DNA from: Solibacillus sp. FSL R5-0449
Lineage (GTDB): Bacteria; Bacillota; Bacilli; Bacillales_A; Planococcaceae
Direction: 5' to 3'
Assembly (NCBI RefSeq): GCF_037975215.1
Contig: NZ_CP150239.1
Coordinates: forward strand, 3,014,001 to 3,078,000
Length of the DNA stretch: 64,000 nucleotides
The notes under the pieces were generated by a model. It saw only the letters and a list, made by a program, of their open reading frames with translations, was not told where the DNA came from and searched no databases. This document shows, piece after piece, positions 1-64,000 of the stretch; position 1 is the first letter of the stretch, and each line of letters starts with the position of its first letter. The position numbers were made by a program, and so were the translations under genes.

Positions 1-106
1 CTTCATGAATTGAAAAGCTTATTCGATCGACAGCTGCAACCTTTCCACTGTCTGAAAAAAATGTCGTTTCTAACTCTCTCACTTCAAGCACAGCTTTTCG
101 ACTCAT
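1..106 (-). CDS. Oligopeptide/dipeptide ABC transporter ATP-binding protein (N-terminal fragment)
   Basis: Only the first 35 or so codons are present; the gene runs off the left edge. The ATG lies four bases after a GGTGG ribosome site. The visible residues (start MSRKAVLEVRELETTF, then VAAVDRISFSIHE) are the first beta strands of an OppD/DppD-type ATPase, just ahead of where Walker A would lie. It would energise peptide import with permeases and a binding protein outside the window. It appears to have its own extended -10 promoter and a CodY-like box directly upstream. Assignment to the peptide-transporter subclass rests on this short stretch only. Confidence 0.7.
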   Translation of the reverse strand, partial: MSRKAVLEVRELETTFFSDSGKVAAVDRISFSIHE

Positions 107-117
107 TTAACCACCCC

Positions 118-162
118 AATTTTCTGAAGATTAAAAGTATTTGAAAATATGATATTATAACA
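118..162 (-). promoter_or_regulatory. Extended -10 promoter with CodY-like box upstream of the peptide ABC ATPase
   Basis: On the minus strand TGTTATAAT (154-162) is an extended -10 element. The 15-mer at 118-132 reads AATTTTCTGAAGATT and matches the CodY consensus AATTTTCWGAAAATT at 14 of 15 positions. It lies between the -10 and the ribosome site of the ABC gene, where bound CodY would block transcription. Regulation is inferred from the match. Confidence 0.6.
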
Positions 163-211
163 TCTACTAATTTACAACATTATCGTAAAAAAATGTATTT
201 TCAATTATGCA

Positions 212-253
212 TAAAAAAAGTGACCATGCTGATTTATTTCAACATAGTCACTT
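212..253 (-). terminator. Rho-independent terminator of the ABC exporter gene
   Basis: The arms AAGTGACCATG and CATAGTCACTT (one wobble pair on the transcript) are followed on the minus strand by a T-run, directly after the stop codon of the ABC exporter. Confidence 0.8.
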
Positions 254-257
254 AAAT

Positions 258-2003
258 TTAATCTAATTTTTGTACTTGGAATAAGTTATAATATGCTCCT
301 TGTTGCTCCATTAGTAGTTGATGGGTGCCGGATTCTACAACTTCTCCGTGTTCGATGACGAAAATGTTGTCGGCATGGGTAATTGTAGACAGGCGGTGAG
401 CAATAATGATCGTCGTCCGCTCATGTGCTAAACGGTCGAGGGAATCTTGAATTAGTGCTTCACTTTCCAGATCGAGTGCAGAAGTCGCCTCATCCAATAC
501 TAGAATTGGCGGATTTTTTAGAAATACTCGTGCAATTGCTACACGCTGCTTCTGCCCGCCTGAAAGTTTGACACCACGTTCTCCTACTTTCGTGTCATAG
601 CCTTCCGGTAATCCCATAATAAAGTCATGGGCATTCGCCGCTTTGGCAGCAGCAACGATTTCCTCATCTGTCGCATGCGGATTTCCCATTAAAATATTCT
701 GTTTCACTGAATCACTAAACAAAATATTATCCTGCAATACTATTCCAATTTGTGAGCGTAATGATTCAATCGTTACATCTTTAACGTTTTGATCATCAAT
801 TTTTATCGCTCCCTCCGTTACATCATAGAAGCGCGGGATTAAGCTGACGATTGTCGATTTCCCCCCGCCGCTCATACCTACGAAAGCAACAGTTTGTCCA
901 GGTTCAATTGTGAAGTCCACTTCATTTAAAATTGTGTTGCCACCTTTATCATACTTGAATGTAACTCGATCAAATTGAAGCTTCCCTTTTGCTGCGGGTA
1001 ACACCATCGCGTTAGCCTTATTTTGAACTTCATATTTCTCATCCATCAGTTCAAACATACGGTCCATCGAGGCAATTGACTGAGTCAATGTTGTCGATGA
1101 ACTCACCAATCGGCGAAGCGGTCCATACAAGCGTTCAATATAGGCATAAAACGCAACAAGTACACCGATAGATAAGTCGCCTTGCAAATACTGATAACCT
1201 GCATAGCCAATTACGATCAGCGGTGCCATATCTGTAATGGTATTAACGACAGCAAAAGATTTGGCGTTCCAGCGTGAATGGTCAAGCGCTTTATTAAGGA
1301 ACTCTCCGTTCGTTTCATCGAAAATCTTCTGTTCGTGCTTTTCCAATGTAAAACTTTTGATGATGCTCATCCCGGCAACACGTTCATGTAAATAACTTTG
1401 AACACCCGCTAGAGCCTGTGAGCGTTCCTTCGTTAAGCTGCGAAGTCTTCCGAAGAAATACTTAACACTAAATGCGTAAAACGGCAGTGCGATAAGCGAT
1501 ACAAGCGTCAACTTTACATCCATTGCAAACATGACACCGATTACGATTAAAATGGTCGCCAAATCGAGCCATAAGTTCATCAATCCGGTCATAACAAAGT
1601 TTTTTGTTTGCTCAACATCATTAATGACACGCGAAATAACTTCTCCGGCTCGCGTATTCGCATAATACTTTAAGCTTAGCTTCTGTAAATGGCCATACAA
1701 TTCTTTACGTATATCAAATAAAATATTATTACTCAAGTTTTGCGCAAAGTATTGGCGGTAATATTCGATTGGTGGTCGAATAACAAAAAACAAGACGAGT
1801 GCAATGCCGATCCATGTAAACAACTGGCTTGTTTTTTCTTCTGTAGACATACCATCATTTAACAATATATCATCGATAATTATTTGCAGGAGCCACGGTA
1901 AAAATAGCGGAATCGCAAATTTTAGTATGCCGATTACGATTGTTAAAAATAAAAGCAGTTTATACGGCTTAACGAACCGCATATAACGTTTAATACTATC
2001 CAA
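258..2003 (-). CDS. ygaD: ABC transporter, fused permease and ATP-binding protein (YgaD-like)
   Basis: This is a half-transporter of the multidrug/lipid exporter type that works as a dimer in the membrane. Residues 1-310 or so form a six-helix transmembrane domain. The C-terminal ATPase shows Walker A (GMSGGGKST), signature LSGGQKQ, Walker B ([12 protein letters not shown]) and the H-loop (IAHRLST). The frame is open up to 2042, but I place the start at TTG 2003 because related proteins begin with a [14 protein letters not shown]-like sequence and a GGAGGG site lies upstream, although its spacing is long (about 14-15 nt). The neighbour ntdP is the same as in B. subtilis (ygaC-ygaD). The substrate is not predictable. 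Confidence 0.88.
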
Positions 2004-2094
2004 TGCAAAAAACACTTCCCTCCAGAAATTTTGCAACAGCAATTATCATAACATAATTCCCCATTAAACATTTACTCATGTACTTTACCCAAAA

Positions 2095-2129
2095 GAAAAA
2101 CACAAGCAACATAAAAAAGTTACTTGTGT
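2095..2129 (-). terminator. Terminator after ntdP
   Basis: Arms ACACAAGCAAC and GTTACTTGTGT end in a T-run on the minus strand, immediately after the ntdP stop codon. Confidence 0.8.
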
Positions 2130-2134
2130 CTCAT

Positions 2135-2686
2135 TTACTCTTTATTTGCCTGAATTTCACTTAATAAGAGATACCGATTTGTCCAGGATTCTATGAAATC
2201 CGGAGCAAATGGTCCACGGCGTTGTTCAATCCAGCTTACCAATGTTTTAACATTCCGCTGTAAAATTTTATCTATGACTTCAGGGTAGTTCATTTCCAAT
2301 CTGTGCTGCTCATACTCATCTTCATCCAATAAGGCATGAGTCATATCCGGAAACACTTTTACGTCCAAATCATAGTCAATATACTTTAAGCAGTTGTTAT
2401 CAAACACAAACGGTGAACTGATGTTGCAATAGTAATACACACCGTCATCACGCAACATACAAATAATATTGAACCAATGCTCTGCATGAAAGTAACAAAT
2501 CGAGGGCTCACGTGTCAGCCAGGTGCGACCATCCGATTCCGTAACGAGTGTTTTTTCATTTGCACCGATAATAATATTTTTTGTTGCTTTTAATACCATC
2601 GTTTCTTGCCAGACACGGTGGATATTACCATTGTGCTTATAACTATGTATTTGGATTTTTTCTCCTTCAACCGGTAATGCCATCAT
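2135..2686 (-). CDS. ntdP: Nucleoside tri-/diphosphate phosphatase, DUF402 family
   Basis: This cytosolic DUF402 protein corresponds to B. subtilis YgaC and staphylococcal Ntdp, which hydrolyse nucleoside tri- and diphosphates in a divalent-metal-dependent way. Conserved stretches are [14 protein letters not shown], the [13 protein letters not shown] segment, [13 protein letters not shown] and [10 protein letters not shown]; these acidic clusters fit the metal/phosphate site. At 183 aa it is close to family length. ATG 2686 is chosen because it sits five bases after GGTGG; the GTG at 2695 is less well placed. It lies between the spore protein gene and the ABC exporter, as in B. subtilis, with its own terminator. 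Confidence 0.92.
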
Positions 2687-2879
2687 AAAGCCCACCTTTT
2701 CGTCTTAGCTAAAAATTCTAGCAGTCTTTATTGTATTATAACAATGCTTTGGCAAAACTTGTAGTTCGAATGCAATTATTTTCAATTTTGCGTGAAAATT
2801 ATCGCGTATCCTTTATAGTTGCACATATTAAAACTAAGCCAGTTGTTTTATGATTTCCCTACTCCTTCGTTTTAAAACA

Positions 2880-2919
2880 AAAAAGATGCTCTGAAAGTTT
2901 ATACCTTCAGAACATCTTT
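2880..2919 (-). terminator. Terminator of the gamma-type SASP gene
   Basis: Arms AAAGATGCTCTGAAAG and CCTTCAGAACATCTTT, followed by a T-rich run on the minus strand. The remaining 2687-2879 region shows no gene and presumably carries the ntdP promoter. Confidence 0.8.
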
Positions 2920-2929
2920 CTGCACTTCC

Positions 2930-3253
2930 TTAGAAGTTGTTGTTGTTACGTTTCGCGAATTGTGCGTTACGCTGCTCTTGCTCGCGTTGCTGTTTTTGGT
3001 TTTGTTGTTGAACTTCATTGAAGTCTTCGTCTAGGCCGAACTCTTCAAGGATATTGTTTTGTCGGTTGTTTTGTCGGTTGTTTTGACGGTTATTTTGTTT
3101 TTGGTTTTGGTTTTGATTTTGCTTTTGGTTTTGGTTTTGCTGATCAAATTCGTTGAAGTTTAGTTCTTGACCAAACTCCTCAAAGTTGTTTTGCTGGTTA
3201 TTGTTATTATTACGTTGGTTTTGTTTATTACGGTTTTGTTCATTGCGACTCAT
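2930..3253 (-). CDS. sspE: Gamma-type small acid-soluble spore protein
   Basis: This 107-aa protein is dominated by Asn and Gln and has two copies of a block with core EEFG followed by D/E and FNE (about residues 24-36 and 67-79). The blocks match the layout of gamma-type SASPs, whose repeated blocks contain germination-protease cleavage sites and serve as an amino-acid store in spores. Between them lie tandem QNNR units and NQKQ runs. The start ATG 3253 follows GGAGGTGAC; the upstream GTG/ATG codons are rejected. Position between mutY and ntdP matches sspE in B. subtilis. A forespore-type promoter overlaps the mutY stop. Sequence identity to SspE is low, so the call leans on composition, repeat layout and synteny. 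Confidence 0.8.
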   Translation of the reverse strand: MSRNEQNRNKQNQRNNNNNQQNNFEEFGQELNFNEFDQQNQNQKQNQNQNQKQNNRQNNRQNNRQNNILEEFGLDEDFNEVQQQNQKQQREQEQRNAQFAKRNNNNF

Positions 3254-3274
3254 CTTTGTCACCTCCATGACCAT

Positions 3275-3304
3275 TATTGTGGTCTGGTGATAAAAGAATT
3301 ATGC
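3275..3304 (-). promoter_or_regulatory. Putative SigG/SigF promoter for the SASP gene
   Basis: On the minus strand GCATA (3304-3300), an 18-nt spacer and CACAATA (3281-3275) resemble the forespore consensus (GHATR, about 18 nt, CATWHTA; 5 of 7 in the -10). The -35 overlaps the last codon and stop of mutY. Confidence 0.5.
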
Positions 3305-4357
3305 ATTGATTTTTTCCCAGATTTTCAACATCGGTACAGGCATTGGTAATTTGGCAATTTGCTCTTTAGTAAAGAATGCTGTATTTTCCGTATTGCCATT
3401 CACTTCAACTGCATCCACTAAATAGCTTTCAATTTGCCATTTCAAATGAGAAAACACATGTTTGAAACTTAAAATCGGTTCCTTAAAATTGTGCTCCAAA
3501 GTGACGTTATATTGTTTTTCCACTTTGGTTAAACTACTTTCATCTGTCTGGCGTTCTATCATTACAAACTGCCACATGTTTGCAAGGAGGCCATTTTCCG
3601 GACGTTTCTCCATTAAAAAGCGTCCTTCCTGATCACGGATAATATATACATCATAATCAATATTTTTTGTTTTCAGCTTTTTGGATTTAACCGGCAAGCT
3701 GGAAGGATCACCTTCATGGAATGCTGTGCAATAATCACGTACCGGGCATAATAAGCATTTTGGTGAAGTTGGGGTACAAATTAGTGCCCCGAGCTCCATC
3801 AGTCCTTGATTAAAAGCAGATGTATTTTCAGGATCAATCAGTTCCGTTACTGCCTGTTCAAAAATTTTCTTTGTTTTCGGCAAAGCAATATCTGCATCTA
3901 TATTTAATACACGACTAAGTACACGCATAACATTTCCATCTACAGCGTGCTCCGGCTTTCCGTAAGCAATACTTAATATTGCTCCTGCTGTATAAGGTCC
4001 AACACCTTTAAGCTTTGATATATCGATGCGGTTATCCGGTACTTTCCCGCCGTACACTTCGACTACTTCCCTGACACCTGCTTGCAAATTCCGGACACGG
4101 GAATAATACCCTAGTCCTTCCCACATTTTAAGCAGCTCTTCTTCCGGGGAATAGGCTAAGCTTTCCGCTGTCGGGTATTTTTCTATAAAACGGTTGTAAT
4201 ATGGAATGACTGTATCGACTCTTGTTTGCTGCAGCATTACTTCAGACACCCAGATATGATAGGGCTCTTTCGTACGGCGCCAAGGCAAATCTCGTTGTTC
4301 TTCCAAAAACCATTGCACTAAAGCCTGGCGAAATTGTTTTGTATATGGATAGTTCAC
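3299..4357 (-). CDS. mutY: A/G-specific adenine DNA glycosylase
   Basis: MutY removes adenine mispaired with 8-oxoguanine in base-excision repair. The N-terminal catalytic domain shows the Glu of SEVMLQQTR, the helix-hairpin-helix LKGVGPYTAGAI and the catalytic Asp in AVDGNVMRV. The iron-sulfur loop has the expected spacing C-x6-C-x2-C-x5-C (CTPTSPKCLLCPVRDYC). A C-terminal NUDIX-like domain (from about residue 225) recognises 8-oxoG. Length 352 aa is typical. GTG 4357 is selected because it follows GGAGG by five bases; the TTG at 4369 lies upstream of that site. It is divergent from yfhP and precedes sspE, as in B. subtilis (yfhQ). Confidence 0.95.
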   Translation of the reverse strand: MNYPYTKQFRQALVQWFLEEQRDLPWRRTKEPYHIWVSEVMLQQTRVDTVIPYYNRFIEKYPTAESLAYSPEEELLKMWEGLGYYSRVRNLQAGVREVVEVYGGKVPDNRIDISKLKGVGPYTAGAILSIAYGKPEHAVDGNVMRVLSRVLNIDADIALPKTKKIFEQAVTELIDPENTSAFNQGLMELGALICTPTSPKCLLCPVRDYCTAFHEGDPSSLPVKSKKLKTKNIDYDVYIIRDQEGRFLMEKRPENGLLANMWQFVMIERQTDESSLTKVEKQYNVTLEHNFKEPILSFKHVFSHLKWQIESYLVDAVEVNGNTENTAFFTKEQIAKLPMPVPMLKIWEKINA

Positions 4358-4471
4358 ATTGTCCTCCAAAAATTCGATTTTATTTCCTTTAAAAAGGGTA
4401 TATTATAATGTGGATACTATTGCTAAATTTTTCCGTTCTCGAACGGTTTTAAGATCGAGGGGTTGATACAT

Positions 4472-5461
4472 TTGGATTCAGGCACACATCTCGTCATGGG
4501 CATTGCTATCGGAGGCCTAGCACTTGTAGACCCGACTGTCGCAAGTCATTCCATGACCTTTACAGCTGTAATGGCTGGAACGATTATCGGACAACAGGCA
4601 CCGGATATTGATACGGTTTTAAAACTTCGGAATAATGCGGTTTATATACGCCATCATCGCGGGATTACACATTCAATACCGGCCGTTTTACTATGGCCTC
4701 TCTTAATAACAGGTGTACTCGCTCTTATTTTGCCTGATGTCCATCTGTTCAATGTATGGCTATGGACACAAATCGCCGTATTTTTACATGTGTTTGTAGA
4801 TATTTTCAACGCATACGGCACACAGGCATTGCGTCCGTTTTCAAAAAAGTGGGTTGCACTCGGTGTTATTAATACATTCGATCCGATTATATTTACGTTG
4901 CATTGTATCGGTATTTTACTTTGGTTATTAGGGACAGAGCCTGTGCTCACATTTACGGTCATGTATATCATTATTTTCTTCTATTATATTTTACGTTTTG
5001 CTCTTCAAAAGGCGGTCAAAAATGCGGTTCATCATGAACTGCAGGACGAAGAATTTGTAATTGTCGCTCCGACAATGCGCTTTTTCCATTGGAAAGTTGC
5101 CGCTAAATCTAAAACGCACTTCTATGTCGGCCGTGCCTATCGCAGATCGGTCAATATTTACGATAAGTTCAAAATTGAACCGATTCCGAAAACTGAGCTC
5201 GTCGAAAAAGCGATAAAAGATCCAAACTTAGCTGCCTTCTTATCGTTTTCACCACTTTACCGCTGGGAAATTTCAGAGCTTGAAAGCGGCGTAACAGAAC
5301 TGCGTTTAATCGATTTACGCTATCGCAGTAATGATCGTTACCCTTTCGTTGCTGTCGCCCACTTAGATAAAGAGCTTAACATTGTCAATTCTTATACCGG
5401 CTGGATTTTCACAGAAGAAAAATTACAGAAACGACTGCAAATAGGAGCCGGCAATGACTAA
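4472..5461 (+). CDS. yfhP: Membrane-bound metal-dependent hydrolase YfhP (YdjM family)
   Basis: The protein has an N-terminal polytopic membrane domain with conserved metal-ligand-like motifs (QQAPDIDTVLK, HHRGITHS, HVFVDIFNAYGTQ; His and Asp residues) typical of the LexA-regulated/YdjM family, then four or so membrane helices and a soluble C-terminal domain from about residue 190. The family is annotated as metal-dependent hydrolases, but the substrate is unknown. TTG 4472 is chosen because it is nine bases after GAGGGG and gives the family-like N terminus MDSGTHLVMGIA; the TTG at 4463 abuts the ribosome site. It diverges from mutY and ends in a strong terminator. Confidence 0.88.
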   Translation: MDSGTHLVMGIAIGGLALVDPTVASHSMTFTAVMAGTIIGQQAPDIDTVLKLRNNAVYIRHHRGITHSIPAVLLWPLLITGVLALILPDVHLFNVWLWTQIAVFLHVFVDIFNAYGTQALRPFSKKWVALGVINTFDPIIFTLHCIGILLWLLGTEPVLTFTVMYIIIFFYYILRFALQKAVKNAVHHELQDEEFVIVAPTMRFFHWKVAAKSKTHFYVGRAYRRSVNIYDKFKIEPIPKTELVEKAIKDPNLAAFLSFSPLYRWEISELESGVTELRLIDLRYRSNDRYPFVAVAHLDKELNIVNSYTGWIFTEEKLQKRLQIGAGND

Positions 5462-5470
5462 AAAAACGGA

Positions 5471-5501
5471 AAACCACCAGCCCCAACTGGTGGTTTTTTT
5501 T
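5471..5501. terminator. Bidirectional terminator between yfhP and yfhJ
   Basis: A ten-pair perfect stem AAACCACCAG/CTGGTGGTTT is followed by T8 on the plus strand; the minus strand is also T-rich after the stem, so it can serve the convergent recX-yfhH-yfhJ operon. Confidence 0.9.
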
Positions 5502-5543
5502 ATATTGCAATTGCCGTTGAAGCTAAATTATCGCTGAATAATT

Positions 5544-5813
5544 TTAATTCAACGTATCATCACTGTCATTTAAAAGTTGCGCATATTTCGGATTTTTTGC
5601 CGCAAATAAATGAAGCTTATCACCATAACTTTCAATTAACTGGCTCACCAATTTAGCCGTGTATTCCGAGCCTCGGTAATTCGCACCGGCTTTGGCAGAT
5701 GTCGACTCGAAATCGCTGCACAATAACTCCACCCATGTACGGGCACGACCTGCCGGTAATTCAGGGTTTTTCTCTAATAATTGTTCTGTCAGTCTTTGAT
5801 ATAAATCTTCCAT
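5544..5813 (-). CDS. yfhJ: YfhJ family protein (WVELL domain)
   Basis: This small soluble protein of 89 aa carries the signature RTWVELLCSDFESTSAKAG that names the WVELL family and matches YfhJ of B. subtilis. No function is established. It is one base downstream of yfhH and is the last gene of a probable recX-yfhH-yfhJ operon. The order of yfhJ, yfhH and recX is the same as in B. subtilis although yfhI is absent here. Confidence 0.85.
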   Translation of the reverse strand: MEDLYQRLTEQLLEKNPELPAGRARTWVELLCSDFESTSAKAGANYRGSEYTAKLVSQLIESYGDKLHLFAAKNPKYAQLLNDSDDTLN

Positions 5814-5814
5814 G

Positions 5815-6144
5815 CTACTTCCCTTCTTTCATTGGACGTAAAATAGAAACTGGTAATGCTTCTTCAAAACGTTCCGATCCTAATCGGTGTCCCCATGCAA
5901 AGCGGCCTTTTAAATAATCCACTTGGAAAAACTCACCTGGCGATCCGTTCAAACGATAGATTTCACCTGGAATAATAGTGGATAGATCCACTAAATATGC
6001 CTCAGCCATCAATGCTTTACGCTCATAAACAGCGTATTCATTTACAATCCCTAACTGTTCTGCTTTTCTTGCACGTTCTCGTAAATTTGCAATTTCCTGA
6101 CGTAATTCCTGTTCAGACATTGAACTATATGTTAATTCATTCAT
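5815..6144 (-). CDS. yfhH: YfhH family protein (DUF1811)
   Basis: This 109-aa cytosolic protein has a helical N-terminal part (residues 8-50, SEQELRQEIANLRERARKAE) and a small beta-rich C-terminal domain (PGEIYRLNGSPGEFF, then RFAWGHRLG), as in YfhH/DUF1811, whose function is unknown. The start ATG follows AAGGAG by ten bases and overlaps the end of recX by eight bases, indicating translational coupling. Confidence 0.86.
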   Translation of the reverse strand: MNELTYSSMSEQELRQEIANLRERARKAEQLGIVNEYAVYERKALMAEAYLVDLSTIIPGEIYRLNGSPGEFFQVDYLKGRFAWGHRLGSERFEEALPVSILRPMKEGK

Positions 6145-6952
6145 TTTGTTGTTGCTCCTTCTGTTCTATATATTCATTGATTTTCTCTATTGGAAAGCCC
6201 TTTTGATAAAGTGCCTGCTTAACTTTTTGCCGAAGATCAGACCCTGTCAGTTTGGCTGCATATTTGCGCCAAATTTTTTCGCCTTGAGCTTCTATTAGCT
6301 CGGACCATTCGTCTTCGTCGCGCTCTAATGTAATCTGCTCGAGTATTTCTTTAACAATCTCATAGGAATATCCTTTACGCAACAACACATCCTGAATTTT
6401 CTGCTTCACTTGTGTCGGCGTTTTGTTTGTATTGGAACGTACGGCTTTTTCCGCCAATTCCATTGCAAGCTTTACCTGTTCATCATGTTCAAATGTCGCC
6501 AATACTTTCTGCTGCAAATTTTTATCAATCCCTTTTTGCATCAGATCCTGACGAATTGCAGCAGGCCCTTTTTTCGTCGTACGCTTTCTCGTTTCAAGCA
6601 GTGCTTTTGAATAACTTTCATCATTTAAAAAGCCTAAGCCGGTTAATTTATGAATGGCTTCCTGTACAACAGCTTCCCCATGCCCTGCTTTCAGAAGCTT
6701 GGTTTTCACTTCATGTTCACTGCGCATTTGGAAGCTTAAAAAGTTAAGTGCTTTGTTAAACGCTTTTGCAATTTCATCTTCATATTGTATTTCATCTATT
6801 TCCATCTGCTCAAGTACTTTGCCTTTTTGCAGACCGAACTTAATAAGTGTGCCTTCATCTACCGCAAAAGCATATTTTTCATTTAAGTATATATTGTAGC
6901 GCTCTTGATTGTTTTTTTGACGACCAATTTTTGTAATGATTTGGACTTGCAC
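6137..6952 (-). CDS. recX: Regulatory protein RecX
   Basis: RecX binds RecA filaments and limits recombination activity. The 271-aa protein shows three-helix tandem repeats: LSFQMRSEHEVKTKL with GFLNDESYSKALLE in the first module and further KGYSYEIVKEIL and KGFPIEKINEYI modules, plus an N-terminal beta segment (RYNIYLNEKYAFAVD). GTG 6952 is preferred over GTG 6961 because GAGGTG lies six bases upstream. First gene of the recX-yfhH-yfhJ operon; divergent from yfhF with about 100 bp in between. Confidence 0.93.
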   Translation of the reverse strand: MQVQIITKIGRQKNNQERYNIYLNEKYAFAVDEGTLIKFGLQKGKVLEQMEIDEIQYEDEIAKAFNKALNFLSFQMRSEHEVKTKLLKAGHGEAVVQEAIHKLTGLGFLNDESYSKALLETRKRTTKKGPAAIRQDLMQKGIDKNLQQKVLATFEHDEQVKLAMELAEKAVRSNTNKTPTQVKQKIQDVLLRKGYSYEIVKEILEQITLERDEDEWSELIEAQGEKIWRKYAAKLTGSDLRQKVKQALYQKGFPIEKINEYIEQKEQQQNE

Positions 6953-7052
6953 CGTGTACACCTCACAATAACAATGTACATTCTAGTATACATCTTTTTA
7001 CTTATAGTTTCATGGAACGGTATACTAATAGAAACAAAAAGACATAAAGGCG

Positions 7053-7961
7053 GTGTTTGTTATAAAAGTTGCAATTGCAGGCGGTACAGGAATGGTTGGC
7101 AGGAGATTGAGCAAACTATTACTTGAACAGGGTCACGAAGTCATCGTTTTGACACGGGGAAAGCCGAAAACAGAAAATAGTATCCATTATGTGCAATGGC
7201 TAAATGATGGTGCAACACCGGAGCATCATATTGAAAATACGGATGCATTCGTAAATTTAGCTGGGGTCTCGCTAAATGAGGGTCGGTGGACAGATGATCA
7301 AAAACAAAAAATCCTCTCAAGCCGTTTGGAGTCTACCGATGAAATCATCCGTATTATTCAAAATGTGAAGCAAAAACCGAAAGTACTCATTAATGCAAGC
7401 GCTGTTGGTATTTATCCTGTTTCCGAAACAGCTGTTTATACGGAACAAGCGACCGAAAAAGCATCTGATTTTTTAGGAAGCGTTGTCGCACAGTGGGAAG
7501 AAAAAGCAATGCAGGCCCAACAAATGGGCATTCGTACTTGTTTAACCCGTTTTGGCGTTATTTTGGAAAAAGGCGAAGGTGCATTGCCGATGATGGTACT
7601 TCCTTATAAACTTGGTGTCGGCGGAACAATTGGCTCAGGTAAACAGTGGCTTAGCTGGATTCATGTAGAAGATGTGGCACGTGCCATACTTTATGCAATA
7701 GAAAATGATGCCTTATCAGGGCCGATTAATTTTACGACACCGAATGTAAAACGAATGAAGCAATTTGGGCATTCAATTAGCAAAGCACTGAATCGTCCGC
7801 ATTGGTTTCCGGTCCCAAGCATTGCTTTAAAACTTGCTCTTGGCGAAAAAAGTATGCTCGTACTGGAAGGTCAGCATGTCGTACCCGAAAAATTACTAAA
7901 CGCCAATTTTGAATTTAAGTTTGTTTCTGTAGAAAATGCAATTCGTGATCTATATGAATAA
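7053..7961 (+). CDS. yfhF: TIGR01777 family NAD-dependent epimerase/dehydratase (YfhF)
   Basis: This extended short-chain dehydrogenase-like protein of 302 aa has an N-terminal Rossmann nucleotide motif (AIAGGTGMVGRRL), a central NASAVGIYP segment typical of the TIGR01777 subfamily and a C-terminal DUF1731 part (VVPEKLLNANFEFKF). It probably binds NAD(P); the substrate is unknown. The start is unusual: GTG 7053 overlaps the only ribosome-like sequence (AAAGGCGGTG), while the spacing would suit an ATA codon at 7062 better, so initiation may be inefficient or non-canonical. It is followed at once by the hairpin in front of pdaA. Confidence 0.87.
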   Translation: MFVIKVAIAGGTGMVGRRLSKLLLEQGHEVIVLTRGKPKTENSIHYVQWLNDGATPEHHIENTDAFVNLAGVSLNEGRWTDDQKQKILSSRLESTDEIIRIIQNVKQKPKVLINASAVGIYPVSETAVYTEQATEKASDFLGSVVAQWEEKAMQAQQMGIRTCLTRFGVILEKGEGALPMMVLPYKLGVGGTIGSGKQWLSWIHVEDVARAILYAIENDALSGPINFTTPNVKRMKQFGHSISKALNRPHWFPVPSIALKLALGEKSMLVLEGQHVVPEKLLNANFEFKFVSVENAIRDLYE

Positions 7962-8008
7962 AACAATGCTTTTCACGCAACCTACCTTGTAAAAGGAGGT
8001 TGCTTTTT
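7956..8008 (+). promoter_or_regulatory. Putative SigG promoter overlapping a terminator-like hairpin that contains the pdaA ribosome site
   Basis: The arms GCAACCTACC (7977-7986) and GGAGGTTGC (7995-8003) form a nine-pair stem with one bulged A, followed by T5, a rho-independent terminator for yfhF. The 3' arm contains the GGAGGT used by pdaA. GAATA (7956-7960), a 17-nt spacer and CAACCTA (7978-7984) resemble a forespore promoter whose transcript would start near 7991 and lack the 5' arm. Confidence 0.5.
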
Positions 8009-8010
8009 CA

Positions 8011-8802
8011 TTGAAAAAACATATTTTAGGGATTAGCTTCGTGTTAATCGCCACATTTATTTCCTTTATATCTGTATCTGTTGCAAAAGCAGAGGAATTT
8101 CATTGGGGCTTTAAGCCAAGCCGTAATGGTGCACCTGTAGAAATAGGTGAACCGCTTGAGTCTATGTTAAGTAAATATGGTGCGATTTATAAGGGGAATG
8201 AAGAAAAGAAAATTGTTTACTTAACATTCGATAACGGCTATGAAAACGGCTATACCGAGAGTATTTTAAATACTTTGCGGGAAGAAAAAGCTCCAGCCAC
8301 TTTCTTCTTGACCGGCCACTATTTAACGAGCGCGACCGACTTAGTAAAAACAATGGTGAAAGATGGTCATATTATCGGAAACCATTCATATGGTCATCCG
8401 AATATGGCGCGCTTGACCCCTGAAGGCATGAAGAAGGAATGGAAACAGTTTGATGATAAATTAAATGAACTGACTGGTGTCAAACGGACTTACTATGCCC
8501 GACCGCCGGAAGGTATATTTAATGAAGAAGTACTGAAAGTCGGAAATGAAGCGGGCTATCGCCATATGTTCTGGTCAATCGCTTTTAAAGACTGGCTGAA
8601 GGATGAACGTCGCGGTGCTAAATATGCATATGATGCATTGATGAACCAGCTTCACCCAGGCGCGATTATATTAATGCATACAGTAGCGCAGGATAATGCC
8701 GAAGCGTTACCTCAATTTATAAAAGATGCGAAAGCACAAGGCTATACATTCGGCTCTTTGGATGATTTGGTGCTTGAATACGAAAACATTTCCCCGTATT
8801 AG
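8011..8802 (+). CDS. pdaA: Delta-lactam-biosynthetic de-N-acetylase PdaA
   Basis: PdaA deacetylates muramic acid during formation of muramic delta-lactam in the spore cortex, a step needed for germination. A signal peptide covers residues 1-26 or so (ending VAKAEE). The NodB-fold domain shows the PdaA-type motif 1 (YLTFDNGYENG), the metal-binding HxxxH in GNHSYGHP, the RPPEG motif and the LMHT motif. 263 aa is the family length. The TTG start follows AGGAGGT by about ten bases. The gene is probably sporulation-controlled: a SigG-like promoter overlaps the hairpin immediately upstream. Confidence 0.94.
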   Translation: MKKHILGISFVLIATFISFISVSVAKAEEFHWGFKPSRNGAPVEIGEPLESMLSKYGAIYKGNEEKKIVYLTFDNGYENGYTESILNTLREEKAPATFFLTGHYLTSATDLVKTMVKDGHIIGNHSYGHPNMARLTPEGMKKEWKQFDDKLNELTGVKRTYYARPPEGIFNEEVLKVGNEAGYRHMFWSIAFKDWLKDERRGAKYAYDALMNQLHPGAIILMHTVAQDNAEALPQFIKDAKAQGYTFGSLDDLVLEYENISPY

Positions 8803-8868
8803 AAAAGTAGCGTTCCTTTCTTTTCATTGTACTTTCCGCTATACTGTAATGATGAAGAAAAGGAAGTG

Positions 8869-8893
8869 ACTCGCACTAAATTTTGGTGCGAGT
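8869..8893 (+). promoter_or_regulatory. Stable hairpin in the 5' leader of rlmCD
   Basis: Perfect eight-pair stem ACTCGCAC/GTGCGAGT with a nine-base loop, extended by GTG-AC pairs with one mismatch, 26 bases ahead of the TTG start. There is no T-run after it, so it is not a classical terminator; it may stabilise the mRNA or protect pdaA mRNA. Confidence 0.4.
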
Positions 8894-8918
8894 TACTCTA
8901 TTTAAAGGACGTGTAAAC

Positions 8919-10295
8919 TTGAGTGAAATAAAAATGGAAGTCGGGCAAAAGTTCCCGTTAACAATAAAGCGCCTCGGTATTAATGGTGAAGGCGTAGGTT
9001 TTTATAAACGCAATGTCGTATTCGTAAAAGGTGCGATTCCTGGAGAAGAAGTAACAGTAAAATTAACAAAAGTATCACCAAAATTTGCTGAAGCGGAAAT
9101 TTTAGCAATACGTAAAGAAAGCGAATTCCGTCAAGAAGCACCTTGCCCTGTGTATTCTGAATGTGGTGGCTGTCAATTACAGCATATGACTTATGATGCG
9201 CAGTTAATGAATAAGCGTGATATTGTCGTACAAGCATTCGAAAAATATGCGAAAGAAATCGGTCAAACTGCTGAAATCCGCCCAACAATCGGAATGGATA
9301 ATCCTTGGCATTACCGTAACAAATCTCAGTTCCAAGTACGCAAAGAAGGTAAGCGTGTATATGCAGGTCTATTTGCAGAAGGAACAAACCAGCTACTAAA
9401 TATAAACGACTGTCTTGTACAGCACCCTGTAACTTCAAAGATTACCGTTGCTACTCGTAAAATTTTACAAAAGCTAAATATTCCGATTTATGATGGGAAA
9501 ACGTTAAACGGCTTAGTTCGTACAATTGTTGTACGTACAGGTATGCGCTCTGGCGAAACACAAGTATGTCTTGTCACAACACGCCGTGAACTGCCACATA
9601 AAGAAGAATTGATTGAACGTATTAAAAAGATTGATCCTTCAATCGTCTCTATTACCCAAAACGTCAACCGCGAGAAAACATCGTTAATATTTGGTCCGGA
9701 CACTTATATTTTAGATGGAAAAGACGCAATCCATGAAAAGTTGGGCGAATTTGCATTTGATTTATCAACTCGTGCATTTTTCCAGCTTAACCCTGAACAA
9801 ACAGTACATTTATACAATGAAATTAAAAAAGCCGCGGCACTAACAGGAAAAGAAAATGTTGTCGATGCATACTGCGGTGTTGGGACTATCGGTATGTGGC
9901 TGGCAGAAGGTGCCCGTGAAGTGCGTGGTATGGATAATGTCGATGAAGCAATTGCTGATGCGAAGTACAATGCACGTACAAACGATAACCTGCAGCATGT
10001 ACGTTTCTTCCCAGGCTCTGCAGATAAATGGCTGTTCCGCTGGTCAAAAGAAGATTATCGTCCGGATGTCATTTGTGTGGATCCGCCTCGTACAGGTTTA
10101 GAGCCGGGCTTTATTCGAACTGTATTAAAAATCAAACCAAAGCGCTTTGTCTACACATCTTGTAACCCATCAACACTAGCGCGTGATTTAAAAGAATTAT
10201 CAAAGGCTTACAACGTAGAATATATTCAACCGGTTGATATGTTCCCGCAAACAGCACAGGTAGAATGTGTTGTGAAATTGACTTTAAAAAAATAG
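8919..10295 (+). CDS. rlmCD: 23S rRNA (uracil-C5)-methyltransferase
   Basis: This RlmD/RlmCD family enzyme makes 5-methyluridine in 23S rRNA using SAM. An N-terminal TRAM/OB domain (to about residue 60) is followed by the iron-sulfur ligands CPVYSECGGC and a later Cys (NINDCLVQ). The methyltransferase core shows AYCGVGTIGMWLA, DPPRTGLEPG and the catalytic SCNPSTLARDL. The frame is open to 8883, but TTG 8919 lies nine bases after AAAGGA and starts at the family N terminus; the upstream codons overlap a hairpin. In B. subtilis one enzyme (YefA) modifies both U747 and U1939; dual specificity here is inferred. Confidence 0.9.
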   Translation: MSEIKMEVGQKFPLTIKRLGINGEGVGFYKRNVVFVKGAIPGEEVTVKLTKVSPKFAEAEILAIRKESEFRQEAPCPVYSECGGCQLQHMTYDAQLMNKRDIVVQAFEKYAKEIGQTAEIRPTIGMDNPWHYRNKSQFQVRKEGKRVYAGLFAEGTNQLLNINDCLVQHPVTSKITVATRKILQKLNIPIYDGKTLNGLVRTIVVRTGMRSGETQVCLVTTRRELPHKEELIERIKKIDPSIVSITQNVNREKTSLIFGPDTYILDGKDAIHEKLGEFAFDLSTRAFFQLNPEQTVHLYNEIKKAAALTGKENVVDAYCGVGTIGMWLAEGAREVRGMDNVDEAIADAKYNARTNDNLQHVRFFPGSADKWLFRWSKEDYRPDVICVDPPRTGLEPGFIRTVLKIKPKRFVYTSCNPSTLARDLKELSKAYNVEYIQPVDMFPQTAQVECVVKLTLKK

Positions 10296-10341
10296 TAAAA
10301 TCTATGTTTTCACCAACCAGATCCCGAAGCAAAATAACATG

Positions 10342-10377
10342 AAAGCGGCGAACCTTATTTAATAGGGTTGCGCCGCT
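10342..10377 (+). terminator. Terminator of rlmCD
   Basis: Arms AAGCGGCGAACC and GGTTGCGCCGCTT (one bulge) followed by a T-run. Confidence 0.88.
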
Positions 10378-10456
10378 TTTTTCCATAATCATTTTAGCAG
10401 AACCTCCCCTCATCTTTACTTTTCATGTAAAATAGAATTCGCCAGGAGGTATTAAT

Positions 10457-10693
10457 ATGAAAAAATTTCTATTTGTCGTGATCACTTTTATAATTTCTTA
10501 TTGGGCGATTTCATCTTTTGCTGGCTTTATCTTTCCGAGCAATGATGAAAACTCCGCAACTTCAGCAAGCTCACTTCAAGCTGCTGTGACATTTGGTGGT
10601 GTAAATTATTTAAATGTGTTTATCTACATAATTTTAGCAATGATTACTACAGCAATAGTCTTCTTTTCAGTAAAAAGCAGACGTTCCAATTAA
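10457..10693 (+). CDS. Small two-helix membrane protein of unknown function
   Basis: I do not recognise this 78-aa protein. It starts at an ATG seven bases after AGGAGG. Residues 4-25 form a hydrophobic segment that could be a signal anchor (FLFVVITFIISYWAISSFAG). Residues 30-50 are polar, exposed and Ser/Ala-rich. Residues 53-72 form a second membrane helix before a basic tail (KSRRSN). The two helices would place the loop outside and the tail in the cytosol. Its stop codon lies in the loop of a bidirectional terminator shared with the convergent MFS gene, so it is a single-gene transcript. Confidence 0.7.
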   Translation: MKKFLFVVITFIISYWAISSFAGFIFPSNDENSATSASSLQAAVTFGGVNYLNVFIYIILAMITTAIVFFSVKSRRSN

Positions 10694-10710
10694 GAGAACG
10701 TCTGCTTTTT
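10673..10710. terminator. Bidirectional terminator shared by the small membrane protein and the MFS gene
   Basis: The perfect stem AAAAGCAGACGTTC/GAACGTCTGCTTTT has a T-run on both strands. It includes the last codons and stop of the plus-strand gene and reaches the stop of the MFS gene. Confidence 0.88.
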
Positions 10711-11869
10711 ATATAGCTGTTTTTTTCGACTTGCCAAAAAACTGGATAATAACGGCTACTGTCAGAAGCATGAGCGAAATCACAAATAAAAACCCGCTGC
10801 TCGGGAAAATCTCCAAATATAATCCGCCCAATAGCGGGCCGGTTAAACTGCCTAAGCTGAAGAAAATTCCACAAAGCAAGTTCCCTGTCGGCAACAGCTC
10901 TTTCGGAGTCAAATCGGTCATATATGTGATACCGAGCGAGAACATCGATCCTACACACATACCTGCCAAAAAGAACATTGCCGCTACATACATTTCGGAA
11001 TACTCCAAGAAGTTTCCTATTAAGAAAAATATACTTCCGGCGAGCAATCCTGAAACAATGACTTTATGGCGACCAATTTTATCACCTAATGCACCAAGCG
11101 GAAATTGCATAACAATCGCACCGATTGAAAAGCCTGCCAAAATTATCGATACATAAGCTACATCAAAATCTTTTCGTAACGCATATACCGGGAATAAAGC
11201 ATTTAAAGAAGACTCTAAAAATCCATAAACAAACGGTGGTAAAAAGGCAATCCAGCCATATTTTACAGCGAGACTGTAACGCTTGAAACCAGATTCATTC
11301 GCATCTCCTGCCAACGCTTCCGGTTTTTCATTTTTCACGAAAAATATTAAAGACCATGCCAATAAACATAAGGCCGAAGAAATAATAAACGGAAAGCTTT
11401 CCGAAATTTTAATTAGCGGGACAAACAACGGTCCGACAGCAAAGCCTACACCAAAAGATATGCCGTATATTGACATGCTTTTACCTAGTTTATGTGCAGC
11501 TGTTGTTGAAGTAATCCAAGTTTGCGTTGAAAAATGCAGTGCATGATCCCCGATGCCAATTAACAGACGAAGAATAAACCAAAACATCACACTTTTCCAT
11601 AACAGGAATAAAAACAGTGATATGAAAACGAGTGCCCCACCTAATAAAATAATTGGTTTGTAGCCATATTTTCGTAATGGCTGCTCGATAAATGGTGAAA
11701 TTAATAGTGTTCCTATGTATAACCCTGTTGCATTAAATCCATTGAGCGTTGACGATACGCCATCCCCTTCAAAAATTACTGAAATCAGAGGTAAAAGCAT
11801 TCCTTGTGAAAAACCTGATATTGATACAATAATTACTAAAATAGCAAATCTGCGCTGTTCATAACTCAT
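10709..11869 (-). CDS. Major facilitator superfamily transporter
   Basis: This 386-aa protein is predicted to span the membrane 12 times. The signature between helices 2 and 3 is degenerate (EQPLRKYGYKPIILLGG), and its counterpart between helices 8 and 9 is clear (GALGDKIGRHKVIVSG). The family includes drug and sugar efflux proteins such as B. subtilis YfkF-like permeases; the substrate cannot be told. The start ATG follows GGGAG. It is a single gene that converges on the small membrane protein and shares its terminator. Confidence 0.88.
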   Translation of the reverse strand: MSYEQRRFAILVIIVSISGFSQGMLLPLISVIFEGDGVSSTLNGFNATGLYIGTLLISPFIEQPLRKYGYKPIILLGGALVFISLFLFLLWKSVMFWFILRLLIGIGDHALHFSTQTWITSTTAAHKLGKSMSIYGISFGVGFAVGPLFVPLIKISESFPFIISSALCLLAWSLIFFVKNEKPEALAGDANESGFKRYSLAVKYGWIAFLPPFVYGFLESSLNALFPVYALRKDFDVAYVSIILAGFSIGAIVMQFPLGALGDKIGRHKVIVSGLLAGSIFFLIGNFLEYSEMYVAAMFFLAGMCVGSMFSLGITYMTDLTPKELLPTGNLLCGIFFSLGSLTGPLLGGLYLEIFPSSGFLFVISLMLLTVAVIIQFFGKSKKTAI

Positions 11870-11939
11870 TTCAATTTTTCTCCCTTAGTTCATACAAAAT
11901 ATCGTATCACAGCTTTTGGAAGAAATAAAAGTAAACTCA

Positions 11940-11982
11940 AAAACCCTAGCCAACTTTATCTCTAAAAGTCAACTAGGGTTTT
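11940..11982 (-). terminator. Terminator of a short minus-strand transcription unit
   Basis: Ten-pair arms AAAACCCTAG/CTAGGGTTTT, followed on the minus strand by T5. It closes the small unit at 11981-12085, upstream of the MFS gene. Confidence 0.65.
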
Positions 11983-12085
11983 AAATATCACTATATTCCA
12001 TTTCTGCGTTGCGTAAACAATCGTATCGGCAATTAATAGCCGTATATGTTTAAACGTCCTCCTTTTCCTGAGTTTGTCTATACAT
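11981..12085 (-). other. Short reading frame interrupted by an in-frame TAA, with promoter and terminator
   Basis: On the minus strand an ATG at 12085 starts an 11-codon peptide (MYRQTQEKEDV) that ends at TAA (12050-12052). The same frame then continues for 22 codons without a start (core INCRYDCLRNAEMEYSD) to a second TAA, just before a terminator stem. Upstream on the minus strand lies an extended -10-like TGTTATGAT (about 12130-12140). I do not recognise the product. It may be a decayed small gene, a leader peptide or a small RNA. The rest of 11870-12324 shows no other gene. Confidence 0.35.
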
Positions 12086-12324
12086 TCTTTTTCCGACCAT
12101 CTCCTTCGTATTTAAGTATGAATTTACTTTATCATAACACTTCAATAATGTAAATATTCAAAATTAACAGAATGTTAAAATAATTAACAAGTACTATACA
12201 ATTTCCTATTTTTTAAAGTTAGATTAATAGAATGGTCCGATATATTCTACAAGTTGTTGTTTAACTTTTAGAAAATAGCGTAGTATAATATTAATAAGTC
12301 AATGCAAAAGGAGCATCATACATT

Positions 12325-12510
12325 ATGAAGCCAATTACAAATAAAGAACAACAAGTAACCTATTTAAAAGAACGTCTGGAAATTTTCCTTGAAGTGCTTG
12401 ATGCAATCGATCCTGAAACAACGGAACTTGAAGATATTGATCGCTTAATTCAAATGATGGATGATTTAGAAGAAAAAATGGACCAATTCCAATCTCGCGA
12501 AGAAAAATAG
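12325..12510 (+). CDS. SE1561 family small acidic protein
   Basis: This 61-aa cytosolic protein is strongly acidic and predicted to be almost wholly helical (residues 10-58, with LKERLEIFLEVLDAIDPE and IDRLIQMMDDLEEKMDQF), giving a likely helical hairpin. It resembles the small SE1561 family found across Bacillales, whose role is unknown. ATG follows AAAGGAG by nine bases. A strong terminator follows, so it is a single-gene unit. Confidence 0.78.
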   Translation: MKPITNKEQQVTYLKERLEIFLEVLDAIDPETTELEDIDRLIQMMDDLEEKMDQFQSREEK

Positions 12511-12518
12511 AAAATTCA

Positions 12519-12549
12519 GCAATGCCTGTACAATAGGTATTGCTTTTTT
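12519..12549 (+). terminator. Terminator after the SE1561-type gene
   Basis: Arms GCAATGCCT/AGGTATTGC (one wobble pair) followed by T6. The remaining 12550-12767 region holds no gene and presumably the fumarase promoter. Confidence 0.85.
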
Positions 12550-12767
12550 CGTTTTTTTGACCAATTCTGCTATTATTCGCTGTTATTTCTTTCAATCTGA
12601 CAACATTCATGTAAGCGCTCTTTTTTTTCCACTTTAAAAGAGTTATAATGTAAGATGGTTTATTAAGAAGGACAACACATTCACTTTTACATGGAAGTTT
12701 TGTTCTACATTTATATCAAGCTTTTCATTAATTAAAATACACATATTTTTCTGGGGGGAAAAATAAG

Positions 12768-14306
12768 ATGGCATACTTAGAAACTTTAGAAAAAAGTCTT
12801 TATTCTTTAGTAACTGAAACATCTACTAACTTACCAAAAGACGTTCGTCGTGCTATTAAAGCTGCAAAAGAAGCAGAAAATGCTGGTACTCGTGCAGCGA
12901 TGTCTTTAGACACAATCACTACAAATATTGTAATGGCAGAAGACAATGTATCTCCAATTTGTCAAGATACAGGTCTACCAACATTTAAAGTATATACTCC
13001 AGTTGGCGTAAACCAAATCGAAATTAAAAAAGCAATCCAAACTGCAATTGCTGCAGCTACAGGTGATGCAAAATTACGTCCAAACTCAGTTGATTCATTA
13101 ACTGGTAAAAACTCTGGAACAAACATTGGTGCTGGTCTTCCGGTAATCAAGTTTGAACAATGGGAAAATGATTATATTACAGTGAAGCTTATTTTAAAAG
13201 GCGGCGGCTGTGAAAACAAAAATATCCAATATTCTTTACCTACAGAATTAGAAGGTTTAGGTCGTGCCGGTCGTGACTTAGACGGTATCCGTAAATGTAT
13301 TTTACACTCTGTATGGCAAGCACAAGGGCAAGGCTGTTCTGCTGGTTTCATCGGTGTTGGTATCGGTGGTGACCGCTCTTCAGGTTATGATCTTGCAAAA
13401 GAGCAATTGTTCCGTCACGTTGATGATGTGAATCCAATCGAAGACTTAGCAAAACTAGAAAAGTATATTGTAGAAAAATCAAATACATTCGGTGTTGGTA
13501 CAATGGGCTTCGGCGGTGAAGCGACATTATTAGGATGTAAAATCGGGGTAATGGACCGTTTACCGGCTTCATTCTTCGTATCTGTAGCGTACAACTGTTG
13601 GGCTTACCGTCGTATGGCAATCGATATCGATCCAGCGACTGGTGAAATCACTAACTGGCACTACCAAGAAGGTGAGAAAATCACTTTCCGCGATGAAGAA
13701 AAACAAGACAACTCAGACAACAAAGTAGTTGAATTAGTTGCACCAATTACTGAAGATAAAATTCGTTCACTTAAAGTTGGCGATGTAGTAAAAATTTCAG
13801 GCCGTATGTACACTGGTCGCGACGCAATCCACCACCACTTAATCGGTGAAGGTGTAGAAGCGCCAGTAGACTTAGATGGTCAAATTATTTACCACTGCGG
13901 TCCAGTAATGGCTAAAGACGAAGCAGGCAACTGGGTTGTTAAAGCTGCCGGTCCAACAACTTCAATTCGTGAGGAGCCATACCAAGGCGATATCATGAAA
14001 AAATTCGGTATCCGCGCTGTTATGGGTAAAGGCGGTATGGGTCCAAAAACACTTAAAGCTTTATCAGAACACGGTGGCGTTTACTTAAACGCAATCGGTG
14101 GTGCTGCTCAGTACTATGCAGACTGCATTAAATCAGTTGACGGCGTAGACTTAATGGAATTCGGTATTCCAGAAGCAATGTGGCATTTAACAGTAAAAGA
14201 CTTTACAGCAGTTGTAACGATGGACTCTCATGGAAACTCATTACATGCTGATGTTGAGAAATCTTCTTTAGATAAACTAGCGATGCATGCAGAGCGTGTA
14301 TTCTAA
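12768..14306 (+). CDS. fumA: Class I fumarate hydratase (iron-sulfur dependent)
   Basis: It interconverts fumarate and L-malate in the TCA cycle using an oxygen-sensitive [4Fe-4S] cluster. The 512-aa chain fuses the alpha domain (residues 1-280 or so; candidate cluster cysteines in PICQDTGLPTF, GGGCENKN and ATLLGCKIG) and the beta domain (from about 320; KISGRMYTGRDAIHHHL, KYHCGP-like YHCGPVM, GKGGMG, then LNAIGGAA). Fused alpha-beta proteins of this length are classical class I fumarases. The ATG follows GGGGGGAAAA. Codon usage is biased toward highly expressed forms (GGT, CGT, CAAs), unlike its neighbours. A strong terminator follows. Confidence 0.93.
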   Translation: MAYLETLEKSLYSLVTETSTNLPKDVRRAIKAAKEAENAGTRAAMSLDTITTNIVMAEDNVSPICQDTGLPTFKVYTPVGVNQIEIKKAIQTAIAAATGDAKLRPNSVDSLTGKNSGTNIGAGLPVIKFEQWENDYITVKLILKGGGCENKNIQYSLPTELEGLGRAGRDLDGIRKCILHSVWQAQGQGCSAGFIGVGIGGDRSSGYDLAKEQLFRHVDDVNPIEDLAKLEKYIVEKSNTFGVGTMGFGGEATLLGCKIGVMDRLPASFFVSVAYNCWAYRRMAIDIDPATGEITNWHYQEGEKITFRDEEKQDNSDNKVVELVAPITEDKIRSLKVGDVVKISGRMYTGRDAIHHHLIGEGVEAPVDLDGQIIYHCGPVMAKDEAGNWVVKAAGPTTSIREEPYQGDIMKKFGIRAVMGKGGMGPKTLKALSEHGGVYLNAIGGAAQYYADCIKSVDGVDLMEFGIPEAMWHLTVKDFTAVVTMDSHGNSLHADVEKSSLDKLAMHAERVF

Positions 14307-14314
14307 TAGATAAG

Positions 14315-14355
14315 AAAAAACGGCTTCAACTGCTAAAGGTTGAAGCCGTTTTTTT
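14315..14355 (+). terminator. Terminator of fumarase
   Basis: Arms AAAAAACGGCTTCAAC/GTTGAAGCCGTTTTTT, with T-run on the plus strand. Confidence 0.92.
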
Positions 14356-14441
14356 ATCTCGTTTCAAATTACATATTATTCTAACTATTCTTTTTATTGG
14401 CATGTTATACTATTTTTTATATAAGGTATAGGTGGTGTTTT

Positions 14442-14690
14442 ATGTTCTATATTATGATACTGATCAATGCAATATTTATAGCTGCTCAAATACACGTGAG
14501 CAAAAAATATCAGTATAGGCGTAGTTTACTCGTTGCTCTTTTATATACGGTTTACGTTAGTATTATTTTTCCTTATGTAACTTTTGGATTTATATATATC
14601 TATCTTTCAGTAATGCTTTGGCTATTTTTCTTCGCATGTTTTTTTATGCGAGATCGACTGTTTGATTATAAAAAGCAGCACAGAAATTGA
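14442..14690 (+). CDS. Small membrane protein of unknown function
   Basis: Starting at ATG 14442, with GGTGGTG six bases upstream, this gives 82 aa; an ORF start at 14397 lacks a ribosome site. The protein is almost entirely hydrophobic with three likely helices (residues 1-16, 28-45, 50-68) separated by short basic loops and a basic tail (RDRLFDYKKQHRN). I do not recognise it. Its stop sits in the loop of a terminator shared with the convergent tcyP. Confidence 0.65.
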   Translation: MFYIMILINAIFIAAQIHVSKKYQYRRSLLVALLYTVYVSIIFPYVTFGFIYIYLSVMLWLFFFACFFMRDRLFDYKKQHRN

Positions 14691-14704
14691 TCTGTGCTGC
14701 TTTT
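14671..14704. terminator. Bidirectional terminator between the small membrane protein and tcyP
   Basis: Perfect 14-pair arms AAAAGCAGCACAGA/TCTGTGCTGCTTTT around a six-base loop that contains the plus-strand stop. Confidence 0.9.
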
Positions 14705-14709
14705 AACTA

Positions 14710-16089
14710 TTATTGAACTAATTGTTTATCGGCTGATTCATTGTAGATTGTTGTATCGAGCTCTTTTGTTGCACGGCTTGATACGACACCCGAAACCATT
14801 GACCCGCTTACATTAAGCGCTGTACGACCCATGTCGATCAAAGGTTCTACCGAAATTAAAACACCTGCTAAAGCAATCGGTAAGTCCATTGCAGATAATA
14901 CGATAATGGCTGCGAATGTCGCACCACCACCTACACCTGCTACACCAAACGAACTAATCGCCACAATTAAAATCAATGTTGCGATAAAGCCAGGTGTTAA
15001 CGGATCGATACCAACTGTCGGTGCAATCATTACGGCCAACATTGCCGGATATACACCCGCACAACCGTTTTGCCCGATTGAAAGACCAAATGAGGCAGCA
15101 AAGTTGGCAATACCATCTGGAACACCAAGACGCTTAGTCTGTGTTTGAATATTTAACGGTAATGCCCCTGCACTTGAACGTGAAGTAAAGGCAAACAGTA
15201 ATACTTCTGCTGTTTTCTTCACATAAGTCAATGGGCTTAAACCTGTTAATGAAACAATGATTAAATGCAGGATGAACATAGCGATCAATGCCACATATGA
15301 AGCAAGGATGAATTTACCTAAATCCATTATCGCCCCAAAATCACTTGTTGCAACTGTACGTGCCATAATGGCAGCTACACCATATGGAGTCAAACGTAAA
15401 ATAATACGGACAACACCCATAATTAAACCGTAAAGTGCATCGACACCTTTTTTAACATTTGCCGCCGTTTCTTCTTCTTTTCGACGGAGTGTTAAATAAC
15501 TAAATCCTAAAAATGCCGCAAAAATTACAACCCCAATTGTTGATGTTGCACGTGATCCTGTTAAATCTGCAAATGGATTCGCAGGAAACATCGATAAGAT
15601 CTGTTCCGGTAAAGGTGTCACTTCCGCCGAACGCTCAACCAATGACTCCCCACGAGCTATTTCGGCCTCACCTTGCATAATTTGAGATGCATCTAAATCA
15701 AACAGAACTGTTGATGTAATACCTAAACCAGCTGCAACAGCAGTCGTACCGATCAATACCGATAAAATAACTGCTGCTGACTTCCCTAAGTTTTTACCAA
15801 ATGTAACTTTTGTAAATGCCGCTAATATTGAGATGAATACTAAAGGCATCGCAATCATCTGAAGTAATTTTACATAGCCGGTACCGACGATGTTATACCA
15901 TGGAACAGTTTCATTAATGGCATCTGCTCCCGCCCCATAAGCAATTTGTAAAACGGCCCCAAGCAAAATACCTAATCCTAAGGCGACAAAAACACGATTT
16001 GAAAACTTAACATGCTTCGTTTTAAGGAAGTATAAAAACGCAATTACGACTAATAGCAAAGCAATATTAAGCAATACGTATAAATCCAA
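14710..16089 (-). CDS. tcyP: L-cystine:cation symporter TcyP
   Basis: This sodium:dicarboxylate symporter family (SDF) protein has 459 aa, and its N-terminal region (KFSNRVFVALGLGILLGAVLQ) and GYVKLLQMIAMPLVFISILAAF match TcyP (YhcL) of B. subtilis, a cystine importer. Hallmarks include the serine-rich hairpin loop (FTSRSSAGALPLNIQTQ) and the substrate-binding region SFGVAGVGGGATFAAIIVLSA. Eight or so membrane helices are expected. It is divergent from pfeT with a good promoter in the gap, and shares a terminator with the convergent small protein. No SAM riboswitch is visible in its leader. Confidence 0.88.
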   Translation of the reverse strand: MDLYVLLNIALLLVVIAFLYFLKTKHVKFSNRVFVALGLGILLGAVLQIAYGAGADAINETVPWYNIVGTGYVKLLQMIAMPLVFISILAAFTKVTFGKNLGKSAAVILSVLIGTTAVAAGLGITSTVLFDLDASQIMQGEAEIARGESLVERSAEVTPLPEQILSMFPANPFADLTGSRATSTIGVVIFAAFLGFSYLTLRRKEEETAANVKKGVDALYGLIMGVVRIILRLTPYGVAAIMARTVATSDFGAIMDLGKFILASYVALIAMFILHLIIVSLTGLSPLTYVKKTAEVLLFAFTSRSSAGALPLNIQTQTKRLGVPDGIANFAASFGLSIGQNGCAGVYPAMLAVMIAPTVGIDPLTPGFIATLILIVAISSFGVAGVGGGATFAAIIVLSAMDLPIALAGVLISVEPLIDMGRTALNVSGSMVSGVVSSRATKELDTTIYNESADKQLVQ

Positions 16090-16124
16090 AGTAAACTCCT
16101 CCTATTTAATAAATGTACTTCACT

Positions 16125-16153
16125 ATATTACTCTATAATCCTTATAAGTCAAG
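16125..16153 (-). promoter_or_regulatory. SigA-type promoter of tcyP
   Basis: On the minus strand TTGACT (16153-16148), a 17-nt spacer and TAATAT (16130-16125), 36 bases ahead of the start codon. Confidence 0.65.
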
Positions 16154-16189
16154 TTGGCATTATTTTTTTTAATTCTCTATTGTATGTTA

Positions 16190-16226
16190 TTTACAAAATA
16201 AGTTTCCTATATTATAATTATTCTAA
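16190..16226 (+). promoter_or_regulatory. pfeT promoter with PerR box over the -10
   Basis: TTTACA (16190-16195), a 17-nt spacer and TATAAT (16213-16218) form a near-consensus SigA promoter. The 15-mer at 16212-16226, TTATAATTATTCTAA, matches the PerR box TTATAATNATTATAA at 13 of 14 fixed positions and covers the -10, the position expected for repression. Confidence 0.8.
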
Positions 16227-16278
16227 ATAAGAAATCATTCTAAACTAATTGAAATTCATTATCAGTCCTTATCAATAT

Positions 16279-16293
16279 TAATAATCATTATCA
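16279..16293 (+). promoter_or_regulatory. Fur-like 7-1-7 box next to the pfeT ribosome site
   Basis: TAATAATCATTATCA matches the Fur motif TGATAATNATTATCA at 13 of 14 positions. Two further TTATCA half-sites lie just upstream (from about 16258 and 16269). The box abuts the AAGGAGG of pfeT and is downstream of the promoter. Confidence 0.65.
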
Positions 16294-16304
16294 AGGAGGT
16301 ATTT

Positions 16305-18209
16305 ATGAATAATTCTAATCGAGAAAACTTATCATTAAATGAGAAAATCTTAGAACATAAAGAATTAATTGCTGCATTAGTATCAGGTTTTATCATTTTG
16401 CTCGCGTGGCGAATGGAATCTACAGAACAGACGACAGCTGCCGTAATAGCCTATTTAACAGCATTTTTTATCGGTGGCTATGCAAAAGCAAAAGAAGGTA
16501 TTGAAGATACAATTGAAGATAAGTCTTTAAATGTCGAAATTTTAATGATTATCGCTGCCATTGGTTCAGCCATTATCGGTTACTGGATGGAAGGTGCCGT
16601 ATTAATCTTTATTTTTGCCTTAAGTGGTGCACTTGAAACATATGCAATGAATAAAAATAATCGTGAAATTTCTTCATTAATGGAGTTACAGCCAGAAGAA
16701 GCATGGCTTGTACGAGGCGGATTTGAACCGATTAAAGTTTCTGTAAAAGACCTAAAGGTGAACGACCATATTCTAGTAAAGCCCGGCGAACGTATTCCGG
16801 CAGATGGCGAAATTTTCAAAGGTGTCTCAACGGTCGATGAGGCAGCGATTACCGGTGAATCAATGCCGATCACAAAAAATGTAGGGAATGAAGTTTTTGC
16901 AGGGACAGTAAATTTAAACAGTGTATTAACTGTAAAAGTAACGAAACCTAGCACCGAAACGGTATTCCAAAAAATCATTACACTTGTTCAATCTGCACAT
17001 AGTGAAAAATCACCTTCACAACAGTTTATTGAACGTTTTGAAAGTGTTTATGTAAAGGCGGTATTATTGGCCGTAGCACTGATGATGTTTTTACCGCACT
17101 ATTTACTAGGCTGGGACTGGACGACAACTCTATACCGCGCGATGGTGCTGCTAGTTGTTGCATCTCCTTGTGCGTTAGTTGCTTCTATTATGCCCGCTAC
17201 CCTTTCAGCAATTTCTAATGGGGCAAGAAACGGGATTCTTGTTAAAGGCGGTGTGCATTTAGAACATTTAAGTGCTATCCGTGTATTAGCTGTCGATAAG
17301 ACCGGTACATTAACACAAGGAACACCTGTTGTGACAGATTTTATCGTACGTGATGAGTTAGACACACAACAGACGTTGGCTTTAATTGCAGGCATCGAGG
17401 GACAATCAAACCACCCCCTTGCACAGGCAATCAACGCATTTGCCAAAAAGCAGAATGTTATCCCACCGCACAATATTACTATTGAAGATATTCCGGGTTA
17501 CGGGATGAAAGCGCAGTTTAATGAACAGTCCTATATAATCGGGAAACCTGATTTCGTAGGAGCCGGTTTGGCAAATCAATTTGCGGATGGAGCACTCGAA
17601 CAATTAGCGAATGAAGGTAAAACAGTTGTCTTCCTGAAAGATCATCAGGGCATCGCAGCACTGATCGCCCTAAAAGATGTCGTTCGGGACGAGGCGAAAA
17701 AAGCGGTAGCCGCACTGCAAGAACTTGGAATTAATGTCGCGATGCTGACTGGGGACAATGAAACAACCGCAAAAGCGATCGCAAAAGAAGCAGGCGTTTC
17801 CACTTATGTAGCGGAGTGCTTGCCGGAAACGAAAGTCGAGCATATTAAACAATATCAAAAAACTTCCGGCCATGTCGGAATGGTTGGCGATGGTATTAAT
17901 GATGCCCCTGCTCTGGCAACTGCCTCCATCGGTATAGCAATGGGCGGCGGTACAGATGTGGCACTCGAAACAGCGGATGTCATTTTAATGAAAAATGACT
18001 TATCTAAAATTGCCCATGCGGTTAAGCTTTCTCGAAAAATGCAGCGTATCGTAAAACAAAACATTATTTTTTCATTAACAGTAATTGCACTGCTGATCAT
18101 TTCGAACTTTTTCCAAGCGATCAGCCTTCCGATAGGCGTTATCGGCCATGAAGGCAGTACGATTTTAGTTATTTTAAATGGATTACGTATGCTGAGTAAA
18201 AATGTTTAA
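16305..18209 (+). CDS. pfeT: Heavy-metal P-type ATPase, PfeT/ZosA-like ferrous iron efflux pump
   Basis: This 634-aa P1B-type ATPase lacks an N-terminal metal-binding CxxC domain and carries the intramembrane SPC motif (VVASPCALVAS), the actuator TGES (AAITGESMPI), the phosphorylation site DKTGTLTQ, the nucleotide-site HPLA (SNHPLAQAI) and the hinge MVGDGINDAPAL. The SPC motif without CPC and the length match PfeT (YkvW, formerly ZosA) of B. subtilis, which exports Fe(II) and is PerR-repressed. The promoter here carries PerR- and Fur-like boxes, supporting an iron/peroxide role. Other divalent metals such as zinc or cobalt remain possible from sequence alone. Confidence 0.88.
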   Translation: MNNSNRENLSLNEKILEHKELIAALVSGFIILLAWRMESTEQTTAAVIAYLTAFFIGGYAKAKEGIEDTIEDKSLNVEILMIIAAIGSAIIGYWMEGAVLIFIFALSGALETYAMNKNNREISSLMELQPEEAWLVRGGFEPIKVSVKDLKVNDHILVKPGERIPADGEIFKGVSTVDEAAITGESMPITKNVGNEVFAGTVNLNSVLTVKVTKPSTETVFQKIITLVQSAHSEKSPSQQFIERFESVYVKAVLLAVALMMFLPHYLLGWDWTTTLYRAMVLLVVASPCALVASIMPATLSAISNGARNGILVKGGVHLEHLSAIRVLAVDKTGTLTQGTPVVTDFIVRDELDTQQTLALIAGIEGQSNHPLAQAINAFAKKQNVIPPHNITIEDIPGYGMKAQFNEQSYIIGKPDFVGAGLANQFADGALEQLANEGKTVVFLKDHQGIAALIALKDVVRDEAKKAVAALQELGINVAMLTGDNETTAKAIAKEAGVSTYVAECLPETKVEHIKQYQKTSGHVGMVGDGINDAPALATASIGIAMGGGTDVALETADVILMKNDLSKIAHAVKLSRKMQRIVKQNIIFSLTVIALLIISNFFQAISLPIGVIGHEGSTILVILNGLRMLSKNV

Positions 18210-18218
18210 TCCAACATT

Positions 18219-18253
18219 AAAAGGTGCATCCCATTCACAGGATGCACCTTTTT
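18219..18253. terminator. Terminator between pfeT and gntP
   Basis: Arms AAAAGGTGCATCC/GGATGCACCTTTT with T-run; convergent genes on both sides. Confidence 0.9.
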
Positions 18254-18263
18254 GCTTTTTCTA

Positions 18264-19610
18264 TTAAACCAATACAAACCATAAAGCCATTGTTACAATA
18301 ATTGTCGTCAATCCCATCAGCAATGTTGCCATCGTTTGTGCTTTATAGGCATCCGTTACTTTCATTCCGCTGTATTGTGTAATGACCCAGAAGAAACTGT
18401 CGTTTACATGGCTTACTGTCATTGCTCCTGCACCGATCGCCATGACAACTAAAGCTAGCGGTACTGCCCCTTCGATTCCTAAAGTCGGTAGCATCGGTGC
18501 AATTAAAGAAGATGTAATAACAATTGCTGCTGTTGAAGAACCTTGCGCTGTCTTTAACGCTGCGGCAATTAAAAACGGAATTAATAAAAATAATGCACCT
18601 GTTGCCAATGCACCTAAATCCATTTCCTGCAATTTATCACCGACACCTGTATTTTTTATAACCGTACCAAATGCCCCACCGGCACCTGTTATTAATAAAA
18701 TTGGTGCTGCTTCTTTTAATGCTTCACCAATCCAGTTTGATAATGTTTCTTCACTCAGTTCAGGCAATAGTAAAAATGCAGCAAATACCCCTAGTATAAG
18801 TGCTACTGTAGGTGAACCGAGGAATCTGAAGAACATATTAACCCCTGCTTCCGGATCGCCAACTAATGCAGCAATTGAACCAGCACCGATCAACACAATC
18901 GGTAACACAATCGGTAAGAATGATTTAAATGTAGAAGGCATTTTACCAAACGATTTTATAATATCCTCATAATCTAATGCCGGTTCATCATCTGCATCAA
19001 CCCGGATTTTTGAGGCTACTTTCGTTGCCCAAATATAACCTACAATTGTTGCTGGTATGGCAACGATTAATCCCATTAAAATAATTGTCCCTAAATAATC
19101 TGTCGCACCAATATTACCTGCAGCCGCAATCGGGCCTGGTGTAGGCGGTACAAGCACGTGTGTTGCATATAAACCAGTAGCTAAAGCAACTGCCATTGAA
19201 GCAATTGTTACGCCCGCACGTTTAGCGAGTGCTTTCTTTAAGCTCGTTAAAATAATATAACCCGAATCGCAAAATACCGGGATAGATACAATATAGCCAA
19301 TGATCGACATCGCTAATTGCGGACGTTTCGGTCCGATCACCCTTAATACGACTTCGGCCATACGAAATGCAGCACCGGATCGTTCTAATATAACTCCGAT
19401 AATCGTACCTGCTACGATAACGATACCGATACTCGTCATCAAGCCTCCAAAACCTGTGTTAATACTCTCTACAACTGTCAATAAAGGCATACCTGCTGCA
19501 ATACCGACAAAGAATGAACTAATTAATAATGCAAGAAAAGGATGCAGCTTTAGTTTTGCGGTTGCAAAGACAATGAACAACACACCAATCAGAATAATTA
19601 GAAACAACAT
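18264..19610 (-). CDS. GntP family permease, probable glycerate/gluconate:H+ symporter
   Basis: This 448-aa polytopic membrane protein of the GntP family contains typical segments (VPPTPGPIAAAGNIGATDYLG, LLITGAGGAFGTVIKNTGVG, TAQGSSTAAIVITSSL, MTVSHVNDSFFWVITQYSGM). The family imports gluconate and related sugar acids by proton symport. It is 15 bases downstream of the glycerate kinase gene and in the same operon, which suggests D-glycerate as substrate; that is inference. The start ATG follows GGAGTGGGGA. Confidence 0.9.
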   Translation of the reverse strand: MLFLIILIGVLFIVFATAKLKLHPFLALLISSFFVGIAAGMPLLTVVESINTGFGGLMTSIGIVIVAGTIIGVILERSGAAFRMAEVVLRVIGPKRPQLAMSIIGYIVSIPVFCDSGYIILTSLKKALAKRAGVTIASMAVALATGLYATHVLVPPTPGPIAAAGNIGATDYLGTIILMGLIVAIPATIVGYIWATKVASKIRVDADDEPALDYEDIIKSFGKMPSTFKSFLPIVLPIVLIGAGSIAALVGDPEAGVNMFFRFLGSPTVALILGVFAAFLLLPELSEETLSNWIGEALKEAAPILLITGAGGAFGTVIKNTGVGDKLQEMDLGALATGALFLLIPFLIAAALKTAQGSSTAAIVITSSLIAPMLPTLGIEGAVPLALVVMAIGAGAMTVSHVNDSFFWVITQYSGMKVTDAYKAQTMATLLMGLTTIIVTMALWFVLV

Positions 19611-19625
19611 TTCTTCCCCACTCCT

Positions 19626-20744
19626 TTATAGTAATCTTTTTATTAAATCCATAACTTTTTGATTCAAATAGAAGCTTGGATTATTCAATGATTGCTCCAC
19701 TGAAATTTCTTCACTCACAATGCTTTCAACCTGATGAAAATAGGTTTTTAGTATATGGGAATTTTCCACCATTCCTGAAAGCAAAATAGTAGGCACACCT
19801 TGTTCTTGAGCCAGCTTAGCAACCCCTATTGGAGCTTTTCCGGAAAGTGTCTGTTCATCCGATTTCCCTTCACCTGTTATGACGTAATCCGCATATTCCA
19901 GATGATTTGAAAACTGCACTGCTTCCAGCACAATATCTACTCCAGGCTTAAATTGGTGCGGAAAAAATGCCATAAACGCTGATCCAATTCCTCCCGCCGC
20001 ACCAGCTCCTGCACAATGCCGAACTGTTACGTTTTGCTGTGACTCGATTATCGTAATATAATGTTTTAGATTTTGATCAAATATATTAATATCACTCGGT
20101 TTTACTCCTTTTTGTGGTCCGAATACAGAAGTAGCCCCATTTGAACCGATTAACGGATTATCTACATCACAGGCAATCATGAATGTACTTTCAGAAATTC
20201 TTGTATCGAAACTAGACAGATCAATTTTCTCGAGTTCCTTAAATTGAAAAACATCGTTTAAAATTTCCTTACCATCTTTCCCAATGAACTTCATACCAAG
20301 TGCCCTTAGCATTCCTTGGCCACCATCATTTGTAGCGCTACCCCCGATGCCAATTATGAAGTGACGATATCCTGATTCCATTGCATGCTGTATAAGTTGA
20401 CCCGTTCCATAGGTTGTCGCAAAACGGGGATTTTTTTCTTTTTCATCGATAAGCGTTAAGCCTGAAGCTTGAGCCATTTCTATTACACAAGTTATTCCGT
20501 CACCGAGTACTCCATATTTAGCTTCAATCAGTTTCCCTAAAGGATTTTGAACAGTTGCTGTCAAATACTTACCTTTTGTCGCTTTGACTAATGCATCAAG
20601 TGTTCCTTCACCGCCATCCGCAATCGGTAAACATATCGTTTCAATGTTACTGTCCACCCTTTTAATCGCTTCCTTAATAACTGTTGTAACTTCTCCTGAA
20701 GTCAATGTTCCTTTAAAGGAATCCGGGCTTATAATAATCTTCAT
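19626..20744 (-). CDS. Glycerate kinase (GarK/GlxK type)
   Basis: It phosphorylates D-glycerate with ATP to phosphoglycerate (2-phosphoglycerate in characterised type-1 bacterial enzymes). The 372-aa sequence carries the family landmarks: ISPDSFKGTLTSGEV, LPIADGGEGTLDALV, IGIGGSATNDGGQGMLRALG, CDVDNPLIGSNGATSVFGPQKG and TGEGKSDEQTLSGKAPIGVA. ATG follows AAAGGAGGAATC. First gene of the kinase-permease operon, divergent from a CdaR-type regulator; a cre-like site in the gap suggests carbon catabolite repression by CcpA. Confidence 0.95.
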   Translation of the reverse strand: MKIIISPDSFKGTLTSGEVTTVIKEAIKRVDSNIETICLPIADGGEGTLDALVKATKGKYLTATVQNPLGKLIEAKYGVLGDGITCVIEMAQASGLTLIDEKEKNPRFATTYGTGQLIQHAMESGYRHFIIGIGGSATNDGGQGMLRALGMKFIGKDGKEILNDVFQFKELEKIDLSSFDTRISESTFMIACDVDNPLIGSNGATSVFGPQKGVKPSDINIFDQNLKHYITIIESQQNVTVRHCAGAGAAGGIGSAFMAFFPHQFKPGVDIVLEAVQFSNHLEYADYVITGEGKSDEQTLSGKAPIGVAKLAQEQGVPTILLSGMVENSHILKTYFHQVESIVSEEISVEQSLNNPSFYLNQKVMDLIKRLL

Positions 20745-20764
20745 ATGATTCCTCCTTTACATGA

Positions 20765-20778
20765 ATAAAGCGCTTACA
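20765..20778 (-). promoter_or_regulatory. cre-like (CcpA) site between glycerate kinase and the regulator
   Basis: On the minus strand TGTAAGCGCTTTAT matches the cre consensus TGWAANCGNTNWCA at 12 of 14 positions, with the palindromic core AAGCGCTT. It lies 21 bases upstream of the kinase start. Confidence 0.6.
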
Positions 20779-20870
20779 AAGATTATAGTGATAAAATTCT
20801 GAATTTACTTTATACTTATTGTATAATTTTTTTTATAAATATTACTTTATTTTTGTACGAGGTGTATAAA

Positions 20871-21953
20871 TTGTTAACGTTAAGGCTGGCAAACGAAATT
20901 GTAGAGCAAACAATGCTTCGATTAAAGCGTAATGTAAATGTGATGAACATTGACGGTATTATATTGGCTTCCGGTGATAAGGAACGGGTGGAAAAGTTTC
21001 ACGAAGGTGCAAAGTATGTAGCGGAAACGAAGAAAACACTCATAATTTCAGATGACAATCTACATGAATTCCCCCAAACAAAACATGGGATTAATTTGCC
21101 GATCTTCTTTCAGGAGGAAATCGTTTGTATTATTGGAATTACCGGTGTGGTCGATGAGGAGCTGCTAAATATTTCTTCACTAGTTCAGCTAACAGCAGAA
21201 GTTTTAGTTCATCAGGCGCTTATCGAATCTAAAAGCGAGTGGCAGCGGAAAATGAGTGTACATATTTTTGAAGAACTGACTAGCGGTACATCCATTAATC
21301 GTGTTATAAAAGAACGGATAAAAAAACTGGCTATTCCTTTTATTGCTCCATATTGCATCATATTATTGAAGGCCGAGCAAAAGACTGGTTCCCACCGGAC
21401 ACTTATTCAATATATCGAGGATTTCTTTTATAACAAACCCGTCATATTTGGACATTTTCAGTTGGACGAATATTTTATATTAACGACTGAAATGGATCAG
21501 CCTACTCTCGTTAAATTAGTAGAAGCTTTTAATACATATATTAAAAGCAAATTCAGTATAAAAATTGCTGTCGGTGAACAAGCAGATACTCTCGAACGTT
21601 TACCGCATTCCTATAGAACAGCACAACTCGCTTTAAGACATCACAATACCGGATCGAAAGTAATTTACCATAAGGAAGTTGAAGTTTTCACGCTGTTTAA
21701 TCCGGAAGCTGCCCAGCACTACAGTATAAAAACATTAAATGGGCTGGATGATAAATTATTAATTACTTTGCAAAGTTTTTTTAATAATAATAAATCCTTT
21801 TCAGCAACTGCCGATGAACTGCAAATACACCGACATACATTAACTTACCGGCTATCTCAAATTAGAGAGTACACGAATTTGAATCCTACGGAGTTTCACG
21901 ATGCACTAAAACTTCAAATCGCCCTATGGCACCGTGAAGGACTAAATCAATAA
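20871..21953 (+). CDS. CdaR-type sugar-diacid transcriptional regulator
   Basis: The N-terminal half (to about residue 135) is a sugar-diacid recognition domain (NEIVEQTMLRLKRNVNVMN, ASGDKERVEKFHEGA, INLPIFFQEEIVCIIGITG); the C terminus is a PucR-type helix-turn-helix (FSATADELQIHRHTLTYRLSQI). Such proteins activate glycerate, glucarate or galactarate genes, and this one is divergent from the glycerate kinase operon. TTG 20871 is preferred because it lies six bases after GAGGTG; the TTG at 20853 precedes that site. Length is 360 aa. Confidence 0.9.
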   Translation: MLTLRLANEIVEQTMLRLKRNVNVMNIDGIILASGDKERVEKFHEGAKYVAETKKTLIISDDNLHEFPQTKHGINLPIFFQEEIVCIIGITGVVDEELLNISSLVQLTAEVLVHQALIESKSEWQRKMSVHIFEELTSGTSINRVIKERIKKLAIPFIAPYCIILLKAEQKTGSHRTLIQYIEDFFYNKPVIFGHFQLDEYFILTTEMDQPTLVKLVEAFNTYIKSKFSIKIAVGEQADTLERLPHSYRTAQLALRHHNTGSKVIYHKEVEVFTLFNPEAAQHYSIKTLNGLDDKLLITLQSFFNNNKSFSATADELQIHRHTLTYRLSQIREYTNLNPTEFHDALKLQIALWHREGLNQ

Positions 21954-21966
21954 AAAGTTTGGACAT

Positions 21967-22004
21967 AAAAAAAGCTATTTTCCTCTAAAGAAAAATAGCT
22001 TTTT
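21967..22004. terminator. Terminator between the CdaR-type regulator and yihY
   Basis: Arms AAAAAGCTATTTT/AAAATAGCTTTTT; A/T runs on both sides allow use by both convergent genes. Confidence 0.85.
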
Positions 22005-22055
22005 GCTGAGCGTTAAAATTGATTTCCATCAAGGGAAGCTTTCCACGGGTACACC

Positions 22056-22991
22056 TTAAAAAACAGGTGATTTAGCTTGCTTTTTGCTTTCCTTTGCAAG
22101 CTGTCTTTTTTGGAATGATGCGTTTAGTAATCCGCCAAGGATGAGAATCATTCCTGTGAAATAGAGCCAAAGCATTAATATAATGACCCCGCCGATACTT
22201 CCGTATGTTGAGCTGTAATTTCCGAAATTGTTAATATAGAATGAGAATCCGTAAGTTAATACAAGCCAGCCCAATGTCGCAAATACAGCTCCTGGAATAA
22301 CACTAAACATCGTTAATCGCGGGTCGGTATTCGGAACAATCCAATACATGATTGAGATTACGATGAAAATAAGTGTTGGCGGCATAATCCAGCGCACAAA
22401 GGTCCAAATGGTTGTGAATGATTCCTCTACACCAAAATAGCCGAAAACGATATTACCGATTTGCTGACCAAACACCGGGAATAACAGGGCGATTAAAATA
22501 ACTGCCACTAATGCAACTGTAAAAACAAGTGACCATAAACGGTTTAAAAACCCTGCTCTGCCTTCAACATCGTACGCACGGTTTAATGCTTTCATCAGTG
22601 CATCAACACCTCTTGAGGCAGACCAGAGCGTACCAATAATACCGATTGAAAGCAGTCCGCCGTTTTGATTATTTAAAACATCAGCTAGCGTAGTTTCAAT
22701 CAGTCCATATACTTCGTCAGGCATTACATCACTTAAAAAGTCGAATATTTGCCCTTGTTCCAAATTTAAATACGGTAAAAGCGTTACCATAAAAATAAGC
22801 ATCGGGAAAAATGATAACAGGAAAAAATAGGCCAGCTGTGCCCCCATGCCTGACATGTCCACATTCTTAATTCGATAAATTAAATCCTGGATGAACCCTT
22901 TTGTCGTCAATACATTTATTTGGCTGCGCTCGGGCGAAACATATGATTTAACTAGTGAGATCTTTTCTTTTAGTTCTTCTTTTTCTTCCAT
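22056..22991 (-). CDS. YihY/BrkB family inner-membrane protein
   Basis: This 311-aa membrane protein has six predicted helices from about residue 45 and family motifs (GAQLAYFFLLSFFPMLIFMVTLLPYL split over helix 1, LWSASRGVDALMKALNRAYDVE, NFGNYSSTYGSIGGVIILMLWLY region). The family was once called RNase BN but is a membrane protein of unclear function (possible transporter/flippase). A charged N-terminal extension of about 30 residues precedes helix 1. It is 54 bases downstream of the YtxH-like gene and probably co-transcribed. Confidence 0.88.
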   Translation of the reverse strand: MEEKEELKEKISLVKSYVSPERSQINVLTTKGFIQDLIYRIKNVDMSGMGAQLAYFFLLSFFPMLIFMVTLLPYLNLEQGQIFDFLSDVMPDEVYGLIETTLADVLNNQNGGLLSIGIIGTLWSASRGVDALMKALNRAYDVEGRAGFLNRLWSLVFTVALVAVILIALLFPVFGQQIGNIVFGYFGVEESFTTIWTFVRWIMPPTLIFIVISIMYWIVPNTDPRLTMFSVIPGAVFATLGWLVLTYGFSFYINNFGNYSSTYGSIGGVIILMLWLYFTGMILILGGLLNASFQKRQLAKESKKQAKSPVF

Positions 22992-23045
22992 GCTGCCACC
23001 ACCTGTTCACATTATGTTGATTCAGTGGATATCATGGACATCCGG

Positions 23046-23375
23046 TTACCCGATTTGATCATCCTTTTTCGAGAAAGCCTGAATCGTTTCAGAAACCATA
23101 CTTTGAATTGTAGCTGGTAACTCTTTAATATCATTTTGATTTTGCATAATTGTTTGGACACCATTATTTACTGTTCCATACAATGATTGCGCTTGTTCCA
23201 TTTTTGTTTCTACCAATGCCATTAATTCATCGCGGTTTTCGGAATAATACGCTACTGTATCCTTCGCTTTTTTGGCTGTTTCAACAGTATGCTCTCTAGT
23301 TTGTTTATCCAACATACTAATTGCTGCTCCAGTTACAGCTCCAATCGCTATAAAAGGTAATAGTTTACTTTTCAT
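23046..23375 (-). CDS. YtxH-like membrane-anchored protein
   Basis: This 109-aa protein has one short N-terminal hydrophobic segment with Gly/Ala (LLPFIAIGAVTGAAISML) followed by DKQTREH and a long charged helix (residues 25-105), the layout of YtxH general-stress-type proteins. The role is unknown. ATG follows AGGAGGAG. It probably heads a two-gene operon with yihY. Assignment to the YtxH family is by layout, not strong sequence identity. Confidence 0.68.
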   Translation of the reverse strand: MKSKLLPFIAIGAVTGAAISMLDKQTREHTVETAKKAKDTVAYYSENRDELMALVETKMEQAQSLYGTVNNGVQTIMQNQNDIKELPATIQSMVSETIQAFSKKDDQIG

Positions 23376-23559
23376 TAATTTTTCTCCTCCTATATATGCT
23401 TTCGTATTCCCCTAATAATTTTTCATAAAACTTCTCTATTTGTATTTTAACGAATGTTCGATATTATTAAAAGTATTCAGTAAACTTTAACCTGTTGACA
23501 ATATGATGGTTGCATGAAATGATATTTTTGTAAACATTGAAAGGTAGGGCACACAAATT

Positions 23560-23781
23560 ATGGACTTATCAAATCCGTCGCAGCAAAATGTCGTCTATAT
23601 GATTGAGCAGATTAAAGAAAAACTTCGTATGGTAAATGTTGATGCTATGCAGTCTTCTTCATTTGATGAAGAAAAATACGAAGATCTACAATATTTATAT
23701 GAAATGGTTATGAAACGCGATTCATTCAGCCCAAGTGAAATGAATGCCATCGTAGCAGAACTAGGCGCCCTTCGTAAATAA
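23560..23781 (+). CDS. DUF1128 family protein (YfkK-like)
   Basis: This 73-aa acidic, helical cytosolic protein has the DUF1128 pattern ([41 protein letters not shown]), like YfkK of B. subtilis. The function is unknown. A TTGACA box lies upstream near 23495; the gene ends in a strong terminator convergent with psuG. Confidence 0.85.
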
Positions 23782-23800
23782 CCTCAGCTGTATAATGTGA

Positions 23801-23840
23801 AAAAGAAGCTTATCGATTAATTCGACAAGCTTCTTTTTTT
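23801..23840. terminator. Terminator between the DUF1128 gene and psuG
   Basis: Arms AAAGAAGCTTATCGA/TCGACAAGCTTCTTT (few wobbles) with T-run on the plus strand and A-run before the stem for the minus strand. Confidence 0.88.
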
Positions 23841-23867
23841 CATTTCTTATTCCCCAGGAAATAATAA

Positions 23868-24776
23868 TTATTTATTTAATTCGACAGCAATTTTTGCGCC
23901 TACTCGGGCATTATGTTTTACAAGGGCAATATTTGCATCAAGTGATTTGCCTTCTGTCAGTTCTTTCACTTTACCTAGTAGGAATGGCGTTACATTTTTA
24001 CCAGCAATACCTTGTTCTTTTGCTTCATTTAATGCATTTTCAATAATTCCGTCGATTACACTTGATTCCATAGCATCTTCTACTGGAATTGGGTTAGCGA
24101 TCAATGCACCGCCACGTAGACCTAAATCCCATTTTGCGCGTAAAATTGCGGCAGTTTCTTCTGCAGAATCAACACGGATATTTACATCGAATTCACTTTC
24201 ACGTGCGTAGAATGCAGGCAATTTATCTGTTCCGTAACCGATTACCGGTACACCTTTTGTTTCAAGGTATTCCAATGTTAAGCCGATATCTAAAATTGAT
24301 TTTGCACCTGCACATACTACAGCAACATTTGTCATTGCCAGCTCTTCCAAGTCTGCAGAAATATCCATTGTTGTTTCAGCACCGCGGTGAACTCCACCAA
24401 TACCGCCTGTTACGAATAATTCAATGCCAGCAAGTTCAGCACAGATCATTGTTGCTGCTACAGTCGTTGCACCGATTTTTTTTGTTGCAAGTAAATAGCC
24501 GATATCACGACGGCTTGTTTTTGCTACACCTTGAGCATTACCGAACATTTCTAATTCTTCATCAGATAAACCGATTTTAATTTTTCCATCGATTAATGCG
24601 ATTGTTGCCGGCACTGCACCGCCATCACGAATGATTTGTTCCACTTCGCGAGCTGTTTGTACATTTTGTGGATACGGCATACCGTGTGAAATAATTGTTG
24701 ATTCCAATGCGACGATCGGTAAGCCTTTCTCTTTAGCTTCTAATACCTCTTGTGAATATGATAAATATTGTTCCAT
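23868..24776 (-). CDS. psuG: Pseudouridine-5'-phosphate glycosidase
   Basis: PsuG cleaves the C-C bond of pseudouridine 5'-phosphate to uracil and ribose 5-phosphate. Motifs include [68 protein letters not shown] and [10 protein letters not shown]. At 302 aa it has normal length. ATG 24776 follows GGAGGAATTTATA; its A is the last base of the psuK stop (TAATG), so the two genes are translationally coupled. The pair lets the cell salvage pseudouridine from RNA turnover; no dedicated transporter is next to it. Confidence 0.95.
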
Positions 24777-25864
24777 TATAAATTCCTCCATTCAAGTAAG
24801 TTATCTTTTGTTAAATCTTCACGAACTGTTTTATCTGATTGTAAAGTTTTCGATGCATTTATCAACCCGAGCTGGATTGCCTCTTCAAGCACCTCATCGT
24901 TTAATACACCGTGTAAAAATGCACTGACAAATGCGTCCCCGGCACCGGTAACATCTACTATATTTCTCGTTGCAATGGCCTTGTAATGTACTACCTTGCC
25001 TTCATTACCTACCATAACTCCGTGCTCGCCTAAAGTGAGAACAACATGTTCCGCTCCTTTTTGCATCAACATATTAACAGCCTTGTCATAATGGCTGAAT
25101 GTATCCAGCTTCACATTTAAATAGCTTTCCCCTTCATCACGGTTGCAAATAAAGTAGCGTATACCGTTCAGATCTTGCGGCATATGCTTCATTTTAGGTG
25201 AAGAAACAGGGATAACCGCCAATGCGATATTACGCTCTATTGCAAATTTCCTAATATATTCTACTGTCTCCAGTGGACTGTTTAAATCAATGACAATACA
25301 GCTGGCATTTTGTAATATTGCTTCGTGCTTCTTTAAAATACTCGGCAACAGCTGATCATAAATCTCCATATTTGCCATTGATATTACAAGTTCGCCCGTA
25401 TTATCAAGTACTGCTGTATAGGAACCTGTATTATAATCGCTTAATTTCTCTACTAAATCCACATTCATCATACTTTTACAATTTTGTTCAATAAATGCAC
25501 TATCATGATCTTCACCCATTACAGTAATAAGGGAAACACGGTTGCCTAAACGTCCTAAGTTTTCTGCGATATTACGGGCTACACCGCCTACAGATTCTGT
25601 AACCGCAGCAGGATTGGAAGTCCCCAGCTGGACATTTTGCTCAATAGTGAATTTACGATCGATATTGGCACCACCAATTGCAATGATTTGATTTTTTTCC
25701 GGCAAAACATAGGCACGTCCTAAAATTTCTCCACGTTTTATGAGCGATGAAATCATGTTGGCAAGCGCCGGCCTGGACATACCAAGTTGTTCTGCCATTT
25801 CCTGTTGTGATAAGTAGGGATTTCTTTTTATTAATTGAAAAATTAATTTTTCCTTTTCATTCAA
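24776..25864 (-). CDS. psuK: Pseudouridine kinase, PfkB family with N-terminal winged-helix domain
   Basis: An N-terminal helix-turn-helix (residues 1-55; [24 protein letters not shown]) precedes a PfkB carbohydrate kinase domain with [24 protein letters not shown] and the catalytic [16 protein letters not shown]. This fused architecture is usual for YeiC/PsuK-like kinases in Firmicutes. It phosphorylates pseudouridine to feed PsuG. TTG 25864 is chosen because it lies six bases after GAGGTG; the GTG at 25873 is part of that site. Its HTH may autoregulate the operon, which is inference. Confidence 0.92.
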
Positions 25865-25992
25865 CTTTATCACCTCGAATCAAACATTTGTTTCTAATTA
25901 TAAACTTTTGTTCAAAAAATGTCAAATTAACATTAATTTTTCCTTCCAAGTAGTATGGAAGTACTTTCTTCTATTATGAGTTATGAATCAAC

Positions 25993-26033
25993 AAAAAAAG
26001 CTGTTCAGAAGGTTTACCCTTCCAAACAGCTTT
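25993..26033 (-). terminator. Terminator of motAB
   Basis: Arms AAAGCTGTTCAGAAGG and CCTTCCAAACAGCTTT, T7 on the minus strand, four bases after the motB stop. Confidence 0.85.
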
Positions 26034-26037
26034 CTCA

Positions 26038-26799
26038 TTATTCAACGATTATATCGCCATTTTCTGCTATACGCGGCTGTACGAGCACTTCAACACGACG
26101 GTTTTTAGCTCTGCCTTCTGCTGTATCATTTGTAGCAATCGGCTGGAATTCTCCAAAGCCTTTAACACTGAAGTATTTGGAATCCAGTCTTTCATTGCCC
26201 GAAACAATTTCCTTCATGAAGTTTACCGCACGCATAACCGACAGATCCCAGTTAGAATCAAATTCCGGTGTCTTAATCGGTACATTATCTGTATGACCTG
26301 TAATAACAATATTACGCGGTGGATCAAACATTAATAATTGAGCAAGCTCATCGGCAATGGAATTGTATTCCGCCTTTACATCCGCTCGCCCCATATCAAA
26401 TAAAATACTGTCCCGGATTGTAATCAATAATCCTTCATCTGTCATTTTCGTTTCAAACTGATCTTCGAGCTCATTAATCGCAATAAACTCGTCCACACGG
26501 TTTTGCGTTTCATGGAGGCGTTCCTGATCCTCCATATATTTGGATATTCCTGTTGGTGGCGTACTATCCGGTGATTGAATAATAGCTGGGTTATCCATTA
26601 CTCCTGTACCACCAGTAAAAATATTATTAAATACTGCTGACATTTGCTCTAATTTCTGCTCATCCACTGAGCTTGATGCAAATAGTACGATAAATAATGC
26701 TAATAACAGAGTTAAAATATCTGCATAAGGTACTAACCAGGACTCGTCAATATGCTCCTCATGCTTTTTATGTCTTTTACGCTTCTTTGCCAAGGCCAC
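26038..26799 (-). CDS. motB: Flagellar motor stator protein MotB
   Basis: The stator subunit anchors the proton channel to peptidoglycan. A basic N terminus precedes DESWLVPYADILTLLLALF with the conserved proton-binding Asp, then one membrane helix (to about residue 42), a plug/linker, and a C-terminal OmpA-like peptidoglycan-binding domain (ITGHTDNVPIKTPEF, GFGEFQPIATNDTAEGRAKNRRVEV). At 253 aa it is near MotB of B. subtilis, and the sequence around the Asp matches the proton rather than sodium type. It overlaps the end of motA by 23 bases. Confidence 0.95.
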   Translation of the reverse strand: MALAKKRKRHKKHEEHIDESWLVPYADILTLLLALFIVLFASSSVDEQKLEQMSAVFNNIFTGGTGVMDNPAIIQSPDSTPPTGISKYMEDQERLHETQNRVDEFIAINELEDQFETKMTDEGLLITIRDSILFDMGRADVKAEYNSIADELAQLLMFDPPRNIVITGHTDNVPIKTPEFDSNWDLSVMRAVNFMKEIVSGNERLDSKYFSVKGFGEFQPIATNDTAEGRAKNRRVEVLVQPRIAENGDIIVE

Positions 26800-27577
26800 C
26801 CGCCCCGCTTTCGGTAATTTGCTTACGTTCTTCCATCGTTAAATATGAAGCCAGTTTCTGCTCGATTACACGAGGTGCTTCACCTTCAAGTACGGATAAA
26901 ATTCCTTCAATCATCATCATCTTTTGCTTCACTTCTACAGCAGACTTACGTTTTAGCTTGTTGGCAAATGGATGCCATAAAACATAACCTGTGAAAATCC
27001 CTAATAATGTTGCAACAAAAGCAGCTGATATAGCCGTACCTAAATTATCAATATCAGACATATCTTTTAATGCGGCAATAAGACCGACTACAGCACCCAG
27101 TACCCCAAGTGTCGGTGCATATGTACCTGCTTGCGAGAAAATACCTGCTCCACTTGCATGGCGATCTTCAAGCGCTTCAACTTCCTCTGTTAACACATCG
27201 CGAATATAGTCAGCGTTTTGACCATCGATCGCTAATGTCAGACCATTTTTTAAAAACGGATCTTCAATTTCAGCAGCTTTGCTTTCTAACGCCAATAGTC
27301 CTTCACGACGAGCTAAGTCAGCCCATTGCGAAAACATTTTGATCAAGTCGATATCACTTGCGAGTTTTGTTTCAGAAAATAAGATTTTGAACAGCTTTGG
27401 AACTCTTTTTAGTTCCTTCATCGGGAAAGCGATTGTTACTGCAGCAATCGTACCGAAAATAATAATTAAAATCGCAGCAGGGTTTATTAACACTTCCGGT
27501 GTAACGCCCTTTAAGAACATCCCTACTAACAGGGCGATAAAGGCGATGATAATCCCAACAACTGATGATATATCCAT
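26777..27577 (-). CDS. motA: Flagellar motor stator protein MotA
   Basis: MotA forms the pentameric ring around MotB. Four membrane helices are visible (residues 2-20, 28-50, 145-170, 180-200), with charged cytoplasmic residues for FliG contact (residues 60-140) and the MotA/ExbB signature FSQAGTYAPTLGVLGAVVGLI. ATG 27577 is chosen because GGAGGT lies seven bases before it; the 27592 start lies in front of that site. Translationally coupled with motB. A possible SigD promoter is upstream. Confidence 0.95.
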   Translation of the reverse strand: MDISSVVGIIIAFIALLVGMFLKGVTPEVLINPAAILIIIFGTIAAVTIAFPMKELKRVPKLFKILFSETKLASDIDLIKMFSQWADLARREGLLALESKAAEIEDPFLKNGLTLAIDGQNADYIRDVLTEEVEALEDRHASGAGIFSQAGTYAPTLGVLGAVVGLIAALKDMSDIDNLGTAISAAFVATLLGIFTGYVLWHPFANKLKRKSAVEVKQKMMMIEGILSVLEGEAPRVIEQKLASYLTMEERKQITESGAGGLGKEA

Positions 27578-27611
27578 ATGTAGTACCTCCAAATTACGAT
27601 GTCTTTTCTTT

Positions 27612-27637
27612 ATTTCGGTATATTTAAATTTTTATTA
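27612..27637 (-). promoter_or_regulatory. Possible SigD-type promoter of motAB
   Basis: On the minus strand TAAT (27637-27634), a 14-nt spacer and ACCGAAAT (27619-27612) keep the CCGA core of the flagellar sigma -10 (GCCGATAA), 35 bases before the motA start. The match is partial. Confidence 0.35.
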
Positions 27638-27769
27638 ACTTCCTTTACACTAGTTGTAAGAAGATTTTTTTGTTTTTGACACATTATTGTTCTTTTCTAA
27701 GCTGGAATATGACTATTATTGTGTTGGGAATTAACTAATTTTTAAGATAATTATTGGAGGAATGAATCA

Positions 27770-29005
27770 ATGAATTCTATGTTTGAAGTAAATTTAACGA
27801 AATACGCAGAACTGGCAGTAAAAATCGGTGTCAATATTCAGCCGAATCAATATTTGTATATTGCGGCTTCCATCGAATCGGCACCTTTTGTACAGGCAGT
27901 GACAAAAATCGCTTATGAAGTTGGAGCAAAACAAGTATTTGTAGATTATACAGATGATCAAATTACACGTGCTCGATATGAGTTGGCACCGGAAGATTCT
28001 TTCGATTTCTTCCCTCCTTGGAAAGTGCAGGAACGTGAATGGCTTGCTGAACAAGGTGCGGCATTTATGAGCATCGTATCTCAAAGTCCTGATTTGCTGT
28101 CAGGGATCGATTCAAAACGAATTGCAGCATTCCAGAAAGCTTCTGGTACTGCATTAAACAAGTACCGTCAATATGTTCAGTCAGACAAAATCAGCTGGAC
28201 GGTAATCGCTGCTCCATCAAAACAATGGGCTAGCAAAGTATTCCCTGAGTTACCGGAAGAAAAGCAAGCAGATGCATTATGGGATGCCATCTTTAAAGCG
28301 ACACGTGCGGATCTGGACAACCCGGTTGAAGCTTGGGCACAGCATAATGATAACCTGCATGAAAAGGTTGATTACTTAAACAATAAAAACTATGCGAAAT
28401 TACACTATACAGCTCCCGGGACGGACTTGACGATCGAACTGCCTAAAGGTCATTTATGGTGTGGTGCAGGCAGTGTCAATGAAAAAGGCGATGAGTTCAT
28501 GGCAAATATGCCGACTGAAGAAGTTTTCACAGTACCGCATAAAGATGGTGTAAACGGGTATGTGTCTAGTACAAAGCCATTAAGCTATGGCGGTAATATT
28601 ATCGACAACTTCAAGCTAACATTTGAAAACGGGCGCATTGTTAAAGTTGAGGCCGAGCAAGGTGAAGAAGTGTTAAAAAATCTTGTTGCTACAGATGAAG
28701 GCTCGCATTATTTAGGAGAAGTGGCGCTTGTTCCATTCCATTCTCCAATTTCACAGTCGAATATTTTATTCTACAATACATTATTCGATGAAAACGCATC
28801 AAACCACTTGGCAATCGGCAGTGCCTATGCATTTTGTATTGAAGGCGGAAAGACAATGTCACGTGACGAGTTAAAAGCTAACGGTCTAAACGAAAGCATT
28901 ACACATGTTGACTTCATGATCGGTTCTGAACAGATGAATATTGATGGAATTACAGCAGACGGACAAGCTGAACCAGTTTTCCGTAATGGAAACTGGGCAT
29001 TTTAA
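27770..29005 (+). CDS. M29 family aminopeptidase (AmpS/PepS type), copy 1
   Basis: This cytosolic metallo-aminopeptidase removes N-terminal residues from peptides. It has 411 aa, and conserved candidate metal ligands lie in TDEGSHYLGEVALVPFHSPI (Glu), NTLFDENASNHLAIG (Glu/His) and THVDFMIGS (His/Asp). N-terminal part: TKYAELAVKIGVNIQPNQYLYI. A second copy (409 aa) lies at 45420-46649 and is similar over its whole length. ATG follows GGAGGAATG. It is a single gene divergent from motAB. Confidence 0.93.
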   Translation: MNSMFEVNLTKYAELAVKIGVNIQPNQYLYIAASIESAPFVQAVTKIAYEVGAKQVFVDYTDDQITRARYELAPEDSFDFFPPWKVQEREWLAEQGAAFMSIVSQSPDLLSGIDSKRIAAFQKASGTALNKYRQYVQSDKISWTVIAAPSKQWASKVFPELPEEKQADALWDAIFKATRADLDNPVEAWAQHNDNLHEKVDYLNNKNYAKLHYTAPGTDLTIELPKGHLWCGAGSVNEKGDEFMANMPTEEVFTVPHKDGVNGYVSSTKPLSYGGNIIDNFKLTFENGRIVKVEAEQGEEVLKNLVATDEGSHYLGEVALVPFHSPISQSNILFYNTLFDENASNHLAIGSAYAFCIEGGKTMSRDELKANGLNESITHVDFMIGSEQMNIDGITADGQAEPVFRNGNWAF

Positions 29006-29165
29006 CAGCTGTTTCAGTATTATTGCCAAATAATTAATTTTCAAGATGTTGTCATATTTACAATTTTTTCTACATTAACTAACTAAATTCCCCTACAATG
29101 TTCCAATTTATTAGGTTATAATTGGTTAATGATTGTTATCACTAAAATAGAGAGGAGTTTTTATA

Positions 29166-29366
29166 ATGTTCGATCACCATTATCCGTTCTTATCTGACTT
29201 CTATACGATAGTGTTAGGATTTACGGTAATACTTCTTGTATTCTTATTTATGTTTATTATGTACTTACGTATTGGTTTACAATCACACGACTCTGTTATA
29301 GTAGATTCAAAGGCAAACACATTTGCGCCAAACGAAAAATCATTGGATGGTCACCATCATCATTAA
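29166..29366 (+). CDS. Small single-helix membrane protein with a histidine-rich tail
   Basis: I do not recognise this 66-aa protein. A short N-terminal part (MFDHHYPFLSDFY) precedes one strong membrane helix (residues 14-37, VLGFTVILLVFLFMFIMYL) and a polar tail that ends SLDGHHHH. The start follows GAGAGGAG. The histidines at both ends could bind metal, which is speculation. It is a single gene with its own terminator, upstream of the carbonic anhydrase gene. Confidence 0.65.
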   Translation: MFDHHYPFLSDFYTIVLGFTVILLVFLFMFIMYLRIGLQSHDSVIVDSKANTFAPNEKSLDGHHHH

Positions 29367-29373
29367 TATTTTT

Positions 29374-29403
29374 ACAACCACTCGATTGAGTGGTTGTTTT
29401 TTT
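29374..29403 (+). terminator. Terminator after the histidine-tailed protein
   Basis: Ten-pair stem ACAACCACTC/GAGTGGTTGT with a GATT loop and T-run. Confidence 0.9.
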
Positions 29404-29528
29404 GATAGCGGATTTTTGCGATACTTCTCTCTTTTTAGTAGAAATTTAGCCTTAATAGTGCGCATTTATTTGAATTATCTAAAAAATATTTTAAAATATA
29501 AAAGAATCGAAAGGGGTTTGAAGAACAA

Positions 29529-30098
29529 ATGTCTGCATTACAAACAATTTTAGAGTTTAACGGAAAATTCGTAGATGAAAAACAATACGAGCAGTACGCT
29601 ACAACAAAATATCCTGATAAAAAAATTGTTGTTTTAACATGTATGGATACGCGTTTAGTTGAATTACTGCCTAAAGCAATGAACTTGCGCAACGGGGATG
29701 TCAAAGTTGTAAAAAGTGCAGGTGCTATCGTAAATCACCCATTCGGCGGGATTATGCGTAGTTTACTTGTAGCAGTTTATGAGTTACAGGCGGATGAAGT
29801 TTACATTATCGGCCACTATGACTGCGGGATGAGTGCAGTTGATCCGAATGTCATGATTGGTCATATGCTTGAACGCGGGGTTAAACAGGAAACGATCGAT
29901 GTTATCAATTACGCTCGTTTTGATTTAAAAGAATGGTTATGCGGTTTTGGGGATGTTGAAACAAGTGTACTAAAAAGTGTTGACTTAGTCAGAACACATC
30001 CATTAATGCCAAAAGGTGTTCCGGTACATGGTCTTATTATCGACCCTGCAACAGGAAAGCTGGATTTAGTTACTGACGGCACAGTCGATCAAAAATAA
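29529..30098 (+). CDS. ytiB: Beta-carbonic anhydrase-like protein YtiB
   Basis: It probably interconverts CO2 and bicarbonate. Zinc ligands are visible: the Cys-Asp-Arg motif VLTCMDTRLVELLPKA (Cys about residue 38) and IIGHYDCGM (His and Cys about residues 98 and 101). It also has KSAGAIVNHPFGGIMRSLLVA. With 189 aa it is a short beta-class enzyme like YtiB of B. subtilis. ATG is preceded by AAAGGGG at longer spacing. Single gene with a strong terminator. Confidence 0.9.
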   Translation: MSALQTILEFNGKFVDEKQYEQYATTKYPDKKIVVLTCMDTRLVELLPKAMNLRNGDVKVVKSAGAIVNHPFGGIMRSLLVAVYELQADEVYIIGHYDCGMSAVDPNVMIGHMLERGVKQETIDVINYARFDLKEWLCGFGDVETSVLKSVDLVRTHPLMPKGVPVHGLIIDPATGKLDLVTDGTVDQK

Positions 30099-30110
30099 AT
30101 AATAAACAAT

Positions 30111-30157
30111 AAGCGGGAGCCCTCATCATCCGAATGAATGAGTACTCCCGCTTTTTT
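30111..30157. terminator. Terminator between ytiB and the acetyltransferase gene
   Basis: Arms AAGCGGGAG/CTCCCGCTT (extended by a partly paired inner stem) followed by T6; convergent with the next gene, whose stop overlaps its edge. Confidence 0.88.
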
Positions 30158-30758
30158 ATGATATAGTTCCTCTGTATTCCCGCTGCAAAATAGCGTACAT
30201 ATAATGGTCGACCCATTTTCCGTTTATATATAACAGCTCCCGCAATAACCCTTCTCTTGTAAATCCGGACTTTTCCAATACACGAATGGAAGCTGAATTT
30301 GGTGGTGCAACATAGGCCTCTATTCTGTGAAGATTCAATGTGTTAAAAGCGAAATCCATCACTATACGTACCGCCTCAGTGACAATCCCCCTGCCTGTGA
30401 AATTCTCATCCATCGAATAGCCGATAAAACCGCTCGAGTACGGTAAACGTTTAATTGAATAAAGTGAAATGTGTCCGATTAACTGACCAGTCGCATTATA
30501 AAAAATGCCGAAGGAAAACTCCCGGTTTGACTGCAGCAAATGAATGCTTTCTAAAATTTTATTATACTGTACTTGTTCAGTGTAAAATTCATCACGATGT
30601 AATGGCTCAAATTCGGACCAATACAATTTATTGTCTCTTAATAATTTTGCCAACCCTTTCGCATCGGACGGGGTAAATGTGCGAAGCGAACATTGTTGCC
30701 CAATTAGTCGAACCATTGGACCCTCCTTCTTGTGAAATAGCTTGAATAAGCTTTTCAT
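30156..30758 (-). CDS. GNAT family N-acetyltransferase (RimJ/RimL-like)
   Basis: It transfers acetyl from acetyl-CoA to an amine, possibly ribosomal protein N termini. The conserved GNAT core shows DENFTGRGIVTEAVRIVMDFAF (acetyl-CoA loop) and RIEAYVAPPNSASIRVLEKSGF. There are two plausible starts: ATG 30758 (GGTGG four bases before, 200 aa) and ATG 30716 (a stronger GGAGGG four bases before, 186 aa, closer to usual family N termini). The 14 additional residues are basic. It is 32 bases downstream of the PPK2 gene and probably co-transcribed with it. Confidence 0.85.
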   Translation of the reverse strand: MKSLFKLFHKKEGPMVRLIGQQCSLRTFTPSDAKGLAKLLRDNKLYWSEFEPLHRDEFYTEQVQYNKILESIHLLQSNREFSFGIFYNATGQLIGHISLYSIKRLPYSSGFIGYSMDENFTGRGIVTEAVRIVMDFAFNTLNLHRIEAYVAPPNSASIRVLEKSGFTREGLLRELLYINGKWVDHYMYAILQREYRGTIS

Positions 30759-30790
30759 TGAACCACCTTCATTTCATTTCAAAAGCTTGC

Positions 30791-31633
30791 CTACTGTTTT
30801 TTCAACTTCTTCTTTTTGGATTTTACAGGCTTTGGCTTTATATCTATAGATTCCGTTTTTTCTTTGTCTGTTGTTTTTTTATTACCCTTTTCGAAAATGT
30901 TTGTAAGTTTCATGCCCCGTTTTGTAATTTCTTTTTCGATATGGGCAACTGTTTCTTTTAGTACTTGAACACGCGCGTAGTTTTTATTGTTCCCTGGTAT
31001 TAAGTGCCAAGGCGCATTTTCCGAATCGGTTTTCTCAAACATTTCATCGGCTGCCTCACAGTATAAATCAAATTTCTCACGGTTCCGCCAATCTTCATCT
31101 GTTAATTTCCACGACTTATATGGATCGGCTGCTCTTTCATTAAATCGTTTAAGCTGTTCATCCGAATCGATATGGATCCAAAATTTAATCATTATATAAT
31201 CTTCATCTGTCAATTGCTTCTCGAAGCTATTGATTTCTTCATAAGCCCGTTTCCATTCCGCTTCTTCCGCAAAGCCTTCGATACGCTCTACAAGGACCCG
31301 CCCATACCACGAACGGTCGAAAATTGCGATTTGTCCATGCTGCGGCAACTTCCTCCAGAAACGTTGCATATAATGATACCGCATCTCATGAGGCTGTGGG
31401 GCGGAGATCGGCCATACCAATAACCCGCGCGGATCGATACGTTCTGTCAGGCGCTTGATCGCTCCCCCTTTGCCTGCTGCATCCATTCCTTCAAATGCAA
31501 TAATTAGGCCGATTTTATTGTTGAATAAAAATTGCTGGGCGTTTAGCATTTCGTATTGTAAAGCTTTCAAATGTTTCTTATAGATTTCCTTCTCCAATTT
31601 TTGCGATAAATCCACATCTCTTAGCTTTTTCAA
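30791..31633 (-). CDS. ppk2: Polyphosphate kinase 2 family protein
   Basis: PPK2 enzymes use polyphosphate to phosphorylate nucleoside mono- or diphosphates. The kinase core shows Walker A (AFEGMDAAGKGGAIKRL), RGLLVWPISAPQPHE, Walker B (IFDRSWYGRVLVERI), and the lid (ADPYKSWKLTDEDWRNREK). The core ends near residue 235 and is followed by a highly basic tail (residues 240-280 with KPKPVKSKKKKLKKQ) that may contact polyphosphate. The TTG start follows GGAGG by nine bases. Class cannot be fixed from sequence by eye. Likely first gene of an operon with the GNAT gene. Confidence 0.92.
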   Translation of the reverse strand: MKKLRDVDLSQKLEKEIYKKHLKALQYEMLNAQQFLFNNKIGLIIAFEGMDAAGKGGAIKRLTERIDPRGLLVWPISAPQPHEMRYHYMQRFWRKLPQHGQIAIFDRSWYGRVLVERIEGFAEEAEWKRAYEEINSFEKQLTDEDYIMIKFWIHIDSDEQLKRFNERAADPYKSWKLTDEDWRNREKFDLYCEAADEMFEKTDSENAPWHLIPGNNKNYARVQVLKETVAHIEKEITKRGMKLTNIFEKGNKKTTDKEKTESIDIKPKPVKSKKKKLKKQ

Positions 31634-31762
31634 ATAGCGCTGCCTCCCCTACTCCATTTATTTATGTATATTTTACTTGAAAGTATATGGAATTGGTAAT
31701 TGTTGCAGTCATTTATTTGAATCATTTGATTATTTTATGTTTATACCTAGTTTTTATAGAAC

Positions 31763-31796
31763 AAAAAACGCGGGTGCACTGAGTGCTCCCACGTTT
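31763..31796 (-). terminator. Terminator of map
   Basis: Arms AAACGCGGGTGCACT/AGTGCTCCCACGTTT (one mismatch, one wobble) with T6 on the minus strand, just after the map stop codon. Confidence 0.82.
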
Positions 31797-31801
31797 ATAA
31801 C

Positions 31802-32623
<822 letters not shown>

Positions 32624-32684
32624 TCAAGGATTTTAAAATTTGCCGTTTTATTACTAATTTAGTACGACTTTCTACTATTAAATG

Positions 32685-32727
32685 GAGAAAAAGCTTGCAG
32701 CGGGCGAAGTATCCCTTGCTGCAAGCC
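32685..32727 (-). terminator. Terminator of thiT
   Basis: Arms AGCTTGCAGC/GCTGCAAGC with a 16-base loop and a T-rich run on the minus strand. Confidence 0.75.
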
Positions 32728-32743
32728 TTGTATTTTCTATATA

Positions 32744-33310
32744 TTATGTTGTTTTTACTTTTTGCAGCAAACGAGGGGCAGATGTGAATAAAATAACTGC
32801 GATGATTGCCGTAAGTATAGTAGCAGGTACCATATAAGTACTGTTGTAAATAATTGAGTAGGCCCATACATTATCATCGCCTGCATATTCTTTAAAGAAC
32901 ACGACACCTGCGAGCAAGTGCGAAACAAATCTTAAAGCTCCGCCAACAAGTGCTCCAATGACAATATAAAGTGCCATTTTTACTTTATTGAGCGATTGTG
33001 TAGCCTCTAATAACGGCTTTCTTACAATTGCCGCTAACCCTACTACTGTAAACGCAAGCCCGTAATCTAATATTGCCTGTAACCAGTGGACAATGTACGC
33101 ACCGAACATCATTTGCATGACACCGATCAGCAAGCCAGTTGTCAGTCCTGCCGTTAATCCCCAACGAATGGCCATTAACATAATCGGTACCATAACAAAA
33201 CTGATCGATCCGCCTTGTGCCCACATCTTAAAGGATACTTGATCCAATACAAGTCCGATGGCAGCAAATATTGCAATTTCCACCATCATTAATAATTTCT
33301 TTCTGTCCAT
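32744..33310 (-). CDS. thiT: Energy-coupled thiamine transporter ThiT
   Basis: ThiT is the substrate-binding membrane subunit of an ECF transporter that imports thiamine with shared EcfA/EcfA'/EcfT components encoded elsewhere. The 188-aa protein has six helices and the family segments MWAQGGSISFVMVPIMLMAIRWG and HWLQAILDYGLAFTVVGLA; the aromatic residues near YNSTYMVP fit the thiamine pocket. ATG follows AAAGGGGA. Its leader carries a TPP riboswitch followed by a terminator, which fixes the substrate assignment. Confidence 0.95.
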   Translation of the reverse strand: MDRKKLLMMVEIAIFAAIGLVLDQVSFKMWAQGGSISFVMVPIMLMAIRWGLTAGLTTGLLIGVMQMMFGAYIVHWLQAILDYGLAFTVVGLAAIVRKPLLEATQSLNKVKMALYIVIGALVGGALRFVSHLLAGVVFFKEYAGDDNVWAYSIIYNSTYMVPATILTAIIAVILFTSAPRLLQKVKTT

Positions 33311-33367
33311 AACAATTCCCCTTTCTTTTTATCCGATGTAACAAAAGTGAAGAGGGATAGAAAAAGT

Positions 33368-33404
33368 AAAAAAACGATAATCAGGACAAAAGCCTGACTA
33401 TCGT
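33368..33404 (-). terminator. Riboswitch-controlled terminator upstream of thiT
   Basis: On the minus strand ACGATAGTCAGG pairs with CCTGATTATCGT (one wobble) and is followed by T7, between the TPP aptamer and thiT. TPP binding would favour this terminator. Confidence 0.88.
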
Positions 33405-33423
33405 TTGAACAGTCGGATTCTAT

Positions 33424-33515
33424 CCACATCCCTACGCAAGTGCTAACTTACAGGTTCAAAGAGTCAGTGCAATCCCGTGCACAATCTCAGCCGACTTTCT
33501 CGGCACCCCTTGTGG
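33424..33515 (-). ncRNA. TPP riboswitch (THI element)
   Basis: Minus-strand transcript shows the conserved aptamer parts in order: GGGGTGCC (33510-33503), GGCTGAGA, CTTTGAACCTGTAAGTTAGC, then GCGTAGGGA, closed by P1 TGTGG/CCACA at 33511-33515 and 33424-33428. It precedes a terminator and thiT, so high TPP should switch thiamine uptake off. Confidence 0.95.
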
Positions 33516-33546
33516 TACATCTAATTTTTATTGTTTGAACATGCTC

Positions 33547-33575
33547 ATTGTAACGAATATTTTTACAACTTTCAA
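33547..33575 (-). promoter_or_regulatory. SigA-type promoter of the TPP riboswitch-thiT unit
   Basis: On the minus strand TTGAAA (33575-33570), a 17-nt spacer and TACAAT (33552-33547), placing the start about 25 bases ahead of the aptamer. Confidence 0.75.
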
Positions 33576-33635
33576 CAGCTATTATTTTGAAACGTACTAG
33601 AATTACATATAATAGATACGAAGGAGTGATGAATA

Positions 33636-33968
33636 GTGGATCAATCGAAAGGTTTAAGTGCATTAAGCTATTTAAGTTTTTATTTTGCACCGTTTATTTT
33701 ACCGTTAATTATATTTATTGTTACGAAAGATGATGCCGTTAAAGGCCATTCTAAAAAAGCATTCATTTCCCAACTCATACCGATACTGTTAGGGATTCTG
33801 TATATTATTTACCTTTTCACTTCCGTTCTTTCCTTAAATGATACGTTGACCTTAAGTTTCCAGGATTTTTTCTTTAGTTCGCATTTTATCGGATTTATTC
33901 TTTTAGTCGTTATTACGTTCATCCTGGCGATTTGGAATTTAGTTCTAGCGATTAAAGTTTTACGTTAA
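33636..33968 (+). CDS. DUF4870-like small membrane protein
   Basis: This 110-aa protein has three predicted helices (residues 10-32, 45-66, 82-107). The segment between helices 1 and 2 (TKDDAVKGHSKKAFISQ) fits the DUF4870 family, where a short helix-breaking polar loop links two helices. The function is unknown. A GTG start lies nine bases after AAGGAG. It is followed closely by a small basic protein gene and may be co-transcribed with it. Confidence 0.75.
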   Translation: MDQSKGLSALSYLSFYFAPFILPLIIFIVTKDDAVKGHSKKAFISQLIPILLGILYIIYLFTSVLSLNDTLTLSFQDFFFSSHFIGFILLVVITFILAIWNLVLAIKVLR

Positions 33969-34036
33969 TGTTTATGAAAGCTCCTATTTTGGGTATATTT
34001 TTTATACGAAATGTATTCGTTAAGGAGTGTTTACTA

Positions 34037-34168
34037 ATGAAATTAAATAAGCTTATTAAAACAGCAATTAAATATGGACCAATCGTGTACCCAATCATAA
34101 AAAAAATGATGGACAACAAAAAATCAACACCGCAACCTGCAACTACACGACGAACTCCAAAACGCTAA
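34037..34168 (+). CDS. Small basic protein of unknown function
   Basis: From ATG 34037, eight or so bases after AAGGAGTG, this gives 43 aa: an amphipathic basic helix (KLNKLIKTAIKYGPIVYPII) followed by a Pro/Thr/Arg-rich tail (PATTRRTPKR). I do not recognise it with certainty. The longer frame opening at 33968 has no ribosome site. The helix could associate with membranes. A strong terminator follows. Confidence 0.6.
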   Translation: MKLNKLIKTAIKYGPIVYPIIKKMMDNKKSTPQPATTRRTPKR

Positions 34169-34170
34169 CA

Positions 34171-34217
34171 AAAACACATTTCCCACTTTTGCGTGAGGGA
34201 AATGTGTTTTTATTTTA
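34171..34217. terminator. Terminator between the small basic protein gene and sbcC
   Basis: Arms AAAACACATTTCCC/GGGAAATGTGTTTT and T-run on the plus strand; the other strand is also T-rich and may end sbcDC. Confidence 0.88.
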
Positions 34218-37200
34218 TTTAATAATAATCTCTGTTTTACTGTAGCCTTCTTTGAGTTTTTGCACTTGCAAGATGGCAGGCATTGCTGCTTTTAGTTCGG
34301 CTACATGGGAAATGACGCCAATTAAGCGGCCTGTTTGCTGAAGATCGATCAATATATCGATTGCTCTTCTTAACGCCTCTTCATCCAAAGTACCGAAGCC
34401 TTCATCGATAAACATCGTATCGATATGCACGCTTCCTTGAACACTTTGAATAACATCGGCCATTCCTAATGCCAATGAAAGGGAGGCATTGAATTTTTCA
34501 CCGCCGGACAGTGTTTTTACATCCCGCGTTTGCCCTGTATGGCTGTCATATACATCAATGCTGAGTCCGCTTTGCGCATTTCCTTCTTTTCTACCTGTAG
34601 ATTTAAGGAAGTATTGGCCATTTGATAAGACACGCAAACGTTCATTTGCCGCATGTGTCACTTTTTCCAAATAACCAATTTGAACAAAACGCTCAAATGA
34701 AATTTTCGCATCATTTTGACCACGAATTAAATTGTAAACATGTTCGACTTGCATTAGTTTCTCTTTATAGCTTTCGATCTGTTGCGCAGATTGGTCGAGT
34801 TTATCGCGCGTCTCCTTACATTGTTCAACATAGGACTGGATCAATGTCATTTTTGAGTAATGTGCCTCGATCTGCTCATTCAACTCATGAATCTGTTGCT
34901 CACTTGCCGTTAAATCGGCTTGTTCTTTTCCTTCGAGCAAAGGTTCTTCCTCAGCAATTTGAACAGATAATGTGTGGACATTTTGCTTATATGCTTCAAC
35001 CGCATCCTGAATTTGCTGCTGTATATTTAATGGCAGTAATGCATTTTTATACGTTTCCAAATCGAATCCTTCCTGCTGTAATGCGGATTCAAATTCTTTT
35101 TGCGCTAAAAGAGATTCCTGCTGCTTTTCTGTTACAAGATTTTTGGCATGGTGATAGTTCACTTCACAAGATTTCTCATCCAATTGGATTTTTTGCATCG
35201 CTTCAAGGGCATTTTGAATCGCAGCTTTTAACTGGTGATGTTTTTGCTGGTGGTTTGCCAATTCTTGCGTTACTTCATCCAATGTAGAAAACTGTGGCAA
35301 TAATGACTGTTCACTTTGCTCAAGCTTCCCTTTTTCCTGCGCATATTGCTTATCAATATCGATTACGTATTGCTGACCTTTTTCAATACGGCCTTGCAGT
35401 ACTTCTTTACTTTCCAAAAGCTGGGCCATCATTTTCTTTTCAGTGACAAGCTGTGCCTGCTGCTGTTTCTGCTTTGATAATTTCGCTGTCAGTTCTGCTA
35501 AATGCTGTTCATACTCATGTAGTTTTGAAAGCTGGGCATCAAGTAACTGAAGCGCACTTATTTTCTGATCCAATGTTGCCTTTTCAACATCCAGCTTTGA
35601 AGTAACCTGGTAAAAGCTTTGCATCGTTCGGTCGGCCTCTTGACGCAGTTGTGCCAGTGCAGCTTCATCAATGACAACCGCTTCACTGTTATGAATAGCT
35701 GGATGTTCAGTACTTCCACATACAGGACAGGCTTCCCCCTGGTGTAATGATGCTGCTAGAAAGGCTGCATGATTGCTGCGTATTTGCTGCTCCATATTTT
35801 TCAGCTTTTGCTGTGCTTCATCAGCAATTTGGTTCTTACCGGCAAGCTGATTTACTAGAGAATCGACATTCATTTGTATTGCAGCTACTTCTTTAGCCAT
35901 TTCAATTTTTCGTGTTAATACAGCATGTGTTTCATATGTTTCATGGTATGTCACTGTCGCATCTTCCAGCTCATTTATAATGGCTTGCTGCTGTTGTTGT
36001 TTTGCTTTCAAAGACAATGCTTCGTTTTGCAGCTTATCAAATAACTGCTTGGCGTTTTTTTGGTTTTCTGCAAGCTTAGACACATTTTCACGTTGTGTAT
36101 TAATCGACTGATAAATTGGAACAAGCTGTTCGAGCTGTGAAATCGATTTCGTATAGTTGTCCAGCAATGGTTCTTGCTGCTTTTGCTCCTGATAATGATT
36201 TGTCGCCTGCTGAAGTTGTGCCTGTGCACGTTCATAGTCCGTCTTTGCTTTTTGTAAGGTGACTTCCGCTTGTTCAAGCTGTCGTTTTACCTTCTCATAT
36301 TCACGTTCTAACGGTTCGATCTGATTCGCCTTTTTGGCAAGGACAAGCTTCTGTTGTTCTGCTTGTATTTTATCCTTTTGGTGCAATAATTCTTCAAGGC
36401 GCTCTTTCCGTATTAAAAACTTTTCAATCCGTTCATTTAACAATCTTTGTTCATTTAATGTTTTAACTAATTTTTGCAATTCCTTCTTTGAAGCATCATA
36501 TTCCCCTTTTAATGTGGTACACTGATCTTCATAGTATTGCTGTTCTGTCTGCAAAGCACTCTTTACTTGATACAGATTAATGACATCATTGTTCAGCGAA
36601 GAAAACAGTTCCGATTCTCGATGCGGTAGTCGGGACCGGATTTCATGGATTGTATTGTCCTGCTGCATCTTTGCTTGTTCATAATGCTTTTCGGCAATAT
36701 TCTTTTTCTCTTTCAGCAGTTCCACCATTTTCGTGAAGCGTTCCGTTTTGAAAATCTTCCGGAAAATCTCTTCTTTATGCTTAGATTCCGATGTGAGAAG
36801 CTTTTGAAATTCCCCTTGTGGCAGCATGACGATTTGATTGAATTGGGACTGTGTCAGACCGATCAGTTCTTCAACTTTTGATTGAATGAGCTTTACTTGA
36901 AACTTTTCAACAGCGGGTACAATAACCCCATCCGTAATCTCAAAAAACTCGCGCTTTGCACTTGCACCATCATGACCAAATTTCCGCCAAATACGGTAAA
37001 GGCGACCACGCACTTCAAATTCTAGCTCGACTTCCGTATCTACCGATTCATCCGCAAAATCACTGCGTAAAAATAGTGATTTTTCACGATCCTCCCCACT
37101 GCCCGAATCATAAAGTGCAAACGTAATCGCATCAAAAATAGTCGTTTTTCCCGCTCCAGTTGCACCGGAAACAACAAAAATTCCATGTTCATGGAGTTTA

Positions 37201-37268
37201 GTAAAATCAATGATTTCTTTTTGATGATATGGTCCAAATGCTGTCATCGATAATTTGATTGGTTTCAT
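34215..37268 (-). CDS. sbcC: Exonuclease subunit SbcC
   Basis: This SMC-like ATPase forms the SbcCD nuclease that processes hairpins and blocked DNA ends. The 1017-aa chain shows Walker A at the N terminus (GATGAGKTTIFDAITFAL), long coiled coils (residues 180-480 and 530-830 or so), a zinc-hook Cys pair near the middle (ACPVCGSTEHP), and the C-terminal signature KTLSGGEKFNASLSLALG with Walker B (HIDTMFIDEGFGTLDEEALRRA). ATG start is two bases after the sbcD stop codon. Coupled with sbcD. Confidence 0.95.
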   Translation of the reverse strand: MKPIKLSMTAFGPYHQKEIIDFTKLHEHGIFVVSGATGAGKTTIFDAITFALYDSGSGEDREKSLFLRSDFADESVDTEVELEFEVRGRLYRIWRKFGHDGASAKREFFEITDGVIVPAVEKFQVKLIQSKVEELIGLTQSQFNQIVMLPQGEFQKLLTSESKHKEEIFRKIFKTERFTKMVELLKEKKNIAEKHYEQAKMQQDNTIHEIRSRLPHRESELFSSLNNDVINLYQVKSALQTEQQYYEDQCTTLKGEYDASKKELQKLVKTLNEQRLLNERIEKFLIRKERLEELLHQKDKIQAEQQKLVLAKKANQIEPLEREYEKVKRQLEQAEVTLQKAKTDYERAQAQLQQATNHYQEQKQQEPLLDNYTKSISQLEQLVPIYQSINTQRENVSKLAENQKNAKQLFDKLQNEALSLKAKQQQQQAIINELEDATVTYHETYETHAVLTRKIEMAKEVAAIQMNVDSLVNQLAGKNQIADEAQQKLKNMEQQIRSNHAAFLAASLHQGEACPVCGSTEHPAIHNSEAVVIDEAALAQLRQEADRTMQSFYQVTSKLDVEKATLDQKISALQLLDAQLSKLHEYEQHLAELTAKLSKQKQQQAQLVTEKKMMAQLLESKEVLQGRIEKGQQYVIDIDKQYAQEKGKLEQSEQSLLPQFSTLDEVTQELANHQQKHHQLKAAIQNALEAMQKIQLDEKSCEVNYHHAKNLVTEKQQESLLAQKEFESALQQEGFDLETYKNALLPLNIQQQIQDAVEAYKQNVHTLSVQIAEEEPLLEGKEQADLTASEQQIHELNEQIEAHYSKMTLIQSYVEQCKETRDKLDQSAQQIESYKEKLMQVEHVYNLIRGQNDAKISFERFVQIGYLEKVTHAANERLRVLSNGQYFLKSTGRKEGNAQSGLSIDVYDSHTGQTRDVKTLSGGEKFNASLSLALGMADVIQSVQGSVHIDTMFIDEGFGTLDEEALRRAIDILIDLQQTGRLIGVISHVAELKAAMPAILQVQKLKEGYSKTEIIIK

Positions 37269-37270
37269 CG

Positions 37271-38434
37271 TTACAGCACCTCCTGTTTTTCACGTTCATT
37301 TTCGATTAGCTGCTCTAAAACATCTGTATAAATCTCTTTAATTTCATCAGTTAGAGGCTTGCCTGTCATTTCCGTGTAAAATAGTTCAAACAGCTCCGAA
37401 TCATCCATCTGAACCCGGTTCATTGTTGTCGCATGCTGTTCCAGCTGTTCATAAACAACCGTCCGTTCAATATGCAAAGCATTCGGATAAACCGTGCGGA
37501 CAAGTTCGGCAGCACCTTTCACATAATGTTCATCCTGCAGTTTAACAAATACATAGTCCTCGTTTACTTTATGCTGCAATATATCCTCAAGCAGCCCTGT
37601 CACGACACGCATGTCCCGAACTGGTGTAAGTTTTCTTTTTTCGATCTGCACTGTTCCGTCTTCTTTTAAATCAACAATTAAAAATCCTTTATTATGTGTC
37701 ACTTCCGATTCCGAATATTTAAGGGGTGATCCGGAATATTGAATTTTCTCGTTTGCAACAAAATGGGCCTGATGTAAATGTCCTAACGCTGTATAACAAA
37801 ATGGTTCGAATAATGCTGAGCTAATACATTCCGTACCGCCAATTGTCAATTTACGTTCAGAATCACTCGTATTTGGCTCAGGCGTCCCGTCTTTTGTAAT
37901 GAAGGCATGACCGATGATAATATTGCGTTTTGTATCATCCATTGACTGCTGAATCTGTTCAATGATTTTCGCCATTGCCGCTTCATGCGATGTAATGGAT
38001 TGATCATCAAATAAAGCCCGAACAATTGACGGCTCTGAAAAAGGAACTAAATAAAAATGAACTTCCCCATATTCATCATGCATGATGACCGGATCGATAT
38101 TCTGTTCTAAATGTCCGACGATATGTAAACCGCTCGCCTTCATAAATTCACTGCCAAAATTTAAACGTGTAGCGCTATCATGATTTCCAGCGATTGCTAA
38201 AATCGGTGTTTTTTCATCGACTAATATTTCTTTCAATGTTTTATTTAAAAGTTGGATCGCATCTGTCGGTGGTACAGATCGATCATATAAATCCCCGGCA
38301 ATAATGATGACATCCGGCTTTTCTTTTCTAATTTCTTCGATAAACTGTTCAAGCACAAATTGCTGGTCTTTCGTCATTGATACACCTTGTACTATTTTTC
38401 CTAAATGCCAATCTGCTGTGTGGAAAATTTTCAT
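37271..38434 (-). CDS. sbcD: Exonuclease subunit SbcD
   Basis: SbcD is the calcineurin-type nuclease partner of SbcC. The 387-aa sequence shows the metallophosphoesterase motifs in order: HTADWHLGK, GDLYDRSVPP, GNHDSATRLNFG, IIGHAF and YTALGHLHQAH (Mn-binding Asp, Asn, His). The C-terminal region contacts SbcC. ATG follows TAGGAGGCGG. First gene of the sbcDC operon. Confidence 0.95.
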   Translation of the reverse strand: MKIFHTADWHLGKIVQGVSMTKDQQFVLEQFIEEIRKEKPDVIIIAGDLYDRSVPPTDAIQLLNKTLKEILVDEKTPILAIAGNHDSATRLNFGSEFMKASGLHIVGHLEQNIDPVIMHDEYGEVHFYLVPFSEPSIVRALFDDQSITSHEAAMAKIIEQIQQSMDDTKRNIIIGHAFITKDGTPEPNTSDSERKLTIGGTECISSALFEPFCYTALGHLHQAHFVANEKIQYSGSPLKYSESEVTHNKGFLIVDLKEDGTVQIEKRKLTPVRDMRVVTGLLEDILQHKVNEDYVFVKLQDEHYVKGAAELVRTVYPNALHIERTVVYEQLEQHATTMNRVQMDDSELFELFYTEMTGKPLTDEIKEIYTDVLEQLIENEREKQEVL

Positions 38435-38480
38435 GAATACCGCCTCCTATCTTATAACTATAAGTGTACATGAGGGAAAA

Positions 38481-38523
38481 TAAAAAAACCACATCGTGCG
38501 AATATTCGTTCGTACGATGCGGT
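38481..38523 (-). terminator. Terminator of the dipeptide ABC operon
   Basis: Arms ACCACATCGT/ACGATGCGGT with an inner CGAA/TTCG extension and T7 on the minus strand. Confidence 0.88.
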
Positions 38524-38529
38524 CTATTA

Positions 38530-39543
38530 TTACTGCTTTACAGCCATTTTACCAGCTGAAATTTCTTCCATGTAGTGGCATGCCGCTTCATGCATGTCCT
38601 TCATAATAGAAGAAGTACGCAAAGCAGGTTCTTCCGTTCTACACTTATCTGTCGCAAATGGACAGCGTGTATGGAATCGGCAGCCCTGTGGTGGATCGAT
38701 AGGTGACGGTACATCACCTTTTAAAACAATACGATTTTTCACAGCATCCGGATCAGGTACTGGAATTGCTGATAATAATGCTTTCGTATAAGGATGCTGC
38801 GGGTTTTCGAACAGGCTTGTTTTATCTGCAATCTCTACAATTTTCCCTAAGTACATTACAATAATACGATCCGAAATATGTCGTACTACCCCCAGGTCAT
38901 GTGAGATGAATAAATAAGTTAATCCATATTCATTTTGCAGCTCTTCCAGCAAGTTCAGTACTTGTGCCTGAATCGATACGTCCAGTGCCGATACAGCTTC
39001 GTCACAAATAATCAGTTTTGGATCAACCGATAACGCACGGGCAATACCGATACGCTGACGTTGACCACCAGAGAATTCATGCGGGTAACGGTCTGCCTGA
39101 TATGGTCGTAAACCAACCGTTTCAAGCAGTTGTTCAATCCGTGCACGTCGCTGATTTGGCGGTAGTACATTTTGAATATGCATCGCTTCGTTCAACACAC
39201 TTGCAACTGTCTGACGAGGATTGATCGACGCATACGGGTCCTGGAAGATGATTTGCAGATCTTTGCGGAATTTACGCATTTCGCCTTTCGGGATTTTCGT
39301 AATATCCGTTCCCTGAAATACTACGGAACCCTCTGTCGGCTCTTCCAATCGTAAAATTGCACGGCCTGTCGTAGATTTACCACAACCCGATTCCCCTACA
39401 ATACTGACAGTCTCCCCTTCATAAATCGTAAAGGAAATATCATCTACCGCTTTTACGTGGTTGACTGTTCGACCTAAAAATCCTCCCTTAATCGGGAAGT
39501 ACTGTTTTAGTCCCTCAACCTTTAACAGTTCTTTTTTCGCCAT
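38530..39543 (-). CDS. Oligopeptide/dipeptide ABC transporter ATPase (OppF/DppF type)
   Basis: This cytosolic ATPase shows Walker A ([15 protein letters not shown]), signature [15 protein letters not shown], Walker B ([14 protein letters not shown]), H-loop (FISHDLGVV) and the C-terminal oligopeptide domain with four Cys ([19 protein letters not shown], plus AACHYM) that binds iron-sulfur or zinc in some homologues. At 337 aa it has OppF length. ATG follows GGAGGTGAC. It overlaps the upstream ATPase gene by 29 bases. Last gene of the operon. Confidence 0.93.
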
Positions 39544-40552
39544 ATAGCGTCACCTCCGATTCTCCATCCCATTCTTCCGAATACATCCAACAGCGGATTT
39601 GCTCTGAACTGTTATCATCTGTATTCAGTAAATCCGGCTGCTTTTTATGGCAAAGCTCGATTGCAACAGGACAACGTGGAGCAAAACGGCATCCTACCGG
39701 CATTTCATGCGGGCTTGGCACCATTCCTTTAATCGGAATCAGTTTTTCCTGTTCCACATCGTGACGTGGCAAGGAATTAAGTAATCCTAGAGTATATGGG
39801 TGCTTCGGATTTTTGAATAATGAACGGACATCTGAGTATTCTACTACTTGTCCTGCATACATTACTGCCACATAATCACATGTTTCCGCTACTACCCCTA
39901 AATCATGGGTAATCATAATAACAGACATGCCTAAACGATTTTGCAGATCCTTTATCAGTTCTAGAATTTGCGCTTGAATCGTTACGTCCAGTGCTGTTGT
40001 AGGCTCATCCGCAATTAAAATTTCCGGGTCACATGCCAGTGCCATCGCAATCATTACACGTTGACGCATTCCTCCTGAAAGTTCGTGCGGGTATTGCTTC
40101 ACACGTTTTTCGGGTGATGGAATACCTACAAGCTTCAGCATCTCTACGGATTGCTGCATCGCTGCTTTTTTGTCCAATTTTTTATGGATACGGATTGTTT
40201 CACTAATCTGTTGGCCTACTGTATAAACCGGGTTTAACGATGTCATCGGCTCTTGGAAAATCATAGAAATCTGGTTTCCTCGAATATCACGCATCGCTTT
40301 TTCCGAAAGCTTCAGCAAGTCCTTCCCTTTAAAAAGAACTTCGCCTCCTTTCGTTTTACCGTTCGATGCAAGTAAGCGCAGGATCGATAGTGATGTGATA
40401 CTTTTACCAGAACCTGATTCCCCTACAATCCCGATTGTTTTACCTTTCGGAACAGTAAAGCTTACACCATCAACAGCACGTACTTCTCCAGCATCTGTGC
40501 CGAACGATGTTTGTAAATTATTTACGACTAAAATGTTTTCCGTTTCATTCAT
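39515..40552 (-). CDS. Oligopeptide/dipeptide ABC transporter ATPase (OppD/DppD type)
   Basis: Paired with the OppF-type subunit. It shows Walker A ([15 protein letters not shown]), signature [15 protein letters not shown], Walker B ([14 protein letters not shown]), H-loop (MITHDLGVV) and the peptide-family C-terminal cysteines ([14 protein letters not shown], later CWMYSEE). ATG 40552 is chosen because GAGGTG lies six bases before; the GTG at 40561 belongs to that site. Downstream overlap with oppF suggests coupled translation. Confidence 0.93.
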
Positions 40553-40573
40553 TTGCCACACCTCTTTTCATGT

Positions 40574-41527
40574 TTAGTTCAAGTCAATTCGTTTATTTAA
40601 GAACTTGTAAGAAATATCAACAAGCAGGTTTACAATTACGAATAACAGTGAAATTACAAGTACAGTTCCTTGAACAATCGGGAAATCCCTTTGCCTGATG
40701 GCATCAATTGTCAGACGTCCCATACCATTGATCGCAAAAATTGTCTCAGTTAATACTGCACCGCCTAAGAAGCCACCAAACTCCAGACCAATAACTGTTA
40801 CAACAGGAATTAGCGCATTTTTCAATGCATGGCGATAAATAACGATACGCTCCGATACACCTTTTGCACGCGCAGTACGGATATAGTCCTGACCGATTAC
40901 TTCAAGCATTGACGAACGTGTCATACGAGCAATGATCGCTGCCCCTCCTGTACCTAGTGTTATGACAGGTAAAATAATTTGGCGCCATGAATCTCCCCAT
41001 CCGGATGGGCGCATTTTTAGAAATTCCGGCAAGTCCAAACCGAATGGCAGATTTCCTAATGCAAACCATTGGATCAGCAGTAAACCTAACCAGAAGTTCG
41101 GCATTGATAGACCGAAAAGTGCGACGATCATAATCGATACATCAGTAAGCGTATAATGACGGACTGCCGAAATGATGCCGGCAATTAAACCGATAAATAC
41201 AGCAACAATTGTTGCATATACAGACACTTCTACTGTAATCCAAAACCTTGCCTGTATCTCATCCATTACCGGGCGTCCGCTGCGAATAGAGTTTCCTAAA
41301 TCACCTTGCAGGGCATTCCCTAAAAATCGGCCGTACTGCACATATGGCGGATCATTCAGACCCAGCTTTTCACGTAAATTTTCTACCGTTTGTTCAGATG
41401 CACCTTCCCCTGCCATTACTTGTGCAGGATCTCCAGGAATTAGGAACATCAATGAAAATACTAAAATGGAAACCCCAAGCAATACGGGAATCGTTTGTAA
41501 TAAACGACGAATAATATATTTAGTCAT
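40574..41527 (-). CDS. Oligopeptide/dipeptide ABC transporter permease (DppB type)
   Basis: This 317-aa membrane protein has six helices and the N-terminal pattern of the OppB/DppB family (MTKYIIRRLLQTIPVLLGVS). The EAA loop is visible (EVIGQDYIRTARAKGVSERIV). It forms the pore with the second permease. ATG follows AGGAGGTGG. Second gene of the operon. Confidence 0.94.
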   Translation of the reverse strand: MTKYIIRRLLQTIPVLLGVSILVFSLMFLIPGDPAQVMAGEGASEQTVENLREKLGLNDPPYVQYGRFLGNALQGDLGNSIRSGRPVMDEIQARFWITVEVSVYATIVAVFIGLIAGIISAVRHYTLTDVSIMIVALFGLSMPNFWLGLLLIQWFALGNLPFGLDLPEFLKMRPSGWGDSWRQIILPVITLGTGGAAIIARMTRSSMLEVIGQDYIRTARAKGVSERIVIYRHALKNALIPVVTVIGLEFGGFLGGAVLTETIFAINGMGRLTIDAIRQRDFPIVQGTVLVISLLFVIVNLLVDISYKFLNKRIDLN

Positions 41528-41542
41528 TTACTGTTCCACCTC

Positions 41543-42439
41543 CTATTGTTTCATCTTCGGATCAAGTGCATCACGTAACCCGTCACCAAAAATGTTAAAT
41601 GCCAATACTACGATAACAATCATCATTCCAGGAATTAATACCATATGTCCCGCATTGTGCATAAACGCACGACCATCACTTAACATTGCTCCCCATTCCG
41701 CTGCTGGCGGCTGTGCGCCTAAACCTAGGAATGCTAAACCGGAAGCTGTCAGGATCGCTGTTGCAATACGCATCGTTGCTTGTACGATAATCGGTGACAT
41801 AATATTCGGTAAAATATGCTTAAAGATTATACGAATATCTGATGCACCGAGTGCTTTAACTGCATCTATGTATTCGAGTTTTTTCACTTGTAATGTTGAC
41901 CCTCGGACAATACGGGCAAATGCTGGTATCGAGAATATCCCTACCGCAATAATTACGTTGATTAAGCTACCGCCTAATACTGATACAATCGCAAGTGCTA
42001 GTAAAATACCAGGGAATGCTAGCAAAATATCCATAAGACGCATCGTAATTGTATCAATTGCCCCTCCATAGTACCCGGCTACAATTCCTATTACGACTCC
42101 GATAATTCCACCAATAAATACGGATAAAAATCCAACAGTCAACGTAAGCTTTGTTCCGTTAACAATACGGGAAAAAATGTCTCGCCCAAAGTTATCCGTA
42201 CCGAACCAATGCTCCTTTGAAGGTGGTTGTAATTTGTTTAAAATATTTTGAGCATTTGGATCTGTCTTTACTAAAAATGGTCCAAATATCCCTACTAAAA
42301 TGATAAAAAGAATGATCAATCCACCGACTACTGCCGCTTTATTCTTTAATAAACGCTTCATAAACGTTTTAAAAGCTTCTGCCCGGGGATTGCTTTTTCT
42401 CACAGTAGAAGGATTTTGCTCTGTTTGTGTTGTACTCAA
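41543..42439 (-). CDS. Oligopeptide/dipeptide ABC transporter permease (DppC type)
   Basis: This 298-aa DppC/OppC-type permease has the typical cytosolic N terminus, helix 1 (AAVVGGLIILFIILVGIFG), the HWFGTDNFGRDIFSR motif and the EAA loop (KKLEYIDAVKALGASDIRI). TTG start follows AAAGGGTGA. First gene of the permease-ATPase operon and divergent from the binding-protein gene; CodY-like boxes lie in the shared region. The order C-B-D-F differs from the usual A-B-C-D-F. Confidence 0.94.
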   Translation of the reverse strand: MSTTQTEQNPSTVRKSNPRAEAFKTFMKRLLKNKAAVVGGLIILFIILVGIFGPFLVKTDPNAQNILNKLQPPSKEHWFGTDNFGRDIFSRIVNGTKLTLTVGFLSVFIGGIIGVVIGIVAGYYGGAIDTITMRLMDILLAFPGILLALAIVSVLGGSLINVIIAVGIFSIPAFARIVRGSTLQVKKLEYIDAVKALGASDIRIIFKHILPNIMSPIIVQATMRIATAILTASGLAFLGLGAQPPAAEWGAMLSDGRAFMHNAGHMVLIPGMMIVIVVLAFNIFGDGLRDALDPKMKQ

Positions 42440-42549
42440 TATAATTCACCCTTTCAAAATTTATTTTCCTTCTTACAACAATATTAAATTTGTATAAGCA
42501 TTAGTATATAGAGTGAAATCTGAACATTTCAACATAATATTTTTTTACT

Positions 42550-42676
42550 AAAATTCAGAATATTTTAATATTTTTATATTTTTTAGTACAAAAGTTATAC
42601 TCACATAATATACTTTTATTTGGAAATAAAACTAAAAACTTGATTTCGTTATATTTTTATCATTTTTCTGAATTTA
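42550..42676. promoter_or_regulatory. Two CodY-like boxes between the peptide permease operon and binding-protein gene
   Basis: AAAATTCAGAATATT (42550-42564) matches AATTTTCWGAAAATT at 12 of 15, and ATTTTTCTGAATTTA (42662-42676) at 11 of 15. Both lie in the 395-bp AT-rich divergent region 42440-42834, which holds no gene. Confidence 0.45.
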
Positions 42677-42834
42677 ATAACATTATAATAAGATACTATA
42701 AAATACATAATTTTTCTACTTAAAAAAGTTTTTTTCTTTTTTGTATTTGATGCTTTGTAATCATGTGCTATTCTATTAACAGAAATTACATTTTTGTAAT
42801 ATTCTAAAATCAATTAATTGGGGGGACTTCCAAC

Positions 42835-44478
42835 ATGTCATTTTCTAAAAAGTCGCTATGGATGCTGCTTCTTACATTTACACTTGCACTTGTGCTAGCT
42901 GCATGTGCCGGCGGAGATGATTCAGAAGACACATCATCAGATAGCGGAGATACTGGAACTGAAACAAATTCTGACTCTGGTACTACAGAGGAGGCTGCGG
43001 CTGGCGGCGACTTAATTATCGCCGAGTTATCTGATGCAAGCTCATTGGATCCACATGGTTCAAATGACGTACCATCATCCAACATCCAATCAAACCTTTA
43101 TGAAACATTAGTAAACCGTGATGCAGACGGGGAATTAGTACCTGGTCTTGCAGAATCTTGGACTCAAGTAGACGATGTAACTTGGGAATTCAAACTTAAA
43201 CAAGGTGTTACTTTCCATGACGGTGAAGAATTTAATGCAGAAGCAGTAAAAGCATCATTCGACCGTTTATTAGACCCAGAAGTTGCATCTCCACGAGCTT
43301 TCTTATTTGAGATGGTAACAGAAGTTAAAGTAGTAGATGAATCTACTGTTCAATTTATAACTGAATACCCGTTCTCACCATTACTTGCTCACTTAACGCA
43401 TAATGGTGGTAGTATTATTTCACCAAAATCAATTGAAGAAGATTACGCTGCAATGGAAGCTGATTCATCAGTTAAAGCTGGTTCTGTAATCGGAACAAAC
43501 CCTGTCGGTACTGGTCCATTCAAATTTGAGAGCTGGACTCCAGGTACTGAAATTAAATTAGTTAAGTTCGAAGAATATGCTGGCACTCCAGCACACATTG
43601 ATTCTGTAACATTCAAAGTAGTACCAGAAAGTGCTACTCGTGTTGCGGAATTACAATCAGGTTATGCACACATTATCGGTGCAGTTGAGCCTGGTCAAGT
43701 AGCAAATGTTAATAGTTTTGACGGCGCTTCTGTATTGGAAACTGCTTCTTCATCTTTAACATACCTTGGTTTCAATACTGAAAAAGAACCTTTCAACGAT
43801 CCAAAAGTACGTCAGGCAATTTCTAAAGCAATCGACCGCCCGACTTTAATCGAAGGTATTTATGAAGGCTACGGTATTCCTGCGATTTCACCATTAGCTC
43901 CTGGTATTTTCGGATACACAGAAGATGTGACTTCTATGGCTTACAACATGGATGAAGCGAAAGCATTACTTGCAGAAGCAGGCTATGCGGACGGCTTCGA
44001 AACAACAATTTGGACGAATGATAATCCAGCTCGTCAACAAGTTGCCATTGTTTTACAAGAAAACTTGAAAAAATTAAACATTCAAGCTGAAATCGAAGTA
44101 ATGGAGTTCGGTTCATACTTGGAAAAAACTGCTGCTGGTGAGCACGATATGTTCATCTTAGGCTGGTCTAACCCAACTGGTGATGCGGACTACGGTCTAT
44201 ATGCATTATTCCACTCTTCACAACATGGTGACCCAGGTAACCGTTCATTCTACACAAGCGAAAAAGTAGATGAATTATTAGAAAATGGTCGTCGTGAAGC
44301 AGATCCAACTGCACGTGAAGCAATCTACAAAGAAGCTTTACAACTTATCTCAGACGAGTCGCCAATGGCATTCGTATTACACCCATATACTTTAACTGGT
44401 GTATCTGATCAAGTTTCTGGCTTCAACGTTGGTACTGACAGCATCTATCAATTACGTGACGTTAAAATTAGCGAGTAA
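42835..44478 (+). CDS. Peptide ABC transporter substrate-binding lipoprotein
   Basis: A lipoprotein signal ends at the lipobox LVLAACAGG (Cys about residue 23), followed by an acidic Ser/Thr-rich linker. The mature protein is a 547-aa family-5 solute-binding protein (SSLDPHGSNDVPSSN, LAESWTQVDDVTWEFKLKQG, YPFSPLLAHL, PVGTGPFKFESW). It delivers peptides to the divergently encoded permeases. The ATG follows GGGGGG by nine bases. Codon use is skewed to highly expressed forms, as expected for a binding protein. Shares a terminator with the convergent esterase. Confidence 0.93.
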   Translation: MSFSKKSLWMLLLTFTLALVLAACAGGDDSEDTSSDSGDTGTETNSDSGTTEEAAAGGDLIIAELSDASSLDPHGSNDVPSSNIQSNLYETLVNRDADGELVPGLAESWTQVDDVTWEFKLKQGVTFHDGEEFNAEAVKASFDRLLDPEVASPRAFLFEMVTEVKVVDESTVQFITEYPFSPLLAHLTHNGGSIISPKSIEEDYAAMEADSSVKAGSVIGTNPVGTGPFKFESWTPGTEIKLVKFEEYAGTPAHIDSVTFKVVPESATRVAELQSGYAHIIGAVEPGQVANVNSFDGASVLETASSSLTYLGFNTEKEPFNDPKVRQAISKAIDRPTLIEGIYEGYGIPAISPLAPGIFGYTEDVTSMAYNMDEAKALLAEAGYADGFETTIWTNDNPARQQVAIVLQENLKKLNIQAEIEVMEFGSYLEKTAAGEHDMFILGWSNPTGDADYGLYALFHSSQHGDPGNRSFYTSEKVDELLENGRREADPTAREAIYKEALQLISDESPMAFVLHPYTLTGVSDQVSGFNVGTDSIYQLRDVKISE

Positions 44479-44486
44479 TTGAACAT

Positions 44487-44530
44487 AAAAAAGCATTCCT
44501 TCAAGAAATTCTTGATGGAATGCTTTTTTT
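44487..44530. terminator. Bidirectional terminator between binding protein and esterase
   Basis: Arms AAAAAAGCATTCC/GGAATGCTTTTTT with an inner paired TCAAG/CTTGA; both strands are T-rich after the stem. Confidence 0.92.
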
Positions 44531-45398
44531 ATGCGACTATCGGTCTCGGTTGATCCAGCGTATGCAGTGCGATATGTGGTTGTGGTACTTCTTCTACAGC
44601 TGAATCCCTTTGCAGCTGCAGTATTTCTTCAAATGTTTTCGGGTTTGGGGCTGGCATTGCATCGATTGGTAAAATGAGTCCCTCATTCCCGGCATAGCTT
44701 TTCAACATTTCATTAGCCATAATCCGATAGCCTAGCTGGTTTGGATGCACATCCGCCACATTCGGCAAATATGTTGCACGCTGCGGTTCAAATGGTTCAT
44801 ATACATCCACAAATATATAGCCTGCTCTTTCCGTTTCCTGCTTCAATATCGTATTTAAAAGCTGTACCGCCTCTACCGCTCCCTCTGCCTGTTCATTATG
44901 AACACTTACATAAGGAAAATAATAGCCAAGTACATAAACTGTCGCTTTCGGTGCCTTTTCAATAATTAGCGAAAGCAGCTCCCCCATTTGGGTACGCACT
45001 TCATTTAATGCGAAATTCGCGTTAAGCTGATTAAAAGCGATTGTCCCCTGTTGCGGGTTATGGGTAATAAGCGGCAAAAGATTATTCGCTCCGGCTGACA
45101 GTGTGATTAATGTAGCTTCACTTAGTAATGGTGCAGCTTTTTCAGACTGAACAGTTTCAATGACATTTCCAACACGGTAACCCGGGAAAGTAAGTTCTTT
45201 TGAAAAATGTCCGAGCTTGCCATTGCGCTCCAGCTGCAAAGCAATGTAATCGGTATAACCTGCATCAATTTGACTGTAAGGTGTTTGCCCTGCCGCCAAA
45301 GAGTCGCCAAGTGCAATATAAACTTCCCTTTCATCGGCTAATGCTCCCGTTGGAAACAGAGCAATACAAAAAATAAGACTGTATATTATTTTCCGCAT
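44529..45398 (-). CDS. Secreted SGNH/GDSL hydrolase
   Basis: A signal peptide covers residues 1-21 (ending GALADE). The SGNH blocks are visible: nucleophile Ser in ALGDSLAAGQTPY, Gly/Asn in SAGANNLLPL, and the Asp-His dyad in DVHPNQLGYR. Such enzymes are extracellular esterases/lipases; the natural substrate is unknown. The C-terminal 45 residues after the domain are of low complexity. Its 289-aa length is usual. ATG at 45398. The start is 21 bases downstream of the M29 gene stop, so co-transcription is possible. Confidence 0.88.
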   Translation of the reverse strand: MRKIIYSLIFCIALFPTGALADEREVYIALGDSLAAGQTPYSQIDAGYTDYIALQLERNGKLGHFSKELTFPGYRVGNVIETVQSEKAAPLLSEATLITLSAGANNLLPLITHNPQQGTIAFNQLNANFALNEVRTQMGELLSLIIEKAPKATVYVLGYYFPYVSVHNEQAEGAVEAVQLLNTILKQETERAGYIFVDVYEPFEPQRATYLPNVADVHPNQLGYRIMANEMLKSYAGNEGLILPIDAMPAPNPKTFEEILQLQRDSAVEEVPQPHIALHTLDQPRPIVA

Positions 45399-45419
45399 TT
45401 ATTCACCCCACTTCAATTG

Positions 45420-46649
45420 CTAGAATGCCCAATTACCTTTTCTGAAAATCGGTTCTGTTGTACCATCTGCCAAAATCCCGTCAATATCCATGTCAGCACT
45501 GCCGATCATGAAATCTTCATGTGTGATCGATGTATTAATCCCCAATGCTTCCAGTTGACCCTTTTCGAGTTCCTTGCCCCCTTCATAGCATGTCGGATAT
45601 GCTTCTCCGATTGCTAAATGGTTAGAGGCATTTTCATCGAATAATGTGTTGTAATATAAAATATTTGATGAAGAAATAGGTGATTCATGCGGCACTAATG
45701 CTACTTCACCTAAATATGAAGATCCTTCATCTGAAGCAACTAACTGCTGTAATAAGTCCTGGCCTACCTTTGCCTCAACATTCACGATCTTACCTTTTTC
45801 AAAAGTCAGTTTGAAATCATCAATAATATTTCCTTTATAGACGAGCGGTTTTGTATTTGATACATAGCCGTTCACACCATATTTTGCAGGCAGCGTAAAG
45901 ACTTCTTCTGTCGGCATATTCGCGATGAATGTCGTACCATCAGGTGCTTCGCTGCTTCCGCTTTTCCATAAATGTTTGTCCGGAAGTTCAATCGTCAAGT
46001 CTGTCCCAGGTGCCGTATAATGGAGCTTCGCATATTTTTTCTTATTCAGCATATCTGCACGTGTGTGTAAATTTTCAATATGAGTTTGCCAGTTCGCTAC
46101 GGCATCCCCTTCACCAATACGCACTGTTTTGAAGATAGCATCCCACAATGCTGGAACTTGCTCCTGTTCCGGTAAATCCGGGAATACTTTTGCCGCCCAT
46201 TTCGGCGAAGGAACAGCGATAATTGACCATGCAATATCATCATTCATAACAGCTTTACGGTAGTTCACTAATGCTGCCCCGGCTGCTTTTTGCTGTGCGC
46301 CGATTTTCGCAGAATCAATACCTGCCAGTAAATCCGGATTTTCCGCATCGATCCAAAGAAGCGCACCTTTACGTTCAATTAATTCTTCACGTTGTGCAAC
46401 AACCCATTTCGGAAAATTAGCTGTTTCTTCCACCGTAACATTTTCATAATAAGAACGCTCAAAGCTGGCATCCGTTAAGTTTACATGAACACGGCTTGCA
46501 CCGGCTTCATATGCTTTTTTAACGACTATGCGTGTAAATTCAAGCGTATCCGTAGATGTGTTGATTAATAAATATTGCCCTTTTTGAATATTTACACCGA
46601 TACGAACGGCTAAATCTGCAAATTGCTCTAACTTCTCTTGGAATGTCAT
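45420..46649 (-). CDS. M29 family aminopeptidase, copy 2
   Basis: This is a paralogue of the gene at 27770-29005, with the same metal-site segments (SDEGSSYLGEVALVPHESPI, NTLFDENASNHLAIG, THEDFMIGS). Notable differences are Glu-Asp in the THED motif against Val-Asp in copy 1 and shifted His/Glu in the PHESPI loop. It is cytosolic and 409 aa long. ATG follows AGGAG. It is four bases downstream of the helicase stop and thus probably in an operon with the helicase and possibly the esterase. Confidence 0.93.
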   Translation of the reverse strand: MTFQEKLEQFADLAVRIGVNIQKGQYLLINTSTDTLEFTRIVVKKAYEAGASRVHVNLTDASFERSYYENVTVEETANFPKWVVAQREELIERKGALLWIDAENPDLLAGIDSAKIGAQQKAAGAALVNYRKAVMNDDIAWSIIAVPSPKWAAKVFPDLPEQEQVPALWDAIFKTVRIGEGDAVANWQTHIENLHTRADMLNKKKYAKLHYTAPGTDLTIELPDKHLWKSGSSEAPDGTTFIANMPTEEVFTLPAKYGVNGYVSNTKPLVYKGNIIDDFKLTFEKGKIVNVEAKVGQDLLQQLVASDEGSSYLGEVALVPHESPISSSNILYYNTLFDENASNHLAIGEAYPTCYEGGKELEKGQLEALGINTSITHEDFMIGSADMDIDGILADGTTEPIFRKGNWAF

Positions 46650-46652
46650 AAA

Positions 46653-47888
46653 TTATTTCTCCTTTTTCTTACTGAAAGTCATACCTTTTTTATTGGACTT
46701 TGGTTGATACGGCTTTTTCACTGCTGCTTTGCTTGCTGCAACAGGTGCCGCTTTCGATGTTACTGTCTTTGCATTCCCCTCGATTAGCTGTCCTTGAGTC
46801 CATACTTTTTGAACACCTTTTAAGGAAAGATCGCGCAACCATTTTTTGAATGTCTTTTCGTCTTTGTACGATAATAATGTCAGTACTTCTCCGTCTGCAC
46901 CGGCACGTCCTGTACGCCCGGAACGGTGTGTATACTGCTCGATTGTTCTTGGTACATCAACATGAATAACATGTGTTAAACCTGAAATATCTAAACCTCG
47001 TGCAGCAATATCCGTCGCAATTAAAATGCGTGCTTCCCCTTTTCGGAACGCATCCAGCGCTTTTTTACGCTCATCTTTTTTCATATCCGAATGAAGTGCT
47101 ACAATCGGGGCATCACGATATTCCAGCTTGTTCTGTTTCATTAATACTTGGTCGATGTTATTAACAAATGCCAATCCGCGCAATCCTTCAATATTAGCTA
47201 AACGACGAAGCATATCAGTTTTGTCACGCTCTTCTACTTTCACAAAAGAGTGGACAACTTTACCGAACTTCACCATATCTTCCGGCTTTATTTCGATGCT
47301 GATCGGCTCGAACATTAAGCGCTCTGCTACTAATTTGATTTCTTCAGTAATCGTAGCCGATACGACAACGACTTGACGTCCGAATGCAGCATTCTCGATA
47401 AACGATTTTACGACAACACGGTACTCGCGGCTAAGCAGCTGATCGCATTCATCCAAAACGATTGTCTCGATTTCTTTAAGTTTTAATTTACCTTGGCGTG
47501 CCAATTCATTCAGACGACCTGGCGTCCCGACAACAATCGTTGGCTTTTTCTTTAATTTTTCGATTTGGCGTGCCGAGTTCGCACCGCCGATTAGTTGCTG
47601 CACAGTGATATCTGTTCCTGCTGTCCAGTCACGGATTACTTCAACGATCTGCATCGCAAGCTCTTGTGAAGGTGCAACGATCAATGCTTGAGTTTGTTTC
47701 TTATTACCGTCTACTTTATTTAAAATCGGTAAAGTGTAGGCTAGTGTTTTTCCTGAGCCTGTCGGAGATTCTGCTACGATATCTTTTCCCTCGACCATCG
47801 CAGGAATCATTTCCTCTTGTATTTTCATTGTCGTTTCAAACGACCATTTATTTTGAAGTGTTTCGTTTAATAAGCTAATTGCTGACAT
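46653..47888 (-). CDS. DEAD-box family ATP-dependent RNA helicase (DECD variant)
   Basis: The 411-aa protein shows the helicase motifs in order: motif I SPTGSGKTLAY, Ia PSQELAMQ, II LDECDQLL (DECD instead of DEAD), III VSATI, IV FVNN, V ATDIAARGLDI and VI HRSGRTGRAG. A basic Ala/Lys-rich tail (residues 370-411) may bind RNA. It resembles YfmL of B. subtilis, which takes part in 50S ribosome assembly and cold growth; that specific role is inferred. ATG follows AAAGGTGG. Confidence 0.9.
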   Translation of the reverse strand: MSAISLLNETLQNKWSFETTMKIQEEMIPAMVEGKDIVAESPTGSGKTLAYTLPILNKVDGNKKQTQALIVAPSQELAMQIVEVIRDWTAGTDITVQQLIGGANSARQIEKLKKKPTIVVGTPGRLNELARQGKLKLKEIETIVLDECDQLLSREYRVVVKSFIENAAFGRQVVVVSATITEEIKLVAERLMFEPISIEIKPEDMVKFGKVVHSFVKVEERDKTDMLRRLANIEGLRGLAFVNNIDQVLMKQNKLEYRDAPIVALHSDMKKDERKKALDAFRKGEARILIATDIAARGLDISGLTHVIHVDVPRTIEQYTHRSGRTGRAGADGEVLTLLSYKDEKTFKKWLRDLSLKGVQKVWTQGQLIEGNAKTVTSKAAPVAASKAAVKKPYQPKSNKKGMTFSKKKEK

Positions 47889-48037
47889 ATTGTTTTACCA
47901 CCTTTTATTCGTTGGCTTTAGTGTACCATATTCCATTATTAATGCGGAAATTTGGCGGAATTTCAGTCAGTGTTTGACATGAGAAAAAGGAAGTTATGTG
48001 TCAATTGAAAAATGGCTTGTTGAAGCTGGGAGATTTT

Positions 48038-48351
48038 CTAATAAATTCTGAGATCATCTAATATATTTTAAATTGTTCTAATAAAATGGCGATGTTCTAA
48101 TATATCCGGTAATTGTGCTAATATCGGTCCGCTTTGTTCTAATATCACCTTAACTTTTTCTAATAACGTCGTGACATTTTCTAATATCCCTCAGCAATGT
48201 TCTAATAAAATTCAAACCGGATGCTTTTCTATACGATTTAGAGTAAAAAGCGCAGCCATAACCTTCAACATCAACCGAAGTTCTAATAACCTCACCGTTT
48301 TTTCTAATATCCCCTTTATTTCTTCTAATAACACTCCTCAATCTTCCAATA
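48038..48351. repeat. Array of degenerate 21-bp-period repeats with CTAATA core
   Basis: The hexamer CTAATA (mostly TTCTAATA) occurs at 48038, 48058, 48078, 48097, 48118, 48139, 48160, 48181, 48202, 48283, 48304 and 48325, with a variant CCAATA at 48346. Spacings are 20, 20, 19 and then 21 bp, almost exactly. The 81-bp gap (48202-48283) holds only a degenerate CTATAC. Bases between cores are not conserved. The array fills most of the 47889-48415 gap between helicase and thiolase; no convincing gene is present there. Confidence 0.85.
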
Positions 48352-48372
48352 AAACCCCACCCGGCCCACAGC

Positions 48373-48410
48373 AAAAAAAGGCATGCCGGAAACTACCTTC
48401 CAGCACGCCT
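48373..48410 (-). terminator. Terminator of the thiolase gene
   Basis: Arms AGGCATGCCGGAA/TTCCAGCACGCCT (mostly paired) with T7 on the minus strand. Confidence 0.85.
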
Positions 48411-48415
48411 AGTTT

Positions 48416-49597
48416 CTACACTCTTTCAATAATTAAAGCAATACCTTGTCCGCCACCGATACAAAGACTGGCAACCGCATACTTCCCGTTGCGTCGTTGA
48501 AGTTCATATACAGCAGATAAGATAATTCTAGTTCCACTTGCACCGACCGGGTGACCGAGTGCAATTGCCCCGCCATTTACATTCGTTTTCTCACGGTTCA
48601 GACCAAGCTCCTTTTCTACCGCGAGATACTGAGCTGCAAATGCTTCATTAATTTCCACTAAGTCCATATCCTCAATTGTTAAATTCGCACGCTCCAAAGC
48701 TTGACGAATCGCTGGAGCCGGGCCGATACCCATGATTGTCGGGTCCACACCAGTGATTCCCCATGATACAATGCGGGCTAATGGCTTTAATCCTTGTTCA
48801 TTTACAAAGTCTTCGCTTGCGACAACGACCGATGCTGCCCCGTCGTTAATTCCCGAAGCATTCGCTGCAGTAACTGAACCATCCTTTTTAAATGCCGGAC
48901 GTAATTTTGCCAAGCTCTCCAGTGTACCGCCTTCTTTAATATGTTCATCCTGATCTATTAAAATCTCGCCTTTTCTCGTAGCAACAGCAACCGGCACGAT
49001 CTCTTTCGCAAAAGTCCCATTCTCGCGCGCTTTTGCGGCACGTTCGTTTGAAAGAAGTGCGAATGCATCTTGTTCCTCGCGGGAAATCGTATATTGTTCC
49101 GCAAGTTTTTCTGCCGTCAATCCCATTCCTGAACCTGTATACTGGTCAGTTAATGTCGCTTGAAGCATATCTGTAAACTCCAGGTTACCTAGTTTCGATC
49201 CACTGAAACGCTGCTCAAAATTCGAATATGGCGATTGGGACATATTTTCCGCTCCCCCAGCGAGTACAACATCCCCTTCACCTAGCTGAATCATCTGAGC
49301 CGCCGATACGACTGATTGCATGCCCGATCCGCAAAGACGGTTTAACGTTAATGCCGGCACTTCCTTTGGCACCCCTGCATAAAGGCCGATGTGACGGGCT
49401 AAATATGCCGAGTTCGCACCAGTTGTAATTACACCCCCGTAAATGACATGGTCGACTTGCTCAGGCTGTACGTTTGCGCGCTTTAACGCTTCGACTGCTG
49501 TTTTTGTACCAAGCTGGACTGCATCTGTTGTTGCAAAAGAACCCCCAAAAGCTGTAAATGCTGTACGTGCCCCGTCTACGATATATACGTTTTTCAT
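48416..49597 (-). CDS. Acetyl-CoA C-acyltransferase (thiolase)
   Basis: It cleaves or condenses acyl-CoA (beta-oxidation or acetoacetyl-CoA formation). The 393-aa thiolase shows the acyl-Cys in TLNRLCGSGMQSV (about residue 88), the His in NGGAIALGHPVGASGTRI and the second Cys in ASLCIGGGQGIAL. It is 22 bases downstream of an acyl-CoA dehydrogenase gene, which favours a role in fatty or short-chain acid degradation, like MmgA. Chain length preference cannot be judged. Confidence 0.93.
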   Translation of the reverse strand: MKNVYIVDGARTAFTAFGGSFATTDAVQLGTKTAVEALKRANVQPEQVDHVIYGGVITTGANSAYLARHIGLYAGVPKEVPALTLNRLCGSGMQSVVSAAQMIQLGEGDVVLAGGAENMSQSPYSNFEQRFSGSKLGNLEFTDMLQATLTDQYTGSGMGLTAEKLAEQYTISREEQDAFALLSNERAAKARENGTFAKEIVPVAVATRKGEILIDQDEHIKEGGTLESLAKLRPAFKKDGSVTAANASGINDGAASVVVASEDFVNEQGLKPLARIVSWGITGVDPTIMGIGPAPAIRQALERANLTIEDMDLVEINEAFAAQYLAVEKELGLNREKTNVNGGAIALGHPVGASGTRIILSAVYELQRRNGKYAVASLCIGGGQGIALIIERV

Positions 49598-49619
49598 TAT
49601 TCCATCCCCTTTGTCAGTA

Positions 49620-50762
49620 CTATTTTATAATTTGTTTTGCGATAATCCCCTTCATGATTTCGGTTGTCCCTGCGTAAATTGCTGCTACCGGAATATCGCG
49701 GTATCGTCTTGCGATTTCATATTCCTCCATATAACCATAACCACCGTGCAGCTGCAGACAATCCGATACGACACGCTTGGCCATTTCGCTAATCCACCAT
49801 TTGGCCATCGATACTTCCTTCACGATATCTTGTCCTGCAATATGTTTGCCAATTAAACTATCGACATATGTACGGCCAAGGTCAATTTCAGTAGCCATTT
49901 CTGCCAACTTGAATTGAGTATTCTGGAAATCGGCGATGCGGCTGCCGAATGCTTTCCGTTCTTTTACATAGTCTACTGTCAGTTTTAAGCAGCATTCCGC
50001 CTCAATCTGTGTTTCGATTGCAACAATAAGTCGTTCCTGCTGCAGTTTTTCCATTAAATAATAGAAGCCTCGGTTCTCTTCTCCTAATAAGTTTTCTGCC
50101 GGTACACGTGCATCTTCAAAAATAAGCTCGCCTGTATCTGCACTGTGCATCCCGATTTTATCGAGTTTTTTTCCGCGCTTGAACCCAGGTGTCCCACTTT
50201 CCACAATAAGCAGACTAACCCCTTTATACGCGGGAATTGCCTGCGGGTCTGTTTTACAAACGACAACAACATAATCTGCATGAATGCCATTTGTAATAAA
50301 CGTTTTTTCCCCGTTTAAAATGTAAAAGTCCCCATCTTTTTTCGCTGTCGTCTGAATGCCAGCGAGATCAGAGCCAGCACCCGGTTCCGTCATAGCGATA
50401 GCAGAGATATACTCACCTGTTACACTTTTCGGTAGCCATTTTTCCTTTTGTGCAGCTGTCCCGTAAGCTTCAATATAAGGTGTCACAATATCGGAATGAA
50501 GTGATATCCCGCTTGCTAACCCCGCACCGACACGTTCAAGTTCTTCCGTTAATATAGCAGAATAGCCAAAATCCAGTGCAAGTCCCCCATATTCTTCACT
50601 CACCATTGGACATAAAAAACCATTCTCCCCAAGCTTCAGCCAAAACTCACGTGGAATATCGCGTTCCTTTTCCCATTGTTCAAAATACGGATAGGCCTCT
50701 TTATCCAGCATTTTACGTAATGCTTTTCTGAACATTTCATGCTCTTCTGTATAAATGTTCAT
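49620..50762 (-). CDS. Acyl-CoA dehydrogenase
   Basis: This FAD-dependent enzyme oxidises acyl-CoA to enoyl-CoA and passes electrons to electron-transfer flavoprotein. The 380-aa protein has family signatures IAMTEPGAGSDLAGIQT (FAD/substrate), FITNGIHADYVVVVCKT, and the C-terminal QLHGGYGYMEEYEIARRYRD, ending YAGTTEIMKGIIAKQI. It forms a two-gene operon with the thiolase. A weak CodY-like sequence lies upstream. Substrate chain length is unknown. Confidence 0.93.
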   Translation of the reverse strand: MNIYTEEHEMFRKALRKMLDKEAYPYFEQWEKERDIPREFWLKLGENGFLCPMVSEEYGGLALDFGYSAILTEELERVGAGLASGISLHSDIVTPYIEAYGTAAQKEKWLPKSVTGEYISAIAMTEPGAGSDLAGIQTTAKKDGDFYILNGEKTFITNGIHADYVVVVCKTDPQAIPAYKGVSLLIVESGTPGFKRGKKLDKIGMHSADTGELIFEDARVPAENLLGEENRGFYYLMEKLQQERLIVAIETQIEAECCLKLTVDYVKERKAFGSRIADFQNTQFKLAEMATEIDLGRTYVDSLIGKHIAGQDIVKEVSMAKWWISEMAKRVVSDCLQLHGGYGYMEEYEIARRYRDIPVAAIYAGTTEIMKGIIAKQIIK

Positions 50763-50882
50763 TTTCCCGCCCCCTTTGTTTTTTCTGAATATTATTACAT
50801 TTCAATTTTAACAGGCACAAAATATGGAAACAATGGTTTTCTAAGAAATATTATTGCACTATACAGAAATTCTTGTAAAAAA

Positions 50883-50917
50883 CAAAAAAGAGTTGCCAGA
50901 ATACTTCATGACAACTC
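50883..50917 (-). terminator. Terminator of the murQ operon
   Basis: Arms GAGTTGCCA/TGACAACTC (one wobble) with T6 on the minus strand, seven bases after the murQ stop. Confidence 0.85.
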
Positions 50918-50923
50918 CCGGTA

Positions 50924-51829
50924 TTAACTATTGTTTAAAAGTAAAATTGCTTTCCTTGTATGGCCATTTACTTGTTCTAACGCAAGTTTTACTCGCTCAT
51001 AATTTTCGTTTGTTTTTAGCATGACAATTGCCGGCTTCACCGCGAATTTCGTTTTTTCAAGTACCGCTTCCGCTTCCTCATATTTGCAGTCCGTCGCATC
51101 GATGACAATTCTTTTTGCCCGCTCTATTAATTTTTTATTGCTTGCATGTACATCGACCATTAAATTTTCGTATGCTTTCCCTAATTGCACCATCGTTGAT
51201 GTACTAATCATATTTAAAATCATTTTATGTGATGTAGCTGCTTTTAACCGCGTTGATCCTGTTAATATTTCCGGCCCTACGACAACTTCGATCGCTTCAT
51301 CCGCATAACGGCTTACTTCAGAATTAATATTGCTCGTCAAACTTACCGTGTAGGCACCGACAGATTGGGCGTACTCTAAAGCACCCATTACAAAAGGCGT
51401 CGTCCCGCTTGCCGTTATACCGATAACAGAATCGAACCGCGTTATGTTTTTTTCCTTTAATTTGTTGAAGCCATCTTCCAAACGATCTTCCGCATTTTCA
51501 ACTGCCTGGAAAAATGCTTCCTTTCCTCCTGCCATAATCGTCTGCACCAGCTCCGGGTCAGTCATAAAAGTAGGAGGACATTCAGATGCATCAAGCATTC
51601 CTAAACGACCACTAGTACCCGCTCCGATATAAAAAAGGCGGCCACCGTTATAAATGTTTTCAACCACTCTTTTAATTACTTTTTCAATGGTAGGTAAAAC
51701 TTGTTCAACACTTTTCACAACGAGCATATCTTCTTTATTCATGATTTGAAGTATGTCCGAGACAGGCATTACATCCAAATCCATTGTCTTATCATTTCGT
51801 TTTTCAGTCGTTAATTGATCGTAATTCAT
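50924..51829 (-). CDS. murQ: N-acetylmuramic acid 6-phosphate etherase
   Basis: MurQ removes the lactyl ether from MurNAc-6P to give GlcNAc-6P and D-lactate. The 301-aa SIS-domain protein carries the family hallmark FYIGAGTSGRLGMLDASECPP with the catalytic Glu, the segment GSTRLKAATSHKMILNMIST and a C-terminal helical region. Its start overlaps the kinase stop by four bases (ATGA type), so they are coupled. Last gene of the murR-type operon. The product GlcNAc-6P would be handled by NagA/NagB encoded elsewhere. Confidence 0.96.
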   Translation of the reverse strand: MNYDQLTTEKRNDKTMDLDVMPVSDILQIMNKEDMLVVKSVEQVLPTIEKVIKRVVENIYNGGRLFYIGAGTSGRLGMLDASECPPTFMTDPELVQTIMAGGKEAFFQAVENAEDRLEDGFNKLKEKNITRFDSVIGITASGTTPFVMGALEYAQSVGAYTVSLTSNINSEVSRYADEAIEVVVGPEILTGSTRLKAATSHKMILNMISTSTMVQLGKAYENLMVDVHASNKKLIERAKRIVIDATDCKYEEAEAVLEKTKFAVKPAIVMLKTNENYERVKLALEQVNGHTRKAILLLNNS

Positions 51830-52803
51830 GTTATCTCACCTTCCAATAGACGCCATGTTTGTTGAATCGTTTGTTTAACTTGATCACTTACTTCAATATT
51901 ATTTTCGTGTAAAGCTAATAAGTATGCTCCAACTGTCCCCGAAATTGTTGGCTTTAAAGCGACCAAATCAGGAAACCGTGATGAAAAACGGACGGTAAAC
52001 TTTTCATAAAATGAATCATTCGAAAATAATCCCCCGTGTAATACAACCGGTTTCGTCCGATCGATTCGCGAATACGCACTCTCAATAAGTTCCATTAATG
52101 CTTCTTGAACTTTATCGACAATGGATTTTGCTAATTGATCTTCTTCAATAGCTTCCAGCACGATTCTGCTCACAGAAGAAATAGCTGTGACGGGATTTGG
52201 GCTGCCATAAATTACTGTAATGAGCTGGTCTGGTGACAGCACATTAAAATGGGTCAATATGTTTTCCTGAAAAGGTTTCAAAGGGACTTTGCCATCTTGT
52301 GCATCCAATACGGAACGAATGGCAAGCTTACCTAAATGATAGCCGCTTCCTTCATCACCCAGTAAATAGCCCCAGCCACCAACACGAAATGTTTTTTGCT
52401 GCTCATAACCGAATATAATTGCTCCGGTTCCGGCAATAAGTAAAGTACCTTCCCTGCCCCACGATCCCGCTGCCAATGCGGCATGGATATCACTCTGGAT
52501 TTTAAGTTTCTCAAGAACTGGTGAATGCTTAAATGCATCATATATTTTCTGTTGTTCAGCTTGTCGATCTGCACCTGCCATTGCAGCAAACACCATTTCC
52601 ACATCGGTTAATGCTGCCCCTGTCTTTATTAACAACTGGTCGATTAATTCATTTATAAGTGTGTACAGCTGCTCTGTTGAAATCGCTGTTAAATTGCCTG
52701 AACTTCCTTTGGCAACTGCAAGCAAATGGCCACTTTCATCACCGATTACGGCGGTTGTTTTCGTGCCGCCACCGTCTATACCAATCCATAGTTTCCCTGA
52801 CAT
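51826..52803 (-). CDS. murK: BadF/BcrA-type ATPase, probable MurNAc/GlcNAc kinase
   Basis: This 325-aa ASKHA-fold kinase shows the phosphate motif (IGIDGGGTKTTAVIG), a LLIAGTGAIIFGY motif and the adenosine-side sequence PVVLHGGLFSNDSFYEKF. Its kin include GlcNAc kinases and MurK of Clostridium acetobutylicum, which phosphorylates both MurNAc and GlcNAc. It lies directly between the amidase-like gene and murQ; an ATP-dependent kinase is needed because the ABC importer leaves the sugar unphosphorylated. The symbol is by analogy; GlcNAc alone cannot be excluded. Confidence 0.85.
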   Translation of the reverse strand: MSGKLWIGIDGGGTKTTAVIGDESGHLLAVAKGSSGNLTAISTEQLYTLINELIDQLLIKTGAALTDVEMVFAAMAGADRQAEQQKIYDAFKHSPVLEKLKIQSDIHAALAAGSWGREGTLLIAGTGAIIFGYEQQKTFRVGGWGYLLGDEGSGYHLGKLAIRSVLDAQDGKVPLKPFQENILTHFNVLSPDQLITVIYGSPNPVTAISSVSRIVLEAIEEDQLAKSIVDKVQEALMELIESAYSRIDRTKPVVLHGGLFSNDSFYEKFTVRFSSRFPDLVALKPTISGTVGAYLLALHENNIEVSDQVKQTIQQTWRLLEGEIT

Positions 52804-52816
52804 ATACTCACCTTAT

Positions 52817-53848
52817 CTATTCATTTTCAAGTGCAATTAAGTTATGCACAATTCGCCGAAACCGTTGAATTTCACAACTGCGTCCAAAATGAACGCGATT
52901 TGTTAACAATATAATTGCTAATTGCTTCTCATCCGATATCCAAATTGAAGTGCCTGTGAAACCGGTATGTCCAAAACCATCCCTTAAGTATTGACCGGAA
53001 AATGAAGGTGCTGAATATAATTGCCACCCTAATCCACGCTGTTCCTCATGCTGCCTAGTAAAACTTTGTTTCGCTAATTGTTTAGTCTGCTCGTAAAAAA
53101 TAGAATCGGTATCTTTCATAAAAGCTTGAGCAAACTTCGCCAAGTCTTCAGCAGTCGAAAACAATCCGGCGTGTCCGCTTACTCCGCCAAAATGCAGTGC
53201 ATTTTCATCATGCACTTCACCCCACTGATGTTTGTTTAAATAAGTACGATATTCAGTTGCAGCGATTTTTCCCTGTAACTGGGCAGACGGATTAAATCCG
53301 GTATTGTGCATATGTAGCGGCTGAAAAATATTTTTACCGGCATAGTCCGCTAATGACATTCCTGTAACCTTTTCGATGAGCATTCCTAGTAAAATATAGT
53401 TCACATCACTATAGATCACCTGCTGCTCAACATTTTTCCGTTCTGTTTCCTGAGCTATTCGTTCAATGACATCCGCGTATGCGACTTCTTCTTTATAAAA
53501 CTTGATTTCAGCCTGAAAGCCGCTCGTATGTGTTAATAAGTGACGAACCCTGACTTCTTCATGCATGAGCTTAAGTTCCGGAAAGTAGTAGCCAATCGAA
53601 TCATCCAAATCAATCAAACCCTGCTCAAGCAACAATAAAACTGCGCTTGCCGTTGCCGTCACCTTCGTTAATGAAGCACAATCAAACATCGTCTGTTCCG
53701 TCATTGGAATTTCTGGTTCCGTATGGGCCACACCGAATGCTTTGCAGTAAAGAATATCTTTTGCATTTGCTACAGCCAGTACTGCACCAGGCAGTTCTTT
53801 GTTTTGGATCGCTGTTTCAATAAACTCTTCTACTCGTGAAAAAGACAT
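52817..53848 (-). CDS. Beta-lactamase-fold serine hydrolase, AmiE-like, without signal peptide
   Basis: The class C beta-lactamase/PBP-type domain has SxxK (FDCASLTKVTATAS), a YxN-equivalent (VIYSDVNYILLGML) and the third motif HTG (GFGHTGFTGTSIW). B. subtilis AmiE (YbbE), a MurNAc-L-Ala amidase in its muropeptide operon, belongs to this family. Here the protein is 343 aa and begins directly with the domain (MSFSRVEEFIETAIQ), so it looks cytosolic, unlike the exported relatives. Placement between permease and kinase fits removal of the peptide from MurNAc after import. Amidase activity is inference; esterase activity is possible. Confidence 0.82.
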   Translation of the reverse strand: MSFSRVEEFIETAIQNKELPGAVLAVANAKDILYCKAFGVAHTEPEIPMTEQTMFDCASLTKVTATASAVLLLLEQGLIDLDDSIGYYFPELKLMHEEVRVRHLLTHTSGFQAEIKFYKEEVAYADVIERIAQETERKNVEQQVIYSDVNYILLGMLIEKVTGMSLADYAGKNIFQPLHMHNTGFNPSAQLQGKIAATEYRTYLNKHQWGEVHDENALHFGGVSGHAGLFSTAEDLAKFAQAFMKDTDSIFYEQTKQLAKQSFTRQHEEQRGLGWQLYSAPSFSGQYLRDGFGHTGFTGTSIWISDEKQLAIILLTNRVHFGRSCEIQRFRRIVHNLIALENE

Positions 53849-53858
53849 AATTCCCCTC

Positions 53859-54683
53859 CTATTTGATTGCCCCTTCTGTCATACCTTTTACGATATGGCG
53901 TTGGAAAATCGAATAGAAAATGATGACTGGAATAACAGCGATACATAGCCCGGCAAATAGTACGCCCCATGCACTATCATACTGTGCGTCTATTTTCAGT
54001 AAATTCATCGCAACACCTAACGTATTTTTACTTTCTGTTTGCAGTAAGATTAACGCCATGAAAAATTCATTCCAATAAGAAATGGCATTCAAAATTGTAA
54101 CTGTTATAATTCCCGACTTGATGAGTGGTGTCACAATTTTAAATAGAATTCCATATGGACTCATACCATCGACGACCGCTGCTTCTTCCAGCTCTTTAGG
54201 AATATTTCCAATGAACCCGACGAGAATGAAAATCGTAAACGGTACATGTGAAATCGCATAAACAAGTGATAACGCCCACAAGTTATCCAGTAAATTAAAC
54301 TTCATTAATAAGAAAAATAGCGGGATCCAACCTAAAACGGATGGAATCATCATTGACGCCAAATAAACATTGATCAGCACTTCACCAAATTTTGAACGCA
54401 CACGCTCCAATGCGTAAGCTGTTGGAATCGATAATAAAAGTGTTAAAAAAGAACCAAGTACTGTAACAAAGAAACTGTTTAAAAATGCTCGCCCGATATT
54501 GTAGTCATTCCATGCGCGTTCAAAATTTGTAAAACTAAAATCAGTCGGCATTGACCATGGTGACGTGAAAATTTCTGCATTCGATTTAAACGCACCCATA
54601 AACATCCATATTAATGGGAAGATTACGATAAACGCCCATAGGATTAACGGGATACGTACTAATATTTGTGAAACTACTTTCAT
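53859..54683 (-). CDS. Carbohydrate ABC transporter permease (MalG type)
   Basis: This 274-aa membrane protein has six helices and the EAA motif of sugar permeases (KELEEAAVVDGMSPYGILFKIVTPLIK). It pairs with the MalF-type permease upstream (13-base gap). In this operon it probably imports MurNAc, GlcNAc-containing sugars or muropeptides. No ATPase gene is nearby; a shared MsmX-type ATPase is the likely partner, as for several B. subtilis sugar importers. Confidence 0.93.
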   Translation of the reverse strand: MKVVSQILVRIPLILWAFIVIFPLIWMFMGAFKSNAEIFTSPWSMPTDFSFTNFERAWNDYNIGRAFLNSFFVTVLGSFLTLLLSIPTAYALERVRSKFGEVLINVYLASMMIPSVLGWIPLFFLLMKFNLLDNLWALSLVYAISHVPFTIFILVGFIGNIPKELEEAAVVDGMSPYGILFKIVTPLIKSGIITVTILNAISYWNEFFMALILLQTESKNTLGVAMNLLKIDAQYDSAWGVLFAGLCIAVIPVIIFYSIFQRHIVKGMTEGAIK

Positions 54684-54696
54684 CTAAATCCCCCCG

Positions 54697-55590
54697 TTAA
54701 TATTCGACTTTTTCTTTTTTCAAAATAAACTGTGACACAAGAACAGTAATGAGCGATACGACCAGGATGAGAACACCAATTGCTGCACCATAGCCAAATT
54801 GGAAGTCTTCAAATGCGCGCTGGTATAAATAAGACCCCATTACTTCTGAAGCACTACCCGGTCCACCACCTGTCATTACTTGCACAAGTACAAACGAACC
54901 GTTAAGAGACGTAATAATAATATAAAGAATCGATGTTTTAATTTGCGGCCAAACTAGCGGAACCGTAATATGCCAAAATTGCTGCCATTCGGATGCGCCA
55001 TCAATATCTGCAGCTTCATACAAACTTTTCGGTACATTCGAAATACCACCCATAATAAGAAGCATAAATAATCCAATCCCTGCCCAAATTGCCGGAATCG
55101 CTATACTAGGCAGCACCCATGTTTTATCCCCTAACCAAGGGCGGGCCCATTCTGTCAATCCGACCTGATTTAATAGGCTGTTTACAATCCCCATGTTCGG
55201 ATCATAAATAAACTGCCATAAAATCCCGATCACTACTACGGACATAATATTCGGAAAGAAAAATACAATCCGGTAAAATGGCGCTTCTTTAATTTTCAAC
55301 TGCGTTAATGCCACTGCAAAAAATAGAGCTAGTGTCATAATTCCAATGACTTTTACAAATACGAAGAAAAAGTCATTTACGATCGCCTTCACAATAATGG
55401 AGTCATTCCATAGACGAATATAATTATCTAAGCCGACAAATGTTTTATTGGCACTTGTTCCGGACCAATCAAAAAATGAGTAATACAAACCGCCTAACAT
55501 AGGATATACAGTAAAAATTAAAAAGAGCAGAAACGTCGGCAGTAAACAAAATGCTAAAAACAAATATTTGCTTTTTGATGAAAATGTCAT
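54697..55590 (-). CDS. Carbohydrate ABC transporter permease (MalF type)
   Basis: A 297-aa six-helix permease with the EAA loop (VPKSLYEAADIDGASEWQQFWHITVP split here for length) and GGGPGSASEVMGSYLYQRAF. It follows the binding-protein gene after an 80-bp gap that contains a perfect hairpin and forms the heterodimeric pore with the MalG-type protein. Confidence 0.93.
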   Translation of the reverse strand: MTFSSKSKYLFLAFCLLPTFLLFLIFTVYPMLGGLYYSFFDWSGTSANKTFVGLDNYIRLWNDSIIVKAIVNDFFFVFVKVIGIMTLALFFAVALTQLKIKEAPFYRIVFFFPNIMSVVVIGILWQFIYDPNMGIVNSLLNQVGLTEWARPWLGDKTWVLPSIAIPAIWAGIGLFMLLIMGGISNVPKSLYEAADIDGASEWQQFWHITVPLVWPQIKTSILYIIITSLNGSFVLVQVMTGGGPGSASEVMGSYLYQRAFEDFQFGYGAAIGVLILVVSLITVLVSQFILKKEKVEY

Positions 55591-55622
55591 TGTCGATACT
55601 CCTTTCTCTATTGATTAAATAA

Positions 55623-55647
55623 GGTTGCTAAAAAGCTTTTAGCAACC
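55623..55647 (-). terminator. Intra-operon hairpin between binding protein and permease genes
   Basis: Perfect 11-pair stem GGTTGCTAAAA/TTTTAGCAACC with a three-base loop and weak T-tract on the minus strand. Its position suggests partial termination or mRNA protection that raises the binding protein above the permeases. Confidence 0.65.
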
Positions 55648-55669
55648 CCATTTTCTTCCCCTAATTTTC

Positions 55670-57070
55670 TTAGTTTAGTTCCTCTGCTTTTTTCACCATC
55701 TTATCGACGAATTCTTCAGCAGTTATATCACCAAGTAAGATATCAATTATTAATAATTTAATTTCATTTGTAATTTCAACTGCAATTTTTTGCTGTTCAG
55801 CATCTGGTGTATAACGTTTATACGTATGAACAGCACCTGGATTATTGATCATTTCATTAATATTTTTCAAGAAATCCTGAACATTTGTATTTGAAGATAA
55901 ATCAACGTCTTTCATGTTCATAATCGCACCTGTTGATTCAGCAAATGCCTGTGCATATTCTTCCGTAAAGATGAATTCTAAAAATGCTTTCGCAGCTTCC
56001 GGATTTTTCGCTTTTTCGGCAATTGCAATTGTACGAATATCCGGTACAAGCGCTAATGGCTGACCTGGATCATTCATCGGTGTTGGTGTAAAACCAAACT
56101 CAAAACTGTCCGGTGTATCATTTTTCATTTCGTTCGGTAACCAGAAACCTACTGGAATGTAAGCATTTTTATGCATTAAGAAGTTCATTTGTGATTGCGT
56201 ATGATTGTAAGCTGCAAAACCGCTATCGATTACGCCTGCTTTTGCAATTTTCTCTACCTTCTTCAACACTTCAAGCGTTTCAGGTTTTTTCCAAGCTTCA
56301 ATAACACCGTTGTTTAAATCATTTAATAACTCTTCACCGCCTGCTGCAGCAAATGCAGGATTCAATACGCCACGGTGGAAGTATTGTGTATGTTGACCAG
56401 TCGTTACAAATGGCGCAATTTTTGTATCGGCTTTAATTTTTTCCATAGAACTGATCCAGCTGTCAAAGTCAGTTGGTACTTCCCATCCGTTTTCTTCGAA
56501 CCACTTCGTGTCATACCAAGTTCCCCAAGTATCGAATACTAATGGTAAACTATAGATTTTCCCGCCATCTACTTCTTCTGCTGGCGAAATAAAGCTATCT
56601 AATAATGGTGTACCATTTTCAAGTGTAATTCCTTTTGCAAATTCACTAATATCCATTAACTGACCTTCAGCGATCATTTGTGTTTCACTAGCTCCAGCAC
56701 CATCGATGTATACGACATCAGGTGGTGTTTCGGAAATCCAGCGTGTGTTCATCTCTGTATTAATATTTGGACCTGCATGTTCTATAATTTCCAAATCCGG
56801 GTTCTGTTTTTGGAAGTCTCCTATAACCTGCTTCCACCATCCATCACCATATCCTCCAACAAAATATTGAATTTCCAGTGTACCTGACAAACCATCCCCT
56901 GTATTTTCTCCAGAAGTATTATCCGATGGCGCTGTTGATTGTTCAGTAGTGCTGTTTCCTTCATTGTCACTGTTTGATTCCTCGTCATTCGAACACGCAA
57001 CGAGCAATAACATTAAACTCATTAATGCTACTAAAAACCAAGTCTGCTTTCTGTTTTTGATAACAAACAT
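55670..57070 (-). CDS. Extracellular sugar-binding lipoprotein (family 1) of the muropeptide operon
   Basis: A lipoprotein signal ends in the lipobox LLVACSNDE (Cys about residue 26), followed by a Ser/Asn-rich linker. The mature protein is a family-1 solute-binding protein (LEIQYFVGGYGDGWWKQVIGDF, WISETPPDVVYIDGAG, VFDTWGTWYDTKWFEENGW, DIRTIAIAEKAKNPEAAKAFLEF). It should capture the substrate for the MalF/MalG-type permeases. The operon indicates an amino-sugar or muropeptide ligand. ATG follows GGGGTG. It lies 57 bases downstream of the murR-like regulator. Confidence 0.9.
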   Translation of the reverse strand: MFVIKNRKQTWFLVALMSLMLLLVACSNDEESNSDNEGNSTTEQSTAPSDNTSGENTGDGLSGTLEIQYFVGGYGDGWWKQVIGDFQKQNPDLEIIEHAGPNINTEMNTRWISETPPDVVYIDGAGASETQMIAEGQLMDISEFAKGITLENGTPLLDSFISPAEEVDGGKIYSLPLVFDTWGTWYDTKWFEENGWEVPTDFDSWISSMEKIKADTKIAPFVTTGQHTQYFHRGVLNPAFAAAGGEELLNDLNNGVIEAWKKPETLEVLKKVEKIAKAGVIDSGFAAYNHTQSQMNFLMHKNAYIPVGFWLPNEMKNDTPDSFEFGFTPTPMNDPGQPLALVPDIRTIAIAEKAKNPEAAKAFLEFIFTEEYAQAFAESTGAIMNMKDVDLSSNTNVQDFLKNINEMINNPGAVHTYKRYTPDAEQQKIAVEITNEIKLLIIDILLGDITAEEFVDKMVKKAEELN

Positions 57071-57127
57071 ACATTACACCCCTTCATTTTCATTATGTTA
57101 ACTATATGAATATAGTCAGCACCGATA

Positions 57128-57973
57128 TTAACGAGAGAAACCTTTAATTACCTCGAGTGTGCGATTCAGCGCAATAATCGAGTTATCATAGTTTAGTGTT
57201 GCTATTCCTGTATATAAAATATCAATTAATGTCAGTTGGGCGATGCGTGATGCGGTTGCCGAACTACGAATATCCGCTTCATTAGAGACAACGTAAAGAG
57301 CATAGTCTGCCAAGCTCTTTATTGTATTTCGCTTATTTTGTGTCATTGTAATAATCGTTGCTTGATTTTCTTTTGCAACTGTAAGGGCGTTTATAATTTC
57401 CTTCGTTTCACCCGAGTACGAGATTGCGAATACAACATCCTCACTCGTCGCGTGAGTTGCGGCAATAAGCTGACCATGACTATCAAAAATCGTTTCGCAG
57501 TTTTTATTGATCCGCTTCAATTTGTGCTCGAAATCCTGTGCAACGATTGCTGAAGCGCCGATACCAATAAAGATGATCTTTCTTGCATCGTTAATTTTGT
57601 GGATGATCTTTTCAAATTCTCTTTCGCCATTAATCATGAGCGTTTTTTTGATTGCATCGATATTGTGCATTTGAATCGTCTGTATCATTTGGAGTATCGT
57701 TGAATCTTTTTCTAATTCAAAGTTGTGGTTGTGTGGAATTTCCAGAGTAGGCGCTGAAGCAATACTTAGTTTTAAATCTTTGAAACCGGAAAAGTTTAAT
57801 GCCCGGCACATCCTCACAATGGTTGCTTCGCTTGTTTTAGCTTTTTCAGCCAGCACAGCAATCGGCATGCGAATGACATCGTCTAAATGATTTAAAATAT
57901 ATAAAGCCACGTTCCTTTCAGCAGGTTTCAGCAACTCCATCCCCGATCGTATTCTTTCAATACTATTTTCCAA
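57128..57973 (-). CDS. murR: MurR/RpiR family transcriptional regulator
   Basis: The N-terminal RpiR-type helix-turn-helix (residues 1-80; PIAVLAEKAKTSEATIVRMCRAL) precedes a SIS sugar-phosphate-binding domain (IIFIGIGASAIVAQDFEHKL, FAISYSGETKEIINAL). MurR in Escherichia coli represses murQP and is relieved by MurNAc-6P. Here it heads the whole ABC-kinase-etherase operon and is likely its regulator. TTG start with a weak TAGG site suggests modest expression. 281 aa is the usual length. Confidence 0.88.
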   Translation of the reverse strand: MENSIERIRSGMELLKPAERNVALYILNHLDDVIRMPIAVLAEKAKTSEATIVRMCRALNFSGFKDLKLSIASAPTLEIPHNHNFELEKDSTILQMIQTIQMHNIDAIKKTLMINGEREFEKIIHKINDARKIIFIGIGASAIVAQDFEHKLKRINKNCETIFDSHGQLIAATHATSEDVVFAISYSGETKEIINALTVAKENQATIITMTQNKRNTIKSLADYALYVVSNEADIRSSATASRIAQLTLIDILYTGIATLNYDNSIIALNRTLEVIKGFSR

Positions 57974-58085
57974 GTTTATAACCTACTCTCAGATAAAATG
58001 TTGTAAAACTTCCTTTTTAATGTAAAATATATGAAATTTAACTTCATAATAAAACCTATTTTGCTAGTCGTCAAGATTTTATTTA

Positions 58086-58100
58086 AATTTTCTGAAAATC
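58086..58100. promoter_or_regulatory. Strong CodY-like box upstream of murR
   Basis: AATTTTCTGAAAATC matches AATTTTCWGAAAATT at 14 of 15 positions. It lies in the divergent region between the murR-led operon (start 57973) and the phosphoesterase gene (58185) and could serve either. Confidence 0.6.
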
Positions 58101-58184
58101 AAAGGGGATAAATGTTTTATTTTATTGGTAAATTGACTATTGCTATAATATTGTAGAAATTCAATTATACGGTGGTGAATCTTT

Positions 58185-58760
58185 ATGAAATACGCAATTT
58201 TGAGCGACTTACATTCGCATTATAAAAATACGAAAAAGGTATTAAACCATATACAACAAGTAGCGCCCAATGCAGAGATTATTGGATTAGGAGATTTGTT
58301 TGAATGTAAAATCGGCAAGAAAAAGGCTCAAACGGTTCGGCATGCACAGCTAAAGGATGCTGCGATCATTGATGAAAGGTTTATGAGCCTCTTAACATTC
58401 CCTTCAATTATCGGGAATCAGGAAGAACGTATTGCTTTAGTTACAGGGGATGAGCGATTTCTGCAATACGAAAATGCGCTTGTAATTGAGCATGCCACTT
58501 TAATTCATGGGCACCAATTCGAATGGGATGAAACATTCAATCCTACCTTCCCGAACATTGAAACGCCATTACTGTTTTTTGGACATAGTCATGAAGCAGC
58601 GATCTATAAAGATGGGCTACGTCACTCCGTCCCTTACGATATTCCATTGGCAGTCGGAAAAAATCAATATCAGATTAATGTCGGTCCTGTTGTAGATAAT
58701 AAAGAATGGTGTTTATATGACAGCGAGGAAATGACGGTTACATTTATGCAAGCACAATAG
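58185..58760 (+). CDS. Metallophosphoesterase family protein
   Basis: A 191-aa calcineurin-like phosphoesterase. Visible motifs are ILSDLHSHYKN (Asp, His), GLGDLFECK (GD), IIGNQEERI (GN with the usual His of GNHE replaced by Gln), LIHGHQFE and FFGHSHEAAIY (GHSH). The changed third motif is worth noting, as GNHD/E normally provides the catalytic His, so activity may be altered. The substrate is unknown. ATG is preceded by GGTGGTG. Divergent from the murR operon. Confidence 0.85.
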   Translation: MKYAILSDLHSHYKNTKKVLNHIQQVAPNAEIIGLGDLFECKIGKKKAQTVRHAQLKDAAIIDERFMSLLTFPSIIGNQEERIALVTGDERFLQYENALVIEHATLIHGHQFEWDETFNPTFPNIETPLLFFGHSHEAAIYKDGLRHSVPYDIPLAVGKNQYQINVGPVVDNKEWCLYDSEEMTVTFMQAQ

Positions 58761-58761
58761 G

Positions 58762-58793
58762 AAAAGGCTGTCCCAAATCAGGACAGCCTTTTT
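58762..58793. terminator. Terminator between the phosphoesterase and radical SAM genes
   Basis: Perfect 12-pair stem AAAAGGCTGTCC/GGACAGCCTTTT with T-run, convergent genes. Confidence 0.92.
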
Positions 58794-58812
58794 AATCTTT
58801 CATTATAACGGA

Positions 58813-59712
58813 CTATAAAACATCCGGTAGCTCGGAATCCATGCCGAACTTTTGGCGGAAACCGCATTTTTTACATAGCTCTTCAATTGCTTCACGACGC
58901 GAAAAACCATCAACTAAGTTTTGCGCACGGTCTGTAGTAATAATGTCGCCGAACTTCTGATCGTGGACATTTCCTAAATTAATGACACCCTCGCCATCCA
59001 AACAGCAAGGTACAACAGAGCCGTCTACTAAAATAGCTGCATGTGTACGCAATGCATGACAGAAACCTTTACCCTCATCCGCTTTTTCAAGCAGGCTCGG
59101 CCAACGGAATTCATGGTCTTGGTTTAAATAAATATTTTTCGCAATTTTTACGCCTGAGCCCATTTCTACGCGCTCTTGAATTTCATAGTCAAGCCCATAT
59201 TCTTTTTCAAGAATTTCAAGTGTTTCACGGTTTCTGCGGTTTGCCAGCTCGGAAACATTATTACGCTGCAAATTCCATAAGCGGTAAGAAATAATGACAT
59301 TATGTTTTCGTACATCCCGTACAAATTCCAAAATATCACCTAAGTACTTTTCACGGTTTTCAGAACCTTCATGGCCATCAAAGCTATGAAGTGAAAAATT
59401 TATTTGTCTAAGTGCCGGTTTGCCCAGCAGCTTTTCACGGTTCTTTTTAATTAATGTCCCGTTTGTCGTAATATTCACTTTAAAGCCTTTTTCATGGGCA
59501 ATATCGAGTAACTGCCCGATGCGCGGATGCAATAATGGCTCCCCTTTTACGTGTAGGTATATATATTTTGTATAGCCGCTAATTTCATCTAAAATATGAG
59601 CAAATTGCTCTACCTTTATTAATCCTTTTGCTCGCTCTGTAGGTGGACAAAAGCTGCATGCTAAATTACATACACTTGTAATTTCGATATACACTTTCTT
59701 AAAAGTTTTCAA
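58813..59712 (-). CDS. Radical SAM/SPASM domain protein of unknown function
   Basis: The N-terminal radical SAM cluster motif is CNLACSFC (C-x3-C-x2-C) with the GEPLLHPRI (GGEP-like) motif and NITTNGTL. The C-terminal SPASM-type segment carries CHALRTHAAILVDG, SVVPCCLDGEG and ELCKKCGF, which can hold auxiliary iron-sulfur clusters. Such enzymes modify peptides or act in cofactor synthesis; no precursor peptide or partner is evident in the neighbourhood. TTG 59712 (7 bases after GGTGA) gives 299 aa and starts just before the radical SAM domain; the 59748 start lies ahead of that site. Confidence 0.88.
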   Translation of the reverse strand: MKTFKKVYIEITSVCNLACSFCPPTERAKGLIKVEQFAHILDEISGYTKYIYLHVKGEPLLHPRIGQLLDIAHEKGFKVNITTNGTLIKKNREKLLGKPALRQINFSLHSFDGHEGSENREKYLGDILEFVRDVRKHNVIISYRLWNLQRNNVSELANRRNRETLEILEKEYGLDYEIQERVEMGSGVKIAKNIYLNQDHEFRWPSLLEKADEGKGFCHALRTHAAILVDGSVVPCCLDGEGVINLGNVHDQKFGDIITTDRAQNLVDGFSRREAIEELCKKCGFRQKFGMDSELPDVL

Positions 59713-59890
59713 CGCTCGTTCACCATTCCTTTTTTTGATCCTAAACAATACTTCTCATTGTAACAAATTTCTTATGTAAAAAGGAAGCTGTGTGTTTGTA
59801 TACTTAAGATAATTCACTAAGCAACCCTTCTTATTTACGTACTTATGAGATACCGGTGGGTTTTGGCGGGAGCCGCATAGCAGCAGTAAA

Positions 59891-59926
59891 CAAAAACCGC
59901 CTAGAAAATGAAAAATTCTAGGCAGT
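59891..59926 (-). terminator. Terminator of the DUF1456 gene
   Basis: Arms ACCGCCTAGAA/TTCTAGGCAGT (one wobble) and T5 on the minus strand, close to the DUF1456 stop codon. Confidence 0.85.
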
Positions 59927-59934
59927 TCGTATTT

Positions 59935-60432
59935 TTATCCGCGGTACCTTACAGATAGGCCTTTAAGGAATTTACGGGCAAAGTTGTCGCCGCATTCTTT
60001 GTAGTTACGGTGACCCGGTTTACGCATAATGGCACCAAGCTCGCCTTTTGATACAGCAATGCCACCGTCATCAAGCACATCCAGCATCTCTTCTGTTGTC
60101 AGCTGGCACGCCACTTTCAGCTTTTTCAGCAACATGTTGTTCACATGGTCCGGTTTTTCCTGCACTGGCGCTGGCTGCCCTTCTTTTTTCGGCATCGGTC
60201 CACGTTTATAAGTAATTAATCCATTAAAGAACGCTTCTAAGTTTTTATGATTCACCTTCATCTGATCATAATCAGCAGGTGCTTCCTCATCTTTTTCCAA
60301 AGACTTCGTTAAAATTTTCGGCATATCCTCCGGTGAAACCGTAACGCCGCCTAATTTAAAAATTTCGATCATTTCTCTATTTTTCAAATCCAATGCATAT
60401 CGTACACGGATTAAAATATCATTATTATCCAT
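59935..60432 (-). CDS. DUF1456 family protein (YehS-like)
   Basis: Two tandem DUF1456 modules are visible: residues 1-65 (DILIRVRYALDLKNREMIEIFKLGG and a LTKSLEKDEE part) and residues 90-160 (LLKKLKVACQLTTEEMLDVLDDGG, IMRKPGHRNYKECGDNFARKFL). The linker is rich in Pro, Gln and Lys. The function is unknown; the protein is cytosolic. ATG 60432 is chosen since GGAGG lies five bases ahead of it; the frame opens at 60447. Confidence 0.86.
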   Translation of the reverse strand: MDNNDILIRVRYALDLKNREMIEIFKLGGVTVSPEDMPKILTKSLEKDEEAPADYDQMKVNHKNLEAFFNGLITYKRGPMPKKEGQPAPVQEKPDHVNNMLLKKLKVACQLTTEEMLDVLDDGGIAVSKGELGAIMRKPGHRNYKECGDNFARKFLKGLSVRYRG

Positions 60433-60554
60433 AATTGCCTCCATCATGTTTTGCTAACGCCTATTATACCAGACGACAGGGCAGGTTTGTTAGCTGGACT
60501 CTTTAAGGACTCGTTTTTATAAAGGATAGGAAAATGGCTCCTATTTTAATCATG

Positions 60555-60582
60555 AAAAAAGCCTCGACAAAAAAACGAGGCT
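60555..60582 (-). terminator. Terminator of the acyl-CoA ligase gene
   Basis: Arms AGCCTCG/CGAGGCT with T6 on the minus strand. Confidence 0.85.
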
Positions 60583-60590
60583 CGCGTATT

Positions 60591-62078
60591 TTAAATTGTC
60601 TGTTTTGGTCTTAGCGTATGTTTCAGTACTTTGCCGGAAGCATTACGTGGCAATTGATCGATAAAGTCGACTTCAAACGGAACTTTATACTTCGCAAGCT
60701 GTGTCATACAATAGTCCAGCACGTCCTGCTCTATTAAATGTTGGCCTTCTTTCAATACAACAAACGCCTTTGGAACTTCACCATACACTTCATGAGGGAT
60801 TCCTACGACCGCAGCCTCTAGAATTTGAGGCATTTGGTAAAGTACCGCCTCCACTTCGATCGGGTAAATGTTTTCACCGCCGCGGATAATCATATCCTTT
60901 TTACGGTCTACAATATATAAATAGCCTTCCTCATCAAAACGGCCTAAATCTCCTGTATACAGCCAGCCATCTTGAATCGACTTTGCAGTTTCCTCCGGTG
61001 CGCGCAAATATCCCTTCATTACTTGAGGACCTTTTACGCAAATTTCACCGACTTCTCCTAATGGCACAAGATCTCCATTTGCATCACGCAGCTGAATTTC
61101 AGTCCGCGCTAACGGTTTACCTACTGAACCGATCTTAAATAGTGCTGCATCATCGAGCAAAGAACTCGCTGCAGGTGTATTTTCCGTTTGCCCGTACAAA
61201 TTCTGTACTTTTACATTCGGGAATGTATCCTTCAGACGCTTAACAAGCTCATACGGCATCGGTGCCGCCCCATAGCAGAACAGTCGCAATTGACTAAAAT
61301 CATAGGACTGCAGCTCAGGTTTGTTCAATAAAATTGTATACATCGCCGGCACACCAAAGAAAATAGTAGCCTTTGTTTCAACTAGATTTTTCAATGTCTG
61401 ATCCGGTGAAAAAGCTTCTTCTATAAGAACTGCTCCCCCTTTATAAATTGTCGGCACCGCAAATACATGGCTCCCTGCACAGTGGAATAAAGGTGTACAA
61501 ATAAACATGCGGTCCTCATTCGTCATATTCATTGAGTCTGACCAGATTTGCGCTGTCTCCAAAATATTCCGGTGACTAAGCATAACCCCTTTTGGTTTTC
61601 CTGTCGTTCCGGATGTATACATCACAACGGACGTGTCTTCTAGCTCTAACTGCGGCAATGTTGAAGAAACGCTACTTCCATTAATAATTTCTTTAATTTT
61701 TGAAAGCGAAAGGATTTCCTGAAAACCATGTGTCGTAAGATCAATCGTCGCTTGCAGTTTTTCATCATATACTAAAATTTTTGCCTCTGAATGCTTAAAA
61801 ATAAAGTCCACTTCAGGAGGAGCCAGCTTTGTATTTACAGGCATTACGGTTAAGCCTGCGAGCTGCACACCATAATAGACAGCCATAAATAAATGGGAAT
61901 TGAGCGCAAACTCTGCTACTATATCATCTTTTTGAAAACCTTTGACGATCAGATAACCAGCAATTTTTCGCGAGTTACTCAAAAGCTCTTCATATGACCA
62001 TACTTCATTTTCAAATTGAATAGCCGTTGCATTCGGTGTCTTCAGAGCTTGTTCAACTAATGCCTGTAAAACTGTCAT
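60591..62078 (-). CDS. Acyl-CoA synthetase (AMP-forming fatty acid/acid-CoA ligase)
   Basis: It activates a carboxylic acid with ATP and CoA. The 495-aa ANL-superfamily protein shows the P-loop motif YTSGTTGKPKGVMLSHRN, A5 LYGQTENTP, A7 WLYTGDLGRFDEEGYLYIVDRKKDMIIRGGENIYP (split) and the catalytic Lys in PRNASGKVLKHTL. Length fits medium/long-chain or dicarboxylate ligases. It could feed the acyl-CoA dehydrogenase/thiolase genes at 48-51 kb, but it is not next to them. ATG follows a GGGGGA-type site. Confidence 0.92.
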   Translation of the reverse strand: MTVLQALVEQALKTPNATAIQFENEVWSYEELLSNSRKIAGYLIVKGFQKDDIVAEFALNSHLFMAVYYGVQLAGLTVMPVNTKLAPPEVDFIFKHSEAKILVYDEKLQATIDLTTHGFQEILSLSKIKEIINGSSVSSTLPQLELEDTSVVMYTSGTTGKPKGVMLSHRNILETAQIWSDSMNMTNEDRMFICTPLFHCAGSHVFAVPTIYKGGAVLIEEAFSPDQTLKNLVETKATIFFGVPAMYTILLNKPELQSYDFSQLRLFCYGAAPMPYELVKRLKDTFPNVKVQNLYGQTENTPAASSLLDDAALFKIGSVGKPLARTEIQLRDANGDLVPLGEVGEICVKGPQVMKGYLRAPEETAKSIQDGWLYTGDLGRFDEEGYLYIVDRKKDMIIRGGENIYPIEVEAVLYQMPQILEAAVVGIPHEVYGEVPKAFVVLKEGQHLIEQDVLDYCMTQLAKYKVPFEVDFIDQLPRNASGKVLKHTLRPKQTI

Positions 62079-62369
62079 TTAAAATCCCCCTCATTATACA
62101 AATATCTTAATATTCTAAATTTTAACAATTTCAAGCTGCTTAATGCAATATTTTCTGTTGTTTATTTTTTAGCACCTATTTGAAAATTTTAAAATCCGCG
62201 AATGATAAAGGTTTATTTTGGATAAGCTAGTTGTCAAATAAAGCTAATTGATCCATTTTATTTGAACATAAAAACATTCAGAGTGGACAAATTAATGATG
62301 AAGACACAAAAGGAAAGCAATCATGCGCCTTTTACTTCACAATTGCTAAATCAAAGAGGAGGAAAAACT

Positions 62370-62606
62370 ATGCCAGCTTTAGAGGTGAAATGTACTGTAT
62401 CAGATTGCTTTTTCCATGCTAAGGGGAATTTTTGTGGGGCCGAAAAAATTGAAATCGATATGGAAAGTATAACCAACAAAAAAGAGCGGTCGGAATTTGC
62501 TTCTGACTTTGATTTGCAAGCCCCTAAACAAAAAGAAGCCAAGTCTTCTAGCGACACTTGCTGCAAAACCTTTATTTGTAAAAAAGATGCAGAAAAGCGT
62601 CACTAA
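62370..62606 (+). CDS. DUF1540 domain protein
   Basis: From ATG 62370, seven bases after GAGGAGG, this is 78 aa. The N-terminal half matches DUF1540 with its Cys spacing (VKCTVSDCFFHAKGNFCGA, Cys at about 8, 13 and 22), probably a metal-binding fold; two more Cys lie near the end (DTCCKTFICKKD). The function is unknown. The longer frame open from 62262 lacks a ribosome site. The 291-bp gap 62079-62369 shows no other gene; only the usual AT-rich promoter-like sequence. Confidence 0.85.
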   Translation: MPALEVKCTVSDCFFHAKGNFCGAEKIEIDMESITNKKERSEFASDFDLQAPKQKEAKSSSDTCCKTFICKKDAEKRH

Positions 62607-62617
62607 GTAATTTTGAA

Positions 62618-62665
62618 GAAGCTGTCTAGAAAGTGTATACCACTTATTTAGACAGCTTCCTTTTT
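62618..62665 (+). terminator. Terminator after the DUF1540 gene
   Basis: Perfect 11-pair arms GAAGCTGTCTA/TAGACAGCTTC followed by a T-run (interrupted once). Confidence 0.85.
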
Positions 62666-62674
62666 ATTAATGAT

Positions 62675-62914
62675 TTAATGCGGGCCGTTACCACCTAACT
62701 GTCCATTGCCAGGCACTTCATTAACCTTGTAAGTACCACTGTCGACTTCCAGATTTTCCGTTAAAGGGCGAAGCGGCATTTCATCAGTCGTCTTTACTTC
62801 CTGTTCTTTGGCAAGCATAGCAAGTGTTTCATTATACGAAGGACCTGAAGCGGCATTCAAACGCTTGACTTCATTAACATCTGTTCCTGCTTGTGTGAAA
62901 TTTTTTTCGCTCAT
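62675..62914 (-). CDS. SASP-like small spore protein (gamma-type-like)
   Basis: This 79-aa protein begins FTQAGTDVNEVKRLNAASG, which resembles gamma-type SASP repeats (a T-D/N-V-EV-K/R-NA pattern), then NETLAMLAKEQEVKT and a Gly/Asn-rich tail. ATG follows GAGGAGGTGG. A good SigG/SigF-like promoter lies upstream. I regard it as a spore protein; assignment to the gamma class is tentative because only one repeat is present and the C-terminal half has no known motif. Confidence 0.6.
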   Translation of the reverse strand: MSEKNFTQAGTDVNEVKRLNAASGPSYNETLAMLAKEQEVKTTDEMPLRPLTENLEVDSGTYKVNEVPGNGQLGGNGPH

Positions 62915-62934
62915 TCATCCACCTCCTCAACTAT

Positions 62935-62963
62935 TAGGATGTACGATGAATAATTGTTTATGT
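62935..62963 (-). promoter_or_regulatory. Putative SigG/SigF promoter of the SASP-like gene
   Basis: On the minus strand ACATA (62963-62959), a 17-nt spacer and CATCCTA (62941-62935), close to the forespore consensus, about 20 bases before the start codon. Confidence 0.5.
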
Positions 62964-62982
62964 AACTATTAGTTAATCAGAT

Positions 62983-64000
62983 CTACAATGTTTCCGGAAC
63001 ACGTACTTCTTTGTATAGCATAATTCCAATTAAACCGACTATAGAAAACAGAACCGGAATGATGAAGCCGTAAAAATAACCAGACTGTATATTTAATGAG
63101 CTTGCCTGAACATAGTCCAAAATTGCGCCTAAAAAAATCGGCAATAATACAGCACTTAAAAAACCTCCTGTATTGGCAAATCCCGATACAATGCCGGATT
63201 CTGTCATCGGGAACGACTGACGCACAGCAGCAAATGTCAATGCACTCGCCCCATATCCGAAACCAATCAAGAAGAAAAGAACGATGAGCCCAACTAAAGA
63301 TGGATACCCTTGAAATAAAAGGAACATACACCAGCTGGAAAAAACAATCAATTGCACCGCAATATAAGGTTTTTTAATCGATTCATACATACTCGCAATC
63401 CAGCTTATAACTGGTGCTCCGATAATAGCTCCGACTAGACCAACCATAATTAACTGACTCGCCTGGGAACGGCTCATTTCGTAAAGATCCATTCCATATG
63501 GCACAGCCCATGAACTGATAAAACCGACATATCCACCAACTACTCCAAAGTGGCATAAAAATAATGCCCACGCTTGCCGGCTTGAAAAAACCCTTTTCAC
63601 GATACCAGCTGTTTTTTCACGTTGAACGGGCTCCGTTACTACTGGCATAGTTTGAGGAAAAATCCTTTTTGCCTGTTTTATGAGTATCATATATAGCAGT
63701 ATCCCGCACATGCTTACAAGAAGTCCTAACGAGAAAAATGCCCATCTCCATCCCAAAAGTCCAATCCAAGCCGAAAATGGAACAGTTGCCAATAAGAACC
63801 CTAAGCTGCCTGTCATCCCGGCGAAACCGACTAAACGGACAAATTCCTTCTTATAAAACCATTGGCCTAATATAAGCATCATATTGACCCAAATTGTCGC
63901 ATCCCCTATTCCGGTAAAAATCCTTGAAATAAATAATACCGACTCATGCGTTCCAACACTGTAAATTATTGTCCCGACTCCGGTAAGGACCGCACCACAA
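62983..64000 (-). CDS. MFS transporter, 5' end beyond the right edge
   Basis: The frame stays open to the right edge of the window, so the ATG at 63882 is internal; the upstream residues (SRIFTGIGDATIWVNMM) continue the protein. At least 12 kb-scale neighbours are not visible. The membrane protein shows helices throughout with motifs VGFAGMTGSLGFLL and FGYGASALTFAAVRQSFPMTESGIVSGFANTGG. It resembles the nitrate/hexose-phosphate or oxalate:formate-type major facilitators; the substrate is not predictable. Confidence 0.85.
   Translation of the reverse strand, partial: CGAVLTGVGTIIYSVGTHESVLFISRIFTGIGDATIWVNMMLILGQWFYKKEFVRLVGFAGMTGSLGFLLATVPFSAWIGLLGWRWAFFSLGLLVSMCGILLYMILIKQAKRIFPQTMPVVTEPVQREKTAGIVKRVFSSRQAWALFLCHFGVVGGYVGFISSWAVPYGMDLYEMSRSQASQLIMVGLVGAIIGAPVISWIASMYESIKKPYIAVQLIVFSSWCMFLLFQGYPSLVGLIVLFFLIGFGYGASALTFAAVRQSFPMTESGIVSGFANTGGFLSAVLLPIFLGAILDYVQASSLNIQSGYFYGFIIPVLFSIVGLIGIMLYKEVRVPETL

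What the first reader, a model, noticed from the sequence alone, without database searches (positions are those of the whole stretch)
50924..57973. ABC-transporter-based MurNAc/muropeptide recycling operon
murR, a sugar binding lipoprotein, two permeases, a beta-lactamase-fold hydrolase, a BadF-type kinase and murQ lie in one direction, with small gaps and one four-base overlap. B. subtilis uses the PTS protein MurP, which phosphorylates MurNAc on entry; here an ABC importer would deliver free sugar, so the kinase step is logically required, as with MurK in Clostridium acetobutylicum (established knowledge). The full combination, including an intracellular hydrolase, is an alternative route whose substrate is likely larger than plain MurNAc (inference).
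Basis: partly seen in the sequence, partly recalled or inferred. Interest (0 to 1): 0.75.

Follow-up and report, generated by a model that had tools for sequence, protein, structure and literature searches.

The report
ABC importer operon for muramic acid
A bacterium carries a seven-gene set that seems to pull cell-wall fragments in through an ATP-driven importer and take them apart inside the cell, rather than cutting them outside and importing the bare sugar by a phosphotransferase system as Bacillus subtilis does.

Summary
Seven same-strand genes (murR, CUT1 binding lipoprotein, two permeases, PF00144 hydrolase, BadF-type kinase, murQ; 50924-57973, minus) lie between a conserved promoter-like site and a terminator-like hairpin. 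MurQ is clear (TIGR00274, 387 against cut-off 302); the kinase's best solved relative is a MurNAc/GlcNAc kinase. The genome gave no match to PTS_EIIC (PF02378), GH3/NagZ, NamZ, AnmK or GH20, so ABC importer plus kinase is the only MurNAc route found. NagA, NagB and an MsmX-like ATPase lie elsewhere; some relatives carry them directly downstream. The hydrolase resembles the secreted B. subtilis-type amidase AmiE but lacks a signal peptide. In the 17 loci found by the permease it is present in 17 (kinase 16, murQ 14). Across the family, hydrolases beside ABC importers are nearly all signal-less and those beside secreted NagZ/NamZ nearly all secreted; this is mainly one tree split, with exceptions. 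Paired palindromes ahead of ABC-, Dpp- and PTS-type clusters suggest shared MurR control. Best reading: import of MurNAc-peptide (or MurNAc), cytoplasmic amide cleavage, phosphorylation, etherase. Substrate and activities are untested. Known parts, apparently a new combination; key subscription papers were not held.

The parts
58046..58074 (-). sigma-A-type promoter-like site TTGACG-17-TATTAT ahead of murR
   Evidence: (10 of 12 matches; such sites are at chance frequency in the region), but same place, with single-base changes in two sequences, in all 7 aligned
58032..58046 (.). candidate MurR operator, palindrome TGAAATTTAACTTCA adjoining the -10 box; a weak partner (6 mismatches) lies 33 bases away
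   Evidence: the pattern was written from this site, so its perfect match there is by construction
57128..57973 (-). murR: RpiR-type regulator (HTH_6 + SIS)
   Evidence: (NCBIfam equivalogs below cut-off, so the name rests on context)
55670..57070 (-). CUT1-type sugar-binding lipoprotein, NgcE-related
   Evidence: (TIGR03851 206.6 bits, cut-off 399.65)
54697..55590 (-). ABC permease A (UgpA/MalF-like)
53859..54683 (-). ABC permease B (GlcU/MalG-like)
52817..53848 (-). PF00144 serine hydrolase, AmiE-like, no signal peptide; S59-x-x-K62, Y146-S-D, H294-T-G motifs
51826..52803 (-). BadF/BcrAD-type kinase, candidate MurNAc (and GlcNAc) kinase MurK
50924..51829 (-). murQ: N-acetylmuramic acid 6-phosphate etherase
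   Evidence: TIGR00274 387.2 bits, cut-off 302
50888..50919 (-). terminator-like hairpin after murQ (14 pairs, one bulge, then a U-run)
   Evidence: -14.2 kcal/mol, z -2.58; not listed by the consensus scan

Best explanation
A MurR-controlled operon for taking up and breaking down cell-wall muramic acid in a bacterium without a detectable PF02378-type sugar PTS. A lipoprotein and two permeases, energised by a shared MsmX-like ATPase encoded elsewhere, import MurNAc-L-Ala(-peptide), and possibly also free MurNAc. The AmiE-like hydrolase, kept in the cytoplasm, splits the amide bond to give MurNAc and peptide. The BadF-type kinase makes MurNAc-6-phosphate from ATP; MurQ splits it into GlcNAc-6-phosphate and D-lactate; NagA and NagB elsewhere in the genome feed it to fructose-6-phosphate. 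Shown by sequence: gene content, MurQ identity, no match to the PTS EIIC, NagZ, NamZ and AnmK families, lack of a signal peptide, conserved promoter-like site and palindrome. Inferred: substrate, amidase activity, kinase specificity, ATPase partner, MurNAc-6-phosphate as effector.
For: MurQ passes its equivalog cut-off. Kinase best PDB match: a MurNAc/GlcNAc kinase, 8zo3, E 7e-35. PTS_EIIC, GH3, NamZ, AnmK, GH20: 0 matches in the own genome. Single MurQ above cut-off, in the operon. NagA 309 bits against 225.65; NagB 271 against 236.9, frame of 247 residues open. An ATPase 64% identical to the one that follows nagB in a relative. 4 of 6 loci of a second genus continue with nagA-nagB-ATPase (46, 67; labels checked in 26, 50, 74). 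Of 16 genus genomes 13 have MurQ above cut-off, and the same 13 carry this hydrolase (11) or have a second one beside murQ in a Dpp-type operon. In the 17 permease-found loci the hydrolase is present in 17, kinase 16, murQ 14. The hydrolase is 38% identical over 344 residues to the signal-bearing one of a murR-murQ-murP-hyd-nagZ-namZ cluster (Planomicrobium L211; 42, 67, 75, 76), the gene content described for B. subtilis (PMC5061867 passages). Palindrome pairs 32-34 bases apart precede ABC-, Dpp- and PTS-type clusters.
Against: No biochemical data. The AmiE assignment rests on distant similarity; PF00144 also holds esterases, beta-lactamases and peptidases. The binding protein is nearest to GlcNAc-glycan binders and passes no specific model. 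In L192 (Neobacillus niacini) a CUT1 importer and murQ sit beside a secreted hydrolase-NagZ-NamZ set, so a CUT1 importer can go with outside digestion. G130 has a signal-less hydrolase with a PTS; G064 one with neither; G077 a secreted one near a Dpp importer. G114 and G120 lack murQ at this locus (they have one elsewhere, 24); G252 lacks kinase and murQ there. Of 42 signal-less hydrolase loci with an ABC importer, 31 have murQ and 33 a kinase within the fetched stretch, and 2 neither. The localisation pattern is mostly one tree split.
Confidence: 0.62

Rival explanations
1. The importer carries free MurNAc only. Muropeptides are trimmed outside by other enzymes; the cytoplasmic hydrolase does a side job, for example clearing occasional MurNAc-dipeptides or other amides.
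For: CUT1 importers usually carry sugars (established knowledge); the binding protein is related to NgcE-type binders; L192 couples a CUT1 importer with secreted AmiE/NagZ/NamZ-type enzymes; two GH73 glucosaminidase matches exist in the genome.
Against: The hydrolase is the most constant partner of this transporter, 17 of 17 permease-found loci, even where murQ is absent (G114, G120, G252); no GH3 or NamZ match exists in this genome to do the trimming outside.
Confidence: 0.25
2. The importer carries GlcNAc-MurNAc(-peptide) disaccharides that are cut inside.
For: In 7 of the 57 classified loci a signal-less hydrolase sits in a CUT1 cluster with NagZ and AnmK, in 4 of them also with NamZ, in apparently signal-less forms.
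Against: This genome has no GH3, GH20, NamZ or AnmK match, so none of the families searched would split the disaccharide inside; other glycosidase families were not searched.
Confidence: 0.06
3. The operon serves a different amino sugar or chitin-type glycan, with MurQ a passenger or of altered function.
For: Kinases of this family can prefer GlcNAc (C. acetobutylicum MurK acts on both, PMC5790795 passage); the binding protein is NgcE-related.
Against: MurQ is above its equivalog cut-off and keeps the glutamates E83 and E111 in the motifs that I recall as catalytic; murQ is in 14 of 17 permease-found loci, and downstream nag genes fit; similar palindrome pairs precede murQ-murP clusters.
Confidence: 0.07

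Closest known systems
B. subtilis murQ-murR-murP-amiE-nagZ-ybbC (ybbC = namZ, recalled) cluster
   Same: MurR-type regulator, MurQ, and a related PF00144 hydrolase; same product GlcNAc-6P (PMC5061867, passages read)
   Different: B. subtilis digests outside and imports MurNAc by PTS with phosphorylation; here ABC importer, separate kinase, hydrolase without signal peptide, and no NagZ, NamZ or PF02378-type PTS match in the genome
Tannerella forsythia murTKQ operon
   Same: non-PTS uptake plus a PF01869 kinase plus MurQ (PMC5790795, passages read)
   Different: sodium symporter-type MurT instead of an ABC importer; PDB chains that seem to be its kinases (8ow9, 8oqw, judged by name only) match the window kinase weakly, about 42 bits; the passages read mention no hydrolase in that operon
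Clostridium acetobutylicum MurK
   Same: kinase acting on MurNAc and GlcNAc (as reported in PMC5790795); 8zo3, named MurNAc/GlcNAc kinase, is the nearest solved structure (its organism was not seen)
   Different: its gene context could not be read (Reith 2011 not held), so how close its operon is remains open
Agrobacterium YejBEF-YepA muropeptide importer
   Same: ABC importer for muropeptides followed by cytoplasmic amidase and glycosidase (PMC9790009, abstract and passages read)
   Different: peptide-type (Yej) transporter in a Gram-negative; passages describe an AmpD/NagZ/AnmK/AmgK/MurU route to UDP-MurNAc; here a CUT1 sugar-type transporter and MurQ
E. coli murQ-murP-yfeW (PBP4B)
   Same: a hydrolase encoded with MurQ (PMC5061867 passage); the NCBIfam PBP4B model is the best NCBIfam hit of the window hydrolase and of the L211 one
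   Different: PTS importer; PBP4B model matched below its cut-off (170.5 against 385)

Membership tests
MurQ (MurNAc-6P etherase) | TIGR00274 equivalog score above 302 | tested here: met
   387.2 bits; sole such gene above cut-off in the genome
MurK-type MurNAc/GlcNAc kinase | PF01869 domain and nearest relationship to a characterised MurNAc/GlcNAc kinase | tested here: met
   PF01869 128 bits; best PDB chain 8zo3, named MurNAc/GlcNAc kinase, E 7e-35; relationship judged among solved structures only
MurK-type MurNAc/GlcNAc kinase | small residues where bulky ones would clash with the lactyl group (T. forsythia MurK S133-P134-L135 and T94, PMC10465942 passages) | tested here: inconclusive
   carried over through the human NagK alignment the window has G142-G143-W144 and S104: no Glu or His, but W144 is bulky; permissive, not diagnostic
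MurK-type MurNAc/GlcNAc kinase | phosphorylates MurNAc with ATP | not testable with these tools
   needs enzyme assay
AmiE (MurNAc-L-Ala amidase) family | sequence kinship to the hydrolase of murQ-murP-amiE-nagZ-namZ clusters, with intact SxxK, YSD, HTG motifs | tested here: met
   38% over 344 residues to L211, E 2e-69; motifs invariant in 15 aligned hydrolases of ABC clusters. B. subtilis AmiE itself was not compared
AmiE (MurNAc-L-Ala amidase) family | acts outside the cell (signal peptide) | tested here: not met
   no N-terminal extension or hydrophobic segment before the catalytic domain (own heuristic, no signal-peptide program); so AmiE-like, not AmiE
AmiE (MurNAc-L-Ala amidase) family | cleaves MurNAc-L-Ala | not testable with these tools
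   needs enzyme assay
CUT1 ABC importer | SBP_bac_1 plus two BPD_transp_1 permeases | tested here: met
   the name CUT1 is recalled
CUT1 ABC importer | MsmX/UgpC-type ATPase that serves it | tested here: inconclusive
   none in the operon; a candidate at G000:C1:3128846, pairing not testable
NgcE GlcNAc/chitobiose binding protein | TIGR03851 equivalog score above 399.65 | tested here: not met
   206.6 bits
MurP PTS route | PF02378 PTS EIIC domain in the genome (MurP-type proteins of L143 and L211 carry it) | tested here: not met
   0 matches in G000 (the same search rings in B. subtilis)

The most novel reading that the evidence does not exclude
Some Bacillota recycle cell wall by an inside-the-cell scheme: several distinct ABC importers (at least three CUT1 lineages and a Dpp-type one) bring in muropeptides of different size, and the matching digestion enzymes (AmiE-like hydrolase, in some genera with NagZ, AnmK and NamZ) are kept in the cytoplasm, under one MurR-type double operator. 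The window is the smallest version, taking MurNAc-peptides only.
Probability: 0.5. Interest if true: 0.68.

Novelty: new variant of a known kind. Interest (0 to 1): 0.52.

Why it matters
The Gram-positive MurNAc routes characterised in the papers I saw passages of (B. subtilis, S. aureus) import the sugar by the PTS MurP, in B. subtilis after digestion outside. A CUT1 importer paired with a cytoplasmic AmiE-like amidase and a MurNAc kinase would be an ATP-driven alternative in bacteria without that kind of PTS. It makes the size of the recycled fragment directly testable with one binding protein, one hydrolase and one kinase, and suggests that the same enzymes can be run inside or outside the cell according to the importer.

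Tried and rejected
Chance cluster or misannotation: rejected by conservation. Own MurP or GlcNAc PTS: no EIIC match. NagZ, NamZ, AnmK or GH20 acting on a disaccharide: none found. Near-identical plasmid DNA: none (near mode only).

Localisation test. The Fisher test of hydrolase form against ABC importer (57 loci, p 1.6e-9) is not used as proof: the tree puts nearly all secreted forms in one clade (3 label changes in all), so the loci are not independent, and my labels for distant rows (Gemmata, Melioribacter, Acetobacter) are crude and probably wrong. The 57 loci are all 54 non-own matches with E at or below 1.4e-35 plus three weaker Dpp-linked ones picked because they sit by murQ. 'Secreted' was my own rule (extension over 50 residues with a hydrophobic stretch). 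L225 and L141 have 39- and 29-residue hydrophobic extensions that I read as wrong upstream starts and counted as signal-less; if they are real, two more exceptions follow. L242 (G064) counts as signal-less but falls in the secreted clade.

One search annotated 80 named loci; many distant ones gave no hydrolase ORF under my simple caller, and only 25 of the 80 entered the tree, so no count is taken from the rest. Labels such as NagZ, AnmK, NamZ, NagA, NagB, MsmX, MurP and Opp/Dpp were first given by eye to one reference protein each and spread by blastp; representatives were checked afterwards and held (MurP best fits the MurNAc PTS model but below its cut-off). One slip: the reference named DppD is in fact the AnmK gene of L140; the ABC classification used DppB/DppC and is not touched.

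Promoter-like sites are at chance frequency. Matches at up to two mismatches to the palindrome pattern are also at chance frequency in the window (2 found, 2.36 expected). Upstream density (65 sites in 86,152 bases against 98 in 869,620) is confounded by AT-rich intergenic DNA and related species. The 32-34 base pairing (18 partners of at most 4 mismatches for 36 sites, against 2 over the other 42 offsets) is less so, although both members of some pairs and sister species are counted. Some loci showed no site (for example L048, L233). tblastn of a MurP reference against seven EIIC loci of genus relatives gave nothing. Structure prediction was not run: it would not separate the candidate substrates.

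Literature: ten searches in the open-licence library; in those aimed at MurNAc uptake, MurK or AmiE I saw in the listings no paper on a CUT1 muropeptide operon in Bacillota; Reith 2011 and Litzinger 2010 were not held.

Full report
What is there. The window holds seven ORFs in one direction at the stated coordinates. Pfam and NCBIfam give: RpiR-type regulator; SBP_bac_1 lipoprotein; two BPD_transp_1 permeases; PF00144 hydrolase; BcrAD_BadFG kinase; and MurQ, which alone passes an equivalog cut-off (TIGR00274, 387.2 against 302). Coordinates give gaps of 57, 79, 13, 10 and 13 bases and a four-base overlap. A site TTGACG-17-TATTAT lies ahead of murR and keeps its place, with single-base changes in two sequences, in the window and the six closest relatives that I aligned. 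A hairpin with a U-run follows murQ. The genes therefore look like one transcription unit. No ATPase gene is in it.

What the rest of the genome lacks and has. The 3.58 Mb single-contig genome has no match to GH3/NagZ, PTS_EIIC PF02378, NamZ, AnmK or GH20. The GH3, EIIC and NamZ searches ring in B. subtilis; the AnmK and GH20 searches ring in other control genomes. Other PTS and glycosidase families were not searched. MurQ occurs once above the cut-off, in this operon. NagA and NagB (frame of 247 residues open) are present elsewhere. An ATPase at G000:C1:3128846 is 64% identical to the one that follows nagB in G131. Two GH73 glucosaminidase matches are present.

Conservation. Permease A orthologues (E at most 1e-80) occur in 17 of 261 genomes of the order, in 2 of 19 genera. 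In these 17 loci the hydrolase is present in 17, the kinase in 16, murQ in 14 (window counted). The exceptions are G114 and G120 (murQ and murR missing here, murQ elsewhere) and G252 (kinase and murQ missing here). A third genus, Jeotgalibacillus, has binding protein, permeases, hydrolase, kinase and murQ in the same order, with a murR-like gene upstream; it was found by the hydrolase and is not counted (L156). In the second genus 4 of 6 loci continue with nagA-nagB-ATPase, one has only nagA and one only the ATPase. Within the genus, 13 of 16 genomes have MurQ above the cut-off. The same 13 have either this hydrolase (11) or a second hydrolase beside murQ (G048, G126 and G114 seen in loci; G120 by coordinates only) in a different operon: MurR, hydrolase, peptide-type importer, MurQ, AnmK. 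The other three genomes have no MurQ above cut-off and only weaker hydrolase matches, whose surroundings I did not fetch.

The hydrolase. The window protein is 38% identical over 344 residues to the L211 protein and keeps SxxK, YSD and HTG motifs. The L211-type proteins are about 550 residues with a hydrophobic N-terminus; the window protein starts at the catalytic domain. Of 57 family loci classified (selection and rule told under Tried and rejected), 42 have a signal-less hydrolase with an ABC importer (38 CUT1, 4 Dpp-type), 2 a signal-less one without ABC (one with a PTS, G130; one with neither, G064), 12 a long secreted one without ABC (all with NagZ, 10 with NamZ), and 1 a long one with a Dpp importer upstream. 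Of the 42, 31 have murQ and 33 a kinase in the stretch, 2 neither. Where NagZ and NamZ belong to an ABC cluster (7 and 4 loci), most start without a signal, though some NagZ frames run longer upstream; in the secreted clusters they have signal-like starts. The tree puts nearly all secreted forms in one clade, so this is mostly one evolutionary switch and not dozens of independent cases. L192 (Neobacillus niacini) is a counter-example: CUT1 importer and murQ next to the secreted set. What does add weight is that the permeases of two other CUT1 lineages (L048-type, L045-type) are only 31-36% identical to the window's, and a peptide-type importer is a third case; each accompanies a signal-less hydrolase.

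The kinase. Best solved relative is 8zo3, named MurNAc/GlcNAc kinase. T. forsythia MurK makes room for the lactyl group by small residues at S133-P134-L135 and T94 (PMC10465942, passages). Carried over through the NagK alignment, the window has G142-G143-W144 and S104: no Glu or His there, so MurNAc is not excluded. C. acetobutylicum MurK takes both sugars, with a slight preference for GlcNAc (PMC5790795, passage), so dual activity is possible.

The binding protein. It scores 206.6 bits with the NgcE model, below its cut-off, and its closest solved relative is a bifidobacterial binder of lacto-N-biose-type units, described as similar in structure to a chitooligosaccharide binder (PMC12345172, passages). 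This fits an N-acetyl sugar but does not tell MurNAc from MurNAc-peptide.

Regulation. A palindrome (TGAAATTTAACTTCA, 58032-58046) adjoins the -10 box. Alone it is weak evidence: the search pattern was written from it, and matches at up to two mismatches are at chance frequency in the window. The consensus TGAAATTWAATTTCA, however, recurs ahead of ABC-, Dpp- and PTS-type clusters. Taking the window plus the 57 loci, 36 upstream sites have at most 2 mismatches, and 18 partners with at most 4 mismatches lie 32-34 bases away against 2 at the other 42 offsets tested. The partner in the window is weak (6 mismatches), and some loci have no site. The shared arrangement suggests one regulator type and one effector, presumably MurNAc-6P, across the importer types.

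Mechanism proposed. Fragments freed outside, presumably with help from the GH73 glucosaminidases, are bound by the lipoprotein and imported as MurNAc-peptide; the hydrolase cuts the amide bond in the cytoplasm; the kinase phosphorylates MurNAc; MurQ yields GlcNAc-6P and D-lactate; NagA and NagB finish. Gene content, missing families and missing signal peptide are shown by sequence; substrate, activities, ATPase partner and effector are inferred. I put 0.62 on the reading as stated and 0.25 on free MurNAc only.

Known or new. Each part is known: AmiE-MurP-MurQ in B. subtilis, BadF-type MurK, MurTKQ in Tannerella, and ABC import of muropeptides by YejBEF-YepA in Agrobacterium (PMC9790009, abstract and passages). 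The combination of a CUT1 importer with a cytoplasmic AmiE-like hydrolase, MurK and MurQ was not seen in the listings of the searches aimed at it, but the library lacks the most relevant subscription papers. I call it a new variant of a known kind.

Noticed in passing
58032-58046 and upstream regions of L045-L047, L142, L224, L226, L227, L230, L234, L247, L251, L253: Recurring palindrome TGAAATTWAATTTCA, often with a partner 32-34 bases away, ahead of MurNAc clusters with CUT1, Dpp-type or PTS importers: a candidate shared MurR operator.
   Followed up: partly
L140, L141, L142 (G114, G048, G126); similar genes in L256 (G088): A second murQ operon type in the genus: MurR, distant signal-less PF00144 hydrolase, SBP_bac_5 peptide-type importer, MurQ, AnmK; looks like anhydro-muropeptide uptake.
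   Followed up: partly
L045-L047, L224-L227; named: L150, L151, L153: CUT1 clusters with BadF kinase, hydrolase, PIG-L, NagZ and AnmK, in several also a GNAT gene and NamZ, NagZ/NamZ mostly without signal peptides; the three named loci also have murQ.
   Followed up: partly
55623-55647: Perfect 11-pair hairpin in the 79-base gap between the binding protein and the first permease gene; such hairpins often keep binding-protein mRNA in excess (recalled), not tested.
   Followed up: no
L192 (Neobacillus niacini): CUT1 importer plus MurQ next to secreted AmiE/NagZ/NamZ-type enzymes, with no kinase found in the stretch: a likely free-MurNAc version.
   Followed up: no
G114:C1:3029474-3030031: Broken nagA-like remains with stops, some 5 kb from a PTS EIIC gene, in a genus relative.
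   Followed up: no
33412-33520: TPP riboswitch, minus strand, the only Rfam match above gathering score in the window.
   Followed up: no
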